Positions 1 through 64,000 of a DNA stretch of 64,000 bases are shown in pieces. The notes under the pieces were generated by a model that searched no databases, was not told the DNA's origin, and was given only the letters and a program-made list of their open reading frames with translations. The stretch's first letter is position 1. Each line of letters starts with the position of its first letter. Source of the stretch: Kineococcus aurantiacus (GTDB lineage Bacteria > Actinomycetota > Actinomycetes > Actinomycetales > Kineococcaceae). The translations under genes were made by a program, and so were the position numbers. Where the stretch lies: contig NZ_JACCBB010000001.1 of assembly GCF_013409345.1 (NCBI RefSeq), positions 4,464,001 through 4,528,000 of the forward strand, read 5' to 3'.

Positions 1-1
1 G

Positions 2-523
2 CTGGTCGGGCCGACCGGGCCGTCGGTGCACGACGCGCACAGCCCGCGCCAGAGCGACTTCACCTACCGCCTGCCCACCACCGGCACGTACTACGTCGAC
101 ATCGTCTCCACCCGCGCCGCCAGCTACGACCTGTCGGTCTCCATCCCGGCCACCACCGGTGCGCCCACGGGGACGACCACGATCCAGCAGACCGGGGACG
201 CCACCTCCACGGCCGGGCAGGAGATCCGCTTCGCCCCCGGCAGCACGGCGGTGCGGGTCGCCGGCGGTGTGGGCACCACCGAGACGGCGCACTTCCGCTT
301 CGACGCCGTCGCCGGTCAGCGCGCCACGGTCGGGCTGGAGGACATCACACCCGAGGGGACCTGGACGCTGGTGGCCCCGGACGGTTCTCCGCTGCACACG
401 GCCATGACCGAGCAGCAGGGTCGGGCGACGGTCACGCTGCCGCAGACGGGGACCTACCGCCTGGACGTGCACTCGCCCTCGGGCAGCACCTTCACGCTGT
501 CGCTGTCCATCCCGCGCCACTGA
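2..523 (+). CDS. C-terminal part of a secreted protein with two PPC-like beta-sandwich repeats (5' end outside window)
   Basis: The reading frame is open from the first bases of the window, so the true start lies upstream and only the last 173 residues are visible. Two segments end in nearly the same pattern, a TGTY(Y/R)(V/L)D motif followed by a strand ending LSVSIP or LSLSIP. This spacing is seen in pre-peptidase C-terminal (PPC)-like beta-sandwich domains that follow secreted enzymes or surface proteins. No catalytic residues are visible in this part. The protein ends just after the second repeat. Whether a protease or another enzyme sits N-terminally cannot be told from here. Confidence 0.6.
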   Translation: MVGPTGPSVHDAHSPRQSDFTYRLPTTGTYYVDIVSTRAASYDLSVSIPATTGAPTGTTTIQQTGDATSTAGQEIRFAPGSTAVRVAGGVGTTETAHFRFDAVAGQRATVGLEDITPEGTWTLVAPDGSPLHTAMTEQQGRATVTLPQTGTYRLDVHSPSGSTFTLSLSIPRH

Positions 524-619
524 CCGCACGGACCCGGCGCGCACGGGTCGCGAACGGGGGGAACGGGAGACCGTGCCGGGGCGGCCGGCGGCGGCGTCGG
601 AACCCCCACCGCCGGTCGT

Positions 620-815
620 CCCGGGCCCGTCGCGCCACCGTGCTGGACCTCCCCGCGGTCCAGCACGCTGGGCAGGCTCCACCACAGGGCGCAGCGCCCG
701 TCCTCGGCGATTCCCGCGACGTCGACGAGCCGGTCCCCGCGCGGGGTGAACCGCAGCACCCACCCGTCCAGGGAGGGCCACGAACCCGGCGCCGCCACCT
801 GCGGCCGGTGGTCGG
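620..815 (-). pseudogene. Remnant of an unknown protein-coding gene
   Basis: On the minus strand a stretch of about 60 codons has the high third-position GC of real genes here and reads as plausible protein (for example GSWPSLDGWVLRF and GRCALWWSLPSVLDRG). I see no convincing start codon with a ribosome site. Upstream the frame runs into the dispersed repeat at 911-943. I read it as a gene fragment of unknown function. It could instead be a fortuitous open frame. Confidence 0.3.
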
Positions 816-910
816 GGTGCGGTGTCCCAGGACATCGGTGACGGTTCCGCGTCGGGACATCGGTGACCGTCGCAGAGCTGGGAAGGTGTCGGCCGTCCAC
901 GACGCACGCA

Positions 911-943
911 GCGCCATGACCGCGACGTCGCCCGCAGGGCGCC
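911..943 (+). repeat. Dispersed intergenic repeat, full-length copy
   Basis: One of the longest copies of a repeat found only in the first 28 kb. It joins the two recurring halves: GCGCCATGACCGCGACGTCG followed by CCCGCAGGGCGCC. Its ends (GGCGCC-like) can pair, so a transcript could fold. It lies in a gap with no intact gene. Confidence 0.7.
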
Positions 944-1164
944 TACTCGTTCACTGGACCATGACCGAGTGTTCTGGCACGCGACCACCCGGCGTGCAGA
1001 CCGAACCGGGCCAGGACAGGCCCGGCAGGACTCCGGCCAGTTGAGCACGTTCACCAGCAGAACCAGCCGACCCGGCGGAGGCCAGCTGCACTGCTGCGGC
1101 AGACGGCTCGACACTGTGGCGACTGCACCCTCGTGGTGGCTGCACGAGCGCCTACCGGGCGAAG

Positions 1165-1572
1165 ATGGAACCCGTGTCGACTTCCTCCCCCGCGGACCGG
1201 ACCAGGGCACTGACCACGCGTGAGCGCGAGGCGATCGTCGCCCTGCTGGAACGGGGCACCAGCAGCATCAGGACCCTTCCCATCACCACCGCCGACCGCG
1301 CCCGGTGGCTGAGCCAGGTGCCCCACACCCTGGCCGGCCGCTCGTGCGGGTGCGGCATCTGCCCCTCGATCGAGCTCACCGACGCCGAGGGCCACACCCC
1401 GGCCACCGTCGATGGTCGCGTCGTGCTGCAAGCCGAAGCTCCCGGGGCACTGCTGATGCTCTTCGTCGAGGAGGACCGACTCAGCTACCTGGAACTCGCA
1501 CCCCTGGCGGGCGACAGCATCAAGGTGTTCCCCGCCTCCACGGACATCAGCACGGACATCAGCACCTGGTGA
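1165..1572 (+). CDS. Hypothetical protein, 135 aa
   Basis: This is a coherent 135-residue protein of unknown function. A short Cys segment, SCGCGICPS, lies near residue 60, and a hydrophobic strand (GALLMLFVEEDRLSYLEL) follows. The ATG has a weak upstream GGGCGAAG, and a TACCGG six bases upstream would also fit a leaderless start. The last residues STDISTDIST come from a perfect 12-bp tandem duplication at 1541-1564, so the C-terminus may have been lengthened recently. Neighbours give no functional hint. Confidence 0.6.
   Translation: MEPVSTSSPADRTRALTTREREAIVALLERGTSSIRTLPITTADRARWLSQVPHTLAGRSCGCGICPSIELTDAEGHTPATVDGRVVLQAEAPGALLMLFVEEDRLSYLELAPLAGDSIKVFPASTDISTDISTW
1541..1564 (+). repeat. 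12-bp perfect tandem duplication inside a gene
   Basis: The unit CGGACATCAGCA occurs twice head to tail and adds four in-frame codons at the end of the hypothetical gene. It resembles the slippage-type duplications at 28,986 and 58,729. Confidence 0.85.
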
Positions 1573-1630
1573 CTCCCGCTTGCTCATCGTCACGAGAGCC
1601 CGTTGCCGACCCCAGGCGACTGCGCATGAC

Positions 1631-1652
1631 GCAGGATGACCGTGACGTCCGG
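1631..1652 (+). repeat. Dispersed intergenic repeat copy
   Basis: The core GGATGACCGTGACGTCCGG lies between the convergent gene ends at 1572 and 1659, in the same orientation as all other copies. Confidence 0.65.
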
Positions 1653-1658
1653 ACGCAG

Positions 1659-2132
1659 TCAGGCGGGGTGCTCTCGGCCTGCCTCGGCGACAGCCTTGAC
1701 GTGACTCCCGCGTCGTTGCAGGAGCCGGCGCAGGTACGGCGCGAGCAGCAGGTGGGCGACGACGTCGCCGAGGGCGCCCGCGGGGGCGGTGATGCTCATG
1801 CGGTCGGTCATGCGGGTCCCTCCCGACGTGAGGTCGTCGAAGAGGTGCTCGTGGTGCAGGGCGCGGAAGGGGCCGCGGGTCTGCTCGTCGACGAAGCGGT
1901 GCGGGCGGTCGTAGGCGGTGACGCGGCTGGTCGTGCGCCAGGGCAGTCCGAGGTGGCGGGCGTGGAGGGTTACCTCGTCGTCGAGGTGGAGCCGGCGCAG
2001 GCCGGTGCTGGTGGTGGCCGTCTCACCGCTGCCGGCGAGGGAGGCGGTGTGAACGTCGACGTCCAGTTCCAGGTCGAAGACGACGGCGGGTGGGGCGTGG
2101 ATGACGGTGACGACCTCGATCAGCACGGGCAC
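1659..2132 (-). CDS. SRPBCC-family ligand-binding protein, 157 aa
   Basis: The N-terminus begins with a beta strand followed by HAPPAVVFDLELDVDVH, as in START/Bet v 1 (SRPBCC) proteins. The mid-region RPHRFVDEQTRGPFRALHHE and following HLFDDLTSGGTRMTD match the cyclase/dehydrase-like pattern in which strands wrap a hydrophobic pocket. The length (157 aa) is normal for a one-domain member. The family binds small hydrophobic ligands, but the ligand cannot be predicted. The gene stands alone and converges on the hypothetical gene at 1165-1572. Confidence 0.75.
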   Translation of the reverse strand: MPVLIEVVTVIHAPPAVVFDLELDVDVHTASLAGSGETATTSTGLRRLHLDDEVTLHARHLGLPWRTTSRVTAYDRPHRFVDEQTRGPFRALHHEHLFDDLTSGGTRMTDRMSITAPAGALGDVVAHLLLAPYLRRLLQRRGSHVKAVAEAGREHPA

Positions 2133-2218
2133 CGCTGAAGGCTAGGTGTCAGCTCGCGGACCGCTGGCGGGTCGGCGTGATCGCGGCGTCATCGCCGTCC
2201 GGTAGGAGCGCGCACAAC

Positions 2219-2235
2219 GCGGGATGACCGTGCGT
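2219..2235 (+). repeat. Dispersed intergenic repeat, half copy
   Basis: GCGGGATGACCGTGCG lies upstream of the SdpI-like gene, with only the first half of the repeat conserved. Confidence 0.55.
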
Positions 2236-2365
2236 TCGACCCGTCTTGCGTCCGGGGGCCTTCGCCAGGCTTGAGGTGTTGGCGCTGCACGGGTGAGTGC
2301 GGACGGTGATCGCCCGGATGCCAGGCTGAGGGTCGTCGATCAACGGTGCTGGAAGGGGTGCGAGC

Positions 2366-2749
2366 GTGCCGGTGGGAGCTGTCGTCTCGGCCGCGTGGGG
2401 CTTGGTGGTGCTCGCGGGGCTGCTGCTGGTCATGGCCCGGGCCGTCCACTCCAGGGGACTGGAGCGCAACGGCCTGATGGGTGTGCGTACCAAGGCGACG
2501 ATGCACTGCGATGAGTGCTGGCGGCTGGCTCACCGGGCGGCGGAGCCGGGCCTGCGTCGTGCCGGCTGGGTCGCGGCGGTGGCTGTGGTGGTGTGCGTGG
2601 TGCTCGCCGTGGTCAGCTCCGGGCGTTCGTGGGGCGAGGTGGTGACCGTGACGGCTTTCGGGGTCAGCTACATCGCCGTGGTGGGAGTGCTGCTGCAGGC
2701 TGCGGTGGCGGCTGGTCGAGCCGCGCGGGCGTTGCACCCGCGTCGCTGA
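2366..2749 (+). CDS. SdpI-like integral membrane protein, 127 aa
   Basis: Three hydrophobic segments are visible (about residues 5-23, 68-87 and 95-112). Between the first and second lies RNGLMGVRTKATMHCDECW, which matches the SdpI family signature (GxRTxxTxxSxxxW). SdpI proteins are small membrane proteins. The Bacillus founder is the immunity protein against the SdpC toxin, while actinobacterial homologues are mostly uncharacterised. The GTG start is supported by GGAAGGGG about eight bases upstream. No toxin-like gene is adjacent, so an immunity role is only a family-level possibility. Confidence 0.75.
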   Translation: MPVGAVVSAAWGLVVLAGLLLVMARAVHSRGLERNGLMGVRTKATMHCDECWRLAHRAAEPGLRRAGWVAAVAVVVCVVLAVVSSGRSWGEVVTVTAFGVSYIAVVGVLLQAAVAAGRAARALHPRR

Positions 2750-2807
2750 CCGCGCGTCTCTCGACATGTCAGGACGTCGCCGGCTGCCCGTGATCGCGCC
2801 CGGGAGG

Positions 2808-2839
2808 GGCCATGAGCGTGAACTCGCCCGCAGGACGCC
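2808..2839 (+). repeat. Dispersed intergenic repeat, diverged copy
   Basis: GGCCATGAGCGTGAACTCGC followed by CCGCAGGACGCC retains both halves with several substitutions. It lies between the convergent SdpI-like and methyltransferase genes. Confidence 0.6.
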
Positions 2840-2870
2840 CGGACCGAGCCTTGGTCACTGCCGAGCGCGG

Positions 2871-3587
2871 TCACCGACCGACGTGGAGCGGAGCGGTGTA
2901 GCGCAGTGAGTAGCGCCAGAACAGGTGCCGGCGCAGGGCGGCCCCTGGCGTCTGCCGGTGCGCGACCTCGCGGACCTCGCGCAGGGTCGTGGTGGTGGGG
3001 GCGGTGGGTGCGGTCATCGCGAGGGGGCGCTGGGCGGATCGACGTTGGCGCGTCTTCGCTGTGCCCATCACGAGGTTGGCAGGGACGGCAGCAGCGCTGA
3101 GCAGGTAGTCCGAGGGAGTCTCTTCGCGGTAGACGCCCAGGACGATCAGCGTGCCGCCTGGGGTCAGGAGGTCCCGCAGTCGGACCAGTGCCGGCTCGAA
3201 GGGCACGTGGTGCAGTACCGCCAGGGCGGTGATCGCGTCGTACCCGCTGGGCAGGTCGGCGGTGAGCAGGTCCTCGCAGCGGAAGTCGACGTTGTGCTGC
3301 TCGTGGGAGAGGCGTCGTGCGGTGTCGATGCTGGCAGGGTCGGCGTCAAGACCGGTGACGTGGCTGGCGCGTCGGGAGAGGCGGCGGACCAGGTCGCCGG
3401 TGCCGCAGCCGACATCTAGGGCAGCGTTGAGGTGGGAGGGCAGGTGCCGCTCGATCCAGCCGTGGTGGTGGGCGTTGTGGTCCCAGGGGTGCGCCTGGTT
3501 CCACGCACCGCACCAGGCCAAGGCGCGCTGACCGACCGCTGCCGTCACCGTGCCGAACCTCCGCTGCCACGTCGCATCCCGGATCAC
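2871..3587 (-). CDS. Class I SAM-dependent methyltransferase, 238 aa
   Basis: Motif I ALDVGCGTGDLVRRL at about residues 57-71 and the acidic post-I residue in VTGLDAD define the SAM-binding Rossmann fold. The ITALAVLHHVPFEPALVRL segment corresponds to motif IV and following. This is the Methyltransf_11/25-type architecture of small-molecule methyltransferases. The substrate is unknown. The C-terminal third is basic and Thr/Arg rich. No partner gene lies close, and the gene faces a repeat-containing gap on each side. Confidence 0.85.
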   Translation of the reverse strand: MIRDATWQRRFGTVTAAVGQRALAWCGAWNQAHPWDHNAHHHGWIERHLPSHLNAALDVGCGTGDLVRRLSRRASHVTGLDADPASIDTARRLSHEQHNVDFRCEDLLTADLPSGYDAITALAVLHHVPFEPALVRLRDLLTPGGTLIVLGVYREETPSDYLLSAAAVPANLVMGTAKTRQRRSAQRPLAMTAPTAPTTTTLREVREVAHRQTPGAALRRHLFWRYSLRYTAPLHVGR

Positions 3588-3693
3588 CTAAGCAGTCATG
3601 AGCACCCACGAACAAGATCAGCAAGGCCGGCACAGGCAGCTTCGCCGTCACGCGGACATCGCCGTGTGAGAGCGGTCGCTGGCGTCCGCGACA

Positions 3694-3712
3694 GCGGGAT
3701 GACCGTGAGGTT
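3694..3712 (+). repeat. Dispersed intergenic repeat, half copy
   Basis: GCGGGATGACCGTGAGGTT lies upstream of the methyltransferase start and about 105 bases before the next plus-strand gene. Confidence 0.6.
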
Positions 3713-3817
3713 GTCTGAAGCGGAGGAGCTGTGTAGGAGGGCTTGATCGCCGGTTGACACGCGTTGCTCCTGCCACGGTGAGGACGTGCAGGTCGTGTCG
3801 AAGGGGAGGGCTGGACT

Positions 3818-4120
3818 GTGGAGCTGATCAATGCTGTCGGTCCGGGGCTGGTGGCTCTAGGAGTCCTGGGGCTGCCGGTGCTGGCGGTTGTTCGTTGGCG
3901 CTGCTGGAGCCTGTGGGTGGTGGGGCTGTACCTGCTCAGCGTGGTGTTGCTAGTGGTGTGGACGGCGAAGAGCGTGGTGATCGCGGACAGCAGCGACAAC
4001 CACCCTCCGGCGTGGCCAGCTTTGCCGTGGATGTTGGCTGCGGTCGTTGCCGCGGGGCTCACCGTCGCGGTGCTGCAGACGAGTCGGGGACGGGAGCGGA
4101 CGTCCTCATCTGCGGGATGA
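3818..4120 (+). CDS. Small membrane protein of unknown function, 100 aa
   Basis: Three membrane spans are predicted by eye (about residues 7-27, 31-49 and 66-87) with a short Trp/Pro-rich loop between the last two. The GTG start follows AAGGGGAGGG at a good distance. The coding end is unusual: its TGA stop lies inside a copy of the dispersed repeat (GGGATGACCG). Repeat arrival or gene shortening may therefore have set the C-terminus. No family is recognised. Confidence 0.6.
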   Translation: MELINAVGPGLVALGVLGLPVLAVVRWRCWSLWVVGLYLLSVVLLVVWTAKSVVIADSSDNHPPAWPALPWMLAAVVAAGLTVAVLQTSRGRERTSSSAG

Positions 4121-4132
4121 CCGTGACGTCGC
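4112..4132 (+). repeat. Dispersed repeat copy providing a stop codon
   Basis: GCGGGATGACCGTGACGTCG overlaps the last codons and TGA stop of the small membrane-protein gene. Confidence 0.7.
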
Positions 4133-4269
4133 TGAACCGGCACTCATGACCTGACTGGCCGTCCTCGAGCTTCGTGAGCGCGTTCGTCCCGGTGCTACGA
4201 CCGGAGGTGAGTGGTTCTCAGTGGGTAGCTCACGGCTGTCGTCCTCCCTCAGGCCTTCAGCAGTGGTGG

Positions 4270-4716
4270 TCACTGCCTGGCGTGCAGAGCGCGGTTGAGG
4301 GGGATGCGGCCGATGAGGGTGGGCAGGACACCCGCGGCGATGATGGCGACCGGCCCCCAGTCGGTGCGCAGCGCGGCGATGGCCAGCAGCCCGGTGACCA
4401 GGCTGATGCAGTTGAAACCAACAGCAGCGACGTAGCTGGCGGACGTGCTCTCGCCGACGGCTGGGCGGTGCTGCCAGGCGCGGACGCTGCGCCAGCTCAT
4501 GACCAGGGACAGGACGAGCAGAGCCAGGAACACCACGTTCAAGACGGTCGTGTTGCCTGCCCGCCCCACCCACAGGGCCCCGGCGAGGGTGACGCCCATC
4601 AGCACGGTCCCCACCGCGTGCGTGCCGATGAGGACGGGGTACCGCAACGCGGCCAAGCCGGCGGCGAGGGCCACGGTGGCGGCGGCGGCGTGGACGGCGA
4701 TCAGGACAGCGTGCAT
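4270..4716 (-). CDS. Four-span membrane protein, 148 aa
   Basis: The protein is almost entirely hydrophobic, with about four spans. The first begins at the N-terminus with HAAAATVALAAGLAAL and the last ends with a basic tail. Its ATG overlaps the TGA of the preceding hydrolase gene (TGATG), so the two are probably translationally coupled. I do not recognise the family with certainty. DUF2306-like or DoxX-like small membrane proteins are possible. Confidence 0.6.
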   Translation of the reverse strand: MHAVLIAVHAAAATVALAAGLAALRYPVLIGTHAVGTVLMGVTLAGALWVGRAGNTTVLNVVFLALLVLSLVMSWRSVRAWQHRPAVGESTSASYVAAVGFNCISLVTGLLAIAALRTDWGPVAIIAAGVLPTLIGRIPLNRALHARQ

Positions 4717-5852
4717 CAGGTGGCCTCCTGAGAAGCATTGCGGGGAGCAGTGCTGAGGCGAGCAGCACCCAGGCGAGCCGCGGTCAGGCGGTCGAGAGCA
4801 CGACCCAGCCCGGTGACCACGGCGAGCCCGAGCCCGGCCAGCATCAGCAGGTTCGCCCCGTGCAGCAGCGCGGCAGTGGCAGGTGAGGGGTCCGGCATGG
4901 CCACCACCGGCACACCCTGGCTGACCGAGGTGTCGAAGGAGCGTTCCTGGTCGGGGTGGTGCATCCAGGTGCCGGCACGCTCGACCGCTGCGGGGCTGGT
5001 GGTGAGGTCGTGCCCGACTCCGGCCAGCACGGCGATCGCGGGGGCCGTCGACAGTTCCTGCGCCAGGATCGCCACGGCGGTGTTGATCGGCACGGTCGCG
5101 TCCTCGGCGCCGAAGATCGCCAGCACCGGCTGCCGCACCTGCGCCAGGGGCGGCGTGCAGGTGGTGTGGTCGACGACACGGCGTCCCAGCGCCAGGTGCA
5201 GCGTGAGCGGTCGGCGCACGGCGCCCAGGCCGTGCTCGTGCAGGAACCGGGCGATGGTGTGCTCCAGCTGCTGGCCGGGGGTGACGGTCGGGGCGGAGAC
5301 CATCACCGCGAACGCGATCGCCGGGTCTGCGGCGGCCACCCAGCCGCCTTCACTGATGCCCCACACGCCCACGCGTGTCGGGTCGACGCCGGACCGCTGC
5401 CGCAGGACGACTGCGGCGGCGGCGGCATCGCGACCCAGCGCGGCGTGGTCGCGGGAGAAGGGCGTGTAGGCGCTCAGGTCCTTGTCGTAGGTCGGCACCG
5501 CGATGCCGCGGCGGGCGAAGGCTGTTGCGACGTGGGCCAGCGACGTGCGAGAGCCTGCACCGCTGCCGGCGATCAGGACCACGCCCGGCACCGCCCCGCT
5601 CGTCTCGGGTTGCAGCACCGTGGCCGCGAGTGCTCCTGCAGCGGTGGAGACCGTGGTCTCGGTGGAGCGGTGGGGCAGGTCCTCCCGCGCGGGGGGGTCG
5701 TGGAGCTGGCGCTGGACCGGAGGCGTGCTCGGCGTGGTCGGCGTGATCGGCGTGGCCGCCAGCACGGGTGCCGCAGGAGCGCTGAGCAGTGCGGCGCCCT
5801 GCAGGGTGAGGGCCAGCACGATGAGGACGCCGCTGGCGCGGGTGCTCCTCAC
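4716..5852 (-). CDS. Exported or membrane-anchored alpha/beta hydrolase
   Basis: An N-terminal hydrophobic segment ending APVLAA looks like a signal peptide or anchor. The alpha/beta-hydrolase core follows: the nucleophile elbow GVWGISEGGW (Ser in GxSxG), an acid in FGAEDATVP and a catalytic His in GVGHDLT. Another hydrophobic segment near the C-terminus (NLLMLAGLGLAVVTGL) suggests membrane attachment. This resembles dienelactone-hydrolase or acyl-CoA-thioesterase-like serine hydrolases (about 378 aa). I chose the GTG at 5852 because it is the first start giving an intact leader without crossing the regulator on the other strand. No clear ribosome site is visible, so the start is uncertain. 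Confidence 0.7.
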   Translation of the reverse strand: MRSTRASGVLIVLALTLQGAALLSAPAAPVLAATPITPTTPSTPPVQRQLHDPPAREDLPHRSTETTVSTAAGALAATVLQPETSGAVPGVVLIAGSGAGSRTSLAHVATAFARRGIAVPTYDKDLSAYTPFSRDHAALGRDAAAAAVVLRQRSGVDPTRVGVWGISEGGWVAAADPAIAFAVMVSAPTVTPGQQLEHTIARFLHEHGLGAVRRPLTLHLALGRRVVDHTTCTPPLAQVRQPVLAIFGAEDATVPINTAVAILAQELSTAPAIAVLAGVGHDLTTSPAAVERAGTWMHHPDQERSFDTSVSQGVPVVAMPDPSPATAALLHGANLLMLAGLGLAVVTGLGRALDRLTAARLGAARLSTAPRNASQEAT

Positions 5853-5951
5853 GACGACACCGCAGGTGCTGCGGTTGCTGCGGGCTTCCCGATCACGCGC
5901 TCGAGTAGACCGAGCAAGGGCGAGGCGGGTCCAACAACCCCTCCCGCCATT

Positions 5952-5968
5952 GACAACCGGTGGTTGTC
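5952..5968. promoter_or_regulatory. Inverted repeat in the LysR/hydrolase divergent promoter
   Basis: GACAACC-GGT-GGTTGTC is a perfect 7-bp inverted repeat with a 3-bp spacer. It ends 17 bases before the LysR start, between two divergent genes, and is the natural candidate for the LysR binding site. Confidence 0.65.
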
Positions 5969-5985
5969 GTGCGCTTGTTCGTGGG

Positions 5986-6930
5986 GTGGACATCGACACC
6001 GGGCTGCTGCGTGCGCTGGTCGTCCTCGCCGAGGAGTCGCACTTCGGTCGCGCGGCCGACCGGCTGGACCTCACCCAGCAGGCGCTGTCCAAGCGCATCA
6101 AGCGGTTGGAGACCGAGGTGGGTGCGCTGCTGGTGGACCGTGACGACCGGCGCCGGATCCGCCTGACCGCGGCGGGGCAGCACGCTCTCCCCACCGCGCG
6201 CGAGGTCCTCGCCGCGGTGGACCGTCTGGACCTCGCTCGAGAGCGCGCCGGGCGTCTCCGCGTCGACGTGATGAGCGCCGACCTCGCCACGACGGCCTGG
6301 GTGCGCCGGGCCACCCGCACGCACGGCCTCCCGCTCGACGTCGTGCACCGGCCTGTGGAGACGACAGCCGAGCACCTGTTGCGTTCGGGCGGCACGGACC
6401 TCGCCTTCGGCCGTTCCGGTGCCGTGCCCACCCCGTGGCCCACCGGCATCCACCACCGGCTGGTACTGCTGGAGCCCCTCGCCGTCCTGGTGCCCGGACA
6501 CCACCGGTGGGCTCAGCTCGAGGAGCTCGCGCTGGAGCAGCTGACCGGGCAGCACCTGTGGTTCCCGATGGCTGCAGCGCCGCTGGAGTGGCGCAGCTAC
6601 ACCAGCGAGCTGTGCCTGCTCGCCGGCATCGACCTGGACACCACCGGTTCCACCTTCGGCTTCCAGCAGTGGGCTGAGGATGTCAGCACTGGTGTCTGCG
6701 CTCCCTCGCTCATCGGCGAAGCCATGCGCACACCCGATCCGCGGATGCGCACCGTTCCCATCGTGAACCCCACCCCGGTCTTCCCGTGGTCCCTGCTGTG
6801 GCGCGATGAGCTGCCCGTCGAGACCGTCTCGGCGGTCCTGACGGGGATGGGCTTCGCCACGCCGGCCCCTTGCCCAGACCCCGACATCTGGATGCCGGCA
6901 GCTGACCGGGCGTTCCTCGAGCTGGACTGA
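5986..6930 (+). CDS. LysR-family transcriptional regulator, 314 aa
   Basis: The N-terminal winged helix-turn-helix is clear (HFGRAADRLDLTQQALSKRI, about residues 18-37), followed by the LysR linker helix and an effector-binding domain. The length of 314 aa is normal. The open frame continues far upstream, but the HTH must sit near the N-terminus, so GTG at 5986 is preferred. The gene is divergent from the hydrolase-membrane protein pair and probably controls it through the inverted repeat at 5952-5968. The inducer is unknown. Confidence 0.85.
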   Translation: MDIDTGLLRALVVLAEESHFGRAADRLDLTQQALSKRIKRLETEVGALLVDRDDRRRIRLTAAGQHALPTAREVLAAVDRLDLARERAGRLRVDVMSADLATTAWVRRATRTHGLPLDVVHRPVETTAEHLLRSGGTDLAFGRSGAVPTPWPTGIHHRLVLLEPLAVLVPGHHRWAQLEELALEQLTGQHLWFPMAAAPLEWRSYTSELCLLAGIDLDTTGSTFGFQQWAEDVSTGVCAPSLIGEAMRTPDPRMRTVPIVNPTPVFPWSLLWRDELPVETVSAVLTGMGFATPAPCPDPDIWMPAADRAFLELD

Positions 6931-6942
6931 ATCCCCCGGAAG

Positions 6943-6960
6943 GCGGGATGACCGGATGTC
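6943..6960 (+). repeat. Dispersed intergenic repeat, half copy
   Basis: GCGGGATGACCGGATGTC lies 13 bases after the LysR stop. Confidence 0.55.
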
Positions 6961-7035
6961 CCGGGAGGACTGTCCTGGTAGGTGGCCTCACCCATCTCCA
7001 CGTGAGAAGCACGTCCTCGAGCAGGGATGTCTCGC

Positions 7036-7041
7036 TACCGT
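7036..7041 (+). promoter_or_regulatory. -10 element of a probable leaderless promoter
   Basis: TACCGT lies exactly seven bases before the GTG at 7049. The same TANNNT-N6/7-start arrangement recurs at 22,542, 25,099, 44,925, 45,678, 58,933 and 63,527. Confidence 0.5.
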
Positions 7042-7048
7042 CGTGTCC

Positions 7049-7456
7049 GTGACCGATGAGGAGTTCGACGCCTTGTGGAACCGGGCTTGCGAGTGGGACG
7101 CACCAGCCATCAGGACGCACCGCGGGGACGAGGCGTTGCACGTGGTCCTGACCTTCGACGGCAGCGTCCACAACGGTGGCCTGCTCAACGCGGTGGCGAC
7201 CTACGGCGAGGACCCCGAGTACCCCCTGCCCCGGGTGCTGCAGGCCTACCGCTTCCTGGGTCTGGAGGACGCCGCCTCGATCATCGCGCGGGCGCGCCAG
7301 GAGTTCGAGGGCTTCAGCGCCATGGCCGACGACGCGCGCGGTGACGTCGCGGAGGAGCGCATCAACGCTTCGTACGTGCTGGACAGCGGCGCCCTCAGCG
7401 CCGCTGTCCGCGCCACCGTGCAGGCTTCCCCGCAGAGCTTCGCCCCGCTCGGCTGA
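7049..7456 (+). CDS. DUF4375 (DMP19-like) protein, 135 aa
   Basis: The segment GSVHNGGLLNAVATYGEDPE followed by a helix pair matches the DMP19-like DUF4375 pattern, in which a conserved NGG loop precedes helices. The family's role is unknown. DMP19 of Neisseria is a DNA-mimic protein, but this does not transfer automatically to actinobacterial members. Two in-frame GTG codons occur at 7043 and 7049. I chose 7049 because the TACCGT at 7036 then has leaderless spacing. Confidence 0.65.
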   Translation: MTDEEFDALWNRACEWDAPAIRTHRGDEALHVVLTFDGSVHNGGLLNAVATYGEDPEYPLPRVLQAYRFLGLEDAASIIARARQEFEGFSAMADDARGDVAEERINASYVLDSGALSAAVRATVQASPQSFAPLG

Positions 7457-7501
7457 GAGGGCACCAGCTCCGATCCGGCTCTTGGCGCGACCGCGCGGAC
7501 G

Positions 7502-7600
7502 GCGGGATGACCGCGACGTCGCCCGGAGAGCGGGATGACCGTGTGGTTGTTCTGGTGCTCGCCTCGAACCGATCAGCGCCATGACCGTGACGTCGCCCTC
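7502..7600 (+). repeat. Cluster of three dispersed-repeat copies
   Basis: Copies start at about 7,502 (GCGGGATGACCGCGACGTCG), 7,530 (GCGGGATGACCGTGTGGTTG) and 7,577 (GCGCCATGACCGTGACGTCG). This shows that the GCGGGATG and GCGCCATG versions belong to one family and can stand in tandem. Confidence 0.75.
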
Positions 7601-7650
7601 ATGGAGACTCGTCCCACCACGGACCGGACCGGTGCGGCAGCCTGGCCGGT

Positions 7651-8124
7651 ATGAGCGGCTTCTCGGTCACGGCGTCGGTGCAGGTGCGCGGCACCGGTCC
7701 TGACCTACCGTTGCCGCGGGTGGGGCTCATCGCCGCTCCAGACCGGCCGCTGCAGCACGACCGTGACGAGAAGGACGATCTGCGGGAGTGGCCCTTCCCG
7801 GTCAGCGTGGACTTCGCCAGCTCCTCAGGCGGGGGGCGCTACGCGGTGGTCCAGACGTTGTCGCAGCGGGTGACCTCGGCCGGGGCGGCGTTGGTGCTCG
7901 ACAGTGCCTCAGGAGGTGAGCCGTGGCAGCCGCGACCGAAAGCCTTGGGCTGGGATGCGGAGGACTGGGGGATGCGCTGGCCCTTCGACGGGTGGTGGGT
8001 GTGGGCGGACTTCACCAGTGGTTTCACGGGACCGGCGACGTTCACCGCCACCGCGCCGGTGCAGTGGGGACCTGGCCCGCAGCGAGCAGAGGTAGTGCTG
8101 ACGCTGACGGTGACAGGGCCCTGA
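7651..8124 (+). CDS. Hypothetical protein, 157 aa
   Basis: The protein is rich in beta-strand patterns and Trp (WDAEDWGMRWPFDGWWVWAD near residue 100). Alternating hydrophobic strands at both ends suggest a single all-beta domain. No signal peptide, membrane span or known motif is visible. A CAGCCT element seven bases before the ATG could be a leaderless -10. The neighbours on both sides are equally short and unknown. Confidence 0.55.
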   Translation: MSGFSVTASVQVRGTGPDLPLPRVGLIAAPDRPLQHDRDEKDDLREWPFPVSVDFASSSGGGRYAVVQTLSQRVTSAGAALVLDSASGGEPWQPRPKALGWDAEDWGMRWPFDGWWVWADFTSGFTGPATFTATAPVQWGPGPQRAEVVLTLTVTGP

Positions 8125-8167
8125 GCCTGGCGCTGAGGTGCTCGTCTGCCGACCGCAGGTGGCTGAC

Positions 8168-8205
8168 CGCCCGGAGGGCGCCATGACCGCGACGTCGTAG
8201 CGGCG
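8168..8205 (+). repeat. Dispersed intergenic repeat copy
   Basis: GGGCGCCATGACCGCGACGT followed by CGTAGCGGCGCC lies between two convergent genes. Its ends can pair. Confidence 0.65.
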
Positions 8206-8227
8206 CCTTGCTAGGCGGTGCTTGAAG

Positions 8228-8581
8228 TCAGTGCAGGCGCGGGCTGCGGATCTCGCCCACCAAGAGAGCCAGCACCGCACCGTCGCTGCTCTCCCAGCGC
8301 TGCAGGCATCCCTCCGGCTCGACGAAGCGCACGGTGCCGGCGTCGATGATTCGACGGCGCTGCGACTCAGTGATCAGGTGCTTGGACCCCGGGCGGGAAC
8401 TGTTGGGGGTGCAGTCGAGCAGGTTGTTGACCATGACGTCGGCTTCGTCGAGCACTCGGCTCTGCCGCTTCCGGACGTCGCCGTGGGTGAGCTGGTACAC
8501 CCGGGCGCCATCCCAGAACTGGTCGTCTTCGGTGTAGTCCGGTTCCCCGGCTCTCAGCGGGTAGCCACCCCAGTCCAGCAT
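8228..8581 (-). CDS. Hypothetical protein, 117 aa
   Basis: The protein begins MLDWGGYPLRAGEPDY and ends in a compact strand region (DGAVLALLVGEIRSPRLH). The frame is open further upstream to 8653, but that part would be translated through a dispersed repeat, so the ATG at 8581 is preferred. Codon use is normal for the region. No family is recognised. Confidence 0.5.
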   Translation of the reverse strand: MLDWGGYPLRAGEPDYTEDDQFWDGARVYQLTHGDVRKRQSRVLDEADVMVNNLLDCTPNSSRPGSKHLITESQRRRIIDAGTVRFVEPEGCLQRWESSDGAVLALLVGEIRSPRLH

Positions 8582-8643
8582 GCGTCCAGTGTGAGGCAGC
8601 CCGCTCTGCATCGGAGCCGCTCTCTTGTGGTGTGAGCGCCCGG

Positions 8644-8662
8644 CCGGCGCCATGACCGGATG
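8644..8662 (+). repeat. Dispersed intergenic repeat, half copy
   Basis: GGCGCCATGACCGGATGGG lies between divergent hypothetical genes. Confidence 0.55.
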
Positions 8663-8721
8663 GGCGGGAGCGGGTGAGGAGTCGCCTTTCTGGAGTGCGC
8701 GCGTACTGGCACGGTGGGGAT

Positions 8722-9394
8722 GTGAGTCCTGACGGCGAGCAGGCCCGGTCGCAGCCCCTCCTTGACTTGCCGCTGCCGCGGCTCGTGGCGGTGGCGCTGG
8801 AGTCGTTGATGCCGCCGCGGGGACGGCCCACCCGTGGGCCCGGAGAGCGGGGCCGGTTGGGGAACTTCAAGCCGGTGAGCGAGGGCGCGGCACGGCAATG
8901 GCTGGGGTTCGACCCGCCCACCTTGCCCAGCCTGGAAGCAGTCGGTTTCAGCCGGTACTTCGCCCGCCGGGGAGCTTGGGAGCTGATCCCGCGTACTGAG
9001 CTGGGCCGTGGGGAGAGTGCGGCGGTGTACGTGTTCTACCTTCCACCCGGTGTGGAGTGGGTCCTAGGGGACGACCTTCGTCGAAGCCCGGCGGCAGGGG
9101 CTGACGTTCTTGTGGTTGCAGGCCGGCTACGGGGTGCCCTGGCCGGGGGGCACGAGGGCGTTGGCGGGGATCGGGCGCGATCCAACCAGTGGTGACTCGA
9201 TGACGGTGCTGGTGGGTTCGACCGTCGTGGGGGTGCAGCACCAGCGGGGGGTGACGCGGTTGGCGTGGTCGTACCGCTGGCCCGGGGCCGGTGAGGGTGC
9301 TGCGGACTTCAACGTGACGGTGATGAGCGCACGTCCGCCGCGGGCCTCGGTGGAGGTGCTGGTGAACGACCGCGTGGCTGTCGGCCTGGGGTAG
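8722..9394 (+). pseudogene. Hypothetical gene interrupted by a one-base frameshift near 9067
   Basis: The first part reads from GTG 8722 to about 9070. Its frame then loses third-position GC, while the next frame (phase of 9110) becomes strongly GC3-rich and runs to 9394. Removing one G from the GGGG run at 9067-9070 joins VEWVLG directly to TTFVEARRQGLTF with no interruption. The second frame is closed by a TAG just upstream of the run, which places the shift tightly. The repaired product would be about 223 aa, of unknown function. A sequencing error is the alternative explanation. CACGGT six bases before the GTG suggests a leaderless start. Confidence 0.6.
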
Positions 9395-9418
9395 GAGCGG
9401 CGCGACCTTACCCACATC

Positions 9419-9466
9419 GCGGGATGACCGTGCGCCCGCGCGCACCGCGGGATGACCGTGACGTCT
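9419..9466 (+). repeat. Two tandem copies of the dispersed repeat
   Basis: GCGGGATGACCGTGCGCCCG and, 30 bases on, GCGGGATGACCGTGACGTCT. Both point the same way. Confidence 0.7.
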
Positions 9467-9514
9467 CGGGCAGCCGTGATCGCGCTGGTCCTGGAACGGC
9501 CAGACGGCGAGACG

Positions 9515-9652
9515 TCAGGTGGGAGCAGCCACCGTCTGCGCGGGGGTGAGGCGCTGGAAGACGAACGTCGGCGGCAGCTTCACCCCGTGCACGCTGAGCA
9601 GGGCGTGGCCCAGGTCAGCGCACGCGGCGAAGCCTTCGCCGGTGCGGTGCAT
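9515..9652 (-). CDS. Possible small gene or gene fragment, 45 aa
   Basis: From the ATG at 9652 the frame encodes a Pro/Val-rich 45-residue peptide containing HALLSVHGVKLPPTFVFQ. Protein-like sequence continues upstream in the same frame without a start codon, so this may be the 3' end of a decayed gene. It follows the hexapeptide-repeat gene on the same strand. Confidence 0.25.
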   Translation of the reverse strand: MHRTGEGFAACADLGHALLSVHGVKLPPTFVFQRLTPAQTVAAPT

Positions 9653-9743
9653 CCGCAGTGCGTGGTCCTCGCCTGCGACGGCAGCGGTGGTGCGGGTCCA
9701 GGTCCGCGGCCGGGCAGGACCGCCCGGAGCAGCGAGTCGAGCC

Positions 9744-10199
9744 CTACCCTCGCCGCACTCCGATCGCGCCCACGGCGCCGCGAAGACCGGAGCACCCGAC
9801 GCACCCGACGCACCCGATGCAGTCGACGCACGCGATGCAGCCCACGCACGCGGCGCAGCCGATGTTGGCAAGACCGGCGACAACGCCGGCGCTGCCGACG
9901 ACGCCGATGCTGAGTGCGACACCAGCGCTACCAATCACTGCCGCGCTGGCAACGACCCCGGCGCTCATCCCCACCCCCGTGCTCGCCGCGGTGGCCGCGC
10001 TGCCGACGACAGCGACCGATGCAGCGCTGCCAGCACTACCGACGACAGCAACGCTGTACGCAGTGGCAGCGCTGCCGACCACCGCGCTGCTGCCGATGGT
10101 CGCAAGGTTGCCTTCTGGTGCGACGTCGCTCAGCTCGTCATCGACCTGCGCTCCGGTGGGGACTTCGGAGGCCTGGTGAGGGACAGTCTTGCCCGGCAT
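9744..10199 (-). CDS. Hexapeptide-repeat protein with a C-terminal Cys ladder, 151 aa
   Basis: After a polar N-terminus of about 36 residues the rest divides cleanly into 12-residue units, each two hexads: VVGSAATAYSVA, VVGSAGSAASVA, VVGSAATAASTG and so on. The fourth hexad position is Ser in eleven successive hexads. It then becomes Cys, giving GCAACVGCIACVDCIGC and onward, with Cys every third residue. Such [VI]-G-x-[STAC] hexads are the signature of left-handed beta-helices, so the side chains should stack as a Ser ladder passing into a Cys ladder. The ATG at 10199 has an excellent GGAGG seven to eight bases upstream. The frame is also open upstream to 10490. There is no signal peptide. 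Function is unknown; metal binding or redox are possible roles for the Cys stack. Confidence 0.65.
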   Translation of the reverse strand: MPGKTVPHQASEVPTGAQVDDELSDVAPEGNLATIGSSAVVGSAATAYSVAVVGSAGSAASVAVVGSAATAASTGVGMSAGVVASAAVIGSAGVALSIGVVGSAGVVAGLANIGCAACVGCIACVDCIGCVGCVGCSGLRGAVGAIGVRRG

Positions 10200-10526
10200 G
10201 GGGGTGCCTCCGTCGTCGCTGTGGCCATCACGGGTCCGGTTGACGGCAAGGGTGGCGACCAGGACGCCAAATGACAAGCGCCCGCTGGTCCGTCGAGTGC
10301 CGACCCTTCGCATCGACCGGTTGACTGCCTGATCGAAGAGGTCTGGGACCAGCAGCAGGGGAGGTGGCACCCTGTCAGTGGCGTTGCAGGGCGCTCGAAG
10401 ACCCGCACTGCCAGGCATCGACGATCGCCGCAGATCGACTGCGCAGACTGCGCCATGACTGGAAGGACGTGGTGAGGCGGCGAAGCCCATCGATCATTCG
10501 GGTGAAGTCTCACCGGGCTCGTGCGG

Positions 10527-10859
10527 TCAGTGGGTGGCGTCGTTCAACCACGACCCCGTCGTTGCCGTGGTGCACCTCGATGTCAGCAGCTGCCGTTGCA
10601 GCTGCCCTTGCAGCTGCAGGGCCAGATGCAGCCCCTCCTGGCCCCGTTCCGCTTCGCTCTGCTCGGCGCGCCACTGGAAGTCGGTGATCACCAGCTGGCC
10701 GGAGGTGTCGTTCCACGTGGTCAGACGGTCCAGCAGGTCAGCACTGGCGCCCAGGTCGGTGAGGACAGAGGGATCCAGACCGCCGGTTCTGCCGGGTGAG
10801 CGGTCCCAGGGGTGAGCGTCCTCTTCGTGCTCGGCGGCGATGGAGATGGCCGTAGGCCG
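10527..10859 (-). pseudogene. 5'-truncated gene of unknown function
   Basis: The minus strand is open from 10859 to a TGA at 10527-10529 and reads as convincing protein: AISIAAEHEEDAHPWDRSPG, then DLGASADLLDRLTTWNDTSG. The pattern of an acidic/Trp segment followed by LG-x-S-x-x-L-x-x-R-L-x-x-W-N is familiar from uncharacterised small actinobacterial proteins. There is no start codon before the upstream stop at 10860, so the 5' end is missing. Confidence 0.45.
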
Positions 10860-11189
10860 CTACCAGTCAGGTGGCGTGCCGTGATCCTGACACGCCCTGA
10901 GCCATCGCTCGCAGATCGGCAAGACCGCGAGGTCGGCAGTGTCCTGACTCGTGGGATCGCCGTGACGTCTGCTCGGTCCTGGCTACTACGAAGTCTGCTC
11001 CGTTCTGACTACGTCGCTTGGGACTCCGCCATCGTCAGCTCACCGTCTTGGTTCTCCGCATCCATCGGTGCTCCGTTGGCGCTCCATGATCAGCCTGTCC
11101 GACCAAGCTGTCTGTCCGACCCAGCTGCAGCCGCTGCGACCCAGGACGCCGCTACAGGTGCTGCTCTCCTCGCGGTGGGGTACCGCCGC

Positions 11190-11497
11190 GCTGACGGCAT
11201 CTAGGCCCGTCACTGACCGGTCCGCCAGCCCAGACGGCAACGCCGCCAGCGCGCGCTGCGCATCGGGGTGGGCGGCGACCACATCGCGCAGCACCTGCAG
11301 GGGCAGCTGGTCGCCGAACACGACCATGCCCTCGGCCTTGCCGGCCAGATCGTCGATGGAGATCGCGTCGCGGGCCACCACGTTCCACGGCTCGGCCGTT
11401 GCGGTAGCGCATCGCCCCACAGGCCCGCCAAGACCACGCTGAGGGTGGGCGCACGTTGCTGCGACGAGCCGGGCATCTGCTCGTCGTAGCGGCTCAC
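11190..11497 (-). pseudogene. Frameshifted gene of unknown function
   Basis: From GTG 11497 the frame gives SRYDEQMPGSSQQRAP and LSVVLAGLWGDALPQR. Close to 11,395 the sensible reading moves to the next frame, giving EPWNVVARDAISIDDLAGK and FGDQLPLQVLRDVVAAHPDA. Both halves have coding-like codon use and together look like one protein of about 100 residues. The 3' part has no clear natural end. Confidence 0.45.
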
Positions 11498-11837
11498 GGC
11501 CAGCGCCCGGCGGTGACAGCTGACGGGTCAGCACCGTCTGGACGGGTTGGGGCACCAGCTGCTCGCTGCCGCCACCGACCGCGCTCACGGTCGTCGCCAG
11601 CTGCCTGCGCTCATGCCGGAACGGACTGCTCCACGCTCGCGGGCGGGGCCCTCGGGGGTCTCGGGGGGAGGTGGATGCCTGCGCGCCGCCTGGGGGCGGT
11701 GCCTCCTCGGGCCGGCCCTGCGCTGAGCCGCTGTGGCTACCTCACGGTGCAGGGAGCCTTCGCCCACCGCGTGCCGACGCCGCGGCCGACTGCCCTCGAT
11801 CCGGTGGGGCGCATGGACCAGGCACGGCGAAGGGTGG
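11498..11837. other. Intergenic stretch without an identifiable gene
   Basis: No start with a ribosome site and no protein-like frame was found between the broken gene ending at 11,497 and the promoter at 11,838. Part of the minus-strand frame (EQLVPQPVQTVL) may belong to the neighbouring remnant. Confidence 0.4.
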
Positions 11838-11866
11838 TTGACACTTACGGGCTTAAGCTGTCTACT
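11838..11866 (+). promoter_or_regulatory. Sigma-70-type promoter of the isomerase-dehydrogenase-ABC operon
   Basis: A consensus -35 TTGACA (11838-11843), a 17-bp spacer and TCTACT (11861-11866) as -10. The spacer contains the palindrome GCTTAAGC (11851-11858), which could be an operator half for the LacI regulator at the end of the operon. The leader to the first ATG is about 230 bases. Confidence 0.6.
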
Positions 11867-12103
11867 GATCGCACTTGCTGGTCGCGGCGCAGCGACGAGG
11901 AGTTGAAGACGTACAGCGTGTCCTGCAACGGGATGCGTCGAACACCCCGGCTGCCATCGGCCCACCACCGGACCACGACCAGACATCGAACCGCAACGGC
12001 GAGGTTGATCGTCGAGCAGCACCTCACCACCTCGGTGAGGTGGACGAGTCGGCTTGCCCTCACGAGTGCTCCGCGTCGTCCGCCACGAGACAGAAGGTCC
12101 TCC

Positions 12104-12865
12104 ATGACACTCGACACCTCCGCGATCTCCGTGCAGCTCTACACGGTGCGCCAGGCGTTGGCCGCCGATCCCGACGCCACGCTGGCGCGTCTGGCGGCCA
12201 TCGGGTTCCGCAAGGTCGAGCCGTTCGGCTTGACCCAGAGCGCCGGTGACCTGGCTCCGCTGCTGACCAAGCACGGGTTGAGCGCCCCGAGCGCGCACGC
12301 CGGTGTCGTCGGTGCCGACCTCGACGCCGTCCTGGCTGCTGCCCAGCTCACCGGGACGAGCCTGGTCATCGACCCGCACGTCGATCGCGCACGCTGGAGG
12401 ACCGTCGAGGACATCGCCGGCATCGCCGCCCAGCTCAACGCCGCCGCCGAACGCGCTGCCGATGCCGGAGTCACCATCGGCTACCACAACCACGAGTTCG
12501 AGCTGGAGATCGAAGTCGGGGGCCGGCCGGCGCTGGAAGTTCTGGCCGACCACCTGTCCGAGGGGGTCGCCCTGGAGATCGACACCTACTGGGCCGTGGT
12601 GGGTGGTGTGCAGGTGTCCGACCTGATGAGCCGGCTGGGCTCGCGGGTCAAGGCCGTGCACCTCAAGGACGGCGACGGCTCGCGCGATGACAGCAAGCAG
12701 GTCGCCTTCGGCACCGGTGACGTGGATGTCGACGCCATCCTGGCTGCCGTCGGCGGTGACGAGTCGCAGGTCGAGCTGGGGGTCATCGAGCTCGACGACA
12801 CGACGGGCGACATGTGGGCCGCGGTCGAGACGAGCTACGCCAACCTCGTCAAGGCTCTGTCGTGA
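12104..12865 (+). CDS. Sugar phosphate isomerase/epimerase-like TIM-barrel protein, 253 aa
   Basis: The N-terminus ISVQLYTVRQALAADPDATL and the metal-binding His/Glu positions in IGYHNHEFELE, LEIDTYWA and VHLKDGDG are characteristic of the xylose-isomerase-like (AP endonuclease 2) TIM barrel of sugar isomerases and epimerases. The length of 253 aa fits. The ATG follows AGAAGGTCC. It is the first gene of the operon driven from 11838, with a Gfo/Idh/MocA dehydrogenase next. That pairing is common in pathways that oxidise a sugar or glycoside at C3 and then isomerise or cleave the 3-keto product. The specific substrate is unknown. Confidence 0.85.
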   Translation: MTLDTSAISVQLYTVRQALAADPDATLARLAAIGFRKVEPFGLTQSAGDLAPLLTKHGLSAPSAHAGVVGADLDAVLAAAQLTGTSLVIDPHVDRARWRTVEDIAGIAAQLNAAAERAADAGVTIGYHNHEFELEIEVGGRPALEVLADHLSEGVALEIDTYWAVVGGVQVSDLMSRLGSRVKAVHLKDGDGSRDDSKQVAFGTGDVDVDAILAAVGGDESQVELGVIELDDTTGDMWAAVETSYANLVKALS

Positions 12866-12962
12866 GTCTGCGCCGCGGGGGCGGGCAACCGCACAGACGA
12901 AGGGGCACGCATCAGCGAGCAGGCGCAGTCCGCGCCACGACCGAACACTCGGAGGAGACGCA

Positions 12963-14084
12963 GTGAGCACTTCGGAACACCGCACGGGACCGGTGGGAGT
13001 CGGCATCATCGGCGCCGGCGTCATCTCCGGCACCTACCTGGAGAACCTCACGTCCTTCCCCGACGTGCAGGTCCACGCCATCGGGGACCTGTTCCCCGAG
13101 GCCGCCCAAGCCCGCGCCGAGGAGTACGGCATCGCCCACCACGGCGGGATCGACGCTGTTCTGGGCCACGACGACGTCGAGCTCGTCATCAACCTGACCA
13201 TCCCCGCCGCCCACGTCGACGTCTCCCTGGCCGCGATCGCTGCGGGCAAGCACGTGTGGTCGGAGAAACCGGTCGCGCTGGACCGCCAGAGCGGTCAGCA
13301 GCTCCTGCAGGCTGCCGAGGCGGCCGGTGTCCGGCTGGGCTGCGCCCCCGACACCTTCCTCGGTGCCGGGCTGCAGTCCGCGCTGAGGGCTCTGCAGCGC
13401 GGCGACATCGGGACACCGTTGACGGCGCTCACGCTCCTGCAGGGCCCCGGCCCGGAGTCTTGGCACCCCAACCCCGCCTTCTTGTTCCAAGCCGGCGCCG
13501 GCCCGCTGTTCGACGTCGGGCCGTACTACCTGACGACCCTCGTGCAGGCCTTCGGGCCCGTCAGTTCGGTCGCGGCGATCGCCTCGAAGTCCCGAGAGCA
13601 GCGCACCATCGGCTCCGGCCCCAAGGCCGGGGAGGTGTTCGACGTCACCGTCCCCACCCACGTCAGCGCCATCGCGCAGTTCGCGAGCGGGCAGAGCTCG
13701 CAGAGCATCTTCAGCTGCGACTCCCCGCTGCTGCGGCACGGGTTCGTCGAGATCACCGGGACCGAGGCCACGCTGGCGCTGCCGGACCCGAACAACTTCG
13801 ACGGCGACCTGAAGATCCGCCGCCGGGGCAGCGAGGACTGGGAGGTGCTGGCCCAGACGAAGGCGCTGTCCACGCGCGGCACCGGGGCGCTGGAGATGGC
13901 GCGCTCGATCCGCGAGGGCCGTCCCCACCGCGTCCAGGGCGCCTTGGCCCACCACGTCGTGGACGTCATGCAGTCGATCATCGAGTCGGCCACGACCGGC
14001 GCCTTCGTCGCGATCGACAGCACGGTGGAGGTCGCCCCCCTGCTGCCCGAGGACTGGGACCCCACGGTCGCCACCCTCCGCTGA
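12963..14084 (+). CDS. Gfo/Idh/MocA-family NAD(P)-dependent oxidoreductase, 373 aa
   Basis: The dinucleotide-binding fold is seen in VGVGIIGAGVISGTYL at residues 11-26, and the catalytic Lys lies in the conserved EKPVAL segment at about residue 103. The mid-domain DVGPYYLTTLV carries the family's GxxxD/H-like active-site helix. Such enzymes oxidise sugars, inositols or glycosides. The GTG start is fixed by GGAGGAGACG. The gene lies about 100 bases after the isomerase and before a family-5 importer, so the substrate is probably what the importer brings in. Confidence 0.88.
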   Translation: MSTSEHRTGPVGVGIIGAGVISGTYLENLTSFPDVQVHAIGDLFPEAAQARAEEYGIAHHGGIDAVLGHDDVELVINLTIPAAHVDVSLAAIAAGKHVWSEKPVALDRQSGQQLLQAAEAAGVRLGCAPDTFLGAGLQSALRALQRGDIGTPLTALTLLQGPGPESWHPNPAFLFQAGAGPLFDVGPYYLTTLVQAFGPVSSVAAIASKSREQRTIGSGPKAGEVFDVTVPTHVSAIAQFASGQSSQSIFSCDSPLLRHGFVEITGTEATLALPDPNNFDGDLKIRRRGSEDWEVLAQTKALSTRGTGALEMARSIREGRPHRVQGALAHHVVDVMQSIIESATTGAFVAIDSTVEVAPLLPEDWDPTVATLR

Positions 14085-14488
14085 GGCCTCGGCACGCACA
14101 CGCTCCCTGCACCTGCACACGAGACCGTGTCCAAGGCGCCCGAGGCCGGGTGATCTCGTCCCAGCGCACAGCCGCGCTGAGGGTCCTCCCACTCGATGGC
14201 CCGCCCGGGGCCGGTCCTGCACCCCTGGGCCTCGGCTGCACCCTCGGCTGGGCCCGCTGCCCGATCGCCGGCCGGGCTCGGTCTTCGGCGGTTGCTGGTG
14301 TCGTCGCCAGGTTCGAGCCGCTGAGGAGCGCTCACGGACTTGGCCGGCTCCGACCCGTCGTCTTGCCACGAGCCCGCCTCACGGCGGGGCGCGCGAGGTC
14401 GACGACAGGCTCCCCTCCGCGACCACACCGCAGAGACGATCCACCCCCAGATCACGACCCCACCACCGCTCGGAAGGAAGTCGTCTCC
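14085..14488. other. Intergenic region between dehydrogenase and importer genes
   Basis: About 400 bases with no plausible gene on either strand. It is an obvious place for an internal promoter or an mRNA processing signal, but I see no consensus -35/-10 pair and no strong hairpin. Confidence 0.4.
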
Positions 14489-16306
14489 ATGTCGAACACC
14501 GTCCCTCCCCCTGCCGGCGGCCGCTCCACGCGCCGTACGTTCCTGGCCGCCTCCAGCGTCGCCGCCGGTGGCTTCGCCCTCGCAGCCTGCGGCGGCGGGA
14601 GCGCAGGTGGCACGGGCTCGGAGGACAGCACGCTGCCCGGCATCGGCAACAACGGCAAGGTCGGCAGCGGACGCAAGGGGGAGGGCGCCGACCAGCTGTT
14701 CCTGGCCGGTTTCCAGTTCAGCCCACCGACGAACTTCAACACCTTCGCCGGTGCCCCGGCGTGGCCGGCGGCCAACAACGTCGCCCAGTACGTCTACGAG
14801 ACGCTGCTGCGGTTCAACGTCTTGACCGGTGAGCTGAAGCCGGGCCTGGCCGCCGACTACAGCGTCGACGGGACGTCGTCGGTCTCGATGACGCTGCAGG
14901 AGGGCATCACGTGGTCGGACGGGACTCCCTTCACGGCTGACGACGTCCTCTACACCTTCGAGCTGGGCAAGATCGACCCGTCGCTGTCGGTGGCGGCGTT
15001 CTGGACCGAAGCGGACTCGATCACCGCCGACGGCGACACCGTCACCGTGGCCATCAACCCCGACCGCAAGAACGTCGGCATGGTCCTGCAGCAGCTCGCG
15101 GTGCAGTTCATCGTCCCCAAGGCCGTGTTCGAGAAGGTCGCCGCCCAGACCGGGAACAAGCTCGCGAGCTGGGAGACCAAGGAGCTGCTCGGTACCGGGC
15201 CCTACACGCTGGAGAAGGCTGACCAGACCCAGATCATCCTCGCCCGCAACGACAAGTACTGGGGTCAGAAGTTCTACGGGGGACTGCCGGCCCCCACGAA
15301 GATCATCCACCCGATCTTCAAGTCGAACGAGGACGGCAACCTGAAGTTCCAGAACGGTGAGCTGGACGTCATGCAGGCATTCGTGCCGCAGATCTCGAAG
15401 ATGTGGGACTCCGGGAAGCCGGTCGGAACTTACCTCAAGGACGAGCCGTACTTCGTGCCCGGCTCGGTGCCGCTGCTGTTCTTCAACACCGCCAGGGGCG
15501 CCCTGGCCGATCCGCAGGTGCGCCGAGCCATCGCCTTCGCCATCGACTACGCCTCCATCGCCGAGACGGCCATGTCCGGATATTCCGGCGACGTGCAGGC
15601 CTCGCTCATCATTCCCGGCGGCGCGGAGGACAAGTGGGCCGACGCCGGCCGGGCCCAGGCCGACGGGTGGACCTTCGACGCAGCCAAGGCGGACCAGACG
15701 CTCACCGCCGCCGGCTACGCCAAGGGCTCGGACGGCGTGTACGCCAAGGGCGGACAGCGCCTGGGCCCCTGGAAGCTCATCACGCCGCAGGGCTGGACCG
15801 ACTGGAACGCCGCGCTGGAGATCGTCGCGAAGAACCTGCAGGCCGTTGGCATCGACGCCGCGACGAACTTCCCCCAGCAGGCCCAGGTGACGACGCAGGT
15901 GCAGAACGGCGACTTCGACATGGCCTGCTGGTACGTGTCGGGAACCAACCCCGCCACGCCCTGGCAGCGGTTCAGCGACGTCATGAGCAACGTCGAACTC
16001 GCCCCCGCCGGCCAGACCGCCTACCGCAACTACGGCCGGTGGACCAGCGACCAGGTGAACGACCTGCTGGAGGCGGCCGCGGCCGCCCCCGACGACGGCT
16101 CGAAGAAGCAGGCGCTCACCGCGCTGGACGACCTGTACCGGCAGCAGGCGCCGGCCGTACCGCTCATGTACCGCCCCGATGAGTTCTTCGAGTTCAACGC
16201 CAGCAACTGGACGAACTTCCCGACCGAGGCGAACGCCTACGCCCCGCCCATGTTCCGCGGGGCCGGCAACGACTGGCTCTTCAAGATCAAGAAGATCGAG
16301 GGCTGA
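14489..16306 (+). CDS. ABC transporter substrate-binding lipoprotein, family 5, 605 aa
   Basis: The N-terminus has a twin-arginine-like STRRTF and a lipobox LAAC near residue 37, so the protein is exported and lipid-anchored. The body shows family-5 (DppA/OppA-type) features: LKPGLAADYSVDGTSSVSMTL, ITWSDGTPFTADDVLYTFEL and, near the C-terminus, RQQAPAVPLMYRPDE. It delivers ligand to the two permeases encoded just downstream. Family-5 proteins bind peptides but also oligosaccharides and glycosides. The upstream isomerase and dehydrogenase favour a sugar-type ligand. Confidence 0.9.
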   Translation: MSNTVPPPAGGRSTRRTFLAASSVAAGGFALAACGGGSAGGTGSEDSTLPGIGNNGKVGSGRKGEGADQLFLAGFQFSPPTNFNTFAGAPAWPAANNVAQYVYETLLRFNVLTGELKPGLAADYSVDGTSSVSMTLQEGITWSDGTPFTADDVLYTFELGKIDPSLSVAAFWTEADSITADGDTVTVAINPDRKNVGMVLQQLAVQFIVPKAVFEKVAAQTGNKLASWETKELLGTGPYTLEKADQTQIILARNDKYWGQKFYGGLPAPTKIIHPIFKSNEDGNLKFQNGELDVMQAFVPQISKMWDSGKPVGTYLKDEPYFVPGSVPLLFFNTARGALADPQVRRAIAFAIDYASIAETAMSGYSGDVQASLIIPGGAEDKWADAGRAQADGWTFDAAKADQTLTAAGYAKGSDGVYAKGGQRLGPWKLITPQGWTDWNAALEIVAKNLQAVGIDAATNFPQQAQVTTQVQNGDFDMACWYVSGTNPATPWQRFSDVMSNVELAPAGQTAYRNYGRWTSDQVNDLLEAAAAAPDDGSKKQALTALDDLYRQQAPAVPLMYRPDEFFEFNASNWTNFPTEANAYAPPMFRGAGNDWLFKIKKIEG

Positions 16307-16315
16307 GGTCCGACC

Positions 16316-17326
16316 GTGAAGCTCGGACAGTACATCGCCCGCAAGTCGCTGTGGTACCTCGTCGCCCTGGTCGCGGCGGTGTCCCTCAACTTCCTGCTGC
16401 CCCGGCTCGTGCCGGGCAACCCGGTGGACGTCATCGTCTCCAACCTGGCCCGGGGCGGGTCCGTCAGCGGAGAGCAGCAGAAGCAGATCTACGAGGGCTT
16501 CGTCCAGCAGTTCGGACTGGACGCACCCCTGTGGCAGCAGTTCCTCACCTACCTGGGCAAGGTCTTCTCCGGAGACCTCGGGACGTCGTTCGCCTCCTAC
16601 CCGACCTCGGTGAACAGCCTGCTCGGGGACGCGCTGCCGTGGTCCATCGCCGTGCAACTGCCGGCCATCGTCATCGGCTGGGTGCTGGGAAACGTCGTGG
16701 GGGCCATCGCCGCCTTCCGCGGGGGCAACTGGGACCGCAGCGTCTTCACCTCCTCGCTGTTCCTGTCCGCCATGCCCTACTACTGCCTGTCCATCCTGCT
16801 GCTGTACGCGCTGGCCGTCGTGGCCGGGGTCTTCCCGGTCGGTGGGGCCTACTCCCTGGGCAACAGCCCGTCGTTCTCGCTGGGCTTCCTGACCGACGCC
16901 CTGCAGTACTACTGGTTGCCGTTCCTGTCCCTGGTCATCGTCTTCATCGGTGGCCAGGCCGTGGGCATGCGCTCGATGGCGATCTACGAGCTGGGCGGTG
17001 ACTACGTCAACTACGGCCGCGCCATGGGCATCGGGGACAACCGGATCACCCGGTACATCTTCCGCAACGCCATGCTCCCGCAGATCACGGGCCTGGCGCT
17101 GTCGATCGGGACGCTGGTCAGCGGGGCCCTCATCACCGAGCTGGTGTTCAACTACCCCGGCGTCGGGACGCTGCTGTTCAACGCCATCTCCCAGAACGAC
17201 TACCCGGTCATCCAGGCGATCACGTTGATCATCACGCTGGCGGTGCTGGCCTCGAACTTCCTGGTCGAGATCGTCTACGGCATCGTCGACCCGCGCATCC
17301 GCGCGGCCGCCTCCGGGGAGAAGTGA
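16316..17326 (+). CDS. ABC transporter permease, DppB type, 336 aa
   Basis: Six membrane segments are visible, beginning about residues 12-31. The N-terminal LVPGNPVDVIVS and the cytoplasmic EAA-like loop (DYVNYGRAMGIGDNRITRYI) are typical of DppB/OppB permeases. The GTG start lies ten bases after the binding-protein stop, in an operon with the partner permease two bases on. It forms half of the membrane channel. Confidence 0.9.
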   Translation: MKLGQYIARKSLWYLVALVAAVSLNFLLPRLVPGNPVDVIVSNLARGGSVSGEQQKQIYEGFVQQFGLDAPLWQQFLTYLGKVFSGDLGTSFASYPTSVNSLLGDALPWSIAVQLPAIVIGWVLGNVVGAIAAFRGGNWDRSVFTSSLFLSAMPYYCLSILLLYALAVVAGVFPVGGAYSLGNSPSFSLGFLTDALQYYWLPFLSLVIVFIGGQAVGMRSMAIYELGGDYVNYGRAMGIGDNRITRYIFRNAMLPQITGLALSIGTLVSGALITELVFNYPGVGTLLFNAISQNDYPVIQAITLIITLAVLASNFLVEIVYGIVDPRIRAAASGEK

Positions 17327-17327
17327 C

Positions 17328-18356
17328 ATGTCCACACCCAACGTCTCCAGCGTCGCGGTCGCCGACGAGGCGGCCACGCCGCGGTCGAACCCCTTCCGCA
17401 GCCTCAACCTGTCCGCCCGCTTCTGGGTCGCGCTCGGTCTCGTCGTCCTGGTGCTCGTGCTGGGCGGCGCCGGCTACCTCTACCCCACCTCGCCCAGCGA
17501 GAAGGTCGGCTCCCTCTACGACGCGCCCGGCGGCGGCCTCGTCCTGGGGACCGACAACTTCGGCCACGACGTGCTCGCCGTCCTCATGGCCGGCACCCGC
17601 ACCTCCCTCGTCATCGGACTGCTCGCCGGCGTCATCGCCACCACCATCGGCGTGACGATCGGTCTGGTCGCCGGCTACGTCGGTGGGTGGGTGGAGGAAC
17701 TGCTCATGGGGTTCACGAACGTCGTCCTGGCGATCCCCTCGATCATCGTCCTCATCCTCATCTCGATCTCCCTGCCCAAGAGCAACATGTGGTCCCTGGC
17801 GGTGGTCATCGGCATCACCGCCTGGCCGTGGACCGCACGCGCCGTCCGCGCCCAGGCCAGTTCGGTCGCCACCCGCGAGCACATCGACGTGGCCCGGCTG
17901 TCCGGGGCCCGGCTGACGGGGATCCTGGTCCGCGACGTCCTGCCGTACATCCTGTCCTACGCCGTCATGGCGTTCGTGCTGCAGGTCTCGGGCGCCATCC
18001 TGGCCGAGGCGGCGTTGTCGATGCTGGGTCTGGGCCCGGCGGGCGCGGACTCCCTGGGCACCCAGCTGCACTGGGCCCTGGCCTTCCAGGCCGTCGCCAG
18101 CGGGGCGTGGTGGGCGTTCCTGCCGCCGACCATCGTCTTGACGCTCGTCTCCTTCGGGTTCCTCCTGCTGCAGGCGAGCCTGGACGAGGTGTTCAACCCG
18201 CGGTTGCGCCGCGGCAAGCGCAAGCAGATGAAGCAGACACAAGCCCGCCGTCTGGCCGAGGCGCAGGCCGCCGCCGCAGCACGCCCCACCACGCCGGCGC
18301 GAACCGGTGTCGGCGCGGGCTCCGCACGCACCGCCGACCGAGGGGGACGACCGTGA
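17328..18356 (+). CDS. ABC transporter permease, DppC type, 342 aa
   Basis: After a polar N-terminus and a first span (about residues 34-52), the GTDNFGHDVLAVLMAGTRTS segment and the loop REHIDVARLSGARLTGILVR are characteristic DppC/OppC features. The C-terminal tail of about 60 residues is unusually basic and Ala/Gln/Pro rich, and extends beyond the usual end of the family. The gene overlaps the following ATPase by GTGA. Confidence 0.9.
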   Translation: MSTPNVSSVAVADEAATPRSNPFRSLNLSARFWVALGLVVLVLVLGGAGYLYPTSPSEKVGSLYDAPGGGLVLGTDNFGHDVLAVLMAGTRTSLVIGLLAGVIATTIGVTIGLVAGYVGGWVEELLMGFTNVVLAIPSIIVLILISISLPKSNMWSLAVVIGITAWPWTARAVRAQASSVATREHIDVARLSGARLTGILVRDVLPYILSYAVMAFVLQVSGAILAEAALSMLGLGPAGADSLGTQLHWALAFQAVASGAWWAFLPPTIVLTLVSFGFLLLQASLDEVFNPRLRRGKRKQMKQTQARRLAEAQAAAAARPTTPARTGVGAGSARTADRGGRP

Positions 18357-19336
18357 GCACCAGGGGAACACCGGGCGCACCGGGCTCGCCCACCAGGGCT
18401 TCGAAGGCACCGGCGGGCTCGACGCCCGCGACCGCCGCCGCAGCGGTCCCCGCGGCGCAGGCGCGTCGACTGCTCGCCCGGGCCGTCGAGGTCAGCGCCG
18501 TCTACGGCGGCGGTGAACGCGACTTCACCGCGGTGGACCGGGTCACCCTCGAGCTCGGCGAAGGGGAGATCCTCGGCCTGGCCGGGGAGTCGGGGTGCGG
18601 CAAGACCACCTTGGGCAACTCCCTGGCCATGATCGCCAACCCTCCGCTCTACGTCGTGGAGGGGACCCTGGAGATCGACGGGGAGCAGATCGACCTGACC
18701 ACGCTGCGGGGTGAGCAGGACCTCAAGCGGCAGCGCAAGTACCGCGGCGGCGTCGTCTCGATGCTCCCGCAGGGGGCGATGAACGCGATCAGCCCGACGC
18801 TGCGGGTGCGCAACCTCGTGCACGACGTCATGCGTGCGCACGACCGGACCGTCACGCGCGACCAGGCCCTCGACCTGGCAAGGGACCGGCTGAAGATGCT
18901 CGAGATGCCGGTACGGGTGCTGGACTCCTACCCCCACCAGTTGTCCGGGGGGATGAAGCAGCGCGTCGTCACCGTCGTCTCCACGTTGCTCAACCCCCGC
19001 CTCCTCATCGCCGACGAGCCGACCTCGGCCCTGGACGTGTCGAGCCAGCGGATGCTCGTGGAGATGCTGCTGGCGATGGTCGAGCAGCGCATCATGTCCG
19101 GAGTCGTGTTCGTCACCCACGACCTGCCCGTCCTGTCGCAGGTCTCGGACAAGCTCGCCATCATGAACGCGGGCAAGATCGTCGAGACCGGACCGACCGA
19201 GCAGCTCGTCCACGACCCGCAGCACCCCTACACCAAGAAGCTGCTGTCCTCGGTGCTGGACCCGACCGCGGAGACCCGCGCGCGGGGCCGGGACCGCCGC
19301 ACACGACCGGAGCCGGCCGAAGGAGACCTGCGATGA
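18353..19336 (+). CDS. ABC transporter ATPase, DppD type, 327 aa
   Basis: Walker A GESGCGKTT, signature LSGGMKQR and Walker B LLIADEPTSALD appear in order, followed by the switch His in FVTHDLP and the oligopeptide-ATPase C-terminal HPYTKKLL. It powers the importer together with the next ATPase. About 35 N-terminal residues rich in Pro/Ala/Gly precede the domain, so translation might begin later. The GTGA overlap with the preceding gene nevertheless supports the chosen start. Confidence 0.9.
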   Translation: MSTRGTPGAPGSPTRASKAPAGSTPATAAAAVPAAQARRLLARAVEVSAVYGGGERDFTAVDRVTLELGEGEILGLAGESGCGKTTLGNSLAMIANPPLYVVEGTLEIDGEQIDLTTLRGEQDLKRQRKYRGGVVSMLPQGAMNAISPTLRVRNLVHDVMRAHDRTVTRDQALDLARDRLKMLEMPVRVLDSYPHQLSGGMKQRVVTVVSTLLNPRLLIADEPTSALDVSSQRMLVEMLLAMVEQRIMSGVVFVTHDLPVLSQVSDKLAIMNAGKIVETGPTEQLVHDPQHPYTKKLLSSVLDPTAETRARGRDRRTRPEPAEGDLR

Positions 19337-20160
19337 CGACGAACCTGACCGGGTCACCCGCGACCACGGCGACCGACAGCGTGCTCGCCTGCCAGGACGT
19401 CGTGAAGGAGTTCCACGTCACCGGGTCCAAGGTCGTGGCCGTCGACCACGTCTCCCTCGACTTCCCCGCCGGCGACGTCCTGGCCGTCGTGGGGGAGTCC
19501 GGGTCGGGCAAGTCGACGCTGGCGCGGATGCTGCTGCGCCTGATGCCGGTCACCTCAGGGACCATCACCTTCCGCGGTGAAGACGTGACCGATCTGCGCG
19601 GCAAGCGGTTGAGGGCGTACTGGAGTCAGGTGCAAGCCGTCTTCCAGGACCCGTTCGCCTCCTTCAACCAGTTCTTCCCCGTCGGCGACCTGCTGCGGCG
19701 CAGCCTCGCCCTGTCCTCGGTCGGGCGGGAGGAGGCGGACGCGCTCATCGAGGAGTGCCTCGGGTACGTGGGCCTGACGCCGGCACAGGCGCTGCACAAG
19801 TACCCGCACCAGCTCTCCGGGGGGCAGCGCCAGCGCGTGATGCTGGCCCGGGCGCTGATGATGCGGCCCAAGGTGCTGCTGGCCGACGAGGCGACGAGCA
19901 TGCTGGACGCCACCTTGCGCGTGAACGTCCTCAACGTGCTGCACGACCTGAAGGACGACCTCGGCCTGACGGTGCTGTTCATCACCCACGACATCGGCCA
20001 GGCCTGCTACCTGGCCGACCGGGTCGCGGTCATGGAGCACGGCAAGGTCGTGGAGCGCGGCAGCACCGACGAGGTCATCTTCGCTCCCCAGGCGGCCTAC
20101 ACCAAGCGGCTGCTGGCGGACGTCCCCGACCTCAAGGGGAGCTTGAAGAGGGCTGTGTGA
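19333..20160 (+). CDS. ABC transporter ATPase, DppF type, 275 aa
   Basis: Walker A GESGSGKST, signature LSGGQRQR, Walker B VLLADEATSMLD and the His switch FITHDIG are intact. The Walker B region has DEATS where most relatives have DEPTS. The gene overlaps the DppD-type gene by ATGA and completes a five-gene importer. The C-terminal AAYTKRLL matches oligopeptide-type ATPases. Confidence 0.9.
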   Translation: MTTNLTGSPATTATDSVLACQDVVKEFHVTGSKVVAVDHVSLDFPAGDVLAVVGESGSGKSTLARMLLRLMPVTSGTITFRGEDVTDLRGKRLRAYWSQVQAVFQDPFASFNQFFPVGDLLRRSLALSSVGREEADALIEECLGYVGLTPAQALHKYPHQLSGGQRQRVMLARALMMRPKVLLADEATSMLDATLRVNVLNVLHDLKDDLGLTVLFITHDIGQACYLADRVAVMEHGKVVERGSTDEVIFAPQAAYTKRLLADVPDLKGSLKRAV

Positions 20161-20164
20161 CCTC

Positions 20165-20198
20165 CGGAGGGCTCGCGCCGACCCGAGCCAGGCCTCCT
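20165..20198 (+). terminator. Possible operon terminator hairpin
   Basis: Just after the last importer gene, GGCTCG and CGAGCC pair across an eight-base loop, and flanking GGAGG/CCTCC can extend the stem with internal loops. No T-tract follows, as is common in actinobacteria. Confidence 0.35.
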
Positions 20199-20446
20199 CT
20201 TCGCCGGGTGGGCTCAGGACGGGTGTGCTCACCCACCTGGCGGGCGAGCACACGGGAGGCGGGAGCATCAGCAGCCGGTCCGGTCGTGCGCGTGCTGCCG
20301 CACGACCGTTCGTCGGCGCTCGGGGGCGCTGGGTGCTCCCGGCAGTGCCAGTGCCGGGCAGGGGTGGGGGACGCCCACCGGCCCACCCGCGGTGAGCCTG
20401 GATCAGATCAAGGTGGTGCGCAGATTCCCGGTGAGGCGATGATGAG

Positions 20447-21610
20447 ATGGTGCCTCCTGTGAATCCCTCCGGGCGCCGACCTACCAGCGCTGACGTCGCC
20501 CGACTGGCCGGTGTCTCCACCGGAGCGGTGTCCTACGCCCTCAACGGCAAGGGAGGAGTCTCGGAGGCCACCCGCCAGCGCATCCTGGAGGCCGCCGAAC
20601 AGCTGGGGTGGCGCCCGAACGAGGCCGCCCGGGCTCTGTCGTTCTCCCGCGCCGGCGCCATCGGCTTCATCATCGCCCGTCCGCCGCAGACGCTGGGCGA
20701 TGAGTCCTTCTACATGCAGCTCATCACCGGCATGGAGACCGAGCTGTCGAAGTCCTCGACCGCGCTGCTGCTGCAGACCGTCGAGACGGTCGAGGAAAGC
20801 GTCGAGGCCTACCGCCGCTGGGCTGCTCAGGGAAGGGTCGACGGCGTCGTCGTCAGCGACCTGCGGCACGACGACCCGCGTCCGGCGGCCCTGCGGCAGC
20901 TGCGTCTGCCCGCCGTCGCGCTCGGGGGAGACGCACAGACCGGACTTCCGCGGGTCTACAGCGACGAGAGCGAGTCGGTTCGCGAGGTCATCACCTACCT
21001 CGCGGGGCTGGGTCATCAGCGCATCGGTTACGTCAGCGGTTCACCCACCTACCTGCACGTCCTCAACCGCACGAAGGTCTACACCGACGTCATGCTCACC
21101 CTCGGGCTGGAGCCGACCGTGGAGGCGACCGACTTCTCGGTCGAGAGCGGCCGCAGCGCCACCCGGCGCTTCCTGGCCTCCCAACGGCCACCGACGGCCC
21201 TGGTGTACGACTCCGATGCGATGGCGGTCGCTGGCCTCGCCGTAGCCACCGCGGCGGGGGTCCCCGTGCCCCACGACCTGTCGATCGTGGCCTGGGACGA
21301 CTCGCTGCTGTGCCAAGTGGTCCACCCCGCCCTCACCGCGATCTCCCGGGACATCCGAGCACTCGGTGGCGTGGCCGCCTCACACCTGCGTGCGGTGCTG
21401 CAATCCGCGGCCCGCGGCATCCCTCAGGACCCTTCGAAGGACGCCTTGCCGGACGTTGTACAGCCCACACCGCACTTGGTGACCCGCGCAAGCACCAGCC
21501 CACCTCCTACGTCGGCGATGACGCCGGCCCCCAGGAGCGGGAGCAGACGCGCCAAGAACGGCAAGGGCCGTGTCACCGCTGGACCTTCGACTCCCCCTGA
21601 CGTCAGGTGA
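20447..21610 (+). CDS. LacI-family transcriptional regulator with C-terminal extension, 387 aa
   Basis: The HTH and hinge are clear (TSADVARLAGVSTGAVSYAL, about residues 12-31), followed by a periplasmic-binding-protein-like sensor domain. Relatives usually end shortly after a segment like HLVTRASTSPP. Here about 38 further residues rich in Ser, Pro, Lys and Arg continue to 21610, which looks like loss of the original stop. The gene follows the importer after about 290 bases on the same strand and probably controls the 11,838 promoter. The effector would be the imported sugar or a derivative. Confidence 0.88.
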   Translation: MVPPVNPSGRRPTSADVARLAGVSTGAVSYALNGKGGVSEATRQRILEAAEQLGWRPNEAARALSFSRAGAIGFIIARPPQTLGDESFYMQLITGMETELSKSSTALLLQTVETVEESVEAYRRWAAQGRVDGVVVSDLRHDDPRPAALRQLRLPAVALGGDAQTGLPRVYSDESESVREVITYLAGLGHQRIGYVSGSPTYLHVLNRTKVYTDVMLTLGLEPTVEATDFSVESGRSATRRFLASQRPPTALVYDSDAMAVAGLAVATAAGVPVPHDLSIVAWDDSLLCQVVHPALTAISRDIRALGGVAASHLRAVLQSAARGIPQDPSKDALPDVVQPTPHLVTRASTSPPPTSAMTPAPRSGSRRAKNGKGRVTAGPSTPPDVR

Positions 21611-21984
21611 CCGTCATCGACAGGAACGGTCAGGCTGCGTGAGCGTCGGGCAGGAGTACCTCCTAGGCACGGGTGTCACAACCCGCGACCTGCTGACACC
21701 GCGCCGACCTGCCTGCCGCGCGCTGGCGCACTTCCTGGCCGATGGCTGAACGCTGGTTCGAGCGCTGCCGTCACCACGGCCCAGCCGGCGTGGGTGACCG
21801 CTCGTCCTGACCGCAGCACGGTCCTCCCCAAACACCGGCTGTGGTCGTCGAGCAGACCACCGTCCTGCGTGTCGAGCGCGACTGGGGACGGGTCTGGTCC
21901 GCGACCTGCGCCATGACCGTGACGTCGCCCGCAGGGCGGGATGACCGCGACGTAGCGGTGCGCGGTGCACGGCAGTGATCATGG
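21611..21984. other. Intergenic stretch with dispersed repeats
   Basis: No gene is recognisable. The stretch holds a double copy of the dispersed repeat at 21,908-21,956. Confidence 0.5.
21908..21956 (+). repeat. Dispersed repeat, both halves in tandem
   Basis: GCGCCATGACCGTGACGTCG, then CCCGCAGGGCGGGATGACCG. This is the clearest composite and defines the consensus: a GCGCCATG-type half and a GCGGGATG-type half joined by CGCAGG. Confidence 0.8.
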
Positions 21985-22371
21985 ATGCTGGTAGGTGGCG
22001 GTCCGTGCTCGCCGCTGGTCGAAGAAGGGTGGCTGCTGATGTGGGTCGATGCGCAAGGCGTTGCCCACACGGTGGCAGCGCCCGAGTGGCGCAGCGTGGT
22101 GCAGATCGAGGAGAAGCTGCTGCGCTGCGTGCGAGAGCTGGATTGGTTCACGGCGTGGGTCGAGGACCGGCAGGAGTCGCTGTTCGAGGAGATCGAGGCG
22201 GGGCTCTTCAGCGAGGGCGGCGTGGTAGGTGCGCTGCCGCCGCGGTCGGTCGTGCTGACCGGTGGGGACGCGGAGAGCGCCGAGCGTGCCGATGCGTGGC
22301 TGGCGCAGGTCGGTGAGTGGTGGCGCATGGACGTCCTGCTGGCACTGGAGGACGCCTTGGACGAGGACTGA
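21985..22371 (+). CDS. Hypothetical acidic protein, 128 aa
   Basis: The protein is acidic, Trp- and Glu-rich and mostly helical (EEKLLRCVRELDWFTAWVED, ending LLALEDALDED). There is no membrane span or known motif. An ATG at 21981 is in another frame, so 21985 is used. Codon use is typical. It stands alone between repeats. Confidence 0.5.
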   Translation: MLVGGGPCSPLVEEGWLLMWVDAQGVAHTVAAPEWRSVVQIEEKLLRCVRELDWFTAWVEDRQESLFEEIEAGLFSEGGVVGALPPRSVVLTGGDAESAERADAWLAQVGEWWRMDVLLALEDALDED

Positions 22372-22404
22372 CCGCCGGGCGACCGTGCTGACGCACCACC
22401 CGGC

Positions 22405-22452
22405 CGGCGCCACGACCGTGAGGCCGCCCTCGGGGCGCCATGACCGCGCAGT
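22405..22452 (+). repeat. Dispersed repeat, diverged double copy
   Basis: GGCGCCACGACCGTGAGGCC and then GGCGCCATGACCGCGCAG, separated by CGCCCTCGG-like linker sequence. Confidence 0.65.
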
Positions 22453-22541
22453 TCTCGGTCTGCCCTCGGCGGCGGGAAGGGCCCGGCCTCGTGGAACCGA
22501 CACGCGCTCGTACTGGCACACCGTGCGTACCTCCATCTCGC

Positions 22542-22547
22542 TACCGT
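22542..22547 (+). promoter_or_regulatory. -10 element, leaderless GrpB promoter
   Basis: TACCGT lies seven bases before the ATG at 22555, with no ribosome site in the gap. Confidence 0.5.
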
Positions 22548-22554
22548 CCGAGCC

Positions 22555-23160
22555 ATGCCTGGACCTGCGGTGCTGCAGCCCTACGACCCTGCCTGGCCTG
22601 GACGAGCGGCGCAGATGCTCGCCGCGGTGGAGAAGGCGATGGAGCCCCTGGGAGTGGGCGAGTCCTTCGAGCACATCGGCTCCACCTCGGTGCCTGGTCT
22701 GATGGCCAAGGCCTACGTCGACTTGCAGGTCGTCGTCAGCGGGCTGCCCGAGCCCGAGCTGCTGGACCAGGCGTTGGCTCCCGTCGGTTTCGTCCCCACC
22801 ACCGGCTCACGCCCCGACTCCCCGGGGGTCCACCGCGACATCCCTCGCGGCTCCGCGCACGAGAGCGGGCAGGTGCCCGAGGAGGTGTGGCGCAAGCGGC
22901 TCTTCGTGCACGACATCGACGGACCGCGGGCCGCGATCCTGCACGTCCGGCTCAGTGCCTCGCCGTGGGGCCGCTACGCCGTCTGGTTCCGCGACTGGCT
23001 GCGCGCCCATCCCGAGGCTCGTGACCGTTACGCCTCCTTCAAGGCAGGCGTGGCCGCGGAGCACGCCGGGGATGCTGACTACGACGACTACACCCGCGCC
23101 AAGACCGTCTTCTTCGATGAGGTCCAGGAGCAGTTCGAGGCTTGGGGGCGCAGCCACTGA
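22555..23160 (+). CDS. GrpB/UPF0157-family nucleotidyltransferase-like protein, 201 aa
   Basis: The diagnostic motif HIGSTSVPGLMAKAYVDLQV (about residues 42-61) and the downstream LFVHDIDGPRAAILHVRL match the GrpB (UPF0157) family, whose fold belongs to the nucleotidyltransferase superfamily. The C-terminal helix (SFKAGVAAEH through YTRAKTVFFDEV) is also typical. The cellular substrate is not established. The gene is monocistronic with a probable leaderless transcript. Confidence 0.85.
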   Translation: MPGPAVLQPYDPAWPGRAAQMLAAVEKAMEPLGVGESFEHIGSTSVPGLMAKAYVDLQVVVSGLPEPELLDQALAPVGFVPTTGSRPDSPGVHRDIPRGSAHESGQVPEEVWRKRLFVHDIDGPRAAILHVRLSASPWGRYAVWFRDWLRAHPEARDRYASFKAGVAAEHAGDADYDDYTRAKTVFFDEVQEQFEAWGRSH

Positions 23161-23203
23161 GAATCGCGACGTCCTCGAACACCGCCCTGAGCAGCGCGTT
23201 CAG

Positions 23204-23252
23204 CGCGCCGTGACCGTGACGCCGCCCGCAGCGCGGGACGACCGCGAGGTCC
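23204..23252 (+). repeat. Dispersed repeat, both halves
   Basis: GCGCCGTGACCGTGACGCCG, then CCCGCAGCGCGGGACGACCG. It lies between the GrpB gene end and the convergent acetyltransferase end. Confidence 0.7.
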
Positions 23253-23253
23253 G

Positions 23254-23703
23254 TCAGAGGTTCCGCGTCATCGCGATCATGTCGGACGCTTCCTGCACAG
23301 GAGCAGGCGTGAAACCCAGGGTGGCGTAGATGCGGCGCGCAGCCGGGTTGTCGGCCAGGACGCTCAAGTCGACGCGAACCGCGCCCTGCTGACGGGCTCG
23401 CTCGACCGCCGAGGCGACCAGCCGACGTCCGAGTCCTCTGCCCCGCTGGGTCGGGTCGATGAGGACGCGCCCCAGGCGTACGGCGTCGCCGCAGCGCGTC
23501 AGCTGCGCGTGGCCGACCAGGCGCTGCTCCACGTCCATCACCCAGGCGGTGGCGCCTTCAGCGGCTGCTGAGTCGTGCATCTGCTGAGCGGTGAGGGGCC
23601 AGGTGAGCCGAGGCCCGGCGAAGCGGTACAGCGCGGCGGCATCCGGGACCCAGCCGATGACGGTGTCCACGTCTGCGGTGGTGCGTTCACGCAGCTCGCT
23701 CAC
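23254..23703 (-). CDS. GNAT-family N-acetyltransferase, 149 aa
   Basis: The acetyl-CoA loop QRGRGLGRRLVASAVERAR (motif A, about residues 89-107) and the preceding strand RLGRVLIDPT are clear. The C-terminal NPAARRIYATLGFTP is motif B. The single-domain length is normal. The acceptor substrate is unknown. Confidence 0.85.
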   Translation of the reverse strand: MSELRERTTADVDTVIGWVPDAAALYRFAGPRLTWPLTAQQMHDSAAAEGATAWVMDVEQRLVGHAQLTRCGDAVRLGRVLIDPTQRGRGLGRRLVASAVERARQQGAVRVDLSVLADNPAARRIYATLGFTPAPVQEASDMIAMTRNL

Positions 23704-23862
23704 GGGAACACGCTACCGGCGGTCGAGCACGACCGGGGTGCCTCGTGATCTCCCGGGGATCGCCGTGATCGGGCGCCTCGCTCCTCGGCGGGACCGTGAG
23801 GTCGGCGACGTCCTGGCTCGCGCCCTGAGCGTGCGGTCGCCGCGGTCGTCCGGACGGGGTCG

Positions 23863-24243
23863 TCAGACGGCGACGACCTCGATGAGCTGGTCCGCGCCTT
23901 TGAGGTCCGCTGCGTTGCGGGTGTAGAGCCTGGCGTCGTGCGCGTGGGCCGTGGCGGCGATGAGCAGGTCCATCGTCCGAGCGCGTGGTTGCCGGCCCGC
24001 CGCGACGACCGCGGCGGCCAGTTGCCCGTAGCTGGCGGCGACGGCTTCGTCCAGGGGGAGGGCGTCGAACCGTCGTTGCAGCAGGGACAGGCGTCGCAAC
24101 CGTTCGGCTCGGACCGCCGGGTCGCTGGTGACCAGGACGCCGAAGTGCAGTTCGGCCAGCGTCGCTGAGCTGATGGCCAGTTCTCCGGGCAGGGGACCGA
24201 TGTCGCGGGCGATGACGACACTGGTGTCCATGACCGCTCTCAC
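23863..24243 (-). CDS. vapC: VapC-type PIN-domain toxin, 126 aa
   Basis: The PIN-domain acidic residues are visible: the N-terminal VMDTSVVIAR (first Asp), SSATLAELHFG (Glu), TMDLLIAATAHAH (third acid) and the C-terminal YTRNAADLKG. VapC toxins are RNA endonucleases, often cutting tRNA or rRNA. The GTG start at 24243 overlaps the antitoxin TGA (GTGA), which supports it over the ATG at 24231. The gene is co-transcribed with the upstream antitoxin. Confidence 0.88.
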   Translation of the reverse strand: MRAVMDTSVVIARDIGPLPGELAISSATLAELHFGVLVTSDPAVRAERLRRLSLLQRRFDALPLDEAVAASYGQLAAAVVAAGRQPRARTMDLLIAATAHAHDARLYTRNAADLKGADQLIEVVAV

Positions 24244-24488
24244 CGGGGTTCCCAGGGGTCGCGGACCTCGGAGTCGATGAGCTCCCGGTCCTGTTCCCAC
24301 GTCGGGTCCGCCGGGCCGGAGAAGAGCTCTTCGACGTCGGGCCAGCTGCGCCAGGTCCGTGTGGTGGCAGGGACGAGCCGGGCGCTGGCCCGACCGGCCA
24401 CGGTGATGGTGACCTCCTCGCCGGCTTCGACGCGGCGGACGAGGTCGGAGGCTCGTTGGCGCAGCTCGCGGAGGCCGACGACTGTCAC
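24240..24488 (-). CDS. vapB: VapB/Phd-type antitoxin, 82 aa
   Basis: The N-terminal half (GLRELRQRASDLVRRVEAGE, then VTITVAGRASARLVP) is the Phd/YefM DNA-binding fold. The acidic, Trp-rich C-terminal tail would wrap the toxin. It is the first gene of the pair and overlaps vapC. An 18-bp palindrome nine bases upstream is the expected autoregulatory operator. Confidence 0.88.
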   Translation of the reverse strand: MTVVGLRELRQRASDLVRRVEAGEEVTITVAGRASARLVPATTRTWRSWPDVEELFSGPADPTWEQDRELIDSEVRDPWEPR

Positions 24489-24496
24489 GCCCTCAA

Positions 24497-24514
24497 AGTA
24501 GCACTTGTGCTACT
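24497..24514. promoter_or_regulatory. Palindromic operator of the toxin-antitoxin module
   Basis: AGTAGCAC-TT-GTGCTACT has perfect 8-bp arms around two bases. It is notably AT-richer than its surroundings and sits nine bases upstream of the antitoxin ATG. It also lies 13 bases before the divergent lipoprotein start, so the antitoxin may repress both directions. Confidence 0.75.
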
Positions 24515-24526
24515 CAGGCGTGGTGG

Positions 24527-24964
24527 GTGCGTCGTCCCGGGGGTCCGTCGCACGACGGCCGCCCGGCCGTCGCAGTCCTCGCCGTTCTCCTGGCCGGCGC
24601 GGGTTGCTCCCACGACGCGCCCCCGCCGGCTGAGACGCCCTCGGCCGGCTCGGCTCCCACGGCGGCGGTGCCGCAGCAGGACCGCACGGCCACCGCCGAC
24701 GGCACGAGCCTGGTCGTGTGCGTGGGGGAGTCCGCCGAGCACCCACCGGGATCGACCGTGCGCGTCGACGTCGACGACGCCGGCACCGTGACGAACACGA
24801 CCTACGTGGAGGTGCCGGGTCAGCTGGTCGTCCCTCTGCCCTCGTCCTCGTCCTCGGTGCAGGTGCTCGTCGATGGAGTGCCGTGGTTGTCGGGGCCGGC
24901 GGCTGACGACCCCCTGCACGCCCACGGGTCCGGGTTCCCCACAGCCAGCCCGCGAGCTCCCTGA
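24527..24964 (+). CDS. Putative lipoprotein, 145 aa
   Basis: The N-terminal hydrophobic segment AVAVLAVLLAGAGC ends in a lipobox (LAGAGC) near residue 27, so the protein should be exported and lipid-anchored. A Pro/Ala/Thr-rich linker and a small beta-rich domain follow. The GTG start leaves a short Arg-containing n-region. No family is recognised. Its promoter must overlap the toxin-antitoxin operator. Confidence 0.6.
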   Translation: MRRPGGPSHDGRPAVAVLAVLLAGAGCSHDAPPPAETPSAGSAPTAAVPQQDRTATADGTSLVVCVGESAEHPPGSTVRVDVDDAGTVTNTTYVEVPGQLVVPLPSSSSSVQVLVDGVPWLSGPAADDPLHAHGSGFPTASPRAP

Positions 24965-24995
24965 GCGTGTCAGGCAGATCGTCGACGTACTGGCC

Positions 24996-25035
24996 AGCGC
25001 CACGACCGTGACCTCGCCCGCACGGCGCCACGACG
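24996..25035 (+). repeat. Dispersed repeat, both halves
   Basis: GCGCCACGACCGTGACCTCG, then CCCGCACGGCGCCACGACGG. It lies between the lipoprotein and MOSC genes. Confidence 0.65.
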
Positions 25036-25110
25036 GAGCACTGCCCGAGGTGCTCACGGGCGCGGGGGAACTCGCTGTCCACCGGGTGCGGCAGCTCCTA
25101 CGGTGGTCGA

Positions 25111-25761
25111 GTGGCCGTCATCGTGAGCGTCAACGTCGGACAGCCTCGACCCGTCGCGGCGAAGTCGGGAACCAGCGGCATCGACAAGCGGCCGGTGACC
25201 GGCCCGGTGGCCGTGCGGGCGCCCGGCCCCAAGGGGGAGGGCGGCAGCGGTCTGGTCGGTGACCACATCAGCGACACCGCCAACCACGGTGGCGATCACC
25301 AGGCCGTCTACGCCTACGCCCGCGAGGACCTGGACCGGTGGGAGGGCGAACTGGGCCGTCCGCTGCCCAACGGCACCTTCGGGGAGAACCTCACCACCTC
25401 GGGGCTGGCCGTCAACGAGGCGGTCATCGGCGAGCGGTGGTCCATCGGTGAGGTGGTCCTGCAGGTCTCCTGCCCACGGATCCCGTGCGTGACCTTCGCG
25501 GTGTGGCTGGGGGAGCGGCGGTGGCTGCCGCGCTTCACCCGGGCGCGAGTTCCCGGGGCCTACCTGAGGGTGCTGACGCCGGGAACGCTCAGCGCCGGTG
25601 CGCAGGTCAGGGTGTCGGACGTGCCGGCGCACGGGGTGAGCGTGGCCACGGCCTTCGCCGCGTTCACGACACGACCGGACCTGCTGCCGCTGCTGAGCGA
25701 CGTCCCGGAGCTGCCGCCGGAGGACGCCGAAGCGGTCGCCCGTCGCCTCGGTCGGCGTTGA
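25111..25761 (+). CDS. MOSC-domain protein, YiiM-like, 216 aa
   Basis: MOSC features are present: DKRPVTGPVAVRAPG, GDHISDTANHGGDHQAVYAYAR and NGTFGENLTTSGLAVNEAVIGER, with the conserved Cys in LQVSCPRIPCVTF. MOSC proteins bind molybdenum cofactor or related sulfur-carrying groups. YiiM-type members detoxify N-hydroxylated purines such as 6-N-hydroxylaminopurine. TACGGT six bases before the GTG suggests a leaderless transcript. No Mo-cofactor gene is adjacent. Confidence 0.85.
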   Translation: MAVIVSVNVGQPRPVAAKSGTSGIDKRPVTGPVAVRAPGPKGEGGSGLVGDHISDTANHGGDHQAVYAYAREDLDRWEGELGRPLPNGTFGENLTTSGLAVNEAVIGERWSIGEVVLQVSCPRIPCVTFAVWLGERRWLPRFTRARVPGAYLRVLTPGTLSAGAQVRVSDVPAHGVSVATAFAAFTTRPDLLPLLSDVPELPPEDAEAVARRLGRR

Positions 25762-25777
25762 GGGGGCGGGCCTCGGG

Positions 25778-25900
25778 TCAGCGGTGGTCGAGCGGGGCGG
25801 GGTGCAGGTGCCAGTCGGGGGAGTGCGCAGCCGCGCGGGGAGAACCCGGAACAGGTCGAGCAGGCGGGCTGCGGCCAGGAGGTCGTCACGTCGGCGCGGT
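25778..25900 (-). pseudogene. Possible frameshifted 3' remnant
   Basis: Minus-strand reading gives LLAAARLLDLFRVLPARLRT and then, one frame over, DWHLHPAPLDHR followed by a stop at 25778. The join would need a one-base change. The stretch is short and the case is weak. Confidence 0.25.
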
Positions 25901-25946
25901 GATCGGCTGTCCGACCGTGCGCGGGGTGGTTCTGGAAGACTGAGGC

Positions 25947-26057
25947 ATGGACGTCCCATCGATGATCATGGGTGCCGCCATCGCCTCGGTGGTGTGGATC
26001 GCCCTCTGGCCGCGCAAGCGGACCCGCGTCAGTGACGACGCTCCACCCCGCGACTGA
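25947..26057 (+). CDS. Very small membrane protein, 36 aa
   Basis: The ATG at 25947 follows GGAAGACTGAGG and encodes one hydrophobic helix (MIMGAAIASVVWIALWP) with a positively charged RKRTR directly after it and an acidic tail. It would sit in the membrane with its C-terminus inside. It is too short for most gene callers. Its function is unknown. Confidence 0.5.
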   Translation: MDVPSMIMGAAIASVVWIALWPRKRTRVSDDAPPRD

Positions 26058-26124
26058 GCTCCACGGCGCTCGCCCCGCGCCGAGGCCGGGCACGTCGAGG
26101 TAGCGGTGCGGTGAGGGCTGGTCG

Positions 26125-26600
26125 GTGGCCCGGCGGGCTGCCGGGGTGATCGTCCACGTCGTCTCCCACCCCGAGGTGTTGGCGGACCCCACCGTTCCGG
26201 TGCCGCAGTGGGGTCCGGCACCGGCCGGGTACGAGCAGCTGCAGCGGTCGCTGGTGGTGCCGTGGGTGCGGTCGGCGTCGTTCGTGGCCTCCCGCGCGGA
26301 GCGCGAAGCGCTGCAGACGGCGCAGGCGGTGGCCGAGGTCAGCCGGTGCGCCGTGCACGTCGAGGAGGAACTCGGGGAGAACGACCGCAGCGCGACGGGG
26401 TTCGTCCCACCGCAGCAGTTCGAGGCGTTGGTCGATGCCTTCTTCGCCGAGCCGGAGGACAGCGTGTGCGGTGGGGAGACGGCGGCCGACGCTCAGCGGC
26501 GCATCTGTCGGGGCAGTGGACCGGGTCCTCAGGGGTGCGCGGCTCGCAGGCGTTCCGGAGGACGGTCATGTGGTGATCGCCACCCGTGGCGGTGCGCGAC
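26125..26600 (+). pseudogene. Frameshifted histidine-phosphatase-like gene
   Basis: The first frame reads VIVHVVSHPEVLADPTVPVP, SASFVASRAEREALQTA, HVEEELGENDRSATGF and ETAADAQRRI, a pattern known from actinobacterial histidine-phosphatase-superfamily proteins. After the Ile codon at 26503-26505 the frame becomes nonsense. Omitting the T at 26506 gives VGAVDRVLRGARLAGV and DGHVVIATRGG, the expected continuation. Even the repaired end lacks the usual ASHGG (it has ATRGG) and degenerates soon after, so decay is advanced. Confidence 0.65.
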
Positions 26601-26979
26601 GTCCAGCACGGATGGCGTCGGCTGTGAGGAGCGCCTGCTCCGCGCCGGCTCGTGTCCGAGCTCGCTCGGCGTGCGTGACCACCTGGCCCGGAGTCGTCCT
26701 CCCGAAACCCTTGCCACGGCCTCGACGGGCACTTCGACCGCTCTTCGCCAGATCCGGTGAGTCGGTGCGGTTGCCTTCGTCCTGCTGACGATCGGCTGTC
26801 AGGACGCAGCACCGGCGCTCGTGGATCCAGCGGCGCAGCTCAGCGACAGGTGGTGTTCGCCAGCTGCCCTGCCCCGACCCGCGCTGCCGACGGACATCGA
26901 GCGGCACGTGTCCCATCGATGAGTTCGGGCGGCGAGGACAGTCCCACCTTCGACAGGCACCAACGACGAGGAGGACATC
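26601..26979. other. Gap without an identifiable gene
   Basis: It contains the degenerate tail of the phosphatase-like pseudogene and no other protein-like frame. The last bases hold the GAGGAGGAC ribosome site of the next gene. Confidence 0.4.
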
Positions 26980-27426
26980 ATGGCGACCCGTTCCATCGAG
27001 AAGGAGATCCACGTCGACGCCCCACGCGAGCGGGTGTGGGGGGTCTTGACCGGTGACGCCACGTACCGGCAGTGGACCGCGGAGTTCGCCGAGGGCTCCT
27101 ACGCCGAGACCGACTGGCACGAGGGCAGCAACGTTCGGTTCCTCGGTCCCGACGGGACTGGGCTGGTCGGGCGGGTCCTGGCCAGCCGGCGCCCGGAGCT
27201 GCTCGACATCGAGTACACCGGCGTCGTGGGTGGTGGTGGTGACGACACCGAGAGCGAGCAGGCGCGCCTGTGGTCGGGGACGCACGAGACGTACCGCCTG
27301 ACCGGGGCGGGCGGTGGGACGCTCCTGGCGATCTCCGCCCCGATGGAGGACGCCTACTACGACGACATGGCGGGTGCGTGGGACCGCGCGCTGGCCATCG
27401 TCAAGGAGCTGGCCGAGGTGCACTAG
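26980..27426 (+). CDS. SRPBCC-family protein, 148 aa
   Basis: The opening IEKEIHVDAPRERVWGVLTG and the later LLAISAPMEDAYYDDMAGAW followed by RALAIVKELAEVH correspond to the first strand and the long C-terminal helix of SRPBCC/AHSA1-like proteins. The ATG is fixed by GAGGAGGAC. It is a single-domain, soluble, probable small-ligand-binding or stress-related protein. No partner is adjacent. Confidence 0.75.
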   Translation: MATRSIEKEIHVDAPRERVWGVLTGDATYRQWTAEFAEGSYAETDWHEGSNVRFLGPDGTGLVGRVLASRRPELLDIEYTGVVGGGGDDTESEQARLWSGTHETYRLTGAGGGTLLAISAPMEDAYYDDMAGAWDRALAIVKELAEVH

Positions 27427-27494
27427 ACCAACGCGCCGTTCGCGCCGTCACCACGACGTCGCCGCTGGTGGGAGCGGCCGTCGGAGACGGGACG

Positions 27495-27893
27495 TCAGTC
27501 GAGGCAGGACTCGTTCCACCCGTGGGCCAGCAGCAACCGGACCCGCACCGCGCCGAGGGCGACCAGCCGGGCGCACTCGGCCGCGAGCGCGGCGACCCGC
27601 TCGGCACCGACCAGGCCGGTGCCGACCCGTACGTCCAGGTGCAGCCGGTTCTCGGCGACCTCGCCCTCGGGGACGCGCTGGAAGGACAACCGTGGACCCG
27701 GTCCCGCCGGGTCCACGCACGCAGCCGCCGCTCCACGCCGCTGCGGCGGCAGCGTGCGCTCGAGGTCCTCCCACGCGGTGGAGCCTCCTGGTGGTGGCGG
27801 CAGGACGTGACCGAGCACCCGGCACCAGAAGCCGGCCAGACGCCGGGGGTCAGAGCAGTCGAACGTGACCTGGACCTGTCGCACCGTCGTCAT
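27495..27893 (-). CDS. Glyoxalase-like (VOC) protein with a shortened C-terminus, 132 aa
   Basis: QVQVTFDCSDPRRLAGFWCR, LGHVLPPPPGG, GPRLSFQRVPEGEVAENRLH and LDVRVGTGLVGAERV are hallmarks of the actinobacterial glyoxalase-like (VOC) subfamily. Members usually end with a NESC-x4-DPEGNEFC-type strand carrying the last metal-site Glu. Here NESC is followed immediately by LD and the stop, as if about a dozen codons between two similar Cys codons had been deleted. The protein may therefore be inactive or altered in metal binding. Confidence 0.7.
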   Translation of the reverse strand: MTTVRQVQVTFDCSDPRRLAGFWCRVLGHVLPPPPGGSTAWEDLERTLPPQRRGAAAACVDPAGPGPRLSFQRVPEGEVAENRLHLDVRVGTGLVGAERVAALAAECARLVALGAVRVRLLLAHGWNESCLD

Positions 27894-28310
27894 GGACGCG
27901 GGCCAGGGCGCACGTGGGCTCGGCCGCACCGGCTCACCCGGCAGCGGTGAGGGCCGGTGGAGCGCTCGACCGGGCCGCTCGACGTGGTCGCCGCAGGTGG
28001 GTGACTGCTCACACGACCACTCGCTCGTCGCCACGACCGTGACGTCCGTGACCGTGGAGCCGGGGCGGTGCGGGTGAGCCGCCGACGGCTCCGCTGGTGC
28101 TCGCCGCGGGCGTGGCCGCCCGCCGGCCCCCCGCCGGCGCCCACGAGGGCCTGCGGGGGCGCCTCGCGCAGGCACGCTGGGCCGGTTCGGTTTCGGCCGC
28201 TCGCTCTCGTCGACCGGGCCCGGGGCGCGGCGGCGTGCGCGGTGGCCGACCTCACCGGTCCGGCCGGGCCGTCCCGGGCGACGGCTGACGGGGCGGGGTC
28301 GGGCGCGGGG
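27894..28310. other. Gap at the edge of the repeat-bearing region
   Basis: No supported gene. It holds the last recognisable dispersed-repeat copy (28,027-28,048). From here onward the repeat is absent. Confidence 0.4.
28027..28048 (+). repeat. Last copy of the dispersed repeat
   Basis: GTCGCCACGACCGTGACGTCC is a half copy. None is recognised in the intergenic DNA of the following 36 kb. Confidence 0.5.
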
Positions 28311-28679
28311 TCAGGCCGTCGGGGGGACCCGGTCGCCGTGAGTCCCGGTGCGCCCCGCAGCGGCGGACGCCGCGGCGACCGCGGCGGGGACGTCGTCACC
28401 GGCCCGCAACGGGCGGCCGGCGAAGATCCCCTCGTGGGCCAGGACCGGACGCCGGTCACCGGCGAGCTCGGGGTGGCGCTCCTCCAGCCCCTCCCGGTGC
28501 TCGACCACCCTGCGCCAGTGGGCCACGGCGTCGGGGTGACCGCCGGCGACACCGCGCCAGCTGCGCGGCACCCGCTCCCGGGGGACACCCGCATCGGCCG
28601 CACCACCCACGTGCACGCGGCCGGGCAGGCGTCCGGCGGGCGCGCCGCACCGCGGGCAGGCCGGGTCGGGGGCGGACAT
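28311..28679 (-). CDS. Zinc-ribbon-like protein of unknown function, 122 aa
   Basis: The N-terminus carries PACPRCGAP, a Cys pair suited to a zinc ribbon, although a second Cys pair is not obvious. The middle (WRRVVEHREGLEERHPELAG, then DRRPVLAHEG) is a conserved-looking helical stretch. The frame continues upstream into a lactonase-like remnant, but the ATG at 28679 begins the coherent protein. Function is not recognised. Confidence 0.5.
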   Translation of the reverse strand: MSAPDPACPRCGAPAGRLPGRVHVGGAADAGVPRERVPRSWRGVAGGHPDAVAHWRRVVEHREGLEERHPELAGDRRPVLAHEGIFAGRPLRAGDDVPAAVAAASAAAGRTGTHGDRVPPTA

Positions 28680-28685
28680 CGAGGC

Positions 28686-28840
28686 GACACCGGCTTCGAA
28701 CCGGTGCCCGCCCGGGGCGAAGGTGAGCTGCGTCTTCTGGGTCTCGTCGTGGCCGAAGACGACCTCGGCGTCCTTCTCCCGCGCGATGCGGCGCAGCTTC
28801 TCGACCGATCCCAGCCAGGCCAGGTAGCGGAACGCGGAGG
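28686..28840 (-). pseudogene. C-terminal remnant of a metallo-beta-lactamase-fold (AHL-lactonase-like) gene
   Basis: The minus strand encodes SVEKLRRIAREKDAEVVFGH and DETQ, then APGGH. This closely resembles the last 40 residues of N-acyl-homoserine-lactonase-type MBL hydrolases, where the FGHD motif supplies metal ligands. The rest of the gene is missing; its place is taken by the broken TetR gene on the other strand. Confidence 0.45.
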
Positions 28841-28985
28841 CAGGTCGTGGCCACGTACGACAGGACGCACCACCGACCGCATCTTCCGCGCTGCGGTCGA
28901 GGAGTTCGCCGAGGCCGGGATCGCCGGAGCACGGGTCGACCGCATCGCCGTCAAGGCCAGGAGCAGCAAGGCGCTCATCTACAAC

Positions 28986-29009
28986 TACTTCGGCGACTAC
29001 TTCGGCGAC
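28986..29009 (+). repeat. 12-bp tandem duplication in the TetR recognition region
   Basis: TACTTCGGCGAC occurs twice head to tail and inserts Tyr-Phe-Gly-Asp after the DNA-recognition helix. Confidence 0.9.
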
Positions 29010-29233
29010 AAGGAAACCCTGTTCGCCGCGGTCCTGCGCTCGCGGGTGAACGAGCTCGCCCAAGCGGTGGTGCTGCGGCCCGAACGGGTCGGCGACTTCG
29101 TCGGTGACCTGTTCGACTTCATGACCGCCAACCCCGACGTCCTGCGCCTGGTGTCCCACGAAGCCGCCCACTTCGCCCCCGACGCTTCCCGGAGTTCGAC
29201 CGCCCCGCAGATCACGCGGATGGTCATGGACGA

Positions 29234-29247
29234 ACCCGAGACCCGAG
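29234..29247 (+). repeat. 7-bp tandem duplication causing a frameshift
   Basis: ACCCGAG occurs twice head to tail in the C-terminal part of the TetR remnant. Confidence 0.85.
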
Positions 29248-29377
29248 CTGCGCGCCCGCTACCGCGCGCACCTGGTGACCCTGGCCCGGCGCGCGCTCAC
29301 CCCGGAGGGGACCACCTCCGCGGCCGGGTGAGCCGGGCGCCCGGCCCCCGCGGCACCCCACCGACCGGGGAGGTGCC

Positions 29378-30007
29378 TCAGGACCAGTCGCCCTCACCGG
29401 TGCCGAGGCGTTCGCGGCCGAGGTCGGTGACCGGGACGGCTGCCAGGCTGGTGAGCCCGATGTCGAGCAGCGTCGCGCGGGGGACGCCGGACCCGCCGAG
29501 GGTGGACATGCCCTCGATGACGGCGCAGAAGTACGTCCCGAGGGAGTCCGCGTCGGCGGCGGCGTCGATCTCACCGGCGGCCTGGGCCTCGGCGATGCAG
29601 GCGGCGTAGTGCCGGCTCATCGACTCGAACGCGGCCGCGACGGTCGAGGCGACCTCCGGGTCGCGCGCCGAGAGCTCGACGGCGGCCTTGGTGAACAGGG
29701 ACGGGGCGGCCTGCGCCGCACCGTGCTCGACGGCGACCTTGACGAGCTGGGCGCGTATGCGCGTGATGGGGCTGTCCACCCCGTGCCGGATGGACTCGAC
29801 GGCGTCGACCGCCTCGGCGGCGTCGCTGAGGAACGCCCGCATGAACAGTTCCTTCTTGCCGCCGAAGGCGTTGTAGAGGCTCTGCCGGGCCAGGCCCGTC
29901 GCCTCGAGCAGGGTGTCGAGCGACGTGCCGGCGAACCCCGTCTCCGCGAACGCCTTCCGGGCGCGGGCGATGACGTCTGCTTCGTCGAACGTGCGGGGCC
30001 TGGGCAT
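29378..30007 (-). CDS. TetR/AcrR-family regulator, 209 aa
   Basis: The N-terminal HTH is complete: RARKAFAETGFAGTSLDTLL, then EATGLARQSLYNAFGGKKEL. The ligand-binding half has normal length. The ATG at 30007 follows GAAGGACGC. It lies 64 bases downstream of an MFS transporter gene on the same strand and may be co-transcribed with it as a local drug-response regulator. The operator-like palindrome at 32,210-32,257 is a possible target. Confidence 0.85.
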   Translation of the reverse strand: MPRPRTFDEADVIARARKAFAETGFAGTSLDTLLEATGLARQSLYNAFGGKKELFMRAFLSDAAEAVDAVESIRHGVDSPITRIRAQLVKVAVEHGAAQAAPSLFTKAAVELSARDPEVASTVAAAFESMSRHYAACIAEAQAAGEIDAAADADSLGTYFCAVIEGMSTLGGSGVPRATLLDIGLTSLAAVPVTDLGRERLGTGEGDWS

Positions 30008-30071
30008 GAGCGTCCTTCTCGTCGGGTTCTCGACCGTCCTGCCCACCATGGTGCCGGACGGTGCGGGTGGT

Positions 30072-31343
30072 TCAGGGGTTCTGCGGCGCGGACGCGGCGC
30101 TGGTGGGCCGGGGTGCGGCCGGGCTCGTGCCGCCGGTCGTGGGGTCGGCCGCCCTCCGGGAGCCCAGCGCGATGAACGCGACGGCTCCGGCGAGCGCGAT
30201 CGCCCCGGCGAGCCGGAAGTCGGCGTCGAGGCCGGCGGAGGTGACCACCGCGCCACCGAGGACGGAACCGGCGGCGAGCGCGAGCTGGATCGTGGTGACG
30301 AACAGCGCCAGCCCGGTCTCGACGCCGGCCGGTGAGGCGGTGGACATCCAGGTCTGCATCGCCAGCGGCAGCGCCCCCCACGCGGAACCCCACACGACGA
30401 GCAGTGCGAGGACCGCGACGGTCGAGTGCGCCAGCAGTGGCAGCAGCACCACGGTCGCCGCGAGCACGACCTTCGCGGCCCCCGTCGTGGCGATCACGCT
30501 GCGGCTCAACGTCACACCGGCCGCGAAGTTGCCCGCGACGCCGGCCACGCCGAAGGCGAGGAGCCCGAGGGTGACGGTCCCGGGACCGGCGCCGGCCCGG
30601 TCCTGCAGGAAGGGGGCGACGTAGGTCGAGGCGGCGAACTGCGCGGCGAAGGCGAACGCGGCCGCGAGGAGCCCGACCCGGGCGCGCGGCACGCGGAACA
30701 GCGCGCCGAGGGTGGAGACCCGCACGCGGTGCGCGGCGGGGATGCGGGGCAGCGTCAGCAGTTGCAGCCCGAGGGCGGTCAGGCCGATCAGGCCGCCGAT
30801 GACGAAGGCGACCCGCCAGCTCGTCAGCGCGGAGACCGCCGCTCCCAGCGGGAGGCTGACGACGGTGGCCACGGAGATCCCCCCGGTGATGAGGGCGGTG
30901 GCCCGGATGGTGTCCGTGGGCGGGACCAGCCGCCCGGCGATCCCGGCCCCGGTGGCCCAGAACCCGCCGAGGCTGATGCCCAGGAGCACCCGGCCCAGGA
31001 GCAGGACGCCGAAGGTGGGGGCGAGGGCGGCCAGGGCGTTGGAGGCGATGAGCAGCGCGCTGAGGCCGACGAGCACGACGCGGCGGTCCAGGCCGGAGGC
31101 GGCGACGGTGACGACGGGGGCGGCCAGCGCGGCGAACAGGCCGGTGACGACGACCATCAGGCCCGCGGTCCCGACGCGGACGTCCAGTTCGGAGGCGATG
31201 GCGGGCAGGAGCCCGACGGGCAGCAGTTCGGACAGGACGATGGCGAAGGACCCCAGGGCGACGGAGGCGACGCCGACCCAGCCCCGGCGGGGGGTCGGTC
31301 CGGGTCCGGTCCCGGGAGGGACGTGGTCGGTGGGGGTGGTCAC
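30072..31343 (-). CDS. MFS transporter, DHA1-type, 423 aa
   Basis: About twelve membrane segments start near residue 25. The conserved loop between helices 2 and 3 (SGLDRRVVLVGLSALL) and the helix-5 motif (TGGISVATVVSLPLGAAV) resemble DHA1 drug- or nucleoside-exporting MFS proteins. The C-terminal 30 residues are Pro/Ala/Ser-rich and cytoplasmic. Together with the TetR and SDR neighbours it looks like an efflux or detoxification unit. The substrate is unknown. Confidence 0.85.
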   Translation of the reverse strand: MTTPTDHVPPGTGPGPTPRRGWVGVASVALGSFAIVLSELLPVGLLPAIASELDVRVGTAGLMVVVTGLFAALAAPVVTVAASGLDRRVVLVGLSALLIASNALAALAPTFGVLLLGRVLLGISLGGFWATGAGIAGRLVPPTDTIRATALITGGISVATVVSLPLGAAVSALTSWRVAFVIGGLIGLTALGLQLLTLPRIPAAHRVRVSTLGALFRVPRARVGLLAAAFAFAAQFAASTYVAPFLQDRAGAGPGTVTLGLLAFGVAGVAGNFAAGVTLSRSVIATTGAAKVVLAATVVLLPLLAHSTVAVLALLVVWGSAWGALPLAMQTWMSTASPAGVETGLALFVTTIQLALAAGSVLGGAVVTSAGLDADFRLAGAIALAGAVAFIALGSRRAADPTTGGTSPAAPRPTSAASAPQNP

Positions 31344-31380
31344 GGCAACTCCTCGGTGGGGTTCGCGGTGCGGGACGGTG

Positions 31381-31428
31381 GGGTCAGGCGGTGGTGGGGT
31401 CAGGCGGTGGTGGGGTCAGGCGATGGTG
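31381..31428 (+). repeat. 16-bp tandem repeat, three copies, covering a stop codon
   Basis: The unit beginning GGGTCAGGCGGTGGTG starts at 31381, 31397 and 31413. Each carries the minus-strand TGA of the SDR gene end, so the gene's last codons and stop have been copied twice downstream. Confidence 0.85.
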
Positions 31429-32189
31429 GAGCCGCCGTCGACGAAGACCTCGCTGCCGGTCATGCCCGAGCTCTGGTCCGAGACCAGGAACAGCACGACG
31501 GAGGCGATCTCCTCGGGGCGCAGGACCCGGCCGAGGGGCAGGCCGGCGGCGATCTGCTGCACCAGGGCGTCGCCGTTCTCCGGGGCCAGCCCCTTGAGGC
31601 CGGGGGTCTCGGTGGGGCCGGGGACGACGGTGTTGATGCGGATGCCGCGGGGGGCCAGTTCGGCGGCCCAGGTGCGGGTGAGGGTGGCGACGGCGGCCTT
31701 GGAGGCGCCGTACAGGCCGAAGTTCGGTTCGGTGCCGGACCCGGCGGTGGAGCCGGTGACGACGACGGCGGCGCCGGGGTTGAGGTGGGGCAGGGCGCCC
31801 CGCACGGTGAGGGTGGTGCCGCGGACGTTGGTCGCGAAGGCGGTGTCGATGTCGTCGGCGCTCACCTCGCCCAGGGGCTTGAAGCCCCCGCCGCCGGCGT
31901 TGGCGTGGACGGCGTCCAGGCCGGTGCCACGGGCGGCGACCACGTCGAACAGGTCCTGGATCTGGGCGGGGTCGGCGGCGTCGGCGCGCACGGTGGTGAC
32001 CGCCTCGCCCAGCTCGGCGGCGACGGCGTCGAGCTGGGCCTGGCGGCGTCCGGTGACGACGACGTGGGCGCCCTCGTGCACGAAGCGGCGGACGACGGCC
32101 AGGCCGATGCCGGAGGTGCCGCCGGTGACCAGGGCGGTCTTGCCGGCGAGGACGGCGGTGGGTGCGGCGGTGGGTGCGGTGGTGGTCAT
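31416..32189 (-). CDS. Short-chain dehydrogenase/reductase, 257 aa
   Basis: A classical SDR: the cofactor motif TGGTSGIG at about residues 23-30, NAGGGG, the catalytic Ser in VTGSTAGSG and YGASK (Tyr/Lys) at about residue 163, and a C-terminus GSEVFVDGGSTIA. Position 4 after the second strand is Arg (TGRR), favouring NADP(H). It lies upstream of the MFS gene on the same strand, behind a large palindrome typical of TetR control. Confidence 0.88.
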   Translation of the reverse strand: MTTTAPTAAPTAVLAGKTALVTGGTSGIGLAVVRRFVHEGAHVVVTGRRQAQLDAVAAELGEAVTTVRADAADPAQIQDLFDVVAARGTGLDAVHANAGGGGFKPLGEVSADDIDTAFATNVRGTTLTVRGALPHLNPGAAVVVTGSTAGSGTEPNFGLYGASKAAVATLTRTWAAELAPRGIRINTVVPGPTETPGLKGLAPENGDALVQQIAAGLPLGRVLRPEEIASVVLFLVSDQSSGMTGSEVFVDGGSTIA

Positions 32190-32209
32190 GGTCGGCTCCG
32201 TCCACGTTG

Positions 32210-32257
32210 TTGACTGGCTGGTCCTGAACGCTAGACGGAGCTGGACCAGTCAGTCAA
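32210..32257. promoter_or_regulatory. Long inverted repeat, probable TetR operator
   Basis: TTGACTGGCTGGTCC (32210-32224) and GGACCAGTCAGTCAA (32243-32257) are inverted with one mismatch and an 18-bp spacer. They lie 21 bases upstream of the SDR gene. The arms contain the TGACTGxCTGGTC pattern seen in TetR/AcrR operators. Confidence 0.7.
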
Positions 32258-32362
32258 GAACAATCGGTCAAAAACTTCGGGAGCCGTCGACGTCCTCCGT
32301 GCGCGCAGGTCCGGCCCCGTACCGGCCGGGCGCCCGCACCGGGGGACACCTAGCCTGGCCGG

Positions 32363-33046
32363 ATGGATCTCGGGCTGGAGTCGCGGGTCGTGCTGGTCGC
32401 CGGTGGGCGGGGCTACGTCGGGTCGGCGGTGGCGCGGCAGCTGGGGGCCGAGGGCGCCACGGTCGTGGTGGCCTCCCGCGAGCCGGGGCCCGACGGGGTG
32501 CCGCTGGACCTGCGCGACCAGGGCTCGGTCGACGCCGCGGTGCGCCGCGTGCTCGACGAGCACGGCCGGATCGACGGGCTGGTGGTGTCCGCGGCGCCGT
32601 CGGCGCGGACCCTGGACCCGGCCCGCCACGCCGACCCCGTGCAGATCGCGCAGGCGCTGGACGCCAAGGCGCTGGGTTTCGTGCGGCTGGTCGCCGCGGT
32701 GACCCCGGCCATGCGGTCGGCCGGGTACGGGCGGGTGGTGGGCATCAGCGGCCAGAACGCCTACCTGACCGGCAACCTCACCGGGGCGCTGCGCAACGCG
32801 GCGCTGGTCATCGCGGCGAAGGGTTTCGCCGACGACCTGGCCGGGACGGGGGTGACCGTGAACACCGTGAACCCCGGTCCGGTGACCGACGAGCCGTCGG
32901 CGCAGGTCCCGGCGGGTGGCCCGGGGGAGTCGTCCCCGGAGCAGATCGCGGCGCTCGTGACGTTCCTCGTCTCGCCCCTGGCCGCGGCGGTGAGCGGGGA
33001 GGCGATCGCGGTGGGGCACCGCGTGCGCGGCGCGGTCACCTTCTGA
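32363..33046 (+). CDS. Atypical SDR lacking the catalytic Tyr and Lys, 227 aa
   Basis: The Rossmann start VVLVAGGRGYVGSAVARQLG and the strand VVGISGQNAY are SDR-like, and the C-terminal NTVNPGPVTDEP is also typical. At the position of YxxxK, however, the sequence is GALRN, so both catalytic residues are replaced (Tyr to Gly, Lys to Asn). It could be a binding or regulatory protein, or use another mechanism. TAGCCT six bases before the ATG indicates a leaderless transcript. It converges on the riboflavin kinase gene. Confidence 0.7.
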   Translation: MDLGLESRVVLVAGGRGYVGSAVARQLGAEGATVVVASREPGPDGVPLDLRDQGSVDAAVRRVLDEHGRIDGLVVSAAPSARTLDPARHADPVQIAQALDAKALGFVRLVAAVTPAMRSAGYGRVVGISGQNAYLTGNLTGALRNAALVIAAKGFADDLAGTGVTVNTVNPGPVTDEPSAQVPAGGPGESSPEQIAALVTFLVSPLAAAVSGEAIAVGHRVRGAVTF

Positions 33047-33068
33047 CCGGGCGGTCCCGGACCGCGCC

Positions 33069-33632
33069 TCAGCGCGGGGGCGCCACCAGCAGGTGCCCCA
33101 GCCCGGCGCCCACGGCCCACGCCCGCGTCCGCGCCACGTCGCGCTGCATCTGGGCCACCAGTTCCGCCGACCCGCTGAACGCCTGCTGCGGACGCAGCCG
33201 GACGTGCAGCCGCACGAGCACGGACCGGTCGTACAGGTCGCCGGTGAAGTCCAGCAGGTTCGCCTCCAGGAGCCGTTCGCCGTCCTCGCCGTAGTAGGTG
33301 GGGCGACGCCCGAGGGAGACGGCGGCGACGTGCAGCGGACCACCGCCGGAGGGGTCGACGTGCACGGTGCCGGCCCACACCCCGTCCCCGGGACCGGTCC
33401 CGGCCAGGGCGACGTTGGCGGTGGGGAAACCCAGGAGGCGGCCCCGCTGGTCGCCGTGCTCCACGACCCCCTCGACGGTCAGCACGGCCCCGCGCGGGTG
33501 GGGCGGCGCCCACCGCGGGTCGCCGGCGGGGCGGGTCGTCGTCGCTGCCTCGGCCACGGGTTCGCTCCTCGTCGTGTGCTTCGTCGTGCTGGTCCCGCCC
33601 GCTCCCGCGGACCGCCCCGGGGCCGGCGTCAC
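33069..33632 (-). CDS. Stand-alone riboflavin kinase domain protein, 187 aa
   Basis: Residues 52-187 are a riboflavin kinase domain: LTVEGVVEHGDQRGRLLGFP, TANVAL, then YYGEDGERLLEANLLDF and DLYDRSVLVRLHVRLRP with a terminal LVAQMQRDVART. The family phosphorylates riboflavin to FMN. Housekeeping RibF carries an extra adenylyltransferase domain, which is absent here. The GTG start overlaps the preceding hydrolase stop (GTGA). A poorly conserved N-terminus of about 45 residues suggests translation might also begin later. Its position at the end of a monooxygenase operon points to FMN supply, or to riboflavin being a substrate. Confidence 0.8.
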   Translation of the reverse strand: MTPAPGRSAGAGGTSTTKHTTRSEPVAEAATTTRPAGDPRWAPPHPRGAVLTVEGVVEHGDQRGRLLGFPTANVALAGTGPGDGVWAGTVHVDPSGGGPLHVAAVSLGRRPTYYGEDGERLLEANLLDFTGDLYDRSVLVRLHVRLRPQQAFSGSAELVAQMQRDVARTRAWAVGAGLGHLLVAPPR

Positions 33633-34291
33633 GAGCCGGCCGGGACGGCGGTGGCACCGGCGGCCAGCCGCTGCAGGCTCGCCTCCAGCGACCAGACCTC
33701 GCCCATCTTGTGCGCGATGTCGAAGAGGTTCGCCCGGTGGATCTCCGCGTCGCGGTCACCGACGGCGTCGGCGACGACGATCGGCACGAAACCGTGCTGC
33801 ATGGCGTCCAGGGTGCTGGCGCGCACGCACCCGGAGGTGCTCAGCCCCGCGATGAACAGGGTGTCGACCCCCAGACCGTGCAGGTGGTCGGCGAGGCCGG
33901 TGCCGAAGAACGCGCTGGGGAACTGCTTGACGACCTCGTGCTCGCCCGGCAGGGGGTGCAGCCCCTCGACGTACGCGGCGAACGGGCTGCCCGTGGTGAA
34001 GGCCGTCAGCGCGGGCACCTTGCGGAAGAACACCCCCGCGTCCGAGCCGTCCGGCCTGATGTCGACGCGGGTCACGACGACCGGCACCCCCGCGGCGCGG
34101 GCCGCGTCGAGCAGCACCCGCATCGCCGCCACCGGTTCCTCCACCCCGGCGTACAGCGAGCAGGCGGGGTCGGTGTAGGCGCGGGCGGGGTCGATGAGCA
34201 GCAGCGCCGGACGTCGGCCGGGGGCGAGGTGGTGGCCGTAGCCGGCCGCCTCGTAGTCCTGCTGCTGGGCGCCGCGCGGGTCGGTGGTCAC
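33629..34291 (-). CDS. Isochorismatase-superfamily cysteine hydrolase, 220 aa
   Basis: The catalytic triad is visible as Asp34 (LLLIDPARAY), Lys122 (VVKQFPSAFFGT) and Cys155 (GLSTSGCVRAST). The overall sequence is closer to N-carbamoylsarcosine amidase-type enzymes than to isochorismatases. Such enzymes cleave ureido or carbamoyl groups; in the Rut pathway the comparable RutB hydrolyses ureidoacrylate. It overlaps genes on both sides by GTGA, so it is made in step with the MFS carrier and the riboflavin kinase. Confidence 0.85.
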   Translation of the reverse strand: MTTDPRGAQQQDYEAAGYGHHLAPGRRPALLLIDPARAYTDPACSLYAGVEEPVAAMRVLLDAARAAGVPVVVTRVDIRPDGSDAGVFFRKVPALTAFTTGSPFAAYVEGLHPLPGEHEVVKQFPSAFFGTGLADHLHGLGVDTLFIAGLSTSGCVRASTLDAMQHGFVPIVVADAVGDRDAEIHRANLFDIAHKMGEVWSLEASLQRLAAGATAVPAGS

Positions 34292-35829
34292 GGGTGTGCT
34301 CCTTCGGCGGTGGGGGCGGGTCGCGCCGGTGGCGCGGGCGGTGGCTGGGCCGGTGGTTGCGCGGGTGGCTGGGCCGGTGGCTGCGTCGGTGGCTGGGCGC
34401 GGCGCCGGGGCAGGCTCCAGCAGGCCACCAGCGCGAGCAGGGCCAGGACGGCCAGGACGGTGAGGGCGGTGCGCACCCCGGTCGCGAAGGCGTCGGCGAC
34501 GCCGCTGGTGCCGAGGTTCCCGGCGTAGGCGGCGGCGCGGTCCCCGGCGGCCAGCCCGCTCGTGGCGGTGCCCAGCGCCAGCGCCGTGCTGAGCAGGTAC
34601 CCGACGTTCTGCAGCGCCGAGCGGACCCCGTTCGCCGCGCCCCGCGACCCCGCGGCCACGGTCAGCATGAGGGTGCTGGTGCTGGGGGTCATGAACAACC
34701 CGGTGCCGACCCCCACCGCCGCCAGGGCCGGTCCGACCAACCAGTAGGGGCTGCCCGGGCGCAGGACCACGGCCAGCCCGACCACCCCGGCCAGCACCAG
34801 CGCGCTGCCGGCGGTGGTCAGCGCCCGGGCGCTGACCCGGCCCACGAGGTGCCCCGCGGCGACGGCGGCCAGCGTCGTGCCGACCGCCACGGGACTGACC
34901 AGCAGGCCCGCGGCCAGCGCGTCCCGGCGCCCGGTGGCCTGCAGCACCAGGGAGGCGAGCACGACGACGGAGTACTGGGCGGCGGCGTTGAGCAGGACCG
35001 CCGCGTACAGCGGCGCCCGCACCCGGTGCACCACGAGGCGCAGGTCGACCAGGGGGTGCCGGCGACGGGCCTGCAGCAGGACGAAGGCCGCCCACGCGGG
35101 CACGGCGAGCGCCGCGACCGCCACGGGCCCGCCGGTGCCGGGCAGACCCGTCGCGGCCAGCGCGTCCGGGGACAGCGCCAGCAGCGTCGCGGCCAGCGCC
35201 AGCGCGGACAGGACCGCCCCGGCCAGGTCGAACGGCTGGCGCGGGCCCGGTGGGCGGCGGGCCGCCGGCAGGACCAGCAGCGACCACACCAGACCCACCA
35301 CGCACAGCGGCAGCGTGAGCAGGAACGTGCCGCGCCAGCCCAGCAGCGCGGTCGCCGCGCCCCCCAGCAGCGGTCCGGCCGCCTGGCTGACGGCGGCGAC
35401 GGTGGCGTTCAGCCCCAGCGCGCGCCCCAGCGAGGAGCCGGGGAAGACGTCGGTCAGCAGGGGCGTGGTGTTGGTGACGAGGGCGGCGGCCCCCACGGCC
35501 TGCACGGCGCGCGCCGCGATGAGCACCTCCGCCGAGGGGCTCAGCGCGCACGCCGTCGTCGCGGCGGTGAAGACCGCGAAACCCGTCAGGTAGAGGGGGC
35601 GGCGGCCCACGATGTCGGCCAGGCGCCCCAGGGCCAGGATCAGCGCCGTCGTCAGGAGCATGTACGACAGCAGCACCCAACTGGCCTGGCCCGCGCTCGC
35701 GCCCAGGGCCCGGGTGATGGTGGGCAGGGCGACGTTGACCCCGGAGACGTTGAGGAACACCACGACCACGCCGCAGCTGGTGGCGGAGAAGACCGTCCAC
35801 GGCGAGCGCGCCCGGGAACCGGCACCCAC
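34288..35829 (-). CDS. MFS transporter, DHA2-type, 513 aa
   Basis: About fourteen membrane spans, beginning with SCGVVVVFLNVSGVNVALPT (motif D1-like) and the loop GRLADIVGRRPLYL (motif A), mark a DHA2 family member. A Pro/Ala-rich cytoplasmic tail closes the protein. It starts one base after the amidase stop and overlaps the hydrolase, so it belongs to the ring-degradation operon. It could import the substrate or export a product. Confidence 0.85.
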   Translation of the reverse strand: MGAGSRARSPWTVFSATSCGVVVVFLNVSGVNVALPTITRALGASAGQASWVLLSYMLLTTALILALGRLADIVGRRPLYLTGFAVFTAATTACALSPSAEVLIAARAVQAVGAAALVTNTTPLLTDVFPGSSLGRALGLNATVAAVSQAAGPLLGGAATALLGWRGTFLLTLPLCVVGLVWSLLVLPAARRPPGPRQPFDLAGAVLSALALAATLLALSPDALAATGLPGTGGPVAVAALAVPAWAAFVLLQARRRHPLVDLRLVVHRVRAPLYAAVLLNAAAQYSVVVLASLVLQATGRRDALAAGLLVSPVAVGTTLAAVAAGHLVGRVSARALTTAGSALVLAGVVGLAVVLRPGSPYWLVGPALAAVGVGTGLFMTPSTSTLMLTVAAGSRGAANGVRSALQNVGYLLSTALALGTATSGLAAGDRAAAYAGNLGTSGVADAFATGVRTALTVLAVLALLALVACWSLPRRRAQPPTQPPAQPPAQPPAQPPPAPPARPAPTAEGAHP

Positions 35830-35830
35830 G

Positions 35831-37534
35831 TCAGCGGGCCGCCGGCGCGGCGGTGGGGGGCGCGGCGAGGTGGTGGTCGGTGAGGCGCTGGAACGCCACG
35901 CCCAGCCCCAGCAGCACGGCGTCGTCGAAGGGGCGGCCCACGAGCTGCACGGCCACCGGCAGCCCGTCGCGGCCCCGCCCGGCGGGCAGCACCAGCGCCG
36001 GCGAGCCGGTCAGGTTGAAGGGGGAGGTGTTGCGCGGCAGCACTTCCTGCAGCGGCAGGCGCCGCCCGTCCACCTCGACGCTCAGGTCCTCCAGCCGGGG
36101 GGCGGTGGCCCCGACCCCCGGGGTGAGCAGCGCGTCCACGCCCGCGGCGTCCATCGCGGCCTGCACCTGCCGCTGCGCCAGGGGCCGCGCCCGCAGCGCG
36201 CGCAGGTAGTCCGCGGCGCTCGCGGCGGCGCCGCGGGCCAGCCGCTTGCGGGTTCCGGCGTCGAACAGGTCGAGCTGCGGCAGGGCGGCCTCCTGGGTGG
36301 CCAGCAGTTCGCAGGACAGCACCACCAGGGCGTCGGCGTACGCCTCGCCCGCGCCGGGCAGGTCCACGTCGACGACTTCGGCGCCGGCGCTGCGCAGCAC
36401 GTCCACGGCGGCGTCGACGGCGGCCACGACGGCGGGGTCGCAGCGCTGCTCGAACCAGCCGCGCACCCGGCCCAGCCGGCGTCCCCGCAGGTGGGCGTGC
36501 GCGGCCACGTCCGCGGGGGAGCAGGCGGGCACGTCCTCGGCGGCGGCCGGGTCGGTGCCGTCGGGCCCGGCGAGCACGTGCAGCACCGCCGCGAGGTCCG
36601 CGGCGCTGCGGGCCAGCGGCCCGACGTGGTCCAGCGTCCACGACAGGGTCGCGACACCGGTGCGGGGGACGAGGCCCCGGGTGGGTTTGAGCCCCGTGAG
36701 CCCGCAGACCGAGGCCGGGACCCGGACCGACCCGCCGGTGTCGGTGCCCAGCGCCAGCGGCACCACGCGCGCGGCCACGGCCGCGGCCGAACCGGTGGAG
36801 GACCCGCCGGTCCACCGCCCGGCCTCCCAGGGGTTCTGCACCGCCGGGAAGCGCCGGCCGGTGGGCAGGCCGCACGCGAACTCGGTGGTCGCGGTCATCG
36901 CCACGGGGACCGCGCCCGCGGCCCGCAGCCGCGCGACGGCGGTGGCGTCGGCGGCCGCGACGCGCTCGCCGGTGTGCAGCGAACCGCACGTGACGGCCGT
37001 GCCGGCGACGTCGACGATCTCCTTGACCGCGAACGGCACGCCCTCCAGGGGGCGGGCGGTGCCGGTGGCCCAGCGGCGGGCGCTCTCGGCGGCGGCCGCC
37101 CGGCTGCCGGTGACGGCGGCGGTGAAGGCCGTGGGGGCCGGGCCGACGGGGCCGGTGGCGGCCACGACGGCGTCGTGCACGGCCAGCGGGTCCAGCGACC
37201 CGTCGGCGTAGGCGGCCAGCAGGTCCAGGACGCCGGGGGCCCCGGAGGCGTCCGGGCCGGGCAGCGGCAGCCGCGCCGGTGCTCCGGCCGGGGAGGCGCC
37301 CGGGGCGCGGTGCGCTCGCGCGGCCCGTCGCAGGAACGCCTCGGCCGCAGCGGGTTCGGGGCCTTCGGCGCTGGGTGAGGCGGGGTGGACGCGGGTGCGG
37401 GCGGCGGCCAGCAGGTCCTGGACCTCGGTGTCCGCGAGCGCGGCGCGGGCCAGGTCGGCGACGACGCCGGCGGTGCCCCCGGTGGTGCGCTCGGTGGTCT
37501 CCTCGGTGCCGTCCCGGGTGGTGGTGGCGCTCAC
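35831..37534 (-). CDS. Amidase-signature hydrolase with an N-terminal extension, 567 aa
   Basis: The Ser-cisSer-Lys triad can be assigned: Lys171 ([14 protein letters not shown]), Ser245/246 ([12 protein letters not shown]) and Ser269 ([12 protein letters not shown]). Residues 1-110 form an additional helical region ([20 protein letters not shown]) resembling the small AtzG-like subunit that partners AtzE-type amidases, so this may be a natural fusion. AtzE-type enzymes remove carbamoyl groups from biuret-like ureides. It overlaps the nitrilase gene by GTGA. Confidence 0.85.
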
Positions 37535-38472
37535 GCGGGGACCCCGCCGCGGGTCAGGCGGGCCAGCAGGTCCACGACGTCGGCGCGCCGGTCGCGTCCG
37601 AGCGGGAACGACGCGCGCGTGCGCTCGACGTCGGCGAGGTCGAGGTCGACGCGCAGCACGTGCCCGGGCTGGTGGGGCGGAGCCTCGGCGAGCACGCGGC
37701 CGGTGGGGTCCACCACGCAGGAGCGGCCGAAGTAGTCGACGGAGGTCCCGTTGAGGTGCTCGGTGCCGGCGCGGTTGGCGGCGACCACGAAGGTCTGCGA
37801 CTCCATGGCCCGCACCGACAGCTCGGTGGTGAACAGGGTCTCGCGGTTGCCGAGCGAGCTGACGACGGCCAGGACGACCTCGGCGCCCATGGCCCGGGCC
37901 AGCGCCCAGTGCTCGGGGAAGGAGCGGTCGTAGCAGATGACGCACGCGAACCGGGTGCCGAGCAGGTCGAGCACGACGGGGGCGGGGCCGGGGGCGAAGA
38001 AGTACTTCTCGTCCACGTCGACGCCGCCGACGTGGTTGGCGGGCAGGGCCAGCTTCCGGTACGCCGGGTGGGTGCGGCCCTCGGCGTCGCGCCAGCGCAG
38101 CAGTTCCCCGTGCGCGTCGACGGCCACCGCGGAGTTGTGCAGGACACCGGCGGGGGTGCGTTCGTACATCCCCCACACGAGGGCCACGCCGAGCTCGCGC
38201 GCGAGCGCGCCGAAGAACTCCGTGGCCGGCCCGGGCAGGGTCTGCGCCCAGCCGCCGCGGTCGACGGCGCGGGAGGTGCAGAAGTACGGGGTGGTGATGA
38301 GCTCGGGCAGCAGCACCAGGTCCGGGCGCTGGCCCGAGCCGTCGGGGCGGGCCGCTTCGCGGACCAGGCCCGCCAGGACCTCCAGGTTCGCCGCCAGGTC
38401 CTCGGTGCACCCCCCGGCCTGCACGACGCCGATCCGCAGGGGCCGCGCCGGGCCCGGGTCCGTACCGTTCAC
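37531..38472 (-). CDS. Carbon-nitrogen hydrolase (nitrilase superfamily), 313 aa
   Basis: The Glu57-Lys140-Cys180 triad is intact (LLPELITTPYF, AYRKLALP, CVICYDRSFPE). The sequence resembles N-carbamoylputrescine amidase and beta-ureidopropionase, which hydrolyse N-carbamoyl amines to amine, CO2 and ammonia. It begins a run of overlapping genes (nitrilase, amidase, MFS, cysteine hydrolase, riboflavin kinase) and lies 100 bases behind the monooxygenase, with a strong hairpin between. Confidence 0.85.
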   Translation of the reverse strand: MNGTDPGPARPLRIGVVQAGGCTEDLAANLEVLAGLVREAARPDGSGQRPDLVLLPELITTPYFCTSRAVDRGGWAQTLPGPATEFFGALARELGVALVWGMYERTPAGVLHNSAVAVDAHGELLRWRDAEGRTHPAYRKLALPANHVGGVDVDEKYFFAPGPAPVVLDLLGTRFACVICYDRSFPEHWALARAMGAEVVLAVVSSLGNRETLFTTELSVRAMESQTFVVAANRAGTEHLNGTSVDYFGRSCVVDPTGRVLAEAPPHQPGHVLRVDLDLADVERTRASFPLGRDRRADVVDLLARLTRGGVPA

Positions 38473-38526
38473 GTCCTGCTCCTCCTGCTGCGTGGTGCTG
38501 GGTGGTGCTGGTGGGTGTGCCGCCCG

Positions 38527-38563
38527 CCGCGCGGCGTCGGGACCGGGTCGCGACGCCGCGCGG
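38527..38563 (-). terminator. Strong hairpin between monooxygenase and nitrilase genes
   Basis: CCGCGCGGCGTCG and its exact complement CGACGCCGCGCGG form a 13-bp stem with an 11-base loop. There is no T-run. It may partly terminate or mark an mRNA processing point, making the monooxygenase more abundant than the downstream enzymes. Confidence 0.6.
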
Positions 38564-38572
38564 GACCCGGGT

Positions 38573-39667
38573 TCAGGCGGGGACGCCGGCCTGGGCCGGG
38601 ATGCGGTGGCGCGAGCGCATGAGGGGCTGGATGCGGGTGCCGAAGTCCTCCACGCCCTGGACGAAGTCGTCGAAGGTGAGCATGACGCCCTCGACGCCGG
38701 GCAGGCCGGCCAGTTCGTCGAGCATCCGCGCCACGGTCTCGTAGGACCCGACGAGGGTGCCCATGTTGAAGTTCACCGCGCCCTCGGGCAGCGAGATGGT
38801 CCGGGCGGTGGAGCTGTCGTCGGCGCTGGCGTCGGCCGACGCCTCCCCGGCCTGGTAGTCCAGGGCGCTGGTGTCGGCGTTGTCGTGGTAGTCGTGCCAC
38901 TTGGCCATGGCCAGCTCGTCGGTCTCGTCGGCGATCACCATGAACAGGGCGAACGCGCCCACGTCGCGGCCGGTCCGCTCCACGGCCTGCACCAGGCGCT
39001 CACCGGTCTCGGTCAGCGCGGTGGGGGTGTTCACCCCGGTGCCCATGAGGAAGTTGTGGTCGGCGTGCTCGGCGGCGAACGCCATGCCCGACGGGCTCTG
39101 CCCGGCGGCGACGACGTCGATGTGCCCGCCCGTCGGCTGCGGCGACAGCACGCAGTCGTCCATCGTGTAGAACTCGCCCTTGAAGTCGCTGCGGCCGTTC
39201 GCCCACAGCTCGCGCATGACCTGCACGTACTCGGCGGCGCGGGCGTAGCGGTTCTTGAAGTGCTCGTCCCCCGGCCACAGGCCCATCTGCGTGTACTCGC
39301 CCGGCGCCCAGCCGGTGACGATGTTCACCCCGAACCGGCCCGGGGCGATCGAGTCGATGGTCGAGGCCATGCGCGCGACGAGGGCCGGCGGCAGCGTGAG
39401 GATCGCGGTGGAGGCGTACAGCTTGATCTTCTCGGTGACCGCGGCCAGGCCCGCCATGAGGGTGAAGGACTCCATGGCGTGGTCCCAGAACTCGGTGTCG
39501 CCGCCGAACCCGCGGAACTTCACCATCGACAGCGCGAAGTCCAGGCCGTGCTCCTCGGCCTTCTGCACGATCTGCTTGTTCAGCTCGAACGTGGGCATGT
39601 ACTGCGGGGAGCTCTTGGAGATGAGCCAGCCGTTGTTCGCGATCGGGATGAACACGCCGATGTCCAT
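38573..39667 (-). CDS. RutA-like LLM-class flavin-dependent monooxygenase, 364 aa
   Basis: The protein matches RutA (pyrimidine monooxygenase) along most of its length: [62 protein letters not shown] and [13 protein letters not shown]. RutA is a two-component enzyme that uses FMNH2 and O2 to open the uracil ring. Riboflavin lyase RcaE is also a two-component flavin enzyme and is an alternative identity. The region after residue 250 ([13 protein letters not shown]) is a low-complexity insert. The ATG follows GAGGAGGAC. A palindrome matching two others in the cluster lies 67 bases upstream. The matching reductase is encoded at 45,073. Confidence 0.8.
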
Positions 39668-39733
39668 GGGGTCCTCCTCAGTCCGTGCGGGTCCGTGGTC
39701 GTCCGCCGCGGGGGCGAGCGGGTGCGGTAGGTC

Positions 39734-39749
39734 GTGACTTCGAATGTAT
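39734..39749 (-). promoter_or_regulatory. Putative LacI operator upstream of the monooxygenase gene
   Basis: GTGACTTCGAATGTAT shares the GTGAC-TTCGAA half with the palindrome at 43,755. On the minus strand it overlaps a TACATT -10-like element, consistent with repression. Confidence 0.55.
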
Positions 39750-39812
39750 TGGCGAGTCGTTGCGTCCTTGTCTCCAGAGTGTGAACACCGTGTTGCGGCG
39801 CCCTGCGACGGC

Positions 39813-40877
39813 TCAGCCGGCGGCGGCGGCGCGGTGGCGCACGTACCGGCTCAGCCCGACGGCCACCACGAGCGCGCCGCCGTAGAACAGCTGCTGCACG
39901 AAGCTCTGGGCGCCCATCATCTGCAGCCCCACGACCCCCGAGGACAGGAAGTACACCGCCACCACCGTCCCGATCGGGTTGAACCGCCCCGGGACGATGG
40001 CTGTGGCCCCCAGGTAGGCGGCCGCGAACGCCGGCAGCAGGAACGACTGGCCCGAGGAGGGGTCGGCCCCGCCGAGGGCGCCGGCGTAGACCACCCCGGC
40101 CAGGCCCGCGATGAGCGAGGCCCCCAGGAACGCGCCGGCCCGCAGCCGGTCTACCGCGAAACCGGACAGCTCGGCCACCTTCGGGCTGCGCCCCACGAAC
40201 AGCAGCCGGCGGCCCAGCGGGGTGAACTCCAGCACCAGGGCGAGCACCACCGCGGCCAGCAGGGCCGCGTAGAACTGCAGCGGCACCCCGAGGAACCGGC
40301 TGCCGACGGTCGCCGAGACCAGGGCGGGGTCGATGCCCGTGACGCTGGACTGGCCGCTGATCCACTGCACGACGCCGAGGGCGAACGTGCCCGAGCCGAG
40401 GGTGACGATGAACGAGGGGATGCCGAAGCGCACGACACCCACCGCGTTGGCCAGGCCGACCACGAGGGCCGACCCGACCCCGGCCAGGACCGCGGTCCCG
40501 ATGCCCCAGCCGTGCTGGACGTTCAGCACCGCGGTCACCATGGCCGACAGCGACAGCGTGGAGGCGACCGACAGGTCGAACTCCCCGGTGGTCAGGGGCA
40601 GCAGCACGCCCAGCGAGACGATGAGCAGGACGGCCTGCGAGCCCAGGACGCTCTGCAGGTTCCCCGCGGTGGCGTACGTGTCGGGCCGCAGGACGCAGAA
40701 CACCGCCAGGACCAGGGCCCAGGCCCCCAGGAGCGCGAAGCGCTCGCCGTGCGCGCGGACCCGCGGTGCGCGGGTCGCCCGGGGACCCCCCGCCCCCCGC
40801 GCCACCCGCGGGGCCGCCTGCCCCGTCGCCTGCCCGGGTGCCTGCCCGGGCGTCTGTCCGGTCGTCTGCTGGGTCAT
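39813..40877 (-). CDS. ABC transporter permease, ribose (RbsC) type, 354 aa
   Basis: The segment [20 protein letters not shown] and the following spans are characteristic of RbsC-type permeases of CUT2 importers, with about ten helices. The N-terminus carries a low-complexity GQ repeat ([16 protein letters not shown]). The ATG overlaps the ATPase stop (TGATG). It forms the channel with the ATPase and binding protein encoded upstream. Confidence 0.88.
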
Positions 40878-42478
40878 CAGCTGCTCTCCTGGGTCTGGGG
40901 GGTGCGGGCCTGCTGCCGGGGGAGGGGTGCGGTGCTGGACAGCACCCGGTCGGAGATCGTCGCCGGGTCCAGCTCGGGGCCGCTCAGCTCGGCCACGACC
41001 CGCCCCCGCGCCAGCACCAGCACGCGGTCGCAGACGGTGGCCAGCTGCTCGTAGTCGGAACTGGCCAGCACCGTCGCCGCGCCGTCCTCGGCGACCGCGC
41101 GCAGCAGCCCGAAGATGTGCGCGCGGGCCCCGACGTCGACGCCCTGGGTCGGTTCGGCCAGCAGCACGAGCCGGGGACCGACCTGCAGCCACTTGGCCAG
41201 CACGGCCTTCTGCTGGTTGCCCCCGCTGAGGGTGCCGAACACCGCCCCCGGGTCGCGCGGGCGGACGTCGAAGCGCTCGGCCAGCTCCTCGGCGCGCCGG
41301 CGCAGGGCCCGCGGCCGCAGCCGCCAGCGCGACCCCAGCTCGGTCAGGACGGGCATCGTGACGTTCCGCTCGACGCTCTCCTCCAGCACGCCGCCGTCCT
41401 GGCGCCGGTCCGCGGGCACGTAGACCACCCCGCGCCGCAGCGAGGACGCGGGCCGGGCCGAAGGGACCGGCTGCTCGCCGCCGTCGACCTCGAGCACGCC
41501 GCCGCGGGCGCGCCGGGCCCCGTACAGCAGCGGCAGGACCTCCTCCGCGCCGGAACCGGCCAGCCCGGTCAGCCCGAGCACCTCCCCGCGCCCGACGTCG
41601 AAGGAGACCCCGTGCAGCCGCGGGGCGTGCAGGTCCCGGACCCGGACGCGCGGGGAGCGCGTGGCCGGACCGACCGGACCCGCCGCATCCCCCGAGCCCG
41701 CCGCAGCGGCCCGGGACCGCGGCGCCACGGCCCCCGCCGGGCCGACGATCAGCTCGGCCAGCCGCTCCGGGGTCGTGGCGGCCGAGTCGACCGTCGCCTC
41801 CAGGCGGCCGTCGCGCAGGACGCTGACGCAGCTGGTGTGCGCCAGTACCTCGTGCAGGTCGTGGGACACCAGCAGCACCCCGGTGCGCCCGTCCGCGACG
41901 AGCTCGCGCACCAGCCCGAACAGCAGGTCGGTGCCCTCGCGCGGCAGGAACACCGTCGGCTCGTCGAGGATCAGCAGCGCGCGGGAGTCCCCGAGCTCCT
42001 CGACCGCCCGCAGGATCGCGACCAGGGCCCGCTCGGTGTCACCCAGGCTCGCCACCGGCGCGGCCGGGTCGACGTCCACCTTGTACCGCTGCAGCGTCCG
42101 CCCGGCGAGGCGGCGCTCGGCGCGCCAGGACACCACCGCCCGGCGGGCGGCGATCGCCTGCGCCACGCGCATGTTCTCGGCCACCGACAGTTCCGGCAGC
42201 AGGCCCAGGTCCTGGTGCACGACGCTGATCCCGAGGCGGCGGAACTCCCCGGGCGCCAGGGGCAGGGGCACCGGGCGCCCGTGGACCTCCAGGCGGCCGC
42301 CGGGGTCGGGGGCGTGCACGCCGGTGAGGACCTTGATGAGCGTCGACTTGCCCGACCCGTTCTCGCCCAGCAGCCCGTGCACCTGCCCGGCGCCGATCTC
42401 CAGGTCGACGCCGTCGAGCGCGCGGTGCGCACCGAACGTCTTGCTCAGCGCGCCCACCCGCAGGACGGGGGTCGTCAC
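40877..42478 (-). CDS. ABC transporter ATPase with two nucleotide-binding domains, ribose (RbsA) type, 533 aa
   Basis: The first domain has Walker A GENGSGKST and Walker B LLILDEPT, but where LSGGQ is expected it reads SLGDTERALVAIL. The second domain has a degenerate Walker A (GLAGSGAEEVL) and a good signature LSGGNQQKA with LLAEPTQGVD. This asymmetry is usual for CUT2 ATPases, though the lost first signature is more extreme. The GTG start overlaps the binding-protein stop. Confidence 0.88.
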   Translation of the reverse strand: MTTPVLRVGALSKTFGAHRALDGVDLEIGAGQVHGLLGENGSGKSTLIKVLTGVHAPDPGGRLEVHGRPVPLPLAPGEFRRLGISVVHQDLGLLPELSVAENMRVAQAIAARRAVVSWRAERRLAGRTLQRYKVDVDPAAPVASLGDTERALVAILRAVEELGDSRALLILDEPTVFLPREGTDLLFGLVRELVADGRTGVLLVSHDLHEVLAHTSCVSVLRDGRLEATVDSAATTPERLAELIVGPAGAVAPRSRAAAAGSGDAAGPVGPATRSPRVRVRDLHAPRLHGVSFDVGRGEVLGLTGLAGSGAEEVLPLLYGARRARGGVLEVDGGEQPVPSARPASSLRRGVVYVPADRRQDGGVLEESVERNVTMPVLTELGSRWRLRPRALRRRAEELAERFDVRPRDPGAVFGTLSGGNQQKAVLAKWLQVGPRLVLLAEPTQGVDVGARAHIFGLLRAVAEDGAATVLASSDYEQLATVCDRVLVLARGRVVAELSGPELDPATISDRVLSSTAPLPRQQARTPQTQESS

Positions 42479-43644
42479 GGCGCACCCCACAGCGCCTCGT
42501 ACCCGGCGACGTAGGCGTCGCCGTAGCCCTTGCCGGCCGCCGGCGGGGTCCCGGTGGCGTCGACGTTGTCGTCCGTGAAGACCTTCAGCGGCGTCTTCTC
42601 GTCGCCCCCCTCCACCAGCGGCGAACCCGTGAGCACCCGGCCGACCTGGTCCAGGGTGGACCACGCCAGCCAGCTGATGTTCTCCCCGACGTCCATCGCC
42701 ATGACGTCGCCGTCCTGGATGAGCTTGAGGACCTCCGGGGTCCCGTTGAACGAGGCCATCTGCACCTGCCCCGTCTTGCCGGCGGCGGTGATGCCCTGCT
42801 GGGCGTACAGCGACATGGAGTCGTACACCGGCAGGACGTACCCCACGCCGGGGTCGGCCTGCAGCGCGGTCTGCACCTCCCCGGAGATCTTCGTGGCCCA
42901 GTCGGTGACCGGGACGTTGACGACCTTCACGCTGCACGCCGGGCAGTTCTGCTCGAACGTCGCGCGCATCGACGCGATCATGCCCTTGGAGGGCGGCACC
43001 TCGTCGGCCGTGAGCAGCACGGCGTTCGCCTCGCCCCCCGAGTCGGCGATCGCCCAGTTCGCAATGAGAGCCGCCGCCTCGTCGAACGGCGCGGTCACCT
43101 GGGCGGTCACGAGGTCGGCGGCCTGCGGGCTGAACGTGTCGCCCGTCTGCAGGGTGTGGGTGACGACGACGGGGATCCCGGCCGCCTTCGCCCGTTGCAG
43201 CGCAGGGACGATGAGGTCGACGTTGATGCCCTGCGCCAGGACGATGACGTCGGCGCGCCGGCTGATGGCCTGGTCGATGCCCGCGCTGTGCTCGGTGGGC
43301 GTGCCCTGGTTGGTGTACTCCACCCACGTGGCCCCGTAGCGCTCGGCGATGGCGGCGCTCTCCTCGTCGACGGCCTGCACGTACGGCACCGCCGAGGAGT
43401 TCGGGATGTTGAACACGGTCTTGCCGCGGATGCCGCTCATCGCGAAGGCCGGGGCGTCGAGCTCGAACGCCGGGTCGCCGGTGGCGGCCTGCACCGCGGC
43501 GGTGGCGGCGGCGACGCCGTCGGCGTCGACCTCGCCCCCGCCGGTGGCGGCGGTGGAACCGCCGCTGCAGGCCGTCAGGCCGACGGTCAGCGCGAGGACG
43601 GCGGCGGACGCGGCGCGCATCCGGGACGAGGGAGCACTGGGCAC
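42475..43644 (-). CDS. Periplasmic-binding-type (RbsB-like) substrate-binding lipoprotein, 389 aa
   Basis: A signal sequence with lipobox (LTVGLTACSGG) is followed by a type-1 sugar-binding fold (QAISRRADVIVLAQGINVD, then GIPVVVTHTLQTGD). The GTG start at 43644 follows GGAGG; the frame is open further upstream but would delay the signal peptide. It is the first gene of the importer operon, about 110 bases behind the best copy of the palindromic operator. The ligand is unknown: a nucleoside, pyrimidine, riboflavin-like compound or sugar is possible. Confidence 0.85.
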   Translation of the reverse strand: MPSAPSSRMRAASAAVLALTVGLTACSGGSTAATGGGEVDADGVAAATAAVQAATGDPAFELDAPAFAMSGIRGKTVFNIPNSSAVPYVQAVDEESAAIAERYGATWVEYTNQGTPTEHSAGIDQAISRRADVIVLAQGINVDLIVPALQRAKAAGIPVVVTHTLQTGDTFSPQAADLVTAQVTAPFDEAAALIANWAIADSGGEANAVLLTADEVPPSKGMIASMRATFEQNCPACSVKVVNVPVTDWATKISGEVQTALQADPGVGYVLPVYDSMSLYAQQGITAAGKTGQVQMASFNGTPEVLKLIQDGDVMAMDVGENISWLAWSTLDQVGRVLTGSPLVEGGDEKTPLKVFTDDNVDATGTPPAAGKGYGDAYVAGYEALWGAP

Positions 43645-43754
43645 GGGATGCCTCCAGGACGGCGGGGCAGGCGGGGGAGGGGCACGTGGTGACGAGGACG
43701 CGCGGTGACGGGGCACGCGGTGGGACCGCACCGCGCGGGCGGTGCAGCGGCCGC

Positions 43755-43770
43755 GTGCCTTCGAAGTCAC
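43755..43770. promoter_or_regulatory. Putative LacI operator upstream of the importer operon
   Basis: GTGCCTTCGAAGTCAC is a 16-bp palindrome with one mismatch and the central CG typical of LacI-family sites. It lies directly downstream (minus strand) of a TAGTTT -10-like element. Confidence 0.65.
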
Positions 43771-43813
43771 GAGAAAACTAGGTCGATCCCGTTACGACCC
43801 GGCTCCCCGGTGG

Positions 43814-44917
43814 TTAAGAGTGCGTTACGCCACCGCGGGCCCCGCCCGCACCGCCCCGCCGCGCACCGCGGCGCGTCGAACCCCGCTCCACGAGTTCGAC
43901 GTCGAACACGCGGTGCACGGGAGGCAGGTCGGGGTTCGCCATCCGCGCCAGCATCGCCGATGCGGCGGCCTCGGCCATCTCCACCAGCGGTTGCCGGACG
44001 GTGGTGAGGTCGATCATCGACCACCCCGCCCAGTCCAGGTCGTTGTAACCGATGACCGCGACGTCGTCGGGCACCGACAACCCCAGGCGACCGGCGGCGT
44101 CCAGCGCGCCCAGCGCGATGTAGTCGGTCTGGCAGAAGAGGGCGTCGGGGCGCTCCCCGGCGGCGGTGTCCCCCAGCAGGCTCAGCGCTCCCTCCAGGCC
44201 GGTCCGCGGGTCGACCTGACCCCGGCGCACGCGCTGGCGGGGCAGCGGCAACCCCAGGGCCGCCAGTTCGGAACGGAAACCGCGCTCGCGGCGGGCCAGG
44301 CTGGGGTTGTCCCTCGGCCCGGCCACCATCGCCGGCCGGCGCGCGCCGATGGCGTGCAGGTGACGTGCCGCCAACCGCCCGCCCTCGACGTTGTCGGAGG
44401 TCACCCGGTCCACCCGTCCGCCCAGTTCCGCGTCGACGTCGCGGTTGAGCACCACGACCGGCATCCCCGCGTCCAGCAGGTCGGCCACCACGGGGGAGGT
44501 GGTGCGCGCCGAGATGTAGACGATGCCGTCGACGATGCCGCCGCGCAGGCCTCCCAGGCTGTGCTCGAACTCCCCGGACTCCTCCTCGTGGTCGCTCAGC
44601 AGCACCACGCGGTACCCGTGGGCGTGGAACTGCTTCTGCAGCGTCCCGATGAGCACGGGGTAGGAGGGGTTGCGCAGGTCGCCGGAGACGATCGCGACCG
44701 AGGAGGTGCGCCGGGTGATGAGGCTGCGCGCCGAGGCGTTGACGACGTACCCCATCTCGCGCGCCACCCGCAGGACCAGTTCGCGGGTCTCGGGCACGAC
44801 GCGGGCGTCCCCGCGCAGGGCCCGCGACACCGTCGACTGCGACACCCCCGCCGCGCGCGCGACGTCGTACCCGGTGACGGGCTCCCGGCCGGGAGGGGTG
44901 ACTGCGGAGTCGTGCAT
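43814..44917 (-). CDS. LacI-family transcriptional regulator, 367 aa
   Basis: The HTH VTGYDVARAAGVSQSTVSRA and the hinge (ASARSLITRRTSSVAIV) are followed by an intact ligand-binding domain (NEG-like SDNVEGGRLAARHL, VAVIGYNDLDWA). TATCCT seven bases before the ATG at 44917 suggests a leaderless transcript. The gene sits between the importer and the divergent flavin reductase, each with a copy of the same palindrome, so it probably represses the whole cluster until the substrate appears. The C-terminal tail is Arg/Gly-rich. Confidence 0.88.
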   Translation of the reverse strand: MHDSAVTPPGREPVTGYDVARAAGVSQSTVSRALRGDARVVPETRELVLRVAREMGYVVNASARSLITRRTSSVAIVSGDLRNPSYPVLIGTLQKQFHAHGYRVVLLSDHEEESGEFEHSLGGLRGGIVDGIVYISARTTSPVVADLLDAGMPVVVLNRDVDAELGGRVDRVTSDNVEGGRLAARHLHAIGARRPAMVAGPRDNPSLARRERGFRSELAALGLPLPRQRVRRGQVDPRTGLEGALSLLGDTAAGERPDALFCQTDYIALGALDAAGRLGLSVPDDVAVIGYNDLDWAGWSMIDLTTVRQPLVEMAEAAASAMLARMANPDLPPVHRVFDVELVERGSTRRGARRGGAGGARGGVTHS

Positions 44918-45034
44918 GGACGTGAGGATAGGTCGCCACCCCCCGGGCACGCCGCGCCGCCGCGCTGCCCGCCGGCGGACCGCGGTGGACACACGCCGGC
45001 AACGCCCGCGCAACACAGCTGGTCGACCATGGCC

Positions 45035-45050
45035 GTGCAATCGAAGTCAT
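45035..45050. promoter_or_regulatory. Putative LacI operator upstream of flavin reductase
   Basis: GTGCAATCGAAGTCAT is a weaker copy of the same palindrome, 23 bases before the flavin reductase start and in the regulator/reductase divergent region. Confidence 0.5.
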
Positions 45051-45072
45051 CCCCTCCCCGAGGACGGTCCCC

Positions 45073-45594
45073 TTGCCAGAGCTCACCGACTACGACGACG
45101 ACCCGCGGGCGCTGTTCGCCACGTTCGCGCTCTTCCCCTCCGGCGTCGCCGCCCTGTCGGCCGTCGTGGAGGGGGAGCCGGTGGTCCTCGTCGCCTCCTC
45201 CTTCCAGGTCGGCATCTCCGCCGCGCCCCCGCTGGTCCTGGTCGCCGTGCAGCACACCTCCAGCAGCTGGCCGAAGCTGGCGGCCGCCGCCGCGGCCGGC
45301 GGCCGGATCGGCGTCTCGGTGCTGGGCGAGGCCCACGACGTCGCCGCCCGGCAGATGGCCTCCCGGGCCGGTGACCGCTTCGCGGGCATCGGCACCACGA
45401 CCACGCCGTCGGGTGCCCTGTTCGTCGACGGTGCGCCCGCCTGGCTGGAGTGCAGCCTGCACTCGCAGTTCCCCGCGGGGGACCACGACGTGGTCCTGCT
45501 GCAGGTGCACGCCCTGGGCACCGAGCCGCACCTGGAGCCGCTGGTCTGGCACGGTTCGGGGTTCCGCGCGCTGCGACCGCGCGTGGACGCCTGA
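45073..45594 (+). CDS. Flavin reductase-domain protein, 173 aa
   Basis: The sequence has the flavin reductase fold of HpaC/RutF-type proteins (FALFPSGVAALSA, FQVGISAAPPLVLVAVQ, GRIGVSVLGE). Such proteins supply reduced flavin to two-component monooxygenases. The TTG start follows GAGGACGG. It is separated from the RutA-like gene by the importer and regulator but shares their operator, which makes it the likely partner. Confidence 0.8.
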   Translation: MPELTDYDDDPRALFATFALFPSGVAALSAVVEGEPVVLVASSFQVGISAAPPLVLVAVQHTSSSWPKLAAAAAAGGRIGVSVLGEAHDVAARQMASRAGDRFAGIGTTTTPSGALFVDGAPAWLECSLHSQFPAGDHDVVLLQVHALGTEPHLEPLVWHGSGFRALRPRVDA

Positions 45595-45677
45595 GGGGTC
45601 CCGGACCGCCGGCGGGGAGCGGCCCGGGGCGCGGGCCCGCCCGCCGCGCCTCGCCTCGGCCCGACCACCCGCGCCAC

Positions 45678-45683
45678 TACGCT
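45678..45683 (+). promoter_or_regulatory. -10 element, leaderless promoter of the nitrilase-like gene
   Basis: TACGCT lies six bases before the ATG at 45690, with no ribosome site between. Confidence 0.5.
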
Positions 45684-45689
45684 CGCGCC

Positions 45690-46532
45690 ATGCCCCGACC
45701 CGTCCGCGTGGCCGCCGTGGCCGCCCACTTCGGTCGTGACCTCGACCGCGGGCTGGCCAAGGTCCTGGGCATCGTGGCGGAGGCGCGGGCCTCGGGGACC
45801 GACCTGCTGGTCCTGCCGCACGCGGCCCTCGGGGGGTACCTGGCCGACCTGGCCGACCCCGCGGCGCACGGGCTGCCCCCGGCCCTGGACGCCGCCGACG
45901 CCGTGTTCGAGCAGGTCCGCCGCGCGTGCGGCCCGGTGACGGTGTGCCTGGGTTTCACCGAGTCCGTCGACGTCCACGGCACGACCGTGCACCACCCGGC
46001 CGCGGTGTGCCTGCACGGTGACGGGGTCCTGGGGCGCCACCGCAAGGTCCACCTCCCGCCGGGGGAGGCGGCCGTCTACGCCGCCGGTGACGCGCTGGCC
46101 GCGTTCGACACCCCCGTCGGCCGGCTGGGCATGCTCATCGACTTCGACAAGACGTTCCCCGAGGCCGCGCGCACGCTCGCCGTGCAGGGCGCGCACACGA
46201 TCGCGTGCCTGTCCGCCTGGCCGGCCAGCGTCACCGACCGCTCCTCCCGGCTCCCGCAGGACCGGCAGTCCCGGTTGTTCGACCTGTACGACTGCGCGCG
46301 CGCCGCCGAGAACCAGGTGGTGTGGGTGTCCTCGAACCAGACGGGGATGCACGGTTCGCTGCGCTTCCTCGGCCAGGCCAAGGTCGTCAACCCCGGCGGT
46401 GACGTGCTGGCGCGCACGGGGTCCAAGGGGGGTCTGGCCGCGGTGGAGGTCGACGTGGAGACCGAGGTCGCCCGCGCCCGGCGCACGCTGCACCACCTGG
46501 CCGAGCGCCATCGTGAGGTCTACGAAACGTAG
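45690..46532 (+). CDS. Nitrilase-fold protein with a lost catalytic triad (pseudo-nitrilase), 280 aa
   Basis: The protein aligns throughout with the active nitrilase at 50,501: GRHRKVHLPPGE, AFDTPVGRLGM, ENQVVWVSSNQTGMHGSLRF. The catalytic Glu of LPEACLGGY is His44 here (LPHAALGGY), and the catalytic Cys of ICYDKAFPE is Asp151 (IDFDKTFPE). Only Lys119 remains. It should not perform nitrilase thiol chemistry. The frame is intact with high GC3, so it is under selection. It may regulate or form mixed assemblies with the active enzyme, since nitrilases form spirals, or bind the nitrile. The following gene begins 43 bases on. Confidence 0.8.
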   Translation: MPRPVRVAAVAAHFGRDLDRGLAKVLGIVAEARASGTDLLVLPHAALGGYLADLADPAAHGLPPALDAADAVFEQVRRACGPVTVCLGFTESVDVHGTTVHHPAAVCLHGDGVLGRHRKVHLPPGEAAVYAAGDALAAFDTPVGRLGMLIDFDKTFPEAARTLAVQGAHTIACLSAWPASVTDRSSRLPQDRQSRLFDLYDCARAAENQVVWVSSNQTGMHGSLRFLGQAKVVNPGGDVLARTGSKGGLAAVEVDVETEVARARRTLHHLAERHREVYET

Positions 46533-46545
46533 AAGTCTTCCCGGT

Positions 46546-46561
46546 GTAACCACCACGAAAC
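46546..46561 (+). promoter_or_regulatory. GlnR-type nitrogen-control box before the Nit1C genes
   Basis: GTAAC-CACCAC-GAAAC matches the actinobacterial GlnR box gTnAC-N6-GaAAC exactly. A further GAAAC lies 22 bases earlier (46524). The box ends 14 bases before the ATG at 46576, next to a TTAGGG -10-like element, so it may repress, or activate from an upstream start. Confidence 0.6.
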
Positions 46562-46575
46562 AGTTAGGGCATGAA

Positions 46576-47406
46576 ATGTTTTTCGTGCCCCTCACCTTCG
46601 ACGCACACCGCCACCTCGGCCGGCTGCCGGCGTACCCCTTCTACGGGGGCCCGCCGGTCAACCCCGACACGAGCGCCCGCGACCAGATCGCGGACCTGGT
46701 CGACGACCTCGACCGGGAGGGCACCGAACGGGCCCTGCTGCTGCCCAACTACGGCGTCCCGGTCGCCGCCGCCAGCTTCGCCCTCAACGAGCTCGTGCTC
46801 GAGACGGCGTCGAAGGACGACCGGTTCGTCTGCGGCCTGTGGACCTCCCCGCGGGCCGAGGACGCCGAGCTCACCGACGCCGCCCTGGCCCTGGCCGGGG
46901 AACGCAGCGTCGTCGCCCTCAAGACGAGCTTCCTGCTCGGGGGCGGCGTCGACGACCCGACGTCCCAGCCGCAGATCGAGAGGATCTTCGCCACGGCCCG
47001 GGAGCGGGACCTCGTCGTCCACGTCCACACCTCACCCGGGGCGGCCTCGGACATCGACGAGATCGGCAAGCTCGTCGACCGCTACGGCGACGACGTGCGC
47101 ATCCACCTCGTCCACCTCGGCGGGGGGATGAGCGCCCACATCAAGCTCATCGGCGGCCGGTTCTTCGACTGGATCGAGGCCGGCAAGAAGGTCTACACCG
47201 ACACCAGCTGGGCGATCGGTTTCGCGCCCCGCTGGCTGGCGAGCGAGATCGAGCGGCGCGGGACCGGCGCCGACCGCGTCCTGTTCGCCTCCGACGAACC
47301 GTGGGGCGACCACGCGGGCGAGCTCGCCCGCCTGCGGGCCGCCTCGCAGAACCCCGAACTCGTCCGCATGTTCCTGCAGGACAACTACACCGCCCTCTAC
47401 GGCTGA
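46576..47406 (+). CDS. Amidohydrolase_2-family metal-dependent hydrolase, 276 aa
   Basis: The first metal motif is DAHRHLG at residues 9-15, where amidohydrolase_2 members usually have DxHxH. HVHTSPG (about residue 153) and HLVHLGGG supply later His ligands, and LFASDEPWGD near residue 237 holds the catalytic Asp. The family hydrolyses or decarboxylates ring and amide substrates. The ATG at 46576 is out of frame with an ATG at 46571. TTAGGG six bases before the start suggests a leaderless transcript. It is the first gene after the GlnR-like box and starts the Nit1C run. Confidence 0.75.
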   Translation: MFFVPLTFDAHRHLGRLPAYPFYGGPPVNPDTSARDQIADLVDDLDREGTERALLLPNYGVPVAAASFALNELVLETASKDDRFVCGLWTSPRAEDAELTDAALALAGERSVVALKTSFLLGGGVDDPTSQPQIERIFATARERDLVVHVHTSPGAASDIDEIGKLVDRYGDDVRIHLVHLGGGMSAHIKLIGGRFFDWIEAGKKVYTDTSWAIGFAPRWLASEIERRGTGADRVLFASDEPWGDHAGELARLRAASQNPELVRMFLQDNYTALYG

Positions 47407-47428
47407 CCCGACGCGACAGGAGCCCACG

Positions 47429-47983
47429 ATGACCACGACCACCGCCACCCCCGCCACCACGACCGAGATCGACGAGCTCATCAAGGCGAACATCGCCAAG
47501 TCCCTCGCCGAGGTCCCGCACCCGGTCAAGGAGAAGGGGGAGGACCTGTACGGCAAGACGAAGGTCTTCCCCGACTACCAGGCCGAGGACGGGGAGAGCT
47601 ACTTCACCCTCGTGCACGGCATCGCCCACGAGTCGTCGGTGAGCTTCGTCGCGATCCTGCAGGCCACCCGCGCGCTGCGGAAGGGGTACGACTCCGCGAT
47701 CTACTTCTACGGCCCCGGGTCCATGAACTGCATCGCGACCCGCGGGTTCCCCACCGTGGGCGACTCCGGGTTCCCCGGTGAGCAGAACGTCAACGGCGCG
47801 CTGGAGACGTTCATCGCCGAGGGCGGCACCGTCTACTGCTGCCGCTTCGGCCTCGCCCTGCACGGCAACCGCGAGGAGGACCTCATCGCCGGGGTCATCC
47901 CGTGCCACCCGCTCGACGTGCAGGACGCCCTCATCCACTACGCCCGCAAGGGCGCCATCATCAACTCGACCTACAACCTCTGA
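47429..47983 (+). CDS. nitB: MSMEG_0572/Sll0783-family nitrogen-starvation protein, 184 aa
   Basis: The sequence KVFPDYQAEDGESYFTLVHG, SVSFVAILQATRALRKGYDS and the Gly/Cys-rich GPGSMNCIATRGFPTVGDSG are distinctive of the MSMEG_0572 (Sll0783) family. This is the first conserved member of the cyanobacterial/actinobacterial Nit1C cluster. Its biochemical role is unknown. The Synechocystis homologue is induced by nitrogen starvation. The ATG follows CAGGAGCCC, and its stop overlaps the next start (TGATG). The symbol follows the Pseudomonas Nit1C nomenclature. Confidence 0.85.
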   Translation: MTTTTATPATTTEIDELIKANIAKSLAEVPHPVKEKGEDLYGKTKVFPDYQAEDGESYFTLVHGIAHESSVSFVAILQATRALRKGYDSAIYFYGPGSMNCIATRGFPTVGDSGFPGEQNVNGALETFIAEGGTVYCCRFGLALHGNREEDLIAGVIPCHPLDVQDALIHYARKGAIINSTYNL

Positions 47984-49062
47984 TGACCTGCGAGGACACC
48001 GTCGGGACCCGGGTGGACGTCGCGATCCGCGGCGTCCGCCTGGCGGCCCCCGTCCGCCGCACGGGTGGTGCGGGGCCCAGCGACGACGGCCACGTCGTCC
48101 TCGACGGTTTCGCCTCGGCGATCCCGCTGCGCCCCGACAGCCCGTACCTCGTGCGCGACGGCCGACTCCTGCTCGAGAGGACCGGGGCGGTCACCGACCT
48201 CGGGGTCGCGGTCGAACCCGTCGCGCGGCCGCGGTTCTACGACCTGCGGACCGCCGACGGCGTCCCCTACGAGCAGATCGCCAAGCTGCACGGCCGGGAC
48301 GTCCTGGCCACCACCGTGGTCCAGACCTGCTCGCGCTACGCCCCGGAGAACCGCTGCCGGTTCTGCGCCGTCGAGGAGTCCCTCGCCGCGGGGGCGACCA
48401 TCGCGGTCAAGACCCCCGCGATGCTCGCCGAGGTCGCCCGCGCCGCCGTCGACCTCGACGGCGTCCGGCACGTCGTCATGACGACGGGCACCTCGACGGC
48501 CCCCGACCGCGGCGCCCGGCACCTGGCCCGCTGCACCCGGGCCATCCAGGAGGCCGTGCCCGGCCTGCCCGTGCAGGTGCAGTGCGAACCGCCCGCGGAC
48601 CCGGCCACCCTCACCGAGCTGAAGGAGGCCGGAGCCGCCTCCATCGGCATCCACGTCGAGTCCCTCGACGACGCGGTCCGGCGCCGCTGGATGCCGGGCA
48701 AGTCCACGGTGCCGCTGGCGGAGTACTGGGCCGCGTGGACCGAGGCCGTGCGGGTCTTCGGCCGCAACCAGGTCTCGACGTACCTGCTGGTCGGGCTGGG
48801 GGAGGACCCCGACGAGCTCGTCGAGGGCGCCGCACGCCTCGTCGACCTCGGCGTCTACCCGTTCGTCGTGCCGTTCCGGCCGCTGGCCGGGACCCTCGCG
48901 GTGGACGTCGACGGCGCCCACGGTCCCGACCCCGCTGTCCTGGAGGACGTCACCCGCCGGGTCGCGCAGGTCCTGCGGGCCGGCGGGATGCGCGGGGCGG
49001 ACCAGATGGCCGGCTGCGCCGCCTGCGGGGCCTGCTCGGTCCTGCAGAACCTCAGCGCCTGA
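47983..49062 (+). CDS. nitD: Radical SAM protein, MSMEG_0568 family, 359 aa
   Basis: The cluster-binding Cys are C116, C125 and C128 (TCSRYAPENRCRFC), so the spacing is CX8CX2C instead of the usual CX3CX2C. The SAM-binding GGE-like strand and the TIM-barrel elements HVVMTTGTST, VQCEPPADPATL and YLLVGLGEDPDEL follow. The C-terminus adds a Cys-rich CAACGAC, possibly a second metal site. The family is always found in Nit1C clusters. The reaction is unknown. The gene overlaps nitB by one base. Confidence 0.85.
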   Translation: MTCEDTVGTRVDVAIRGVRLAAPVRRTGGAGPSDDGHVVLDGFASAIPLRPDSPYLVRDGRLLLERTGAVTDLGVAVEPVARPRFYDLRTADGVPYEQIAKLHGRDVLATTVVQTCSRYAPENRCRFCAVEESLAAGATIAVKTPAMLAEVARAAVDLDGVRHVVMTTGTSTAPDRGARHLARCTRAIQEAVPGLPVQVQCEPPADPATLTELKEAGAASIGIHVESLDDAVRRRWMPGKSTVPLAEYWAAWTEAVRVFGRNQVSTYLLVGLGEDPDELVEGAARLVDLGVYPFVVPFRPLAGTLAVDVDGAHGPDPAVLEDVTRRVAQVLRAGGMRGADQMAGCAACGACSVLQNLSA

Positions 49063-49109
49063 ACCCCGCACGCGAACCCCGCACCCGAACCCCGGAGGGG
49101 ACGACCACG

Positions 49110-50504
49110 ATGCCGCTCGACCTGCCGGTCCTGGCCGGCCTGCCGCGCCAGCGGACCGCCTTCCACGTCGAGGTCGCCGACGCCGCCGCCGAACGCGCCC
49201 ACCGCCGGCTGCGCCGGGACGTCTTCGTGGCCGAGCAGCAGCTCTTCGCCGCCGACGACCACGACGACGCCGACGACGACCCGCGCCGCCGGGTCCTGGT
49301 GGCCCGCACCGCCGACGGGACGGTCGTCGGGGGTGTCCGGCTGGCCCCCTGCACGGCCGAGGACGTCGGCTGGTGGCGCGGCAGCCGGCTCGTGGTCACC
49401 CCGCGGGCCCGCACGCTGGGCGGGGTCGGCAGCGCCCTGGTCCGGGCCGCCTGCGCGCACGCCGAGGAACTGGGCGCCCTGCGCTTCGAGGCCACCGTGC
49501 AGACCCGGGGCGCGGTGCTGTTCCGCCGCCTCGGCTGGGAGCACGTGCGCGACGTCGTCGTCCAGGGCGTCCCGCACGCCCTCGTCCGCTACCCGATGGA
49601 CCGTCCCCGCCGGCTGGCCGAGGCGACCAAGGCCGCGCTGGCGGGTGTCCTCGACGGTCTCGTCCAGACCCCCGCGGGTTTCCTCGGTGACGACGGGACC
49701 CCCGTGCCCGGCACGGACGTGGTCGCCGCCTGCGACGCGGTCCTGCCCTCCCTCGTCGACCGCGACCCCGAGTGGGCGGGCTGGTGCGCGGTCCTCGTGA
49801 ACGTCAACGACCTCGCCGCGATGGGGGCGGCCCCCGTCGGGCTGCTGGACGCGCTGGCCGCCCCCACCGCCGACCACGCCCGCCGGGTCGTGGCCGGGCT
49901 GCGCGCCGCGAGCCGGGCCTGGGGCGTCCCCGTGCTCGGCGGCCACACGCAGTTCGGGGTGCCCGCCGCGCTGTCCGTGACGGCCCTGGGCCGCACGGCC
50001 GACCCGGTCCCCGCCGGCGGGGGACGGCCCGGGCACGCCCTGTCCCTGACCGTCGACCTCGGCGGGTCCTGGCGGCCGGGCTACACGGGCTCGCAGTGGG
50101 ACTCCAGCTCCCGACGGTCCCCCGGGGACCTGCGGCAGATGGGTTCCTCCGTCGCCCGCACCCGCCCCGCCGCCGCGAAGGACGTCAGCATGGCGGGGCT
50201 GCTCGGCACCGTCGGGATGCTGGCCGAGGCCAGCGGCGTCGGCGCCGAGATCGACGTCACCTCCGTCCCGCGCCCGCCCGGCACCACCGTCGGCGACTGG
50301 TTCACCTGCTTCCCCGGTTTCGGGGTGGTGACCGCCGACCTCCCCGGCCGCGCCCCGGCACCCGCCGGACCGGCCACCACCGCGACCGTCGGCCGCCTGC
50401 ACGCCGCCGCCTCCCCGGACGACCGGGGGGTGGCGCTGCGCTGGCCCGACGGTGAGGTGACCCGGGTGATCCCGGGTCCCGTCACAGGAATGGGAACCGC
50501 ATGA
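49110..50504 (+). CDS. GNAT acetyltransferase / AIR-synthase-like fusion, 464 aa
   Basis: Residues 1-165 form a GNAT domain (RLRRDVFVAEQQLF, LVVTPRARTLGGVGSALVRA, VLFRRLGWEHV). Residues 170-464 form an AIR-synthase (PurM)-like domain (VNVNDLAAMGAAPVGLLDAL, VLGGHTQFGVPAALSVTALG). In other Nit1C clusters these are two genes, nitE (MSMEG_0567-type) and nitF (Sll0787-type). Here no stop separates them. The PurM-like part would bind ATP and a phosphorylated or carboxylated intermediate. The ATG follows GGAGGGGACG, and the stop overlaps the nitrilase start by ATGA. Confidence 0.85.
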   Translation: MPLDLPVLAGLPRQRTAFHVEVADAAAERAHRRLRRDVFVAEQQLFAADDHDDADDDPRRRVLVARTADGTVVGGVRLAPCTAEDVGWWRGSRLVVTPRARTLGGVGSALVRAACAHAEELGALRFEATVQTRGAVLFRRLGWEHVRDVVVQGVPHALVRYPMDRPRRLAEATKAALAGVLDGLVQTPAGFLGDDGTPVPGTDVVAACDAVLPSLVDRDPEWAGWCAVLVNVNDLAAMGAAPVGLLDALAAPTADHARRVVAGLRAASRAWGVPVLGGHTQFGVPAALSVTALGRTADPVPAGGGRPGHALSLTVDLGGSWRPGYTGSQWDSSSRRSPGDLRQMGSSVARTRPAAAKDVSMAGLLGTVGMLAEASGVGAEIDVTSVPRPPGTTVGDWFTCFPGFGVVTADLPGRAPAPAGPATTATVGRLHAAASPDDRGVALRWPDGEVTRVIPGPVTGMGTA

Positions 50505-51379
50505 CCAGACTGGCCGCCGCCGCCGAGAACTTCGGCCGCGACCTCGACACCGCCTACGCCACCATCGAACGGCTCCTCGCCGAGTCCCGGGGAGCGCAGC
50601 TGCTGGCCCTGCCCGAGGCCTGCCTCGGCGGGTACCTGTCCTCCCTGGGCTCCAGCGAGGACCGCGGGACCACCGGTTCCCGCCGCGCCCGTCCCGGGCC
50701 GCCGCCGCTGCGCCTGGACGGCCCCGAACTGCGCCGGGTCGCCGAACTGGCCGGGGACACCGTCGTCGTCCTCGGCCTCTGCGAGGACGGCGGCGACGAC
50801 CTGGGCGGTGACCTCTACAACACCGCCGTCGTGCTGACCGGGGACGGGATCCTCGGCGTCCACCGCAAGGTCCACCAGCCGCTGGGCGAGAACCTCTCCT
50901 ACGCGGCGGGTTCGGTGTTCGAGGCGTTCGACACCCCGGTCGGCCGCATCGGCCTGCAGATCTGCTACGACAAGGCGTTCCCCGAGGCGGCCCGCGCGGC
51001 CGCCCTCGACGGCGCCGAGATCGTCGTGAGCATCTCCGCCTGGCCCGGGTCCCGCACCGCCTCGTCCGCCGACCTCGCGCAGGACCGCTGGAAGAAGCGG
51101 TTCGACCTGTACGACCAGGCCCGCGCGCTGGAGAACCAGGTCGTCTGGGTCGCGGCGAACCAGGCGGGGACGTTCGGTTCGCTGCGCTTCGTCGGCAGCG
51201 CGAAGGTCGTCGGCCCCGGCGGGGAGGTCCTCGCCGGCACCGGCGTCGAGGCGGGCCTGGCCGTCGCCGACGTCGACGTGGCGGCCGAGCTGGCCGCGGC
51301 CCGCCGGTCGATGTTCAACCTCCGGGACCGCCGTCCCGACACCTACGACGCCCTGGTGCGGGAGCCCGCGCGTGCCTGA
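50501..51379 (+). CDS. nitC: Nit1C-type nitrilase, 292 aa
   Basis: Glu39 (LALPEACLGGY), Lys123 (VHRKVHQPL) and Cys155 (QICYDKAFPE) form the complete nitrilase triad. The length and the RFVGSAKVVGPGGEVLAGTG C-terminal part match the Nit6803 (Sll0784) family, which converts nitriles to acids and ammonia. In Pseudomonas fluorescens NCIMB 11764 the Nit1C cluster is required for growth on cyanide as nitrogen source. The gene overlaps both neighbours. Confidence 0.88.
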   Translation: MTRLAAAAENFGRDLDTAYATIERLLAESRGAQLLALPEACLGGYLSSLGSSEDRGTTGSRRARPGPPPLRLDGPELRRVAELAGDTVVVLGLCEDGGDDLGGDLYNTAVVLTGDGILGVHRKVHQPLGENLSYAAGSVFEAFDTPVGRIGLQICYDKAFPEAARAAALDGAEIVVSISAWPGSRTASSADLAQDRWKKRFDLYDQARALENQVVWVAANQAGTFGSLRFVGSAKVVGPGGEVLAGTGVEAGLAVADVDVAAELAAARRSMFNLRDRRPDTYDALVREPARA

Positions 51380-51665
51380 GATGACGTTCACCGTCCGCTG
51401 GCCCGACGACACCGTCCAGCGCTGCTACTCCCCCTCCCTGGTGGTGCACGACCACCTCACCGCGGGCCGCGACTACCCGGTCGAGGAGTTCACCACCCGC
51501 TGCCGCACGGCCCTGACCGAGGCCAGCGACCGGGTCCGCGCCCGGTACGGGATGGCCTGCACGTCGGCCCTGGCCCAGTTGTCCGACATCGAGCGGCGCG
51601 CGGCCGGGCAGACCGGCCGCGTCCAGGTGCTCGCCCTCGAACCCCCTCTGCCGCAGGAGACCTGA
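51372..51665 (+). CDS. nitG: MSMEG_0570-family nitrogen-starvation protein, 97 aa
   Basis: This small protein starts with TFTVRWPDDTVQRCYSPSLV, with VHDHLTAGRDYPVEEFTTRC after it, which is the conserved pattern of the MSMEG_0570 family. Two conserved Cys suggest redox or metal roles, but none is proven. The GTG start lies eight bases inside the nitrilase gene, and its last base is the first base of the oxidoreductase ATG. Confidence 0.8.
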   Translation: MPEMTFTVRWPDDTVQRCYSPSLVVHDHLTAGRDYPVEEFTTRCRTALTEASDRVRARYGMACTSALAQLSDIERRAAGQTGRVQVLALEPPLPQET

Positions 51666-52909
51666 TGACCGAGCACCACGACGTGCTGATCGTCGGCGCC
51701 GGCCAGGCCGGCCTCGCCCTCAGCCACCACCTGACCCGCCGCGGCGTCGACCACGTCCTGCTCGAACGCGCCACGGTCGCCCACGAGTGGCGCGACGGGC
51801 GCTGGGACGCCTTCACCCTCGTCACCCCCAACTTCCAGTGCCGGCTGCCCGGGTTCTCCTACGCCGAGGAGTTCGGCGGGACCGACCCCGACGGTTTCAT
51901 GCCGCGCGAGGAGGTCCACCGCTTCCTGCGCGCCTACGCCGCCAGCTTCGACCCGCCCGTCCGCGAGGGCGTCGAGGTGCACCGCCTGTGGCGCGACGCC
52001 GACGTCTTCCGCCTGGAGACGACCGCGGGCGGTTTCAGCGCCGACCAGGTGGTCATCGCCACCGGCGGGTACCACCAGCCGGTCGTCCCCGCCTTCGCGG
52101 CCCGGATCCCCGGCACGGTGACGCAGCTGCACAGCTCGTCGTACCGCAGCCCCTCGGCCCTGCCCGACGGGGACGTCCTCGTCGTCGGTTCCGGCCAGTC
52201 CGGCGCGCAGATCGCCGAGGACCTGCACCTGGCCGGTCGCCGCGTGCACCTGGCCGTCGGCAGCGCCCCCCGCTGCGCCCGCCGGTACCGCGGCCGCGAC
52301 TGCATCGCCTGGCTGGAGGAGATGGGCGTCTACGACGTCACCGCCGCCGAGGTCCCCGGCGGGGCCGCAGCGCAGGAGAAGACGAACCACTACATGACCG
52401 GCCGGGACGGCGGGCGGGACATCGACCTGCGCCGGTTCGCCCTCGAGGGCATGGGGCTGTTCGGCCGGCTCGACGACGTCCGCGACGGTGTCGCGCACTT
52501 CAGCCCCACCCTGCGCGAGGCCCTCGACCACGCCGACTCCGTCGCCGAGAGCATCAAGGACTCCATCGACCGGTACGTCGCGGCGCAGGGGATCGACGTC
52601 CCCACCGAACCCCGGTACACCCCCGTCTGGACCCCGCCGCAGCAGGAGGCGACGACGCTGGACCTGGCCGCGGTCTCCGCGGTCGTGTGGAGCGTCGGCT
52701 ACCGCGCCGACCACCGCTGGGTCGACCTCGGGGTGTTCGACGGCCGCGGGCGCCCGCGCCAGACCCGCGGCGTCACCGGGACCGAGGGGTTGTTCTTCCT
52801 CGGCCTGCCCTGGATGCACACGTGGGGTTCGGGGCGGTTCGCCGGTCTGGCCCGGGACGCGGAGTTCCTGGCCGACCGGATCTGCCTGCGCTCCCCGGTC
52901 CGCGCGTGA
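51665..52909 (+). CDS. nitH: Flavoprotein monooxygenase/oxidoreductase, MSMEG_0569 family, 414 aa
   Basis: Two dinucleotide folds are visible, VLIVGAGQAGLALSHHL at the N-terminus for FAD and VLVVGSGQSGAQIAEDL near residue 173 for NAD(P)H. WRDGRWDAFTLVTPNFQCRL and the C-terminal LFFLGLPWMHTWGSGRFAG complete the pattern of flavin-containing monooxygenases of the MSMEG_0569 type. It probably oxidises a nitrogen compound handled by the cluster. Confidence 0.88.
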   Translation: MTEHHDVLIVGAGQAGLALSHHLTRRGVDHVLLERATVAHEWRDGRWDAFTLVTPNFQCRLPGFSYAEEFGGTDPDGFMPREEVHRFLRAYAASFDPPVREGVEVHRLWRDADVFRLETTAGGFSADQVVIATGGYHQPVVPAFAARIPGTVTQLHSSSYRSPSALPDGDVLVVGSGQSGAQIAEDLHLAGRRVHLAVGSAPRCARRYRGRDCIAWLEEMGVYDVTAAEVPGGAAAQEKTNHYMTGRDGGRDIDLRRFALEGMGLFGRLDDVRDGVAHFSPTLREALDHADSVAESIKDSIDRYVAAQGIDVPTEPRYTPVWTPPQQEATTLDLAAVSAVVWSVGYRADHRWVDLGVFDGRGRPRQTRGVTGTEGLFFLGLPWMHTWGSGRFAGLARDAEFLADRICLRSPVRA

Positions 52910-53988
52910 GGGTCGCCCTCACGACGTACTCGACGAAACCCCGCGGCGGGGTCGTCCACACGCTCGCCCTCGCCGAGGCCCTCGTCGACCTCGGGGTGGA
53001 CGTGTCGGTGTGGACGCTCGGCCGCGGCGGGGACCAGGCGTTCTTCCGGCCCGTCGACCCCCGCGTCGACGTGCGGGTCGTGGAGTTCGCGGCCCGCGAG
53101 GACGAGGACGTGGGCGCGCGCATCCTGCGCTCGATCGACGTGCTGCGCGCGGGCTTCGACCCGGCCCGCCGCGCCGGCGCCTACGACGTGGTCCACGCCC
53201 AGGACTGCATCAGCGCCAACGCCGTCGGCCGCTGCGTGCGCACCGTCCACCACCTCGACACCTTCACCACCCCCGAGCTGGCCGCCTGCCACGAGAAGGC
53301 GATCGTCGAACCGTTCGCCCACGTCTGCGTCTCGGCCTCGGTGGCCCGCGAACTCACCGACGGGTGGGGGCTGCACCCCACGGTCATCCCCAACGGGGTC
53401 GACGCCCAGCGGTTCGCCCGCGCCGACCCGGCCCCCTGGCGCGACCGCTTCGGCCGGTACGTCCTGGCCGTCGGCGGCATCGAACCCCGCAAGGGCAGCC
53501 TCGACCTGCTGCGGGCCGTCGCGCGGCTGCGGGCCGAGCTGCCCGACGTGGAACTGGTGTTCGCCGGCGGGGAGACCCTGTTCGACTACCGCGGCTACCG
53601 GCAGGAGTTCGACCGGCTCGCCGTCGACCTCGGCGTGCACCCGCGCGTGCTGGGACCCGTCGCCGACGACGACCTGCCCGGCCTGGTCGCCGGGGCGGCC
53701 GCGATGGGGTTCGTCTCCACCAAGGAGGGGTTCGGCCTGGCGGCCATGGAGGCGCTGGCGGCGGGCGTGCCGGTGGTGACGCGCGAACTGCCCGTGTTGC
53801 GCGAGGTGTTCGACGGCGCCGCCCTGTTCGCCGACGACCCCGCCTCGATCGCCGCCGCCCTGCGCACCGCCGTCGAGGTCCCCGACCCCGGGCGCACCCG
53901 CCGCGGCCGCGACCTGGCCGCCCGGCACACCTGGACCGCCGCGGCCCGGGCGCACCTGGCCCTCTACGAGGAGCTGCGCCGGAGGTGA
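52906..53988 (+). CDS. Glycosyltransferase family 4 protein, MSMEG_0565 type, 360 aa
   Basis: The N-terminal GGVVHTLALAEALVDLGVDV and the C-terminal STKEGFGLAAMEALAAGVPV (EX7E motif) are GT4 hallmarks. VLAVGGIEPRKGS is the nucleotide-sugar-binding strand. MSMEG_0565-type glycosyltransferases occur at the end of actinobacterial Nit1C clusters, so glycosylation of a cluster product is likely. The GTG start overlaps the nitH stop. It is the last gene of the run, followed by a hairpin. Confidence 0.85.
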   Translation: MRVALTTYSTKPRGGVVHTLALAEALVDLGVDVSVWTLGRGGDQAFFRPVDPRVDVRVVEFAAREDEDVGARILRSIDVLRAGFDPARRAGAYDVVHAQDCISANAVGRCVRTVHHLDTFTTPELAACHEKAIVEPFAHVCVSASVARELTDGWGLHPTVIPNGVDAQRFARADPAPWRDRFGRYVLAVGGIEPRKGSLDLLRAVARLRAELPDVELVFAGGETLFDYRGYRQEFDRLAVDLGVHPRVLGPVADDDLPGLVAGAAAMGFVSTKEGFGLAAMEALAAGVPVVTRELPVLREVFDGAALFADDPASIAAALRTAVEVPDPGRTRRGRDLAARHTWTAAARAHLALYEELRRR

Positions 53989-54032
53989 CCACCGGCCCGC
54001 CGTGCGCCTGGCCCGGTCCCCGCGGCCGGTGG
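53989..54032. terminator. Hairpin after the Nit1C run
   Basis: CCACCGGCC and GGCCGGTGG form a perfect 9-bp stem with a 26-base loop between convergent genes, so it could serve both. Confidence 0.45.
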
Positions 54033-54040
54033 CCTGGGCC

Positions 54041-54403
54041 TCAGCGCGCCCCCAGCAGGGGCGCCAGGGCCCGCGCCATGTCCCGCGCCCGAGGCAGGTC
54101 CTGCGCGTTCGCCGGCCGCCGGACGGCCAGGACGCCCTCGCGCGGGCTGGGGTCGGTCACGTCGAGCACGACGGCCCGCCCGTCCAGCAGCATGGCGTCC
54201 AGCAGCCGCTCGCCGTCCGCGGCCGCCGAGACGACCCGCGTGCGCAGCAGGTGACCCACGGCGGTCGTGCGCGCCATGCGCAGCAGCAGCGACTCGTCGT
54301 CCAGGTGGTTCAGCTCCGGACGACGCAGCAGGGTCCGGGCCAGCTCGCTGATCTCGGCCGCGGTGGCCGGCGGAGCGACAGCGGGTCGCGAGTGGTGCAG
54401 CAC
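54041..54403 (-). CDS. Hypothetical protein, 120 aa
   Basis: A helical N-terminus (ATAAEISELARTLLRRPELN) leads into a short beta region (AVVLDVTDPSPREGVLAV). Hydrophobic and charged residues alternate normally and codon use is coding-like. No motif is recognised. It converges on the glycosyltransferase gene. Confidence 0.55.
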   Translation of the reverse strand: MLHHSRPAVAPPATAAEISELARTLLRRPELNHLDDESLLLRMARTTAVGHLLRTRVVSAAADGERLLDAMLLDGRAVVLDVTDPSPREGVLAVRRPANAQDLPRARDMARALAPLLGAR

Positions 54404-54720
54404 GGTGGGTTCCTCCGGAGCCGACGGTCACCAGCCCCCCGTGGGCTGACCGTTCCCCCCTTCCGTCGGCGCCCGGCTCCGGTGACCGGATCCGCCGTTC
54501 GGGCGGTTCGCGCGGGGGAGGCCACCACCGGAGGTCCCGGGCCGCGCGCGGCGGGCCCGGGGCACCGTCGCCGCCCCCGACCCGTGAGGCGTTGCACGGC
54601 AACGGCTCGCGTCGCGTCCGGGGGTCCTTGTGGCGCGCCGACCGCCGGGTTAGGGTCCGGGTGAGCGGTTGCCGACCGTGGGGGGCGACGAGGCCGAGGA
54701 GCGCCGACGGTGAGACCACG
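54404..54720. other. Divergent promoter region
   Basis: About 320 bases between the minus-strand hypothetical gene and the hydrolase. TAGGGT at 54651-54656 is a -10 candidate for the hydrolase, giving a leader of about 60 bases. No gene is seen. Confidence 0.4.
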
Positions 54721-55968
54721 ATGACCACCGCCGCGCCGGGACCCTCCGGCGATGACGGGCGCGTGCGCCGGGCGGTCCCGGACGACCCCGCCCCCACGCC
54801 GTCGGGGCAGCTGGGCGTCCCCGACGGCCTCCTCGACGTCGTGGCCCGTTCCTGGCCCCTGTTCGGGGCCGACGAGCCCGACGCCGCCACCGTCCGCCGC
54901 CGGCTGCGCGCCGTCATCGGCGTCCCCGTGCGACCCACCGCGGCCGAGGCCGCCGTCACCGTGCACGAGCGGTGGCGGCGCGACGGCCTGGACGGCGCGG
55001 AGGTCAGCTGGGACGCCGGGTTCGGGCCGAGGGTCGCCGGCCGGGTGCTGCGCCCAGCGGGGGAGACCACCCCGCTGCCGGGGGCGTTGTTCCTGCACTG
55101 CCACGGCGGGGTGAAGCGCTTCGGGCTCGACAAGCTCGCCGACGGCGCCGACGGCCGTCCCGCGCACCCCGTGGTCTCCTCCCTCCGCGACACCCTCTAC
55201 GGCGGTCGGGCCCCCGCCGAGGAGCTCGCCCGCCGCGGTCACCACGTCCTCGTCCACGACGGGTTCGGCTGGGGCAGCAGGCGCACGCCCCTGGCCGCCC
55301 TGCCCCCGCGCAGCCGCGCCGCCGCCGCCCACGAGCTCGCCGACCGCACGGCCCGCGGCGAGCGCTTCGACGAGGCCGGTGAGTACGACGTCCACGCCGG
55401 GGCCGCCGAGGACGCCGTCGCCAAGGCGCTCGGCGTCCTGGGCACCTCCTGGGCCGGGGTGCTGGCCCGGGAGGACCTGCTGGCGCTGTCGGTGCTGACG
55501 GCCGACCCCGGCGTGCGTCCCGGCGGCGCGGCGCTGCTGGGCCTGTCCGGGGGCGGGGCCCGGGCCGCCGTCGCCGCCGCCCTGGCCCGCGACGAGGCCG
55601 CGCTGGCCGGCGCCGTGCGCGCCGTGGTGGTCGCCGCGATGGTCTCCACCTTGCGCGAGGTCCTCCCGCAGCACCTGCACGCCCACACCTGGGCGCTCAT
55701 GACCCCCGGCCTGGGCACCGTGGCCGACTGGCCCCAGGTCGTCGCCGCCGCGGTCCCCACCCCGCTGCTGGTGCAGTTCGCCGCGCGCGACGCGCTGTTC
55801 CCCGCCGACGGGGTCCGCCGCGCCCACGACGTCCTCACCCGGGCCTACGCGGGCGCGCCGGGCGCCTACCGCGGGACCGTCCACGACGCCCCGCACCGCT
55901 TCGACCGGGTCATGCAGGACGAGGCCTTCGACTGGCTGGCCCGCACCCCCGCCGGGGACCACGCGTGA
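54721..55968 (+). CDS. Alpha/beta hydrolase, dienelactone-hydrolase/acetyl-esterase-like, 415 aa
   Basis: The oxyanion region LPGALFLHCHGGVKRFG is followed by HHVLVHDGFGWGSRRTPLAA, the nucleophile elbow LLGLSGGGARA, the acid AARDALFPADG and a terminal His in DAPHRFDRVM. These give an intact Ser-Asp-His order. Large members of this type are often deacetylases or cleave acyl sugars. The ATG at 54721 is preferred over an in-frame GTG at 54661, which is too close to the TAGGGT. No partner is obvious. Confidence 0.78.
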   Translation: MTTAAPGPSGDDGRVRRAVPDDPAPTPSGQLGVPDGLLDVVARSWPLFGADEPDAATVRRRLRAVIGVPVRPTAAEAAVTVHERWRRDGLDGAEVSWDAGFGPRVAGRVLRPAGETTPLPGALFLHCHGGVKRFGLDKLADGADGRPAHPVVSSLRDTLYGGRAPAEELARRGHHVLVHDGFGWGSRRTPLAALPPRSRAAAAHELADRTARGERFDEAGEYDVHAGAAEDAVAKALGVLGTSWAGVLAREDLLALSVLTADPGVRPGGAALLGLSGGGARAAVAAALARDEAALAGAVRAVVVAAMVSTLREVLPQHLHAHTWALMTPGLGTVADWPQVVAAAVPTPLLVQFAARDALFPADGVRRAHDVLTRAYAGAPGAYRGTVHDAPHRFDRVMQDEAFDWLARTPAGDHA

Positions 55969-55999
55969 CCCCGCCCGGCCGGCCCCCGCGCCGCCGGGG

Positions 56000-57142
56000 T
56001 CAGAGGGCGACGTACTCCCAGTGCCACGGCTCGAAGGGGCCGGGGGAACCCTGCGCCCACGCCGGGTTGACGAACCCGAACAGCGCCGCGTTGCGGTCCA
56101 GCCACTGGTGCTGGACCGAGCCCGCGTCCTGCACGCCGCCGCCGAGGTCCACCGCCAAGCCCAGCCCGTGCCGGGAGGTGCCCGGCACCGCGGCCAGCCC
56201 GGGTTTGCGGGACTTGACGTCGACCTGCTCGGCCAGGGACCGGTAGGCGTCGGTCACCGACAGCGGCGCGCCGAACTGCGCCTCGAACGCCTGCGACATC
56301 GCCGCGAAGGCGTGCGCGGCGTCGGCCCGCAGCACCTTGTCGGCGGTCCCGTACAGCGGGCACAGGGCGTCCAGCGGGAGCTGGCCGTTCGCGAAGCCCG
56401 TCAGGGGGCCGCCGGTGCAGCTGACGTCGGTGGCCAGCGACGCCCGGGCCCGTTCGACGACCGCGGGGTCGGGCGTCAGCGCGTCCAGCCCGGCCGCGCT
56501 GCGCTGCTGCGCGGCGTAGGCGAGCAGCTGCTGCTGGACCAGCGCCTCGGCCGAGGCCTTGGCCGTCGCGGCCGCCTCGGTGGTGGCGCGGGCCTGCTCC
56601 ACGGCCGCGCTCGCGGCGGCCGCCGCGGCGGCCCGCGCCCGCTGCGCCCGCTCACCCTCCTCGACGGCGCGCTCGTACTCGCCGCCGACCCGGTCCAGGG
56701 TGGCCAGGGTCCGGCTCACGTCCTGCGACGTCCCGGGGTCCAGCAGCGTCGCCACGGTCGACAGGTCGCGCATCCCGGTCGTCCCGCGGTAGGCCTGGGA
56801 GGCCCACACGCCCAGCTCGCTGCGGCTGGCCGCCAGCGCGGCGTCGGCGCTGGCGAGGTCGGCGCGGGTGGACTCGGCCGCGGCGCGGGCGGCGTCCTCG
56901 GCGTCGACGGCCTGCTGGTAGGCCTCCAGCGCCGCCGCGGCCTGCGCGGCGAGGTCGCCCAGGCCCTGCGGGGACGTCCCGGCGGCCGGCCCGGGGGTGG
57001 GCCCGGCGGTGGGCGAGGCGGTCGCGGGGGCGGGGGCGACGGCCAGCGCCTGCGGCGCGGCGAGGGTCAGCAGGAGCGCGGCCAGACCCAGCGCGGTGGT
57101 CGTGGCCCGTCGGCGGGGCGTGGACGGCAGGAGCGGGTGCAC
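56000..57142 (-). CDS. Secreted VanY-type D-Ala-D-Ala carboxypeptidase, 380 aa
   Basis: A signal peptide (ATTTALGLAALLLTLAAPQA) is followed by a Pro/Thr linker and a long Ala/Glu-rich coiled coil. The C-terminal VanY domain has SRHGLGLAVDLGGG (His and Asp ligands) and EPWHWEYVAL (last His). VanY enzymes trim the peptidoglycan stem peptide. The frame is open to 57238, but GTG 57142 lies near an AAGGA site and gives a normal signal peptide. The coiled coil resembles FtsX-controlled cell-wall hydrolases, so activity may be regulated at division. Confidence 0.8.
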   Translation of the reverse strand: MHPLLPSTPRRRATTTALGLAALLLTLAAPQALAVAPAPATASPTAGPTPGPAAGTSPQGLGDLAAQAAAALEAYQQAVDAEDAARAAAESTRADLASADAALAASRSELGVWASQAYRGTTGMRDLSTVATLLDPGTSQDVSRTLATLDRVGGEYERAVEEGERAQRARAAAAAAASAAVEQARATTEAAATAKASAEALVQQQLLAYAAQQRSAAGLDALTPDPAVVERARASLATDVSCTGGPLTGFANGQLPLDALCPLYGTADKVLRADAAHAFAAMSQAFEAQFGAPLSVTDAYRSLAEQVDVKSRKPGLAAVPGTSRHGLGLAVDLGGGVQDAGSVQHQWLDRNAALFGFVNPAWAQGSPGPFEPWHWEYVAL

Positions 57143-57452
57143 GGGCTGCGTTGGTCCTTCGTCGGCGGTCGGGAGCCCGGGCAGGCTAGTTGACGGTGCG
57201 AGCACACCGGAAACCGAGGGCCCGTCGGTTGTGGACAAAACATGAACACTCCGTAACCAGGTGGCGCCCGAACGTCACGGGTCGGGGGAGGGCCGGCGCC
57301 GGACCCGTTGCCGCCCAACGCCACCGCCCTCCCCGCGCTCCGCGCCCGCCCGGCTGAGACCTTCGTCTCCTCCGGTCCGCGCGGGAACCGCGACCGCGCC
57401 CCGCACGTCGCACGGTCACCGCCGCGCCCGCCCGAGCACCCGTGGAGCCCCG

Positions 57453-57680
57453 ATGACCCCCGACCGCACCGACGCCGTCGCCGCCACCCGGATCACCGGC
57501 GCCATCCCCCGCCTCACCGACGCCACCGTCAGCGCCCTCGCCGAGCACCTGCGCACCAGCGAGGCGGCCGTCGCGGTCGCCGTCCGCGCCCTCCTGGACG
57601 CGGACGTCATCGCCCAGGGGCCGCCCGCCGCCACCGGCGAGGCCACCTACGTGACCCTCGACACCCTGGCCCCCGCCTGA
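57453..57680 (+). CDS. Small helical protein, possibly winged-helix, 75 aa
   Basis: The sequence RLTDATVSALAEHLRTSEAA followed by VAVAVRALLDADVIAQG has the helix-helix-strand pattern of a small winged helix, ending with a short wing (ATYVTLDTL). DNA binding is only a suggestion. The ATG follows GTGGAGC. It ends just before a strong bidirectional hairpin. Confidence 0.5.
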   Translation: MTPDRTDAVAATRITGAIPRLTDATVSALAEHLRTSEAAVAVAVRALLDADVIAQGPPAATGEATYVTLDTLAPA

Positions 57681-57687
57681 CCCGCCG

Positions 57688-57711
57688 CCGGCCCGCCTCG
57701 GGGCGGGCCGG
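57688..57711. terminator. Bidirectional terminator hairpin
   Basis: CCGGCCCGCC-TCGG-GGCGGGCCGG is a perfect 10-bp stem with a 4-base loop between two convergent genes. Confidence 0.7.
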
Positions 57712-57728
57712 CCTCGGGACGGGCCGTC

Positions 57729-58763
57729 TCAGAACAGGGCCGCGTACGCCTGCGCCGACCGCGGCATGCGCGTGCTGCCGGGGGTCAGCGACCAGCGGCC
57801 CCCGTCCCGGTCCACGTTGAACTGCACCTCGTACAGGACCTGCCCCGCTCCCGACCCCCCGTGCTCGACGAAGAACCGGTGCATGTTCTCCACGAACACC
57901 GGTGAGTCGCCGTTCTCGGCGTTGCCGGACCACTCGCCCACCGACAGCGGCAGGCCCACCGACCGCGCGAAGTCCAGGTGCGCGCCCAACCCCACCGGCT
58001 CACCCCCGGAGGTGTCGTCCACCGAGGCGTCCCACCGCGCCTGCGTCGCCACGTACGGGAACTGGTTGTAGTAGTCGACCCCCAGGACGTCCACCACGTC
58101 CGACCCCGGGAAGTAGTCCGTCCACGGCCGCGACGAACCCACCGACTCCCGGTTCACCGACATCACCAGCTGCGCCGCAGGCAGGACCTCCCGCTGCAAC
58201 CGGCGGTACCGCGCCCACGCGGCCTTGACCACCTCCGGGTCGGTGTCGCCGAACGACCAGTCGTACCAGTCCCCGTTCGCCTCGTGCGCGAACCGCACGA
58301 ACAACCTGTTCGCGCTGGCGTCCCCGTCCCGGCGGCACCGTTCCTGCAGCGCGGACCACTTGTCGCGCAGCACCGTCAGCGACCGGCGCCACACCTCGTC
58401 GTGGCCCCCGGCCGCGGCCTGCGCCCACCCCCCGGTCGAGAACGCCCCCACCGCCACGTCCAGCGAACCGCACCACGCGCCCAGCTCGGCCCCGGCGTCC
58501 AGCTGCCGCATCGACACCGCCGCCCCGTCGTCGTCGGCCCACGTCGCGGTGATCTCGGCCGCCCCGCGCACCGTGCCTGAGCGCCCCGACAACCAGTGCG
58601 GCGACCGGTCCCCGGGGGTGCCGGCGCTCGCTGCCCCGGCGGGGGAGGCCGTCAGCAGGGGCAGGCCCGCGACGAGCGCGAGGGCGCCCGCGGCGAGCGC
58701 GCGGACGGTCCGCCGGTGGTGGCGGGCGGGCGTGGTCACGGGCGTGGTCACGGGCGTGCTCAC
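57729..58763 (-). CDS. Secreted GH26-like glycoside hydrolase, 344 aa
   Basis: After a signal peptide (ALAAGALALVAGLPLLTASP) the catalytic acid/base appears in FVRFAHEANGDWYDW and the nucleophile in LPLSVGEWSG, matching GH26-type beta-mannanase folds. Length and the tripartite Trp-rich barrel are consistent. The target would be a mannan or related glycan. The start codon region is a 12-bp tandem repeat giving three in-phase GTGs; the first, at 58763, follows GGAGGA. Confidence 0.75.
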   Translation of the reverse strand: MSTPVTTPVTTPARHHRRTVRALAAGALALVAGLPLLTASPAGAASAGTPGDRSPHWLSGRSGTVRGAAEITATWADDDGAAVSMRQLDAGAELGAWCGSLDVAVGAFSTGGWAQAAAGGHDEVWRRSLTVLRDKWSALQERCRRDGDASANRLFVRFAHEANGDWYDWSFGDTDPEVVKAAWARYRRLQREVLPAAQLVMSVNRESVGSSRPWTDYFPGSDVVDVLGVDYYNQFPYVATQARWDASVDDTSGGEPVGLGAHLDFARSVGLPLSVGEWSGNAENGDSPVFVENMHRFFVEHGGSGAGQVLYEVQFNVDRDGGRWSLTPGSTRMPRSAQAYAALF

Positions 58764-58764
58764 G
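58729..58764 (+). repeat. 12-bp tandem repeat, three copies, spanning a start codon
   Basis: GGCGTGGTCACG at 58729 and 58741, and GGCGTGCTCACG at 58753. On the minus strand each unit offers an in-frame GTG and adds Val-Thr-Thr-Pro to the N-terminus of the glycosidase. Confidence 0.85.
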
Positions 58765-58945
58765 AGGTGGTCCTCCAGGGCGTGACGGCGGGGTGTCGGG
58801 GCACTTCCTACCGGCCCGGCGGCCGTCGGTGCGCGTGTCGCGCGACGCTCGGCGTTGCGCTCTACGCAACGTGTCCTTGAGTGTGCAACCAGTCATCGGA
58901 ACGGGCCCGCGGACCCTGTCCCCGCCCCCGTCTACCGTGAGCGCC

Positions 58946-59755
58946 GTGAAGCTCGACCGGATCTGGCTCGACGTGGGCACCGCGGTGCTCGCCGCCGTCG
59001 TCGGGGCGGCCCTCGCCCTCGACCGCGCCGGCGTGTGGGTGCCCTCGGACCCCCTCGTCGTGACCCTGGTCGTCGTGACCGCGCTGCTCGCGATCGTCCC
59101 GGCCGTGCTGCAGGCGGTCTCCACCGCCCGGGGCCGGCGCGCGGCCGCCGCGCGCGAGCTGTGGGACGACCTCCTGTCGGGGGCGCTGTGGGCCGTCGTC
59201 GACGCCTCCGCGGCCGACCCCCGCGACCTCGCCCTGGCCGGGTACCGCCTCGACGCCTCCCGCCGCCGCCCGGCCCGGCTCTCCCGCGTGCACCGCGTGC
59301 GGGCCCGCCGCCGCCCCGCGGCCTCCGGCGTGCGCTGGGCCCCCGGCAAGGGCGTCATCGGCGAGTGCGTCGCCACCGGCACCGTCGTCGCGCGCGACGT
59401 CACCGCGCTGGACGCGGCCGGGGAGCGGCAGGGGCTGACCCCCGAGGAGTTCCGCCTCGTGCGCGGCAAGTACGCGGTCGTGGTGGCCGTGCCGCTGGTC
59501 GACGACGCGGGGGCCTCCTCGGCGGTCACGGGCTGCCTGGCCCTCGACGGTCCCCCCGGGTCGCTGGAGCAGCTGACGACCCCCGAGGTGCTCGGCGTCC
59601 TCGAGGCGACCTCCCGTGCGCTGCAACGGCTCACCGGTGGCGTCCCGGTCGCCGCGCCGCTGGGTGCCGCACCGGGCGCCGACCGGTTGCGGGCGGCCCT
59701 GGAACGGCAGGCCAGCCCCGCCGACCGGGTGGCGGCCGTGGGGGGTGCCCGGTGA
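58946..59755 (+). CDS. Membrane protein with a GAF-like sensor domain, 269 aa
   Basis: Two spans (about residues 10-26 and 36-56) are followed by a soluble region with [20 protein letters not shown] and [10 protein letters not shown], a GAF-like pattern for small-ligand or redox sensing. The GTG at 58946 is preferred over 58937 because TACCGT at 58933 is then seven bases away, fitting a leaderless start. It overlaps the MoeZ-type gene by GTGA, implying joint expression. Confidence 0.65.
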
Positions 59756-60813
59756 GGCCGCTCGTCGAACCCGGCCCGGAGCTGACCGACGCCCAGCGCG
59801 AGCGGTACTCCCGGCACCTGCTGCTGCCCGAGGTCGGCGAGACCGGGCAGCGGCGGCTCCTGGCGTCCCGGGTCCTCGTCGTCGGCGCCGGCGGGCTCGG
59901 GTCCCCGGCCCTGCTCTACCTGGCCGCGGCCGGGGTCGGGACGATCGGCGTCGTGGACGACGACGTCGTGGAGACCTCCAACCTGCAGCGGCAGGTCCTG
60001 CACGGCAGCACCGACGTCGGGCGCGCCAAGGTCGACAGCGCCGCCGACGCCGTGGCCCGCCTCGACCCCGCCATCACCGTCGTGCGCCACCACGAGCGGC
60101 TCACGCGGGACTCCGCCCCCCGGGTCGTCGCGGGGTACGACCTCGTCCTCGACGGGTCCGACACCTTCGAGACGCGCTACCTCGTCAACGACGTCCTCGT
60201 CGCCGCCGGGACCCCCTGGGTGTGGGGGGCGGTCCTGCGCTTCGACGGGCACGTCAGCGTCTTCGACCCCGCCGGCCCGACGTACCGCGACCTGTTCCCG
60301 ACGGCCCCGCCGCCGGGGTCGGTCCCCAGCTGCGGGGAGGCCGGCGTCCTCGGCGGCGTCTGCGCCGCCGTCGCCTCCGTCATGGTCACCGAGGCCGTGA
60401 AGCTCATCACGGGCGCGGGACGGCCCCTGCTGGGCCGGGTGCTGGTGCACGACGCCTTGGCCATGACGTGGCGGGAGCTGCCGCTGCGCCCCGACCCGCG
60501 CCGCACCGGCCCCGAGGACCTGCCGACCGTCACGGCCGCCGAGCTGCTGGCCGCGCCGGGGCCGGTCGTCGTCGACGTCCGCGAACCGGACGAGCGCGCG
60601 GCCGGGGCCGTCCCCGGCTCCGTGCACGTGCCGCTCGCGCAGGTGCTCGCCGACCCCTCGGGGCTGCCGCCCGGGCCGGTCGTCCTGCACTGCGCGCGGG
60701 GGTCGCGGTCGGCGCAGGCGCTGCGGGCGGTCCTGTCGACCGGCCGCACCGACGTCGTCCACCTCGAGGGCGGTTTCGCGGCCTGGCGGGCGGCGGGCGG
60801 CCCGGTCGGCTGA
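59752..60813 (+). CDS. moeZ: MoeZ/MoeB-type adenylyltransferase with rhodanese domain, 353 aa
   Basis: The ThiF/MoeB nucleotide-binding motif [20 protein letters not shown], the conserved SNLQRQVLH and the Cys-containing [10 protein letters not shown] are present. A C-terminal rhodanese domain (about residues 262-353) carries the active Cys in [11 protein letters not shown]. Such proteins adenylate and thiolate the C-terminus of sulfur-carrier proteins for molybdopterin, thiamine or Cys synthesis. The zinc CxxC pairs of E. coli MoeB are absent, as in MoeZ. The start overlaps the upstream stop (GTGA). Confidence 0.85.
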
Positions 60814-61040
60814 GGTCGCCACCGCACGGGGTTATCCTGAGCGCGCTCCCGGTGGACTCCGGAACGGACCCGGGGCAGCAGGCGCCCGCCGCACCTCCGG
60901 TGGCCGCCGACGGGACGTCGTCACCGCCCGCGCACCTGCGGGTCGGGGGAGGCGTCCGCTCGCGCGGGACGCTGTCCGCGGGCCCATCGGCCGCGGTGTC
61001 CCGTGCGAGACCCAACCCTCCCTGCAGACCTGGAGCAGTC

Positions 61041-62900
61041 GTGCCCGCGTTGCGTTCCCGAACCTCGACCCACGGCCGGAACATGGCCGGTGCCCGCGCG
61101 TTGTGGCGCGCCACCGGGATGACCGACGGCGACTTCGGGAAACCCATCGTCGCCATCGCGAACTCCTACACCCAGTTCGTGCCCGGGCACGTGCACCTGA
61201 AGGACATGGGCGACCTCGTCGCCGGTGCGATCGCCGAGGCCGGCGGGGTCTCCAAGGAGTTCAACACCATCGCCGTCGACGACGGCATCGCGATGGGGCA
61301 CTCCGGGATGCTGTACTCCCTGCCCAGCCGCGAGCTGATCGCCGATTCCGTCGAGTACATGGTGAACGCCCACCAGGCCGACGCCCTGGTCTGCATCTCC
61401 AACTGCGACAAGATCACCCCGGGCATGCTCATGGCGGCGCTGCGGCTGAACATCCCCGTGGTCTTCGTCTCCGGCGGCCCGATGGAGGCCGGCAAGGCCG
61501 TCGTCGTGGACGGTGTCGCGCACGCCCCCACCGACCTCATCACGGCGATCGCGGCGTCGGCCTCCCCGCAGGTCACCGACGCCGGTCTGGACGCGGTGGA
61601 ACGCTCCGCGTGCCCGACCTGCGGTTCCTGCTCGGGCATGTTCACCGCGAACTCGATGAACTGCCTCACCGAGGCGCTCGGGCTCTCGTTGCCCGGCAAC
61701 GGCTCCACGCTGGCCACCCACGCCGCCCGCCGGGACCTGTTCCTGCGCGCCGGGTCCCTCGTCGTCGAGCTCGCCAAGCAGTACTACGACGGTGACGACG
61801 AGTCGGTGCTGCCGCGCAGCATCGCGAACAAGGCCGCGTTCTCCAACGCCATGGCCCTCGACGTCGCGATGGGCGGGTCGACGAACACCGTCCTGCACAT
61901 CCTCGCCGCCGCGCAGGAGGCCGAGCTCGACTTTACCCTCGACGACATCGACGCCGTCAGCCGCCGCGTCCCGTGCCTGTCGAAGGTCGCGCCGAACTCC
62001 GACTACCACATGGAGGACGTGCACCGGGCTGGCGGCATCCCGGCCATCCTGGGGGAGTTGTGGCGCGCCGGGCTGCTCGACGAGTCGGTCCGCACCATCC
62101 ACAGCCCCGACCTGGCGTCCTGGTTGCAGGAGTGGGACGTGCGCGCCGAGAACCCCGGCGCGGCGGCCGTGGAGCTGTTCCACGCCGCGCCCGGCGGGGT
62201 CCGCACCACGCAGGCGTTCTCCACGACCAACCGCTGGAACTCCCTCGACGTGGACGCCGAGGGCGGCTGCGTGCGCGACCTCGCGCACGCCTACACCGCC
62301 GACGGCGGCCTGGCCGTCCTGGAGGGCAACCTCGCCCCCGAGGGCGCCATCATCAAGACGGCGGGCATCGACCCGTCGCTGTTCCACTTCGAGGGCACCG
62401 CGATCGTCTTCGAGTCCCAGGAGGACGCCGTCACGGGGATCCTGTCCGGGGCGGTCCAGCCCGGGCACGTGGTGGTCATCCGCTACGAGGGGCCCGCCGG
62501 TGGTCCCGGGATGCAGGAGATGCTGCACCCGACGTCGTTCATCAAGGGCCGCGGCCTGGGCAAGGTCTGCGCCCTGGTGACCGACGGCCGGTTCTCCGGC
62601 GGTTCCAGCGGCATCTCCATCGGTCACGTCTCCCCCGAGGCGTGGGCCGGTGGCCTCATCGGCCTCGTGGAGGACGGCGACCACGTGGAGATCGACGTGG
62701 AGACCCGGGGCCTGCACCTGCGCGTCGACGAGGCGGTGCTGGCCGAGCGCCGCGCCAAGATGGAGTCCTCCGAGCGCCCGTGGGAGCCGCGGGACCGCGA
62801 CCGCCCGCTGACGGGGGCGCTGCGCGCCTACGCGGCCATGGCGACGTCGGCGTCGACGGGTGCGGTCCGCAGGGTTCCCCCGCGGTCCCACACCCGCTGA
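61041..62900 (+). CDS. ilvD: Dihydroxy-acid dehydratase, 619 aa
   Basis: DHAD dehydrates 2,3-dihydroxy acids to 2-keto acids in isoleucine and valine synthesis. The [2Fe-2S]/[4Fe-4S] Cys motifs are [12 protein letters not shown] and [36 protein letters not shown] at the N-terminus and [20 protein letters not shown] at the C-terminus are nearly invariant. The length equals the long (E. coli-like) form. The GTG start follows TGGAGC. TATCCT at 60834 is a possible -10 with a leader of about 200 bases. Confidence 0.93.
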
Positions 62901-62943
62901 CGCCTCGCTGACGTCCCGGTGACGGCGGGCTGAGCGCCGGTGC

Positions 62944-63447
62944 TCAGGTGGCGGCGACGACGGAGTCGCCGTCCACCCGCACCGGGACCGGGTTCAGCGG
63001 GTCGGTCGCCGGGCCCTGCAGGACCTCGCCGGTCAGCAGCGCGAAGCGCGAGCCGTGGCAGGGGCAGTCGAGTTCGTCGTCCTGCACGGCGACCGCGCAG
63101 CCCTGGTGCGTGCACAGGCCGCTGAAGGCGGCGACCTGACCGGCCTCGGGCTGGACGACCACGACGGCGGCCCCGGCGGCGTCCTGGACGACGACGCCGG
63201 AGCCGACGGGGACGTCGGACAGCTTCGCCAGCGCGCCCGCACCGGCGCCGGTGCTGCTGCCGCTGCTGGTACCGCCGCCGCTGCTGGACGCGGTCGGGGC
63301 GGTGCCGGGGGTGGTCGCGGTGTCGTCGCCGCCGCAGGCGGCCAGCACGGCGCCCGCCCCGAGCGTGCCGCCGCCGGCGGCCAGGGCGCGCCGGCGGCTC
63401 AGGACCGCGCGGGCGAGGGGGTGGGCGGTCTCGGGCCTGTGCTCCAC
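62944..63447 (-). CDS. Rieske [2Fe-2S] lipoprotein, 167 aa
   Basis: The Rieske ligands are CTHQGC and CPCHGSRF near residues 111 and 129. An N-terminal [20 protein letters not shown] with a lipobox LAAC indicates export in folded form (Tat-like) and lipid anchoring. A Ser/Gly/Thr linker separates anchor and domain. The protein is a membrane-attached electron carrier. Its partner is not encoded nearby. Confidence 0.88.
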
Positions 63448-63538
63448 GGGTGCTCCTGGGGTCGGCGGGACGGTCCTCTCACCGCTCCACGGTGCCCGGG
63501 CCCGTCCGGTTCACCCCGCCCGCGGCTACCGTCGAGGA

Positions 63539-64000
63539 GTGGAGGACCTGGTGCGCCGGCTGGCCCACGTCCGCTGGCTCGGCGGCGGGTCCGGGGCGGG
63601 CAAGTCGGCAGTCGCGCGGGAACTGGCGCGACGGTTCGGGGTGGCCGTCTACGCCACGGACGACGTCCTGGCGGACCACGCGGCGCGCTCGGGTGCGCGG
63701 GAGGCGCCGTTGCTGCACGCGTTCCTGGCCCAGTCGCCCGACGAGCGCTGGGTCCTGCGGTCGCCGCAGGAGATGCTGGCGACCTTCCCCTGGTTCGCGG
63801 GGGAGGCGTTCGGGCTGGTCGTGGAGGACCTGCTGGCGTCGCCGGGTGACCGGGTGGTGGTCGTGGAGGGGTTCCGGTTGCTGCCGGGTCTGGTCCGGCC
63901 GCTGCTGGCGGACCCGGACCACGCCGTCTGGTTGCTGCCCGTCCCGGCCTTCCGCCGCCGGGTGTTCCGCGAGCGCGGTCCGGGGTTCACGGCCCGGACG
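63539..64000 (+). CDS. P-loop kinase-like protein, 3'-truncated by the window end
   Basis: The first 154 codons are present and the frame is still open at base 64,000. A Walker A motif LGGGSGAGKSAVARELA lies at residues 14-30, followed by YATDDVLADHAARSG (acidic substrate or Mg position) and VVVVEGFRLLPGLV (Walker B-like). This is the layout of small-molecule or nucleotide kinases. The GTG start is supported by TACCGT six bases upstream (leaderless). Confidence 0.7.
   Translation, partial: MEDLVRRLAHVRWLGGGSGAGKSAVARELARRFGVAVYATDDVLADHAARSGAREAPLLHAFLAQSPDERWVLRSPQEMLATFPWFAGEAFGLVVEDLLASPGDRVVVVEGFRLLPGLVRPLLADPDHAVWLLPVPAFRRRVFRERGPGFTART

Follow-up and report, generated by a model that had tools for sequence, protein, structure and literature searches.

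The window analysed here, a 64,000-nucleotide stretch of the Kineococcus aurantiacus genome, carries two carbon-nitrogen hydrolase paralogues, PSEU and ACT, whose gene starts lie 4.8 kb apart (Table 1). Their open reading frames (45,690-46,529 and 50,501-51,376) translate to 280 and 292 residues, match the Pfam CN_hydrolase profile (1.1e-26 and 1.1e-39, respectively) and share 49-51% identity, with a gap-free alignment of the motifs. ACT retains Glu39 (LALPEACLGGY), Lys123 (GVHRKVH) and Cys155 (GLQICYDKAFPEAAR), and its catalytic activity is predicted from these intact residues. At the same positions PSEU has His44 (LVLPHAALGGY), Lys119 (GRHRKVH) and Asp151 (GMLIDFDKTFPEAAR); the original prediction had read these residues in both proteins, and the translations and alignment confirm them. 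Chance or sequencing error can be ruled out, because the Cys-to-Asp change and the loss of Glu recur in 107 other distinct relatives. AF2 models gave a pLDDT of 88 and pTM of 0.89 for PSEU and a pLDDT of 86.6 for ACT.

Table 1. Features of the PSEU/ACT locus, in window coordinates.
Feature	Coordinates	Strand	Basis
FR, flavin reductase (PF01613), 5' of PSEU	45073..45594	+	Pfam
PSEU, carbon-nitrogen hydrolase paralogue, His44/Lys119/Glu126/Asp151 (Cys-to-Asp)	45690..46532	+	translation, Pfam, alignment, AF2 model
Candidate GlnR-like box, between PSEU and AMH	46546..46561	+	motif scan
AMH, amidohydrolase (PF04909)	46576..47406	+	Pfam
NITB, MSMEG_0572/Sll0783 family (TIGR04044)	47429..47983	+	profile match
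RSAM, MSMEG_0568 family radical SAM protein (TIGR04043)	47983..49062	+	profile match
GNAT/AIR, MSMEG_0567 family acetyltransferase and AIR-synthase-like fusion (TIGR04045, TIGR04050)	49110..50504 (start approximate)	+	profile match
ACT, paralogue with intact Glu39/Lys123/Glu130/Cys155, activity predicted	50501..51379	+	translation, Pfam, alignment, AF2 model
SML, MSMEG_0570 family small protein (TIGR04042)	51372..51665	+	profile match
FAD, MSMEG_0569 family flavoprotein (TIGR04046)	51665..52909	+	profile match
GT, MSMEG_0565 family glycosyltransferase (TIGR04047)	52906..53988 (start approximate)	+	profile match

The MSMEG_0572, radical SAM, GNAT, AIR, MSMEG_0570 and MSMEG_0569 families occur together here, as in the Nit1C/gpr gene set, and by NCBIfam names the genes are those of the M. 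smegmatis gpr cluster MSMEG_0565-0572 (GlnR-dependent peroxide resistance). The stop of GNAT/AIR overlaps the start of ACT. Unlike in the gpr cluster, PSEU lies outside the presumed operon: a candidate GlnR-like box (GTAACCACCACGAAAC), assigned by the GlnR consensus, begins 13 bases past its stop, and PSEU, being 5' of this box, may therefore fall outside the same transcript. Boxes of this kind are predicted 5' of NITB at 44 of the 121 loci (box density being counted on one strand only). AMH is also found in 56 of 107 PSEU loci, and FR was matched in two of them, the window and one other (L117).

ACT had been proposed as the active nitrilase of a Nit1C cluster, an assignment that finds no support. 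According to the available text of two reports (PMC1199592, PMC11049912), the radical SAM, GNAT, AIR-like, MSMEG_0572/Sll0783 and flavoprotein families are common to the window and to the NitC/Nit6803-containing Nit1C clusters of Pseudomonas, Synechocystis and Burkholderia, but in place of NitC the window has the short amidase-like ACT together with PSEU. Against TIGR04048 (NitC/Nit6803, cut-off 502.6 bits) ACT scores 34 bits, PSEU is unlisted at E 0.001, and no protein of this genome exceeds the cut-off; we therefore rejected a NitC/Nit6803 identity for either. The cluster, with no subfamily 1 NitC gene, is of the MSMEG_0565-0572 (gpr) type and is not Nit1C in the strict sense. Both proteins also fall far short of the N-carbamoylputrescine amidase family TIGR03381 (cut-off 410 bits; PSEU 65, ACT 91).

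By its PF00795 match and nitrilase fold PSEU belongs to the CN-hydrolase superfamily, and Pfam detects no further domain in it. Its closest folds are the N-carbamoyl hydrolases and the PH0642 amidase group (Foldseek, phmmer). It resembles the N-carbamoylputrescine amidohydrolase/PH0642 branch in fold and length, and Lys119, Glu126 and pocket residues align; identity, however, is only ~20-26%, and Glu and Cys have been lost in PSEU. PSEU extends 22 residues beyond its alignment with cyanide dihydratase 8c5i_A (against 58 in the latter), and ACT extends 31 beyond its Pfam match. Because neither has the long C-terminal extension of spiral-forming true nitrilases, the mixed nitrilase spirals suggested originally are unlikely; both proteins end soon after the core domain, and the folds closest to PSEU, named above, also speak against them.

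Among 108 distinct copies of PSEU, Asp151 and Lys119 are invariant (108/108 each) and Glu126 is present in 107, so that Lys is the only member of the Glu-Lys-Cys triad in any of them, whereas all 112 distinct ACT paralogues compared are E-K-E-C. Position 44 is Asp in 87 copies, His in 12 (the window and 11 of the 107 others), Gly in four, Gln in three and Tyr in two, and is never Glu; the family tree requires at least 10 changes at this position. Since position 44 drifts and Asp151 does not, the Cys-to-Asp change is the signature and His44 a recurrent local variant; of the proposed His-Lys-Asp signature the loss of Glu and the fixed Asp stand, and His44 was rejected as a defining residue. The Asp form is a single clade (support 97/96).

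The nucleophile Cys of PSEU is thus fixed as Asp and its general-base Glu lost, under strong selection. Purifying selection on PSEU is similar to that on ACT, with median dN/dS of 0.092 and 0.119 (35 pairs sharing no locus, still phylogenetically non-independent, by the Nei-Gojobori method, which is crude at high GC). Pairwise identity over 101 shared loci is higher for PSEU (0.693) than for ACT (0.628), 99 of 266 PSEU positions are at least 97% conserved across 101 loci, and no internal stops occur in the PSEU matches from the genus and class genome searches. Besides the oxyanion Lys and the second Glu, PSEU retains most of the pocket residues that could be mapped: of 12 pocket positions, hand-chosen and mapped by motif spacing from the M. 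truncatula N-carbamoylputrescine amidohydrolase as given in the available text of PMC4812014, conservation reaches at least 97% at 10 in PSEU and at 10 in ACT (hypergeometric p 0.001 for PSEU, treating these hand-chosen positions as independent). Having lost catalytic residues in a sequence under purifying selection, PSEU is by its sequence a putative pseudoenzyme, and its selected maintenance despite the loss of Glu and Cys is as originally proposed. Decay of a gene copy, at which the lost catalytic residues might hint, is contradicted by the near-0.1 dN/dS, the intact frames and the conserved positions, and this reading, which we reject, is scarcely credible.

The recurrence of PSEU beside an E-K-C paralogue, another expectation of the original prediction, was found at both genus and class level. 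By whole-protein similarity PSEU is present in six of 11 genus genomes, all six with ACT, and always adjoins the cluster, three times at one end and three times at the opposite end. In the class sample (394 genomes, at most six candidates scored per genome) 33 have PSEU, 32 of them with ACT, and a further 16 have ACT alone. PSEU residues were read in 33/33 of these; ACT residues were read in 25/32 and 10/16, and in the other seven and six genomes ACT was assigned by its identity to PSEU (50-55% and 46-53%). A pattern scan, of which the best 80 of at least 516 matches were kept, used one pattern that includes Asp151 (D[YF]DKTFPE) and one neutral pattern and is hence biased towards Asp forms; in the less biased whole-protein sets Asp151 is present in 6/6 genus and 33/33 class copies. 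Three loci with proteins identical to others were removed before counting. Five of the best 80 loci lack a local ACT, and an E-K-E-C ACT was found elsewhere in all five genomes, in that of L081 only as broken pieces at a contig end. One genome (G039) has an intact PSEU (D-K-E-D) with neither ACT nor NITB.

The reading that we tentatively favour, at a little under an even chance, is that PSEU binds a ligand without hydrolysing it and serves the ACT pathway as a partner or sensor, perhaps within a mixed dimer. Its job probably differs from that of ACT, since the twin is kept intact in many actinobacteria. The Asp form would have had a single origin, early in the history of Actinomycetota, in an amidase-like enzyme with the E-K-E-C residues, and would since have been maintained alongside its E-K-E-C sister within the nitrogen-starvation cluster MSMEG_0565-0572/gpr. 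Lacking Cys, it could form no thioester acyl-enzyme and so should not hydrolyse as ACT presumably does, and it may still bind the same small amide, carbamoyl or nitrile compound as ACT, or one related to it. In nitrilase-family dimers, as described in the available text of PMC4812014, C-terminal arms are swapped and the pocket is walled by neighbouring subunits; least certainly of all, the arm of PSEU might wall the pocket of ACT in this way.

The partnership with ACT is one that we infer. ACT and PSEU stand in tandem, with 14-69 bases between match edges, in nine of 107 loci; the usual neighbour of PSEU is not ACT but GT (downstream in 97/107). In a mirror-tree analysis of 92 loci the partial correlation of PSEU with ACT is 0.06, the lowest of its six, and that with FAD is 0.39. 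Changes in ACT are no clear marker of PSEU loss, with two weak sites. The mirror-tree and the orphan PSEU of G039 weaken an obligate complex, and we disfavour a role as obligate ACT partner.

The strongest competitor, though unlikely, is that PSEU is an enzyme of new chemistry, whose substrate would be an intermediate of the cluster and whose acid-lysine-acid site would consist of Asp151, Lys119, Glu126 and, in most copies, Asp44, with Asp as nucleophile, as general acid/base or in a metal site. Asp151 is conserved more strictly than would be expected if the site were simply dead, Lys119 and Glu126 are retained, the orphan persists without ACT, and the neighbours of PSEU are enzymes (radical SAM, flavoprotein, glycosyltransferase); the five residues and repeated changes at position 44, on the other hand, make it unlikely that this position serves as a catalytic base or belongs to a fixed metal site. 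No CN-hydrolase is known to us that uses Asp as its nucleophile, and none appeared among the matches listed from the open PMC literature. The specific form in which the nitrilase fold became a different catalyst, with an Asp-based group-transfer or lyase site (Asp, the old Lys and the second Glu) acting on a metabolite that the radical SAM protein and flavoprotein produce, is less probable again; if true, it would hold in the many actinobacteria that annotate PSEU as an ordinary carbon-nitrogen hydrolase or amidase.

Close behind new chemistry in general, and likewise improbable, is a purely structural or regulatory role, in which PSEU is an inactive subunit stabilising or activating ACT (or GT/FAD) and the Asp-Lys pair locks a dead pocket. 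The presence of ACT in 32 of the 33 class-sample genomes with PSEU, the occasional tandems and the precedent of prozyme-type pseudoenzymes speak for it, whereas the pocket is no freer than the rest of the protein, 16 of 48 ACT genomes of that sample lack PSEU, and the PSEU-ACT partial correlation is low. In the available accounts of prozyme-type pseudoenzymes a dead paralogue activates its active twin; PSEU resembles them as a conserved copy, predicted to be dead, next to a paralogue that appears active, whereas complex formation and activation are features of those systems. A sensor of nitriles, cyanide or nitrogen status for gene control, although in keeping with the retained pocket and the adjacent candidate GlnR-like box, is considerably less probable, as PSEU has no extra domain and GlnR already accounts for induction in M. 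smegmatis in the available text of PMC6039565 and PMC4222082.

The order NITB-ACT-SML-FAD-RSAM-GNAT/AIR-PSEU-GT is found in 11 of 13 named Mycobacterium/Mycolicibacterium loci among the best 80 of at least 516 matches; the remaining loci are L081, truncated but consistent with this order, and L102, which differs. As this order fits MSMEG_0572 down to MSMEG_0565, ACT would correspond to MSMEG_0571 and PSEU to MSMEG_0566, and the latter, which appears in print as 'aliphatic amidase', is expected from gene order to be the Asp form. The available passages of the M. smegmatis papers call MSMEG_0566 an aliphatic amidase and MSMEG_0571 a hydrolase and do not mention the missing cysteine; among the matches listed from the open PMC literature, outside which subscription papers lie, none describes the paralogue as catalytically dead. 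If one of the two cluster 'hydrolases' cannot hydrolyse classically, annotations such as 'aliphatic amidase' and 'carbon-nitrogen hydrolase' mislead, as do pathway models, and PSEU, a widespread gene, would if non-hydrolytic offer a handle for finding the ligand of the cluster. In the available text of the respective reports, gpr raises NADPH/NADP in nitrogen-starved M. smegmatis (PMC6039565), and the Synechocystis cell becomes more oxidising when its NITB-family gene, sll0783, is lost (PMC3901256). Attempts to complement a gpr cluster deletion with specific genes failed (PMC6039565, available text), which fits a multi-protein function. Both MSMEG_0571 and MSMEG_0566 appear in the nitrogen-starvation table of PMC4222082, as far as its text was available, with values of 48.04 and 8.94.

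When the window's cluster is analyzed gene by gene, the two carbon-nitrogen hydrolases of the original prediction are borne out, as are their residues: His44/Lys119/Asp151 in PSEU, the Cys-to-Asp paralogue, and Glu39/Lys123/Cys155 in ACT, its predicted active counterpart. A second Glu stands at 126 in PSEU and at 130 in ACT, which is therefore E-K-E-C. Between and after them in this 5.03 Mb, two-contig genome lie genes for an amidohydrolase (AMH), an MSMEG_0572/Sll0783 family protein (NITB), a radical SAM protein (RSAM), a GNAT/AIR fusion, the MSMEG_0570 protein (SML), the MSMEG_0569 flavoprotein (FAD) and the MSMEG_0565 glycosyltransferase (GT). The cluster is of the gpr type known from Mycobacterium smegmatis and related to Nit1C. 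ACT had been taken for the active nitrilase of a Nit1C cluster, but it is not NitC: it scores 34 bits against that family, whose cut-off of 502.6 bits is passed by no gene of the genome. The solved structures closest to PSEU by sequence are PH0642-type amidases, and by fold its model (pLDDT 88) is closest to N-carbamoyl hydrolases, PH0642-type proteins and mouse nitrilase-2. Upstream of PSEU stands a flavin reductase gene that might supply the cluster flavoprotein; L117 is the only other one of 107 PSEU loci in which it was matched.

Coordinates of the features discussed
Feature	Sequence	Position	Strand
Flavin reductase gene	window	45073-45594	
PSEU	window	45690-46532	+
Exact GlnR-like box	window	46546-46561	
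ACT	window	50501-51379	+
MSMEG_0570-type gene	window	51372-51665	+
Orphan PSEU of G039	L150	8342-9205	

Across 108 PSEU copies (107 distinct copies plus L186), Asp151 and Lys119 are invariant and Glu126 is replaced once, by Asp in L186. Position 44 is D in 87, H in 12, G in four, Q in three and Y in two, and never E; on the PSEU tree it changed at least 10 times, the His label alone needing five changes, with Asp151 unchanged throughout. All 112 distinct ACT copies are E-K-E-C. Further sites switch between the classes, from W197, R200 and D276 in ACT to Q193, L196 and E272 in PSEU. The Trp may be an innovation of ACT, since E-K-E-C relatives of other classes have Gln there, apart from the ACT of genome G744.

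According to PMC4812014, cysteine-based hydrolysis relies on the thiol and a base Glu, while the Lys and second Glu serve as oxyanion-hole and substrate-orienting groups. Because PSEU lacks the first pair and keeps the second, we infer that it would bind an ACT-like ligand without thioester chemistry, as a partner or sensor; that it is instead an Asp-based enzyme seems unlikely. Twelve of the pocket residues which that paper names for an N-carbamoylputrescine amidohydrolase were mapped onto both proteins via motif spacing. Among the 101 loci carrying both, ten of the twelve positions reach 97% conservation or more in PSEU, the exceptions being 44 and 152 (97 Y, 3 F, 1 H), and likewise ten in ACT, with exceptions at 155 (97 A, 4 G) and 180 (60 S, 41 A). 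Conservation of at least 97% extends to 99 of 266 positions in PSEU and 91 in ACT, and mean pairwise identity is 0.693 versus 0.628. The pocket of PSEU is thus undecayed after loss of the thiol, under constraint about equal to that of ACT. Over 35 non-overlapping close pairs PSEU has a median dN/dS of 0.092 and ACT one of 0.119, with dN lower in PSEU for 19 pairs, a non-significant difference (p 0.33); loss of Glu and Cys without decay, as proposed, is upheld.

In a 64-row tree PSEU forms one clade (97/96) and ACT another (98/90), and single in-cluster E-K-E-C enzymes of another class join ACT as its sisters (95/88); from this topology, the Cys and Glu losses were probably a single early event. 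The root is uncertain because the outgroup rows are long-branched and root-branch support is 90/91.

Both genes occur in six of 11 genomes of the genus, ACT only in one and neither in four; the family's one additional genome likewise lacks both. The PSEU and ACT of one genus member, G006, are identical to those in a Kineococcus rubinsiae record, which points to Kineococcus as the genus. In the class sample, 49 of 394 genomes gave a match, of which 32 encode both proteins, 16 just ACT and one, G039, just PSEU. PSEU residues were read in 33/33 and ACT residues in 25/32 (both) and 10/16 (ACT only), the remaining ACT being assigned by identity. The paralogue therefore recurs, but with His44 only in a minority of copies. 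NITB is present in 60 of the 394, namely the 32, the 16 and 12 with neither gene; few or no further cluster genes were matched in the nine of these 12 examined (L141-L149). The phylum sample (396 genomes, E 1e-55) gave nine genomes with matches; outside the class, PSEU occurs in G744 only, together with ACT, and the four other genomes there have E-K-E-C matches. Plasmids (72,556 records, E 1e-40) matched in four Rhodococcus records only; three of these bear the annotation 'carbon-nitrogen hydrolase family protein', and the fourth is unannotated. Named genomes yielded at least 516 stretches encoding relatives of some kind; the best 80 of these were studied and are all from Actinomycetota by record title. 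A third type of E-K-E-C homologue, about equally near to PSEU and ACT, occurs in other actinobacterial classes (L199, L202, L203, L204), where cluster genes were unmatched in the surrounding 12-18 kb. The orphan of G039 is intact (D-K-E-D) and adjoins an aldose-epimerase-like gene, as judged by eye; ACT and NITB are absent from that genome, and other cluster genes were unmatched in 17 kb around it.

Of the cluster genes included in the search, GT is next after PSEU in 97 of 107 loci, and upstream stand FAD (59), AIR (25) or ACT (nine, with 14-69 bases between match edges). A mirror-tree analysis of 92 loci gave a partial correlation of 0.06 for PSEU-ACT, compared with 0.39 for PSEU-FAD, the best for PSEU, which may reflect a link to FAD or merely shared adjacency. 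An obligate PSEU-ACT complex is made less likely by the low PSEU-ACT value, by the orphan and by the 16 ACT-only genomes. Of 121 loci, 44 have GlnR-like boxes in the 2.5 kb upstream of NITB, where overall density predicts about 0.06 per locus; the window's total at one mismatch or fewer is at chance level (8 versus 8.2). Since an exact candidate box stands between PSEU, just 3' of it, and AMH, PSEU may have a transcript separate from that of the main operon in this lineage.

Gene order, shared by 11 of 13 mycobacterial loci, predicts that MSMEG_0566 is PSEU. PMC4222082 and PMC4617892 report MSMEG_0566, named there 'aliphatic amidase', and MSMEG_0571, named 'hydrolase, carbon-nitrogen family', as up in nitrogen starvation or limitation, and PMC3662644 counts the latter among GlnR-regulated C-N hydrolases. 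In PMC6039565, the eight-gene cluster raises NADPH/NADP, a contribution of 0566 to nitrogen assimilation is suggested as possible, and the UGA of MSMEG_0571 is argued to be read as selenocysteine; in the window, the ACT gene just runs into the first bases of the MSMEG_0570-type gene.
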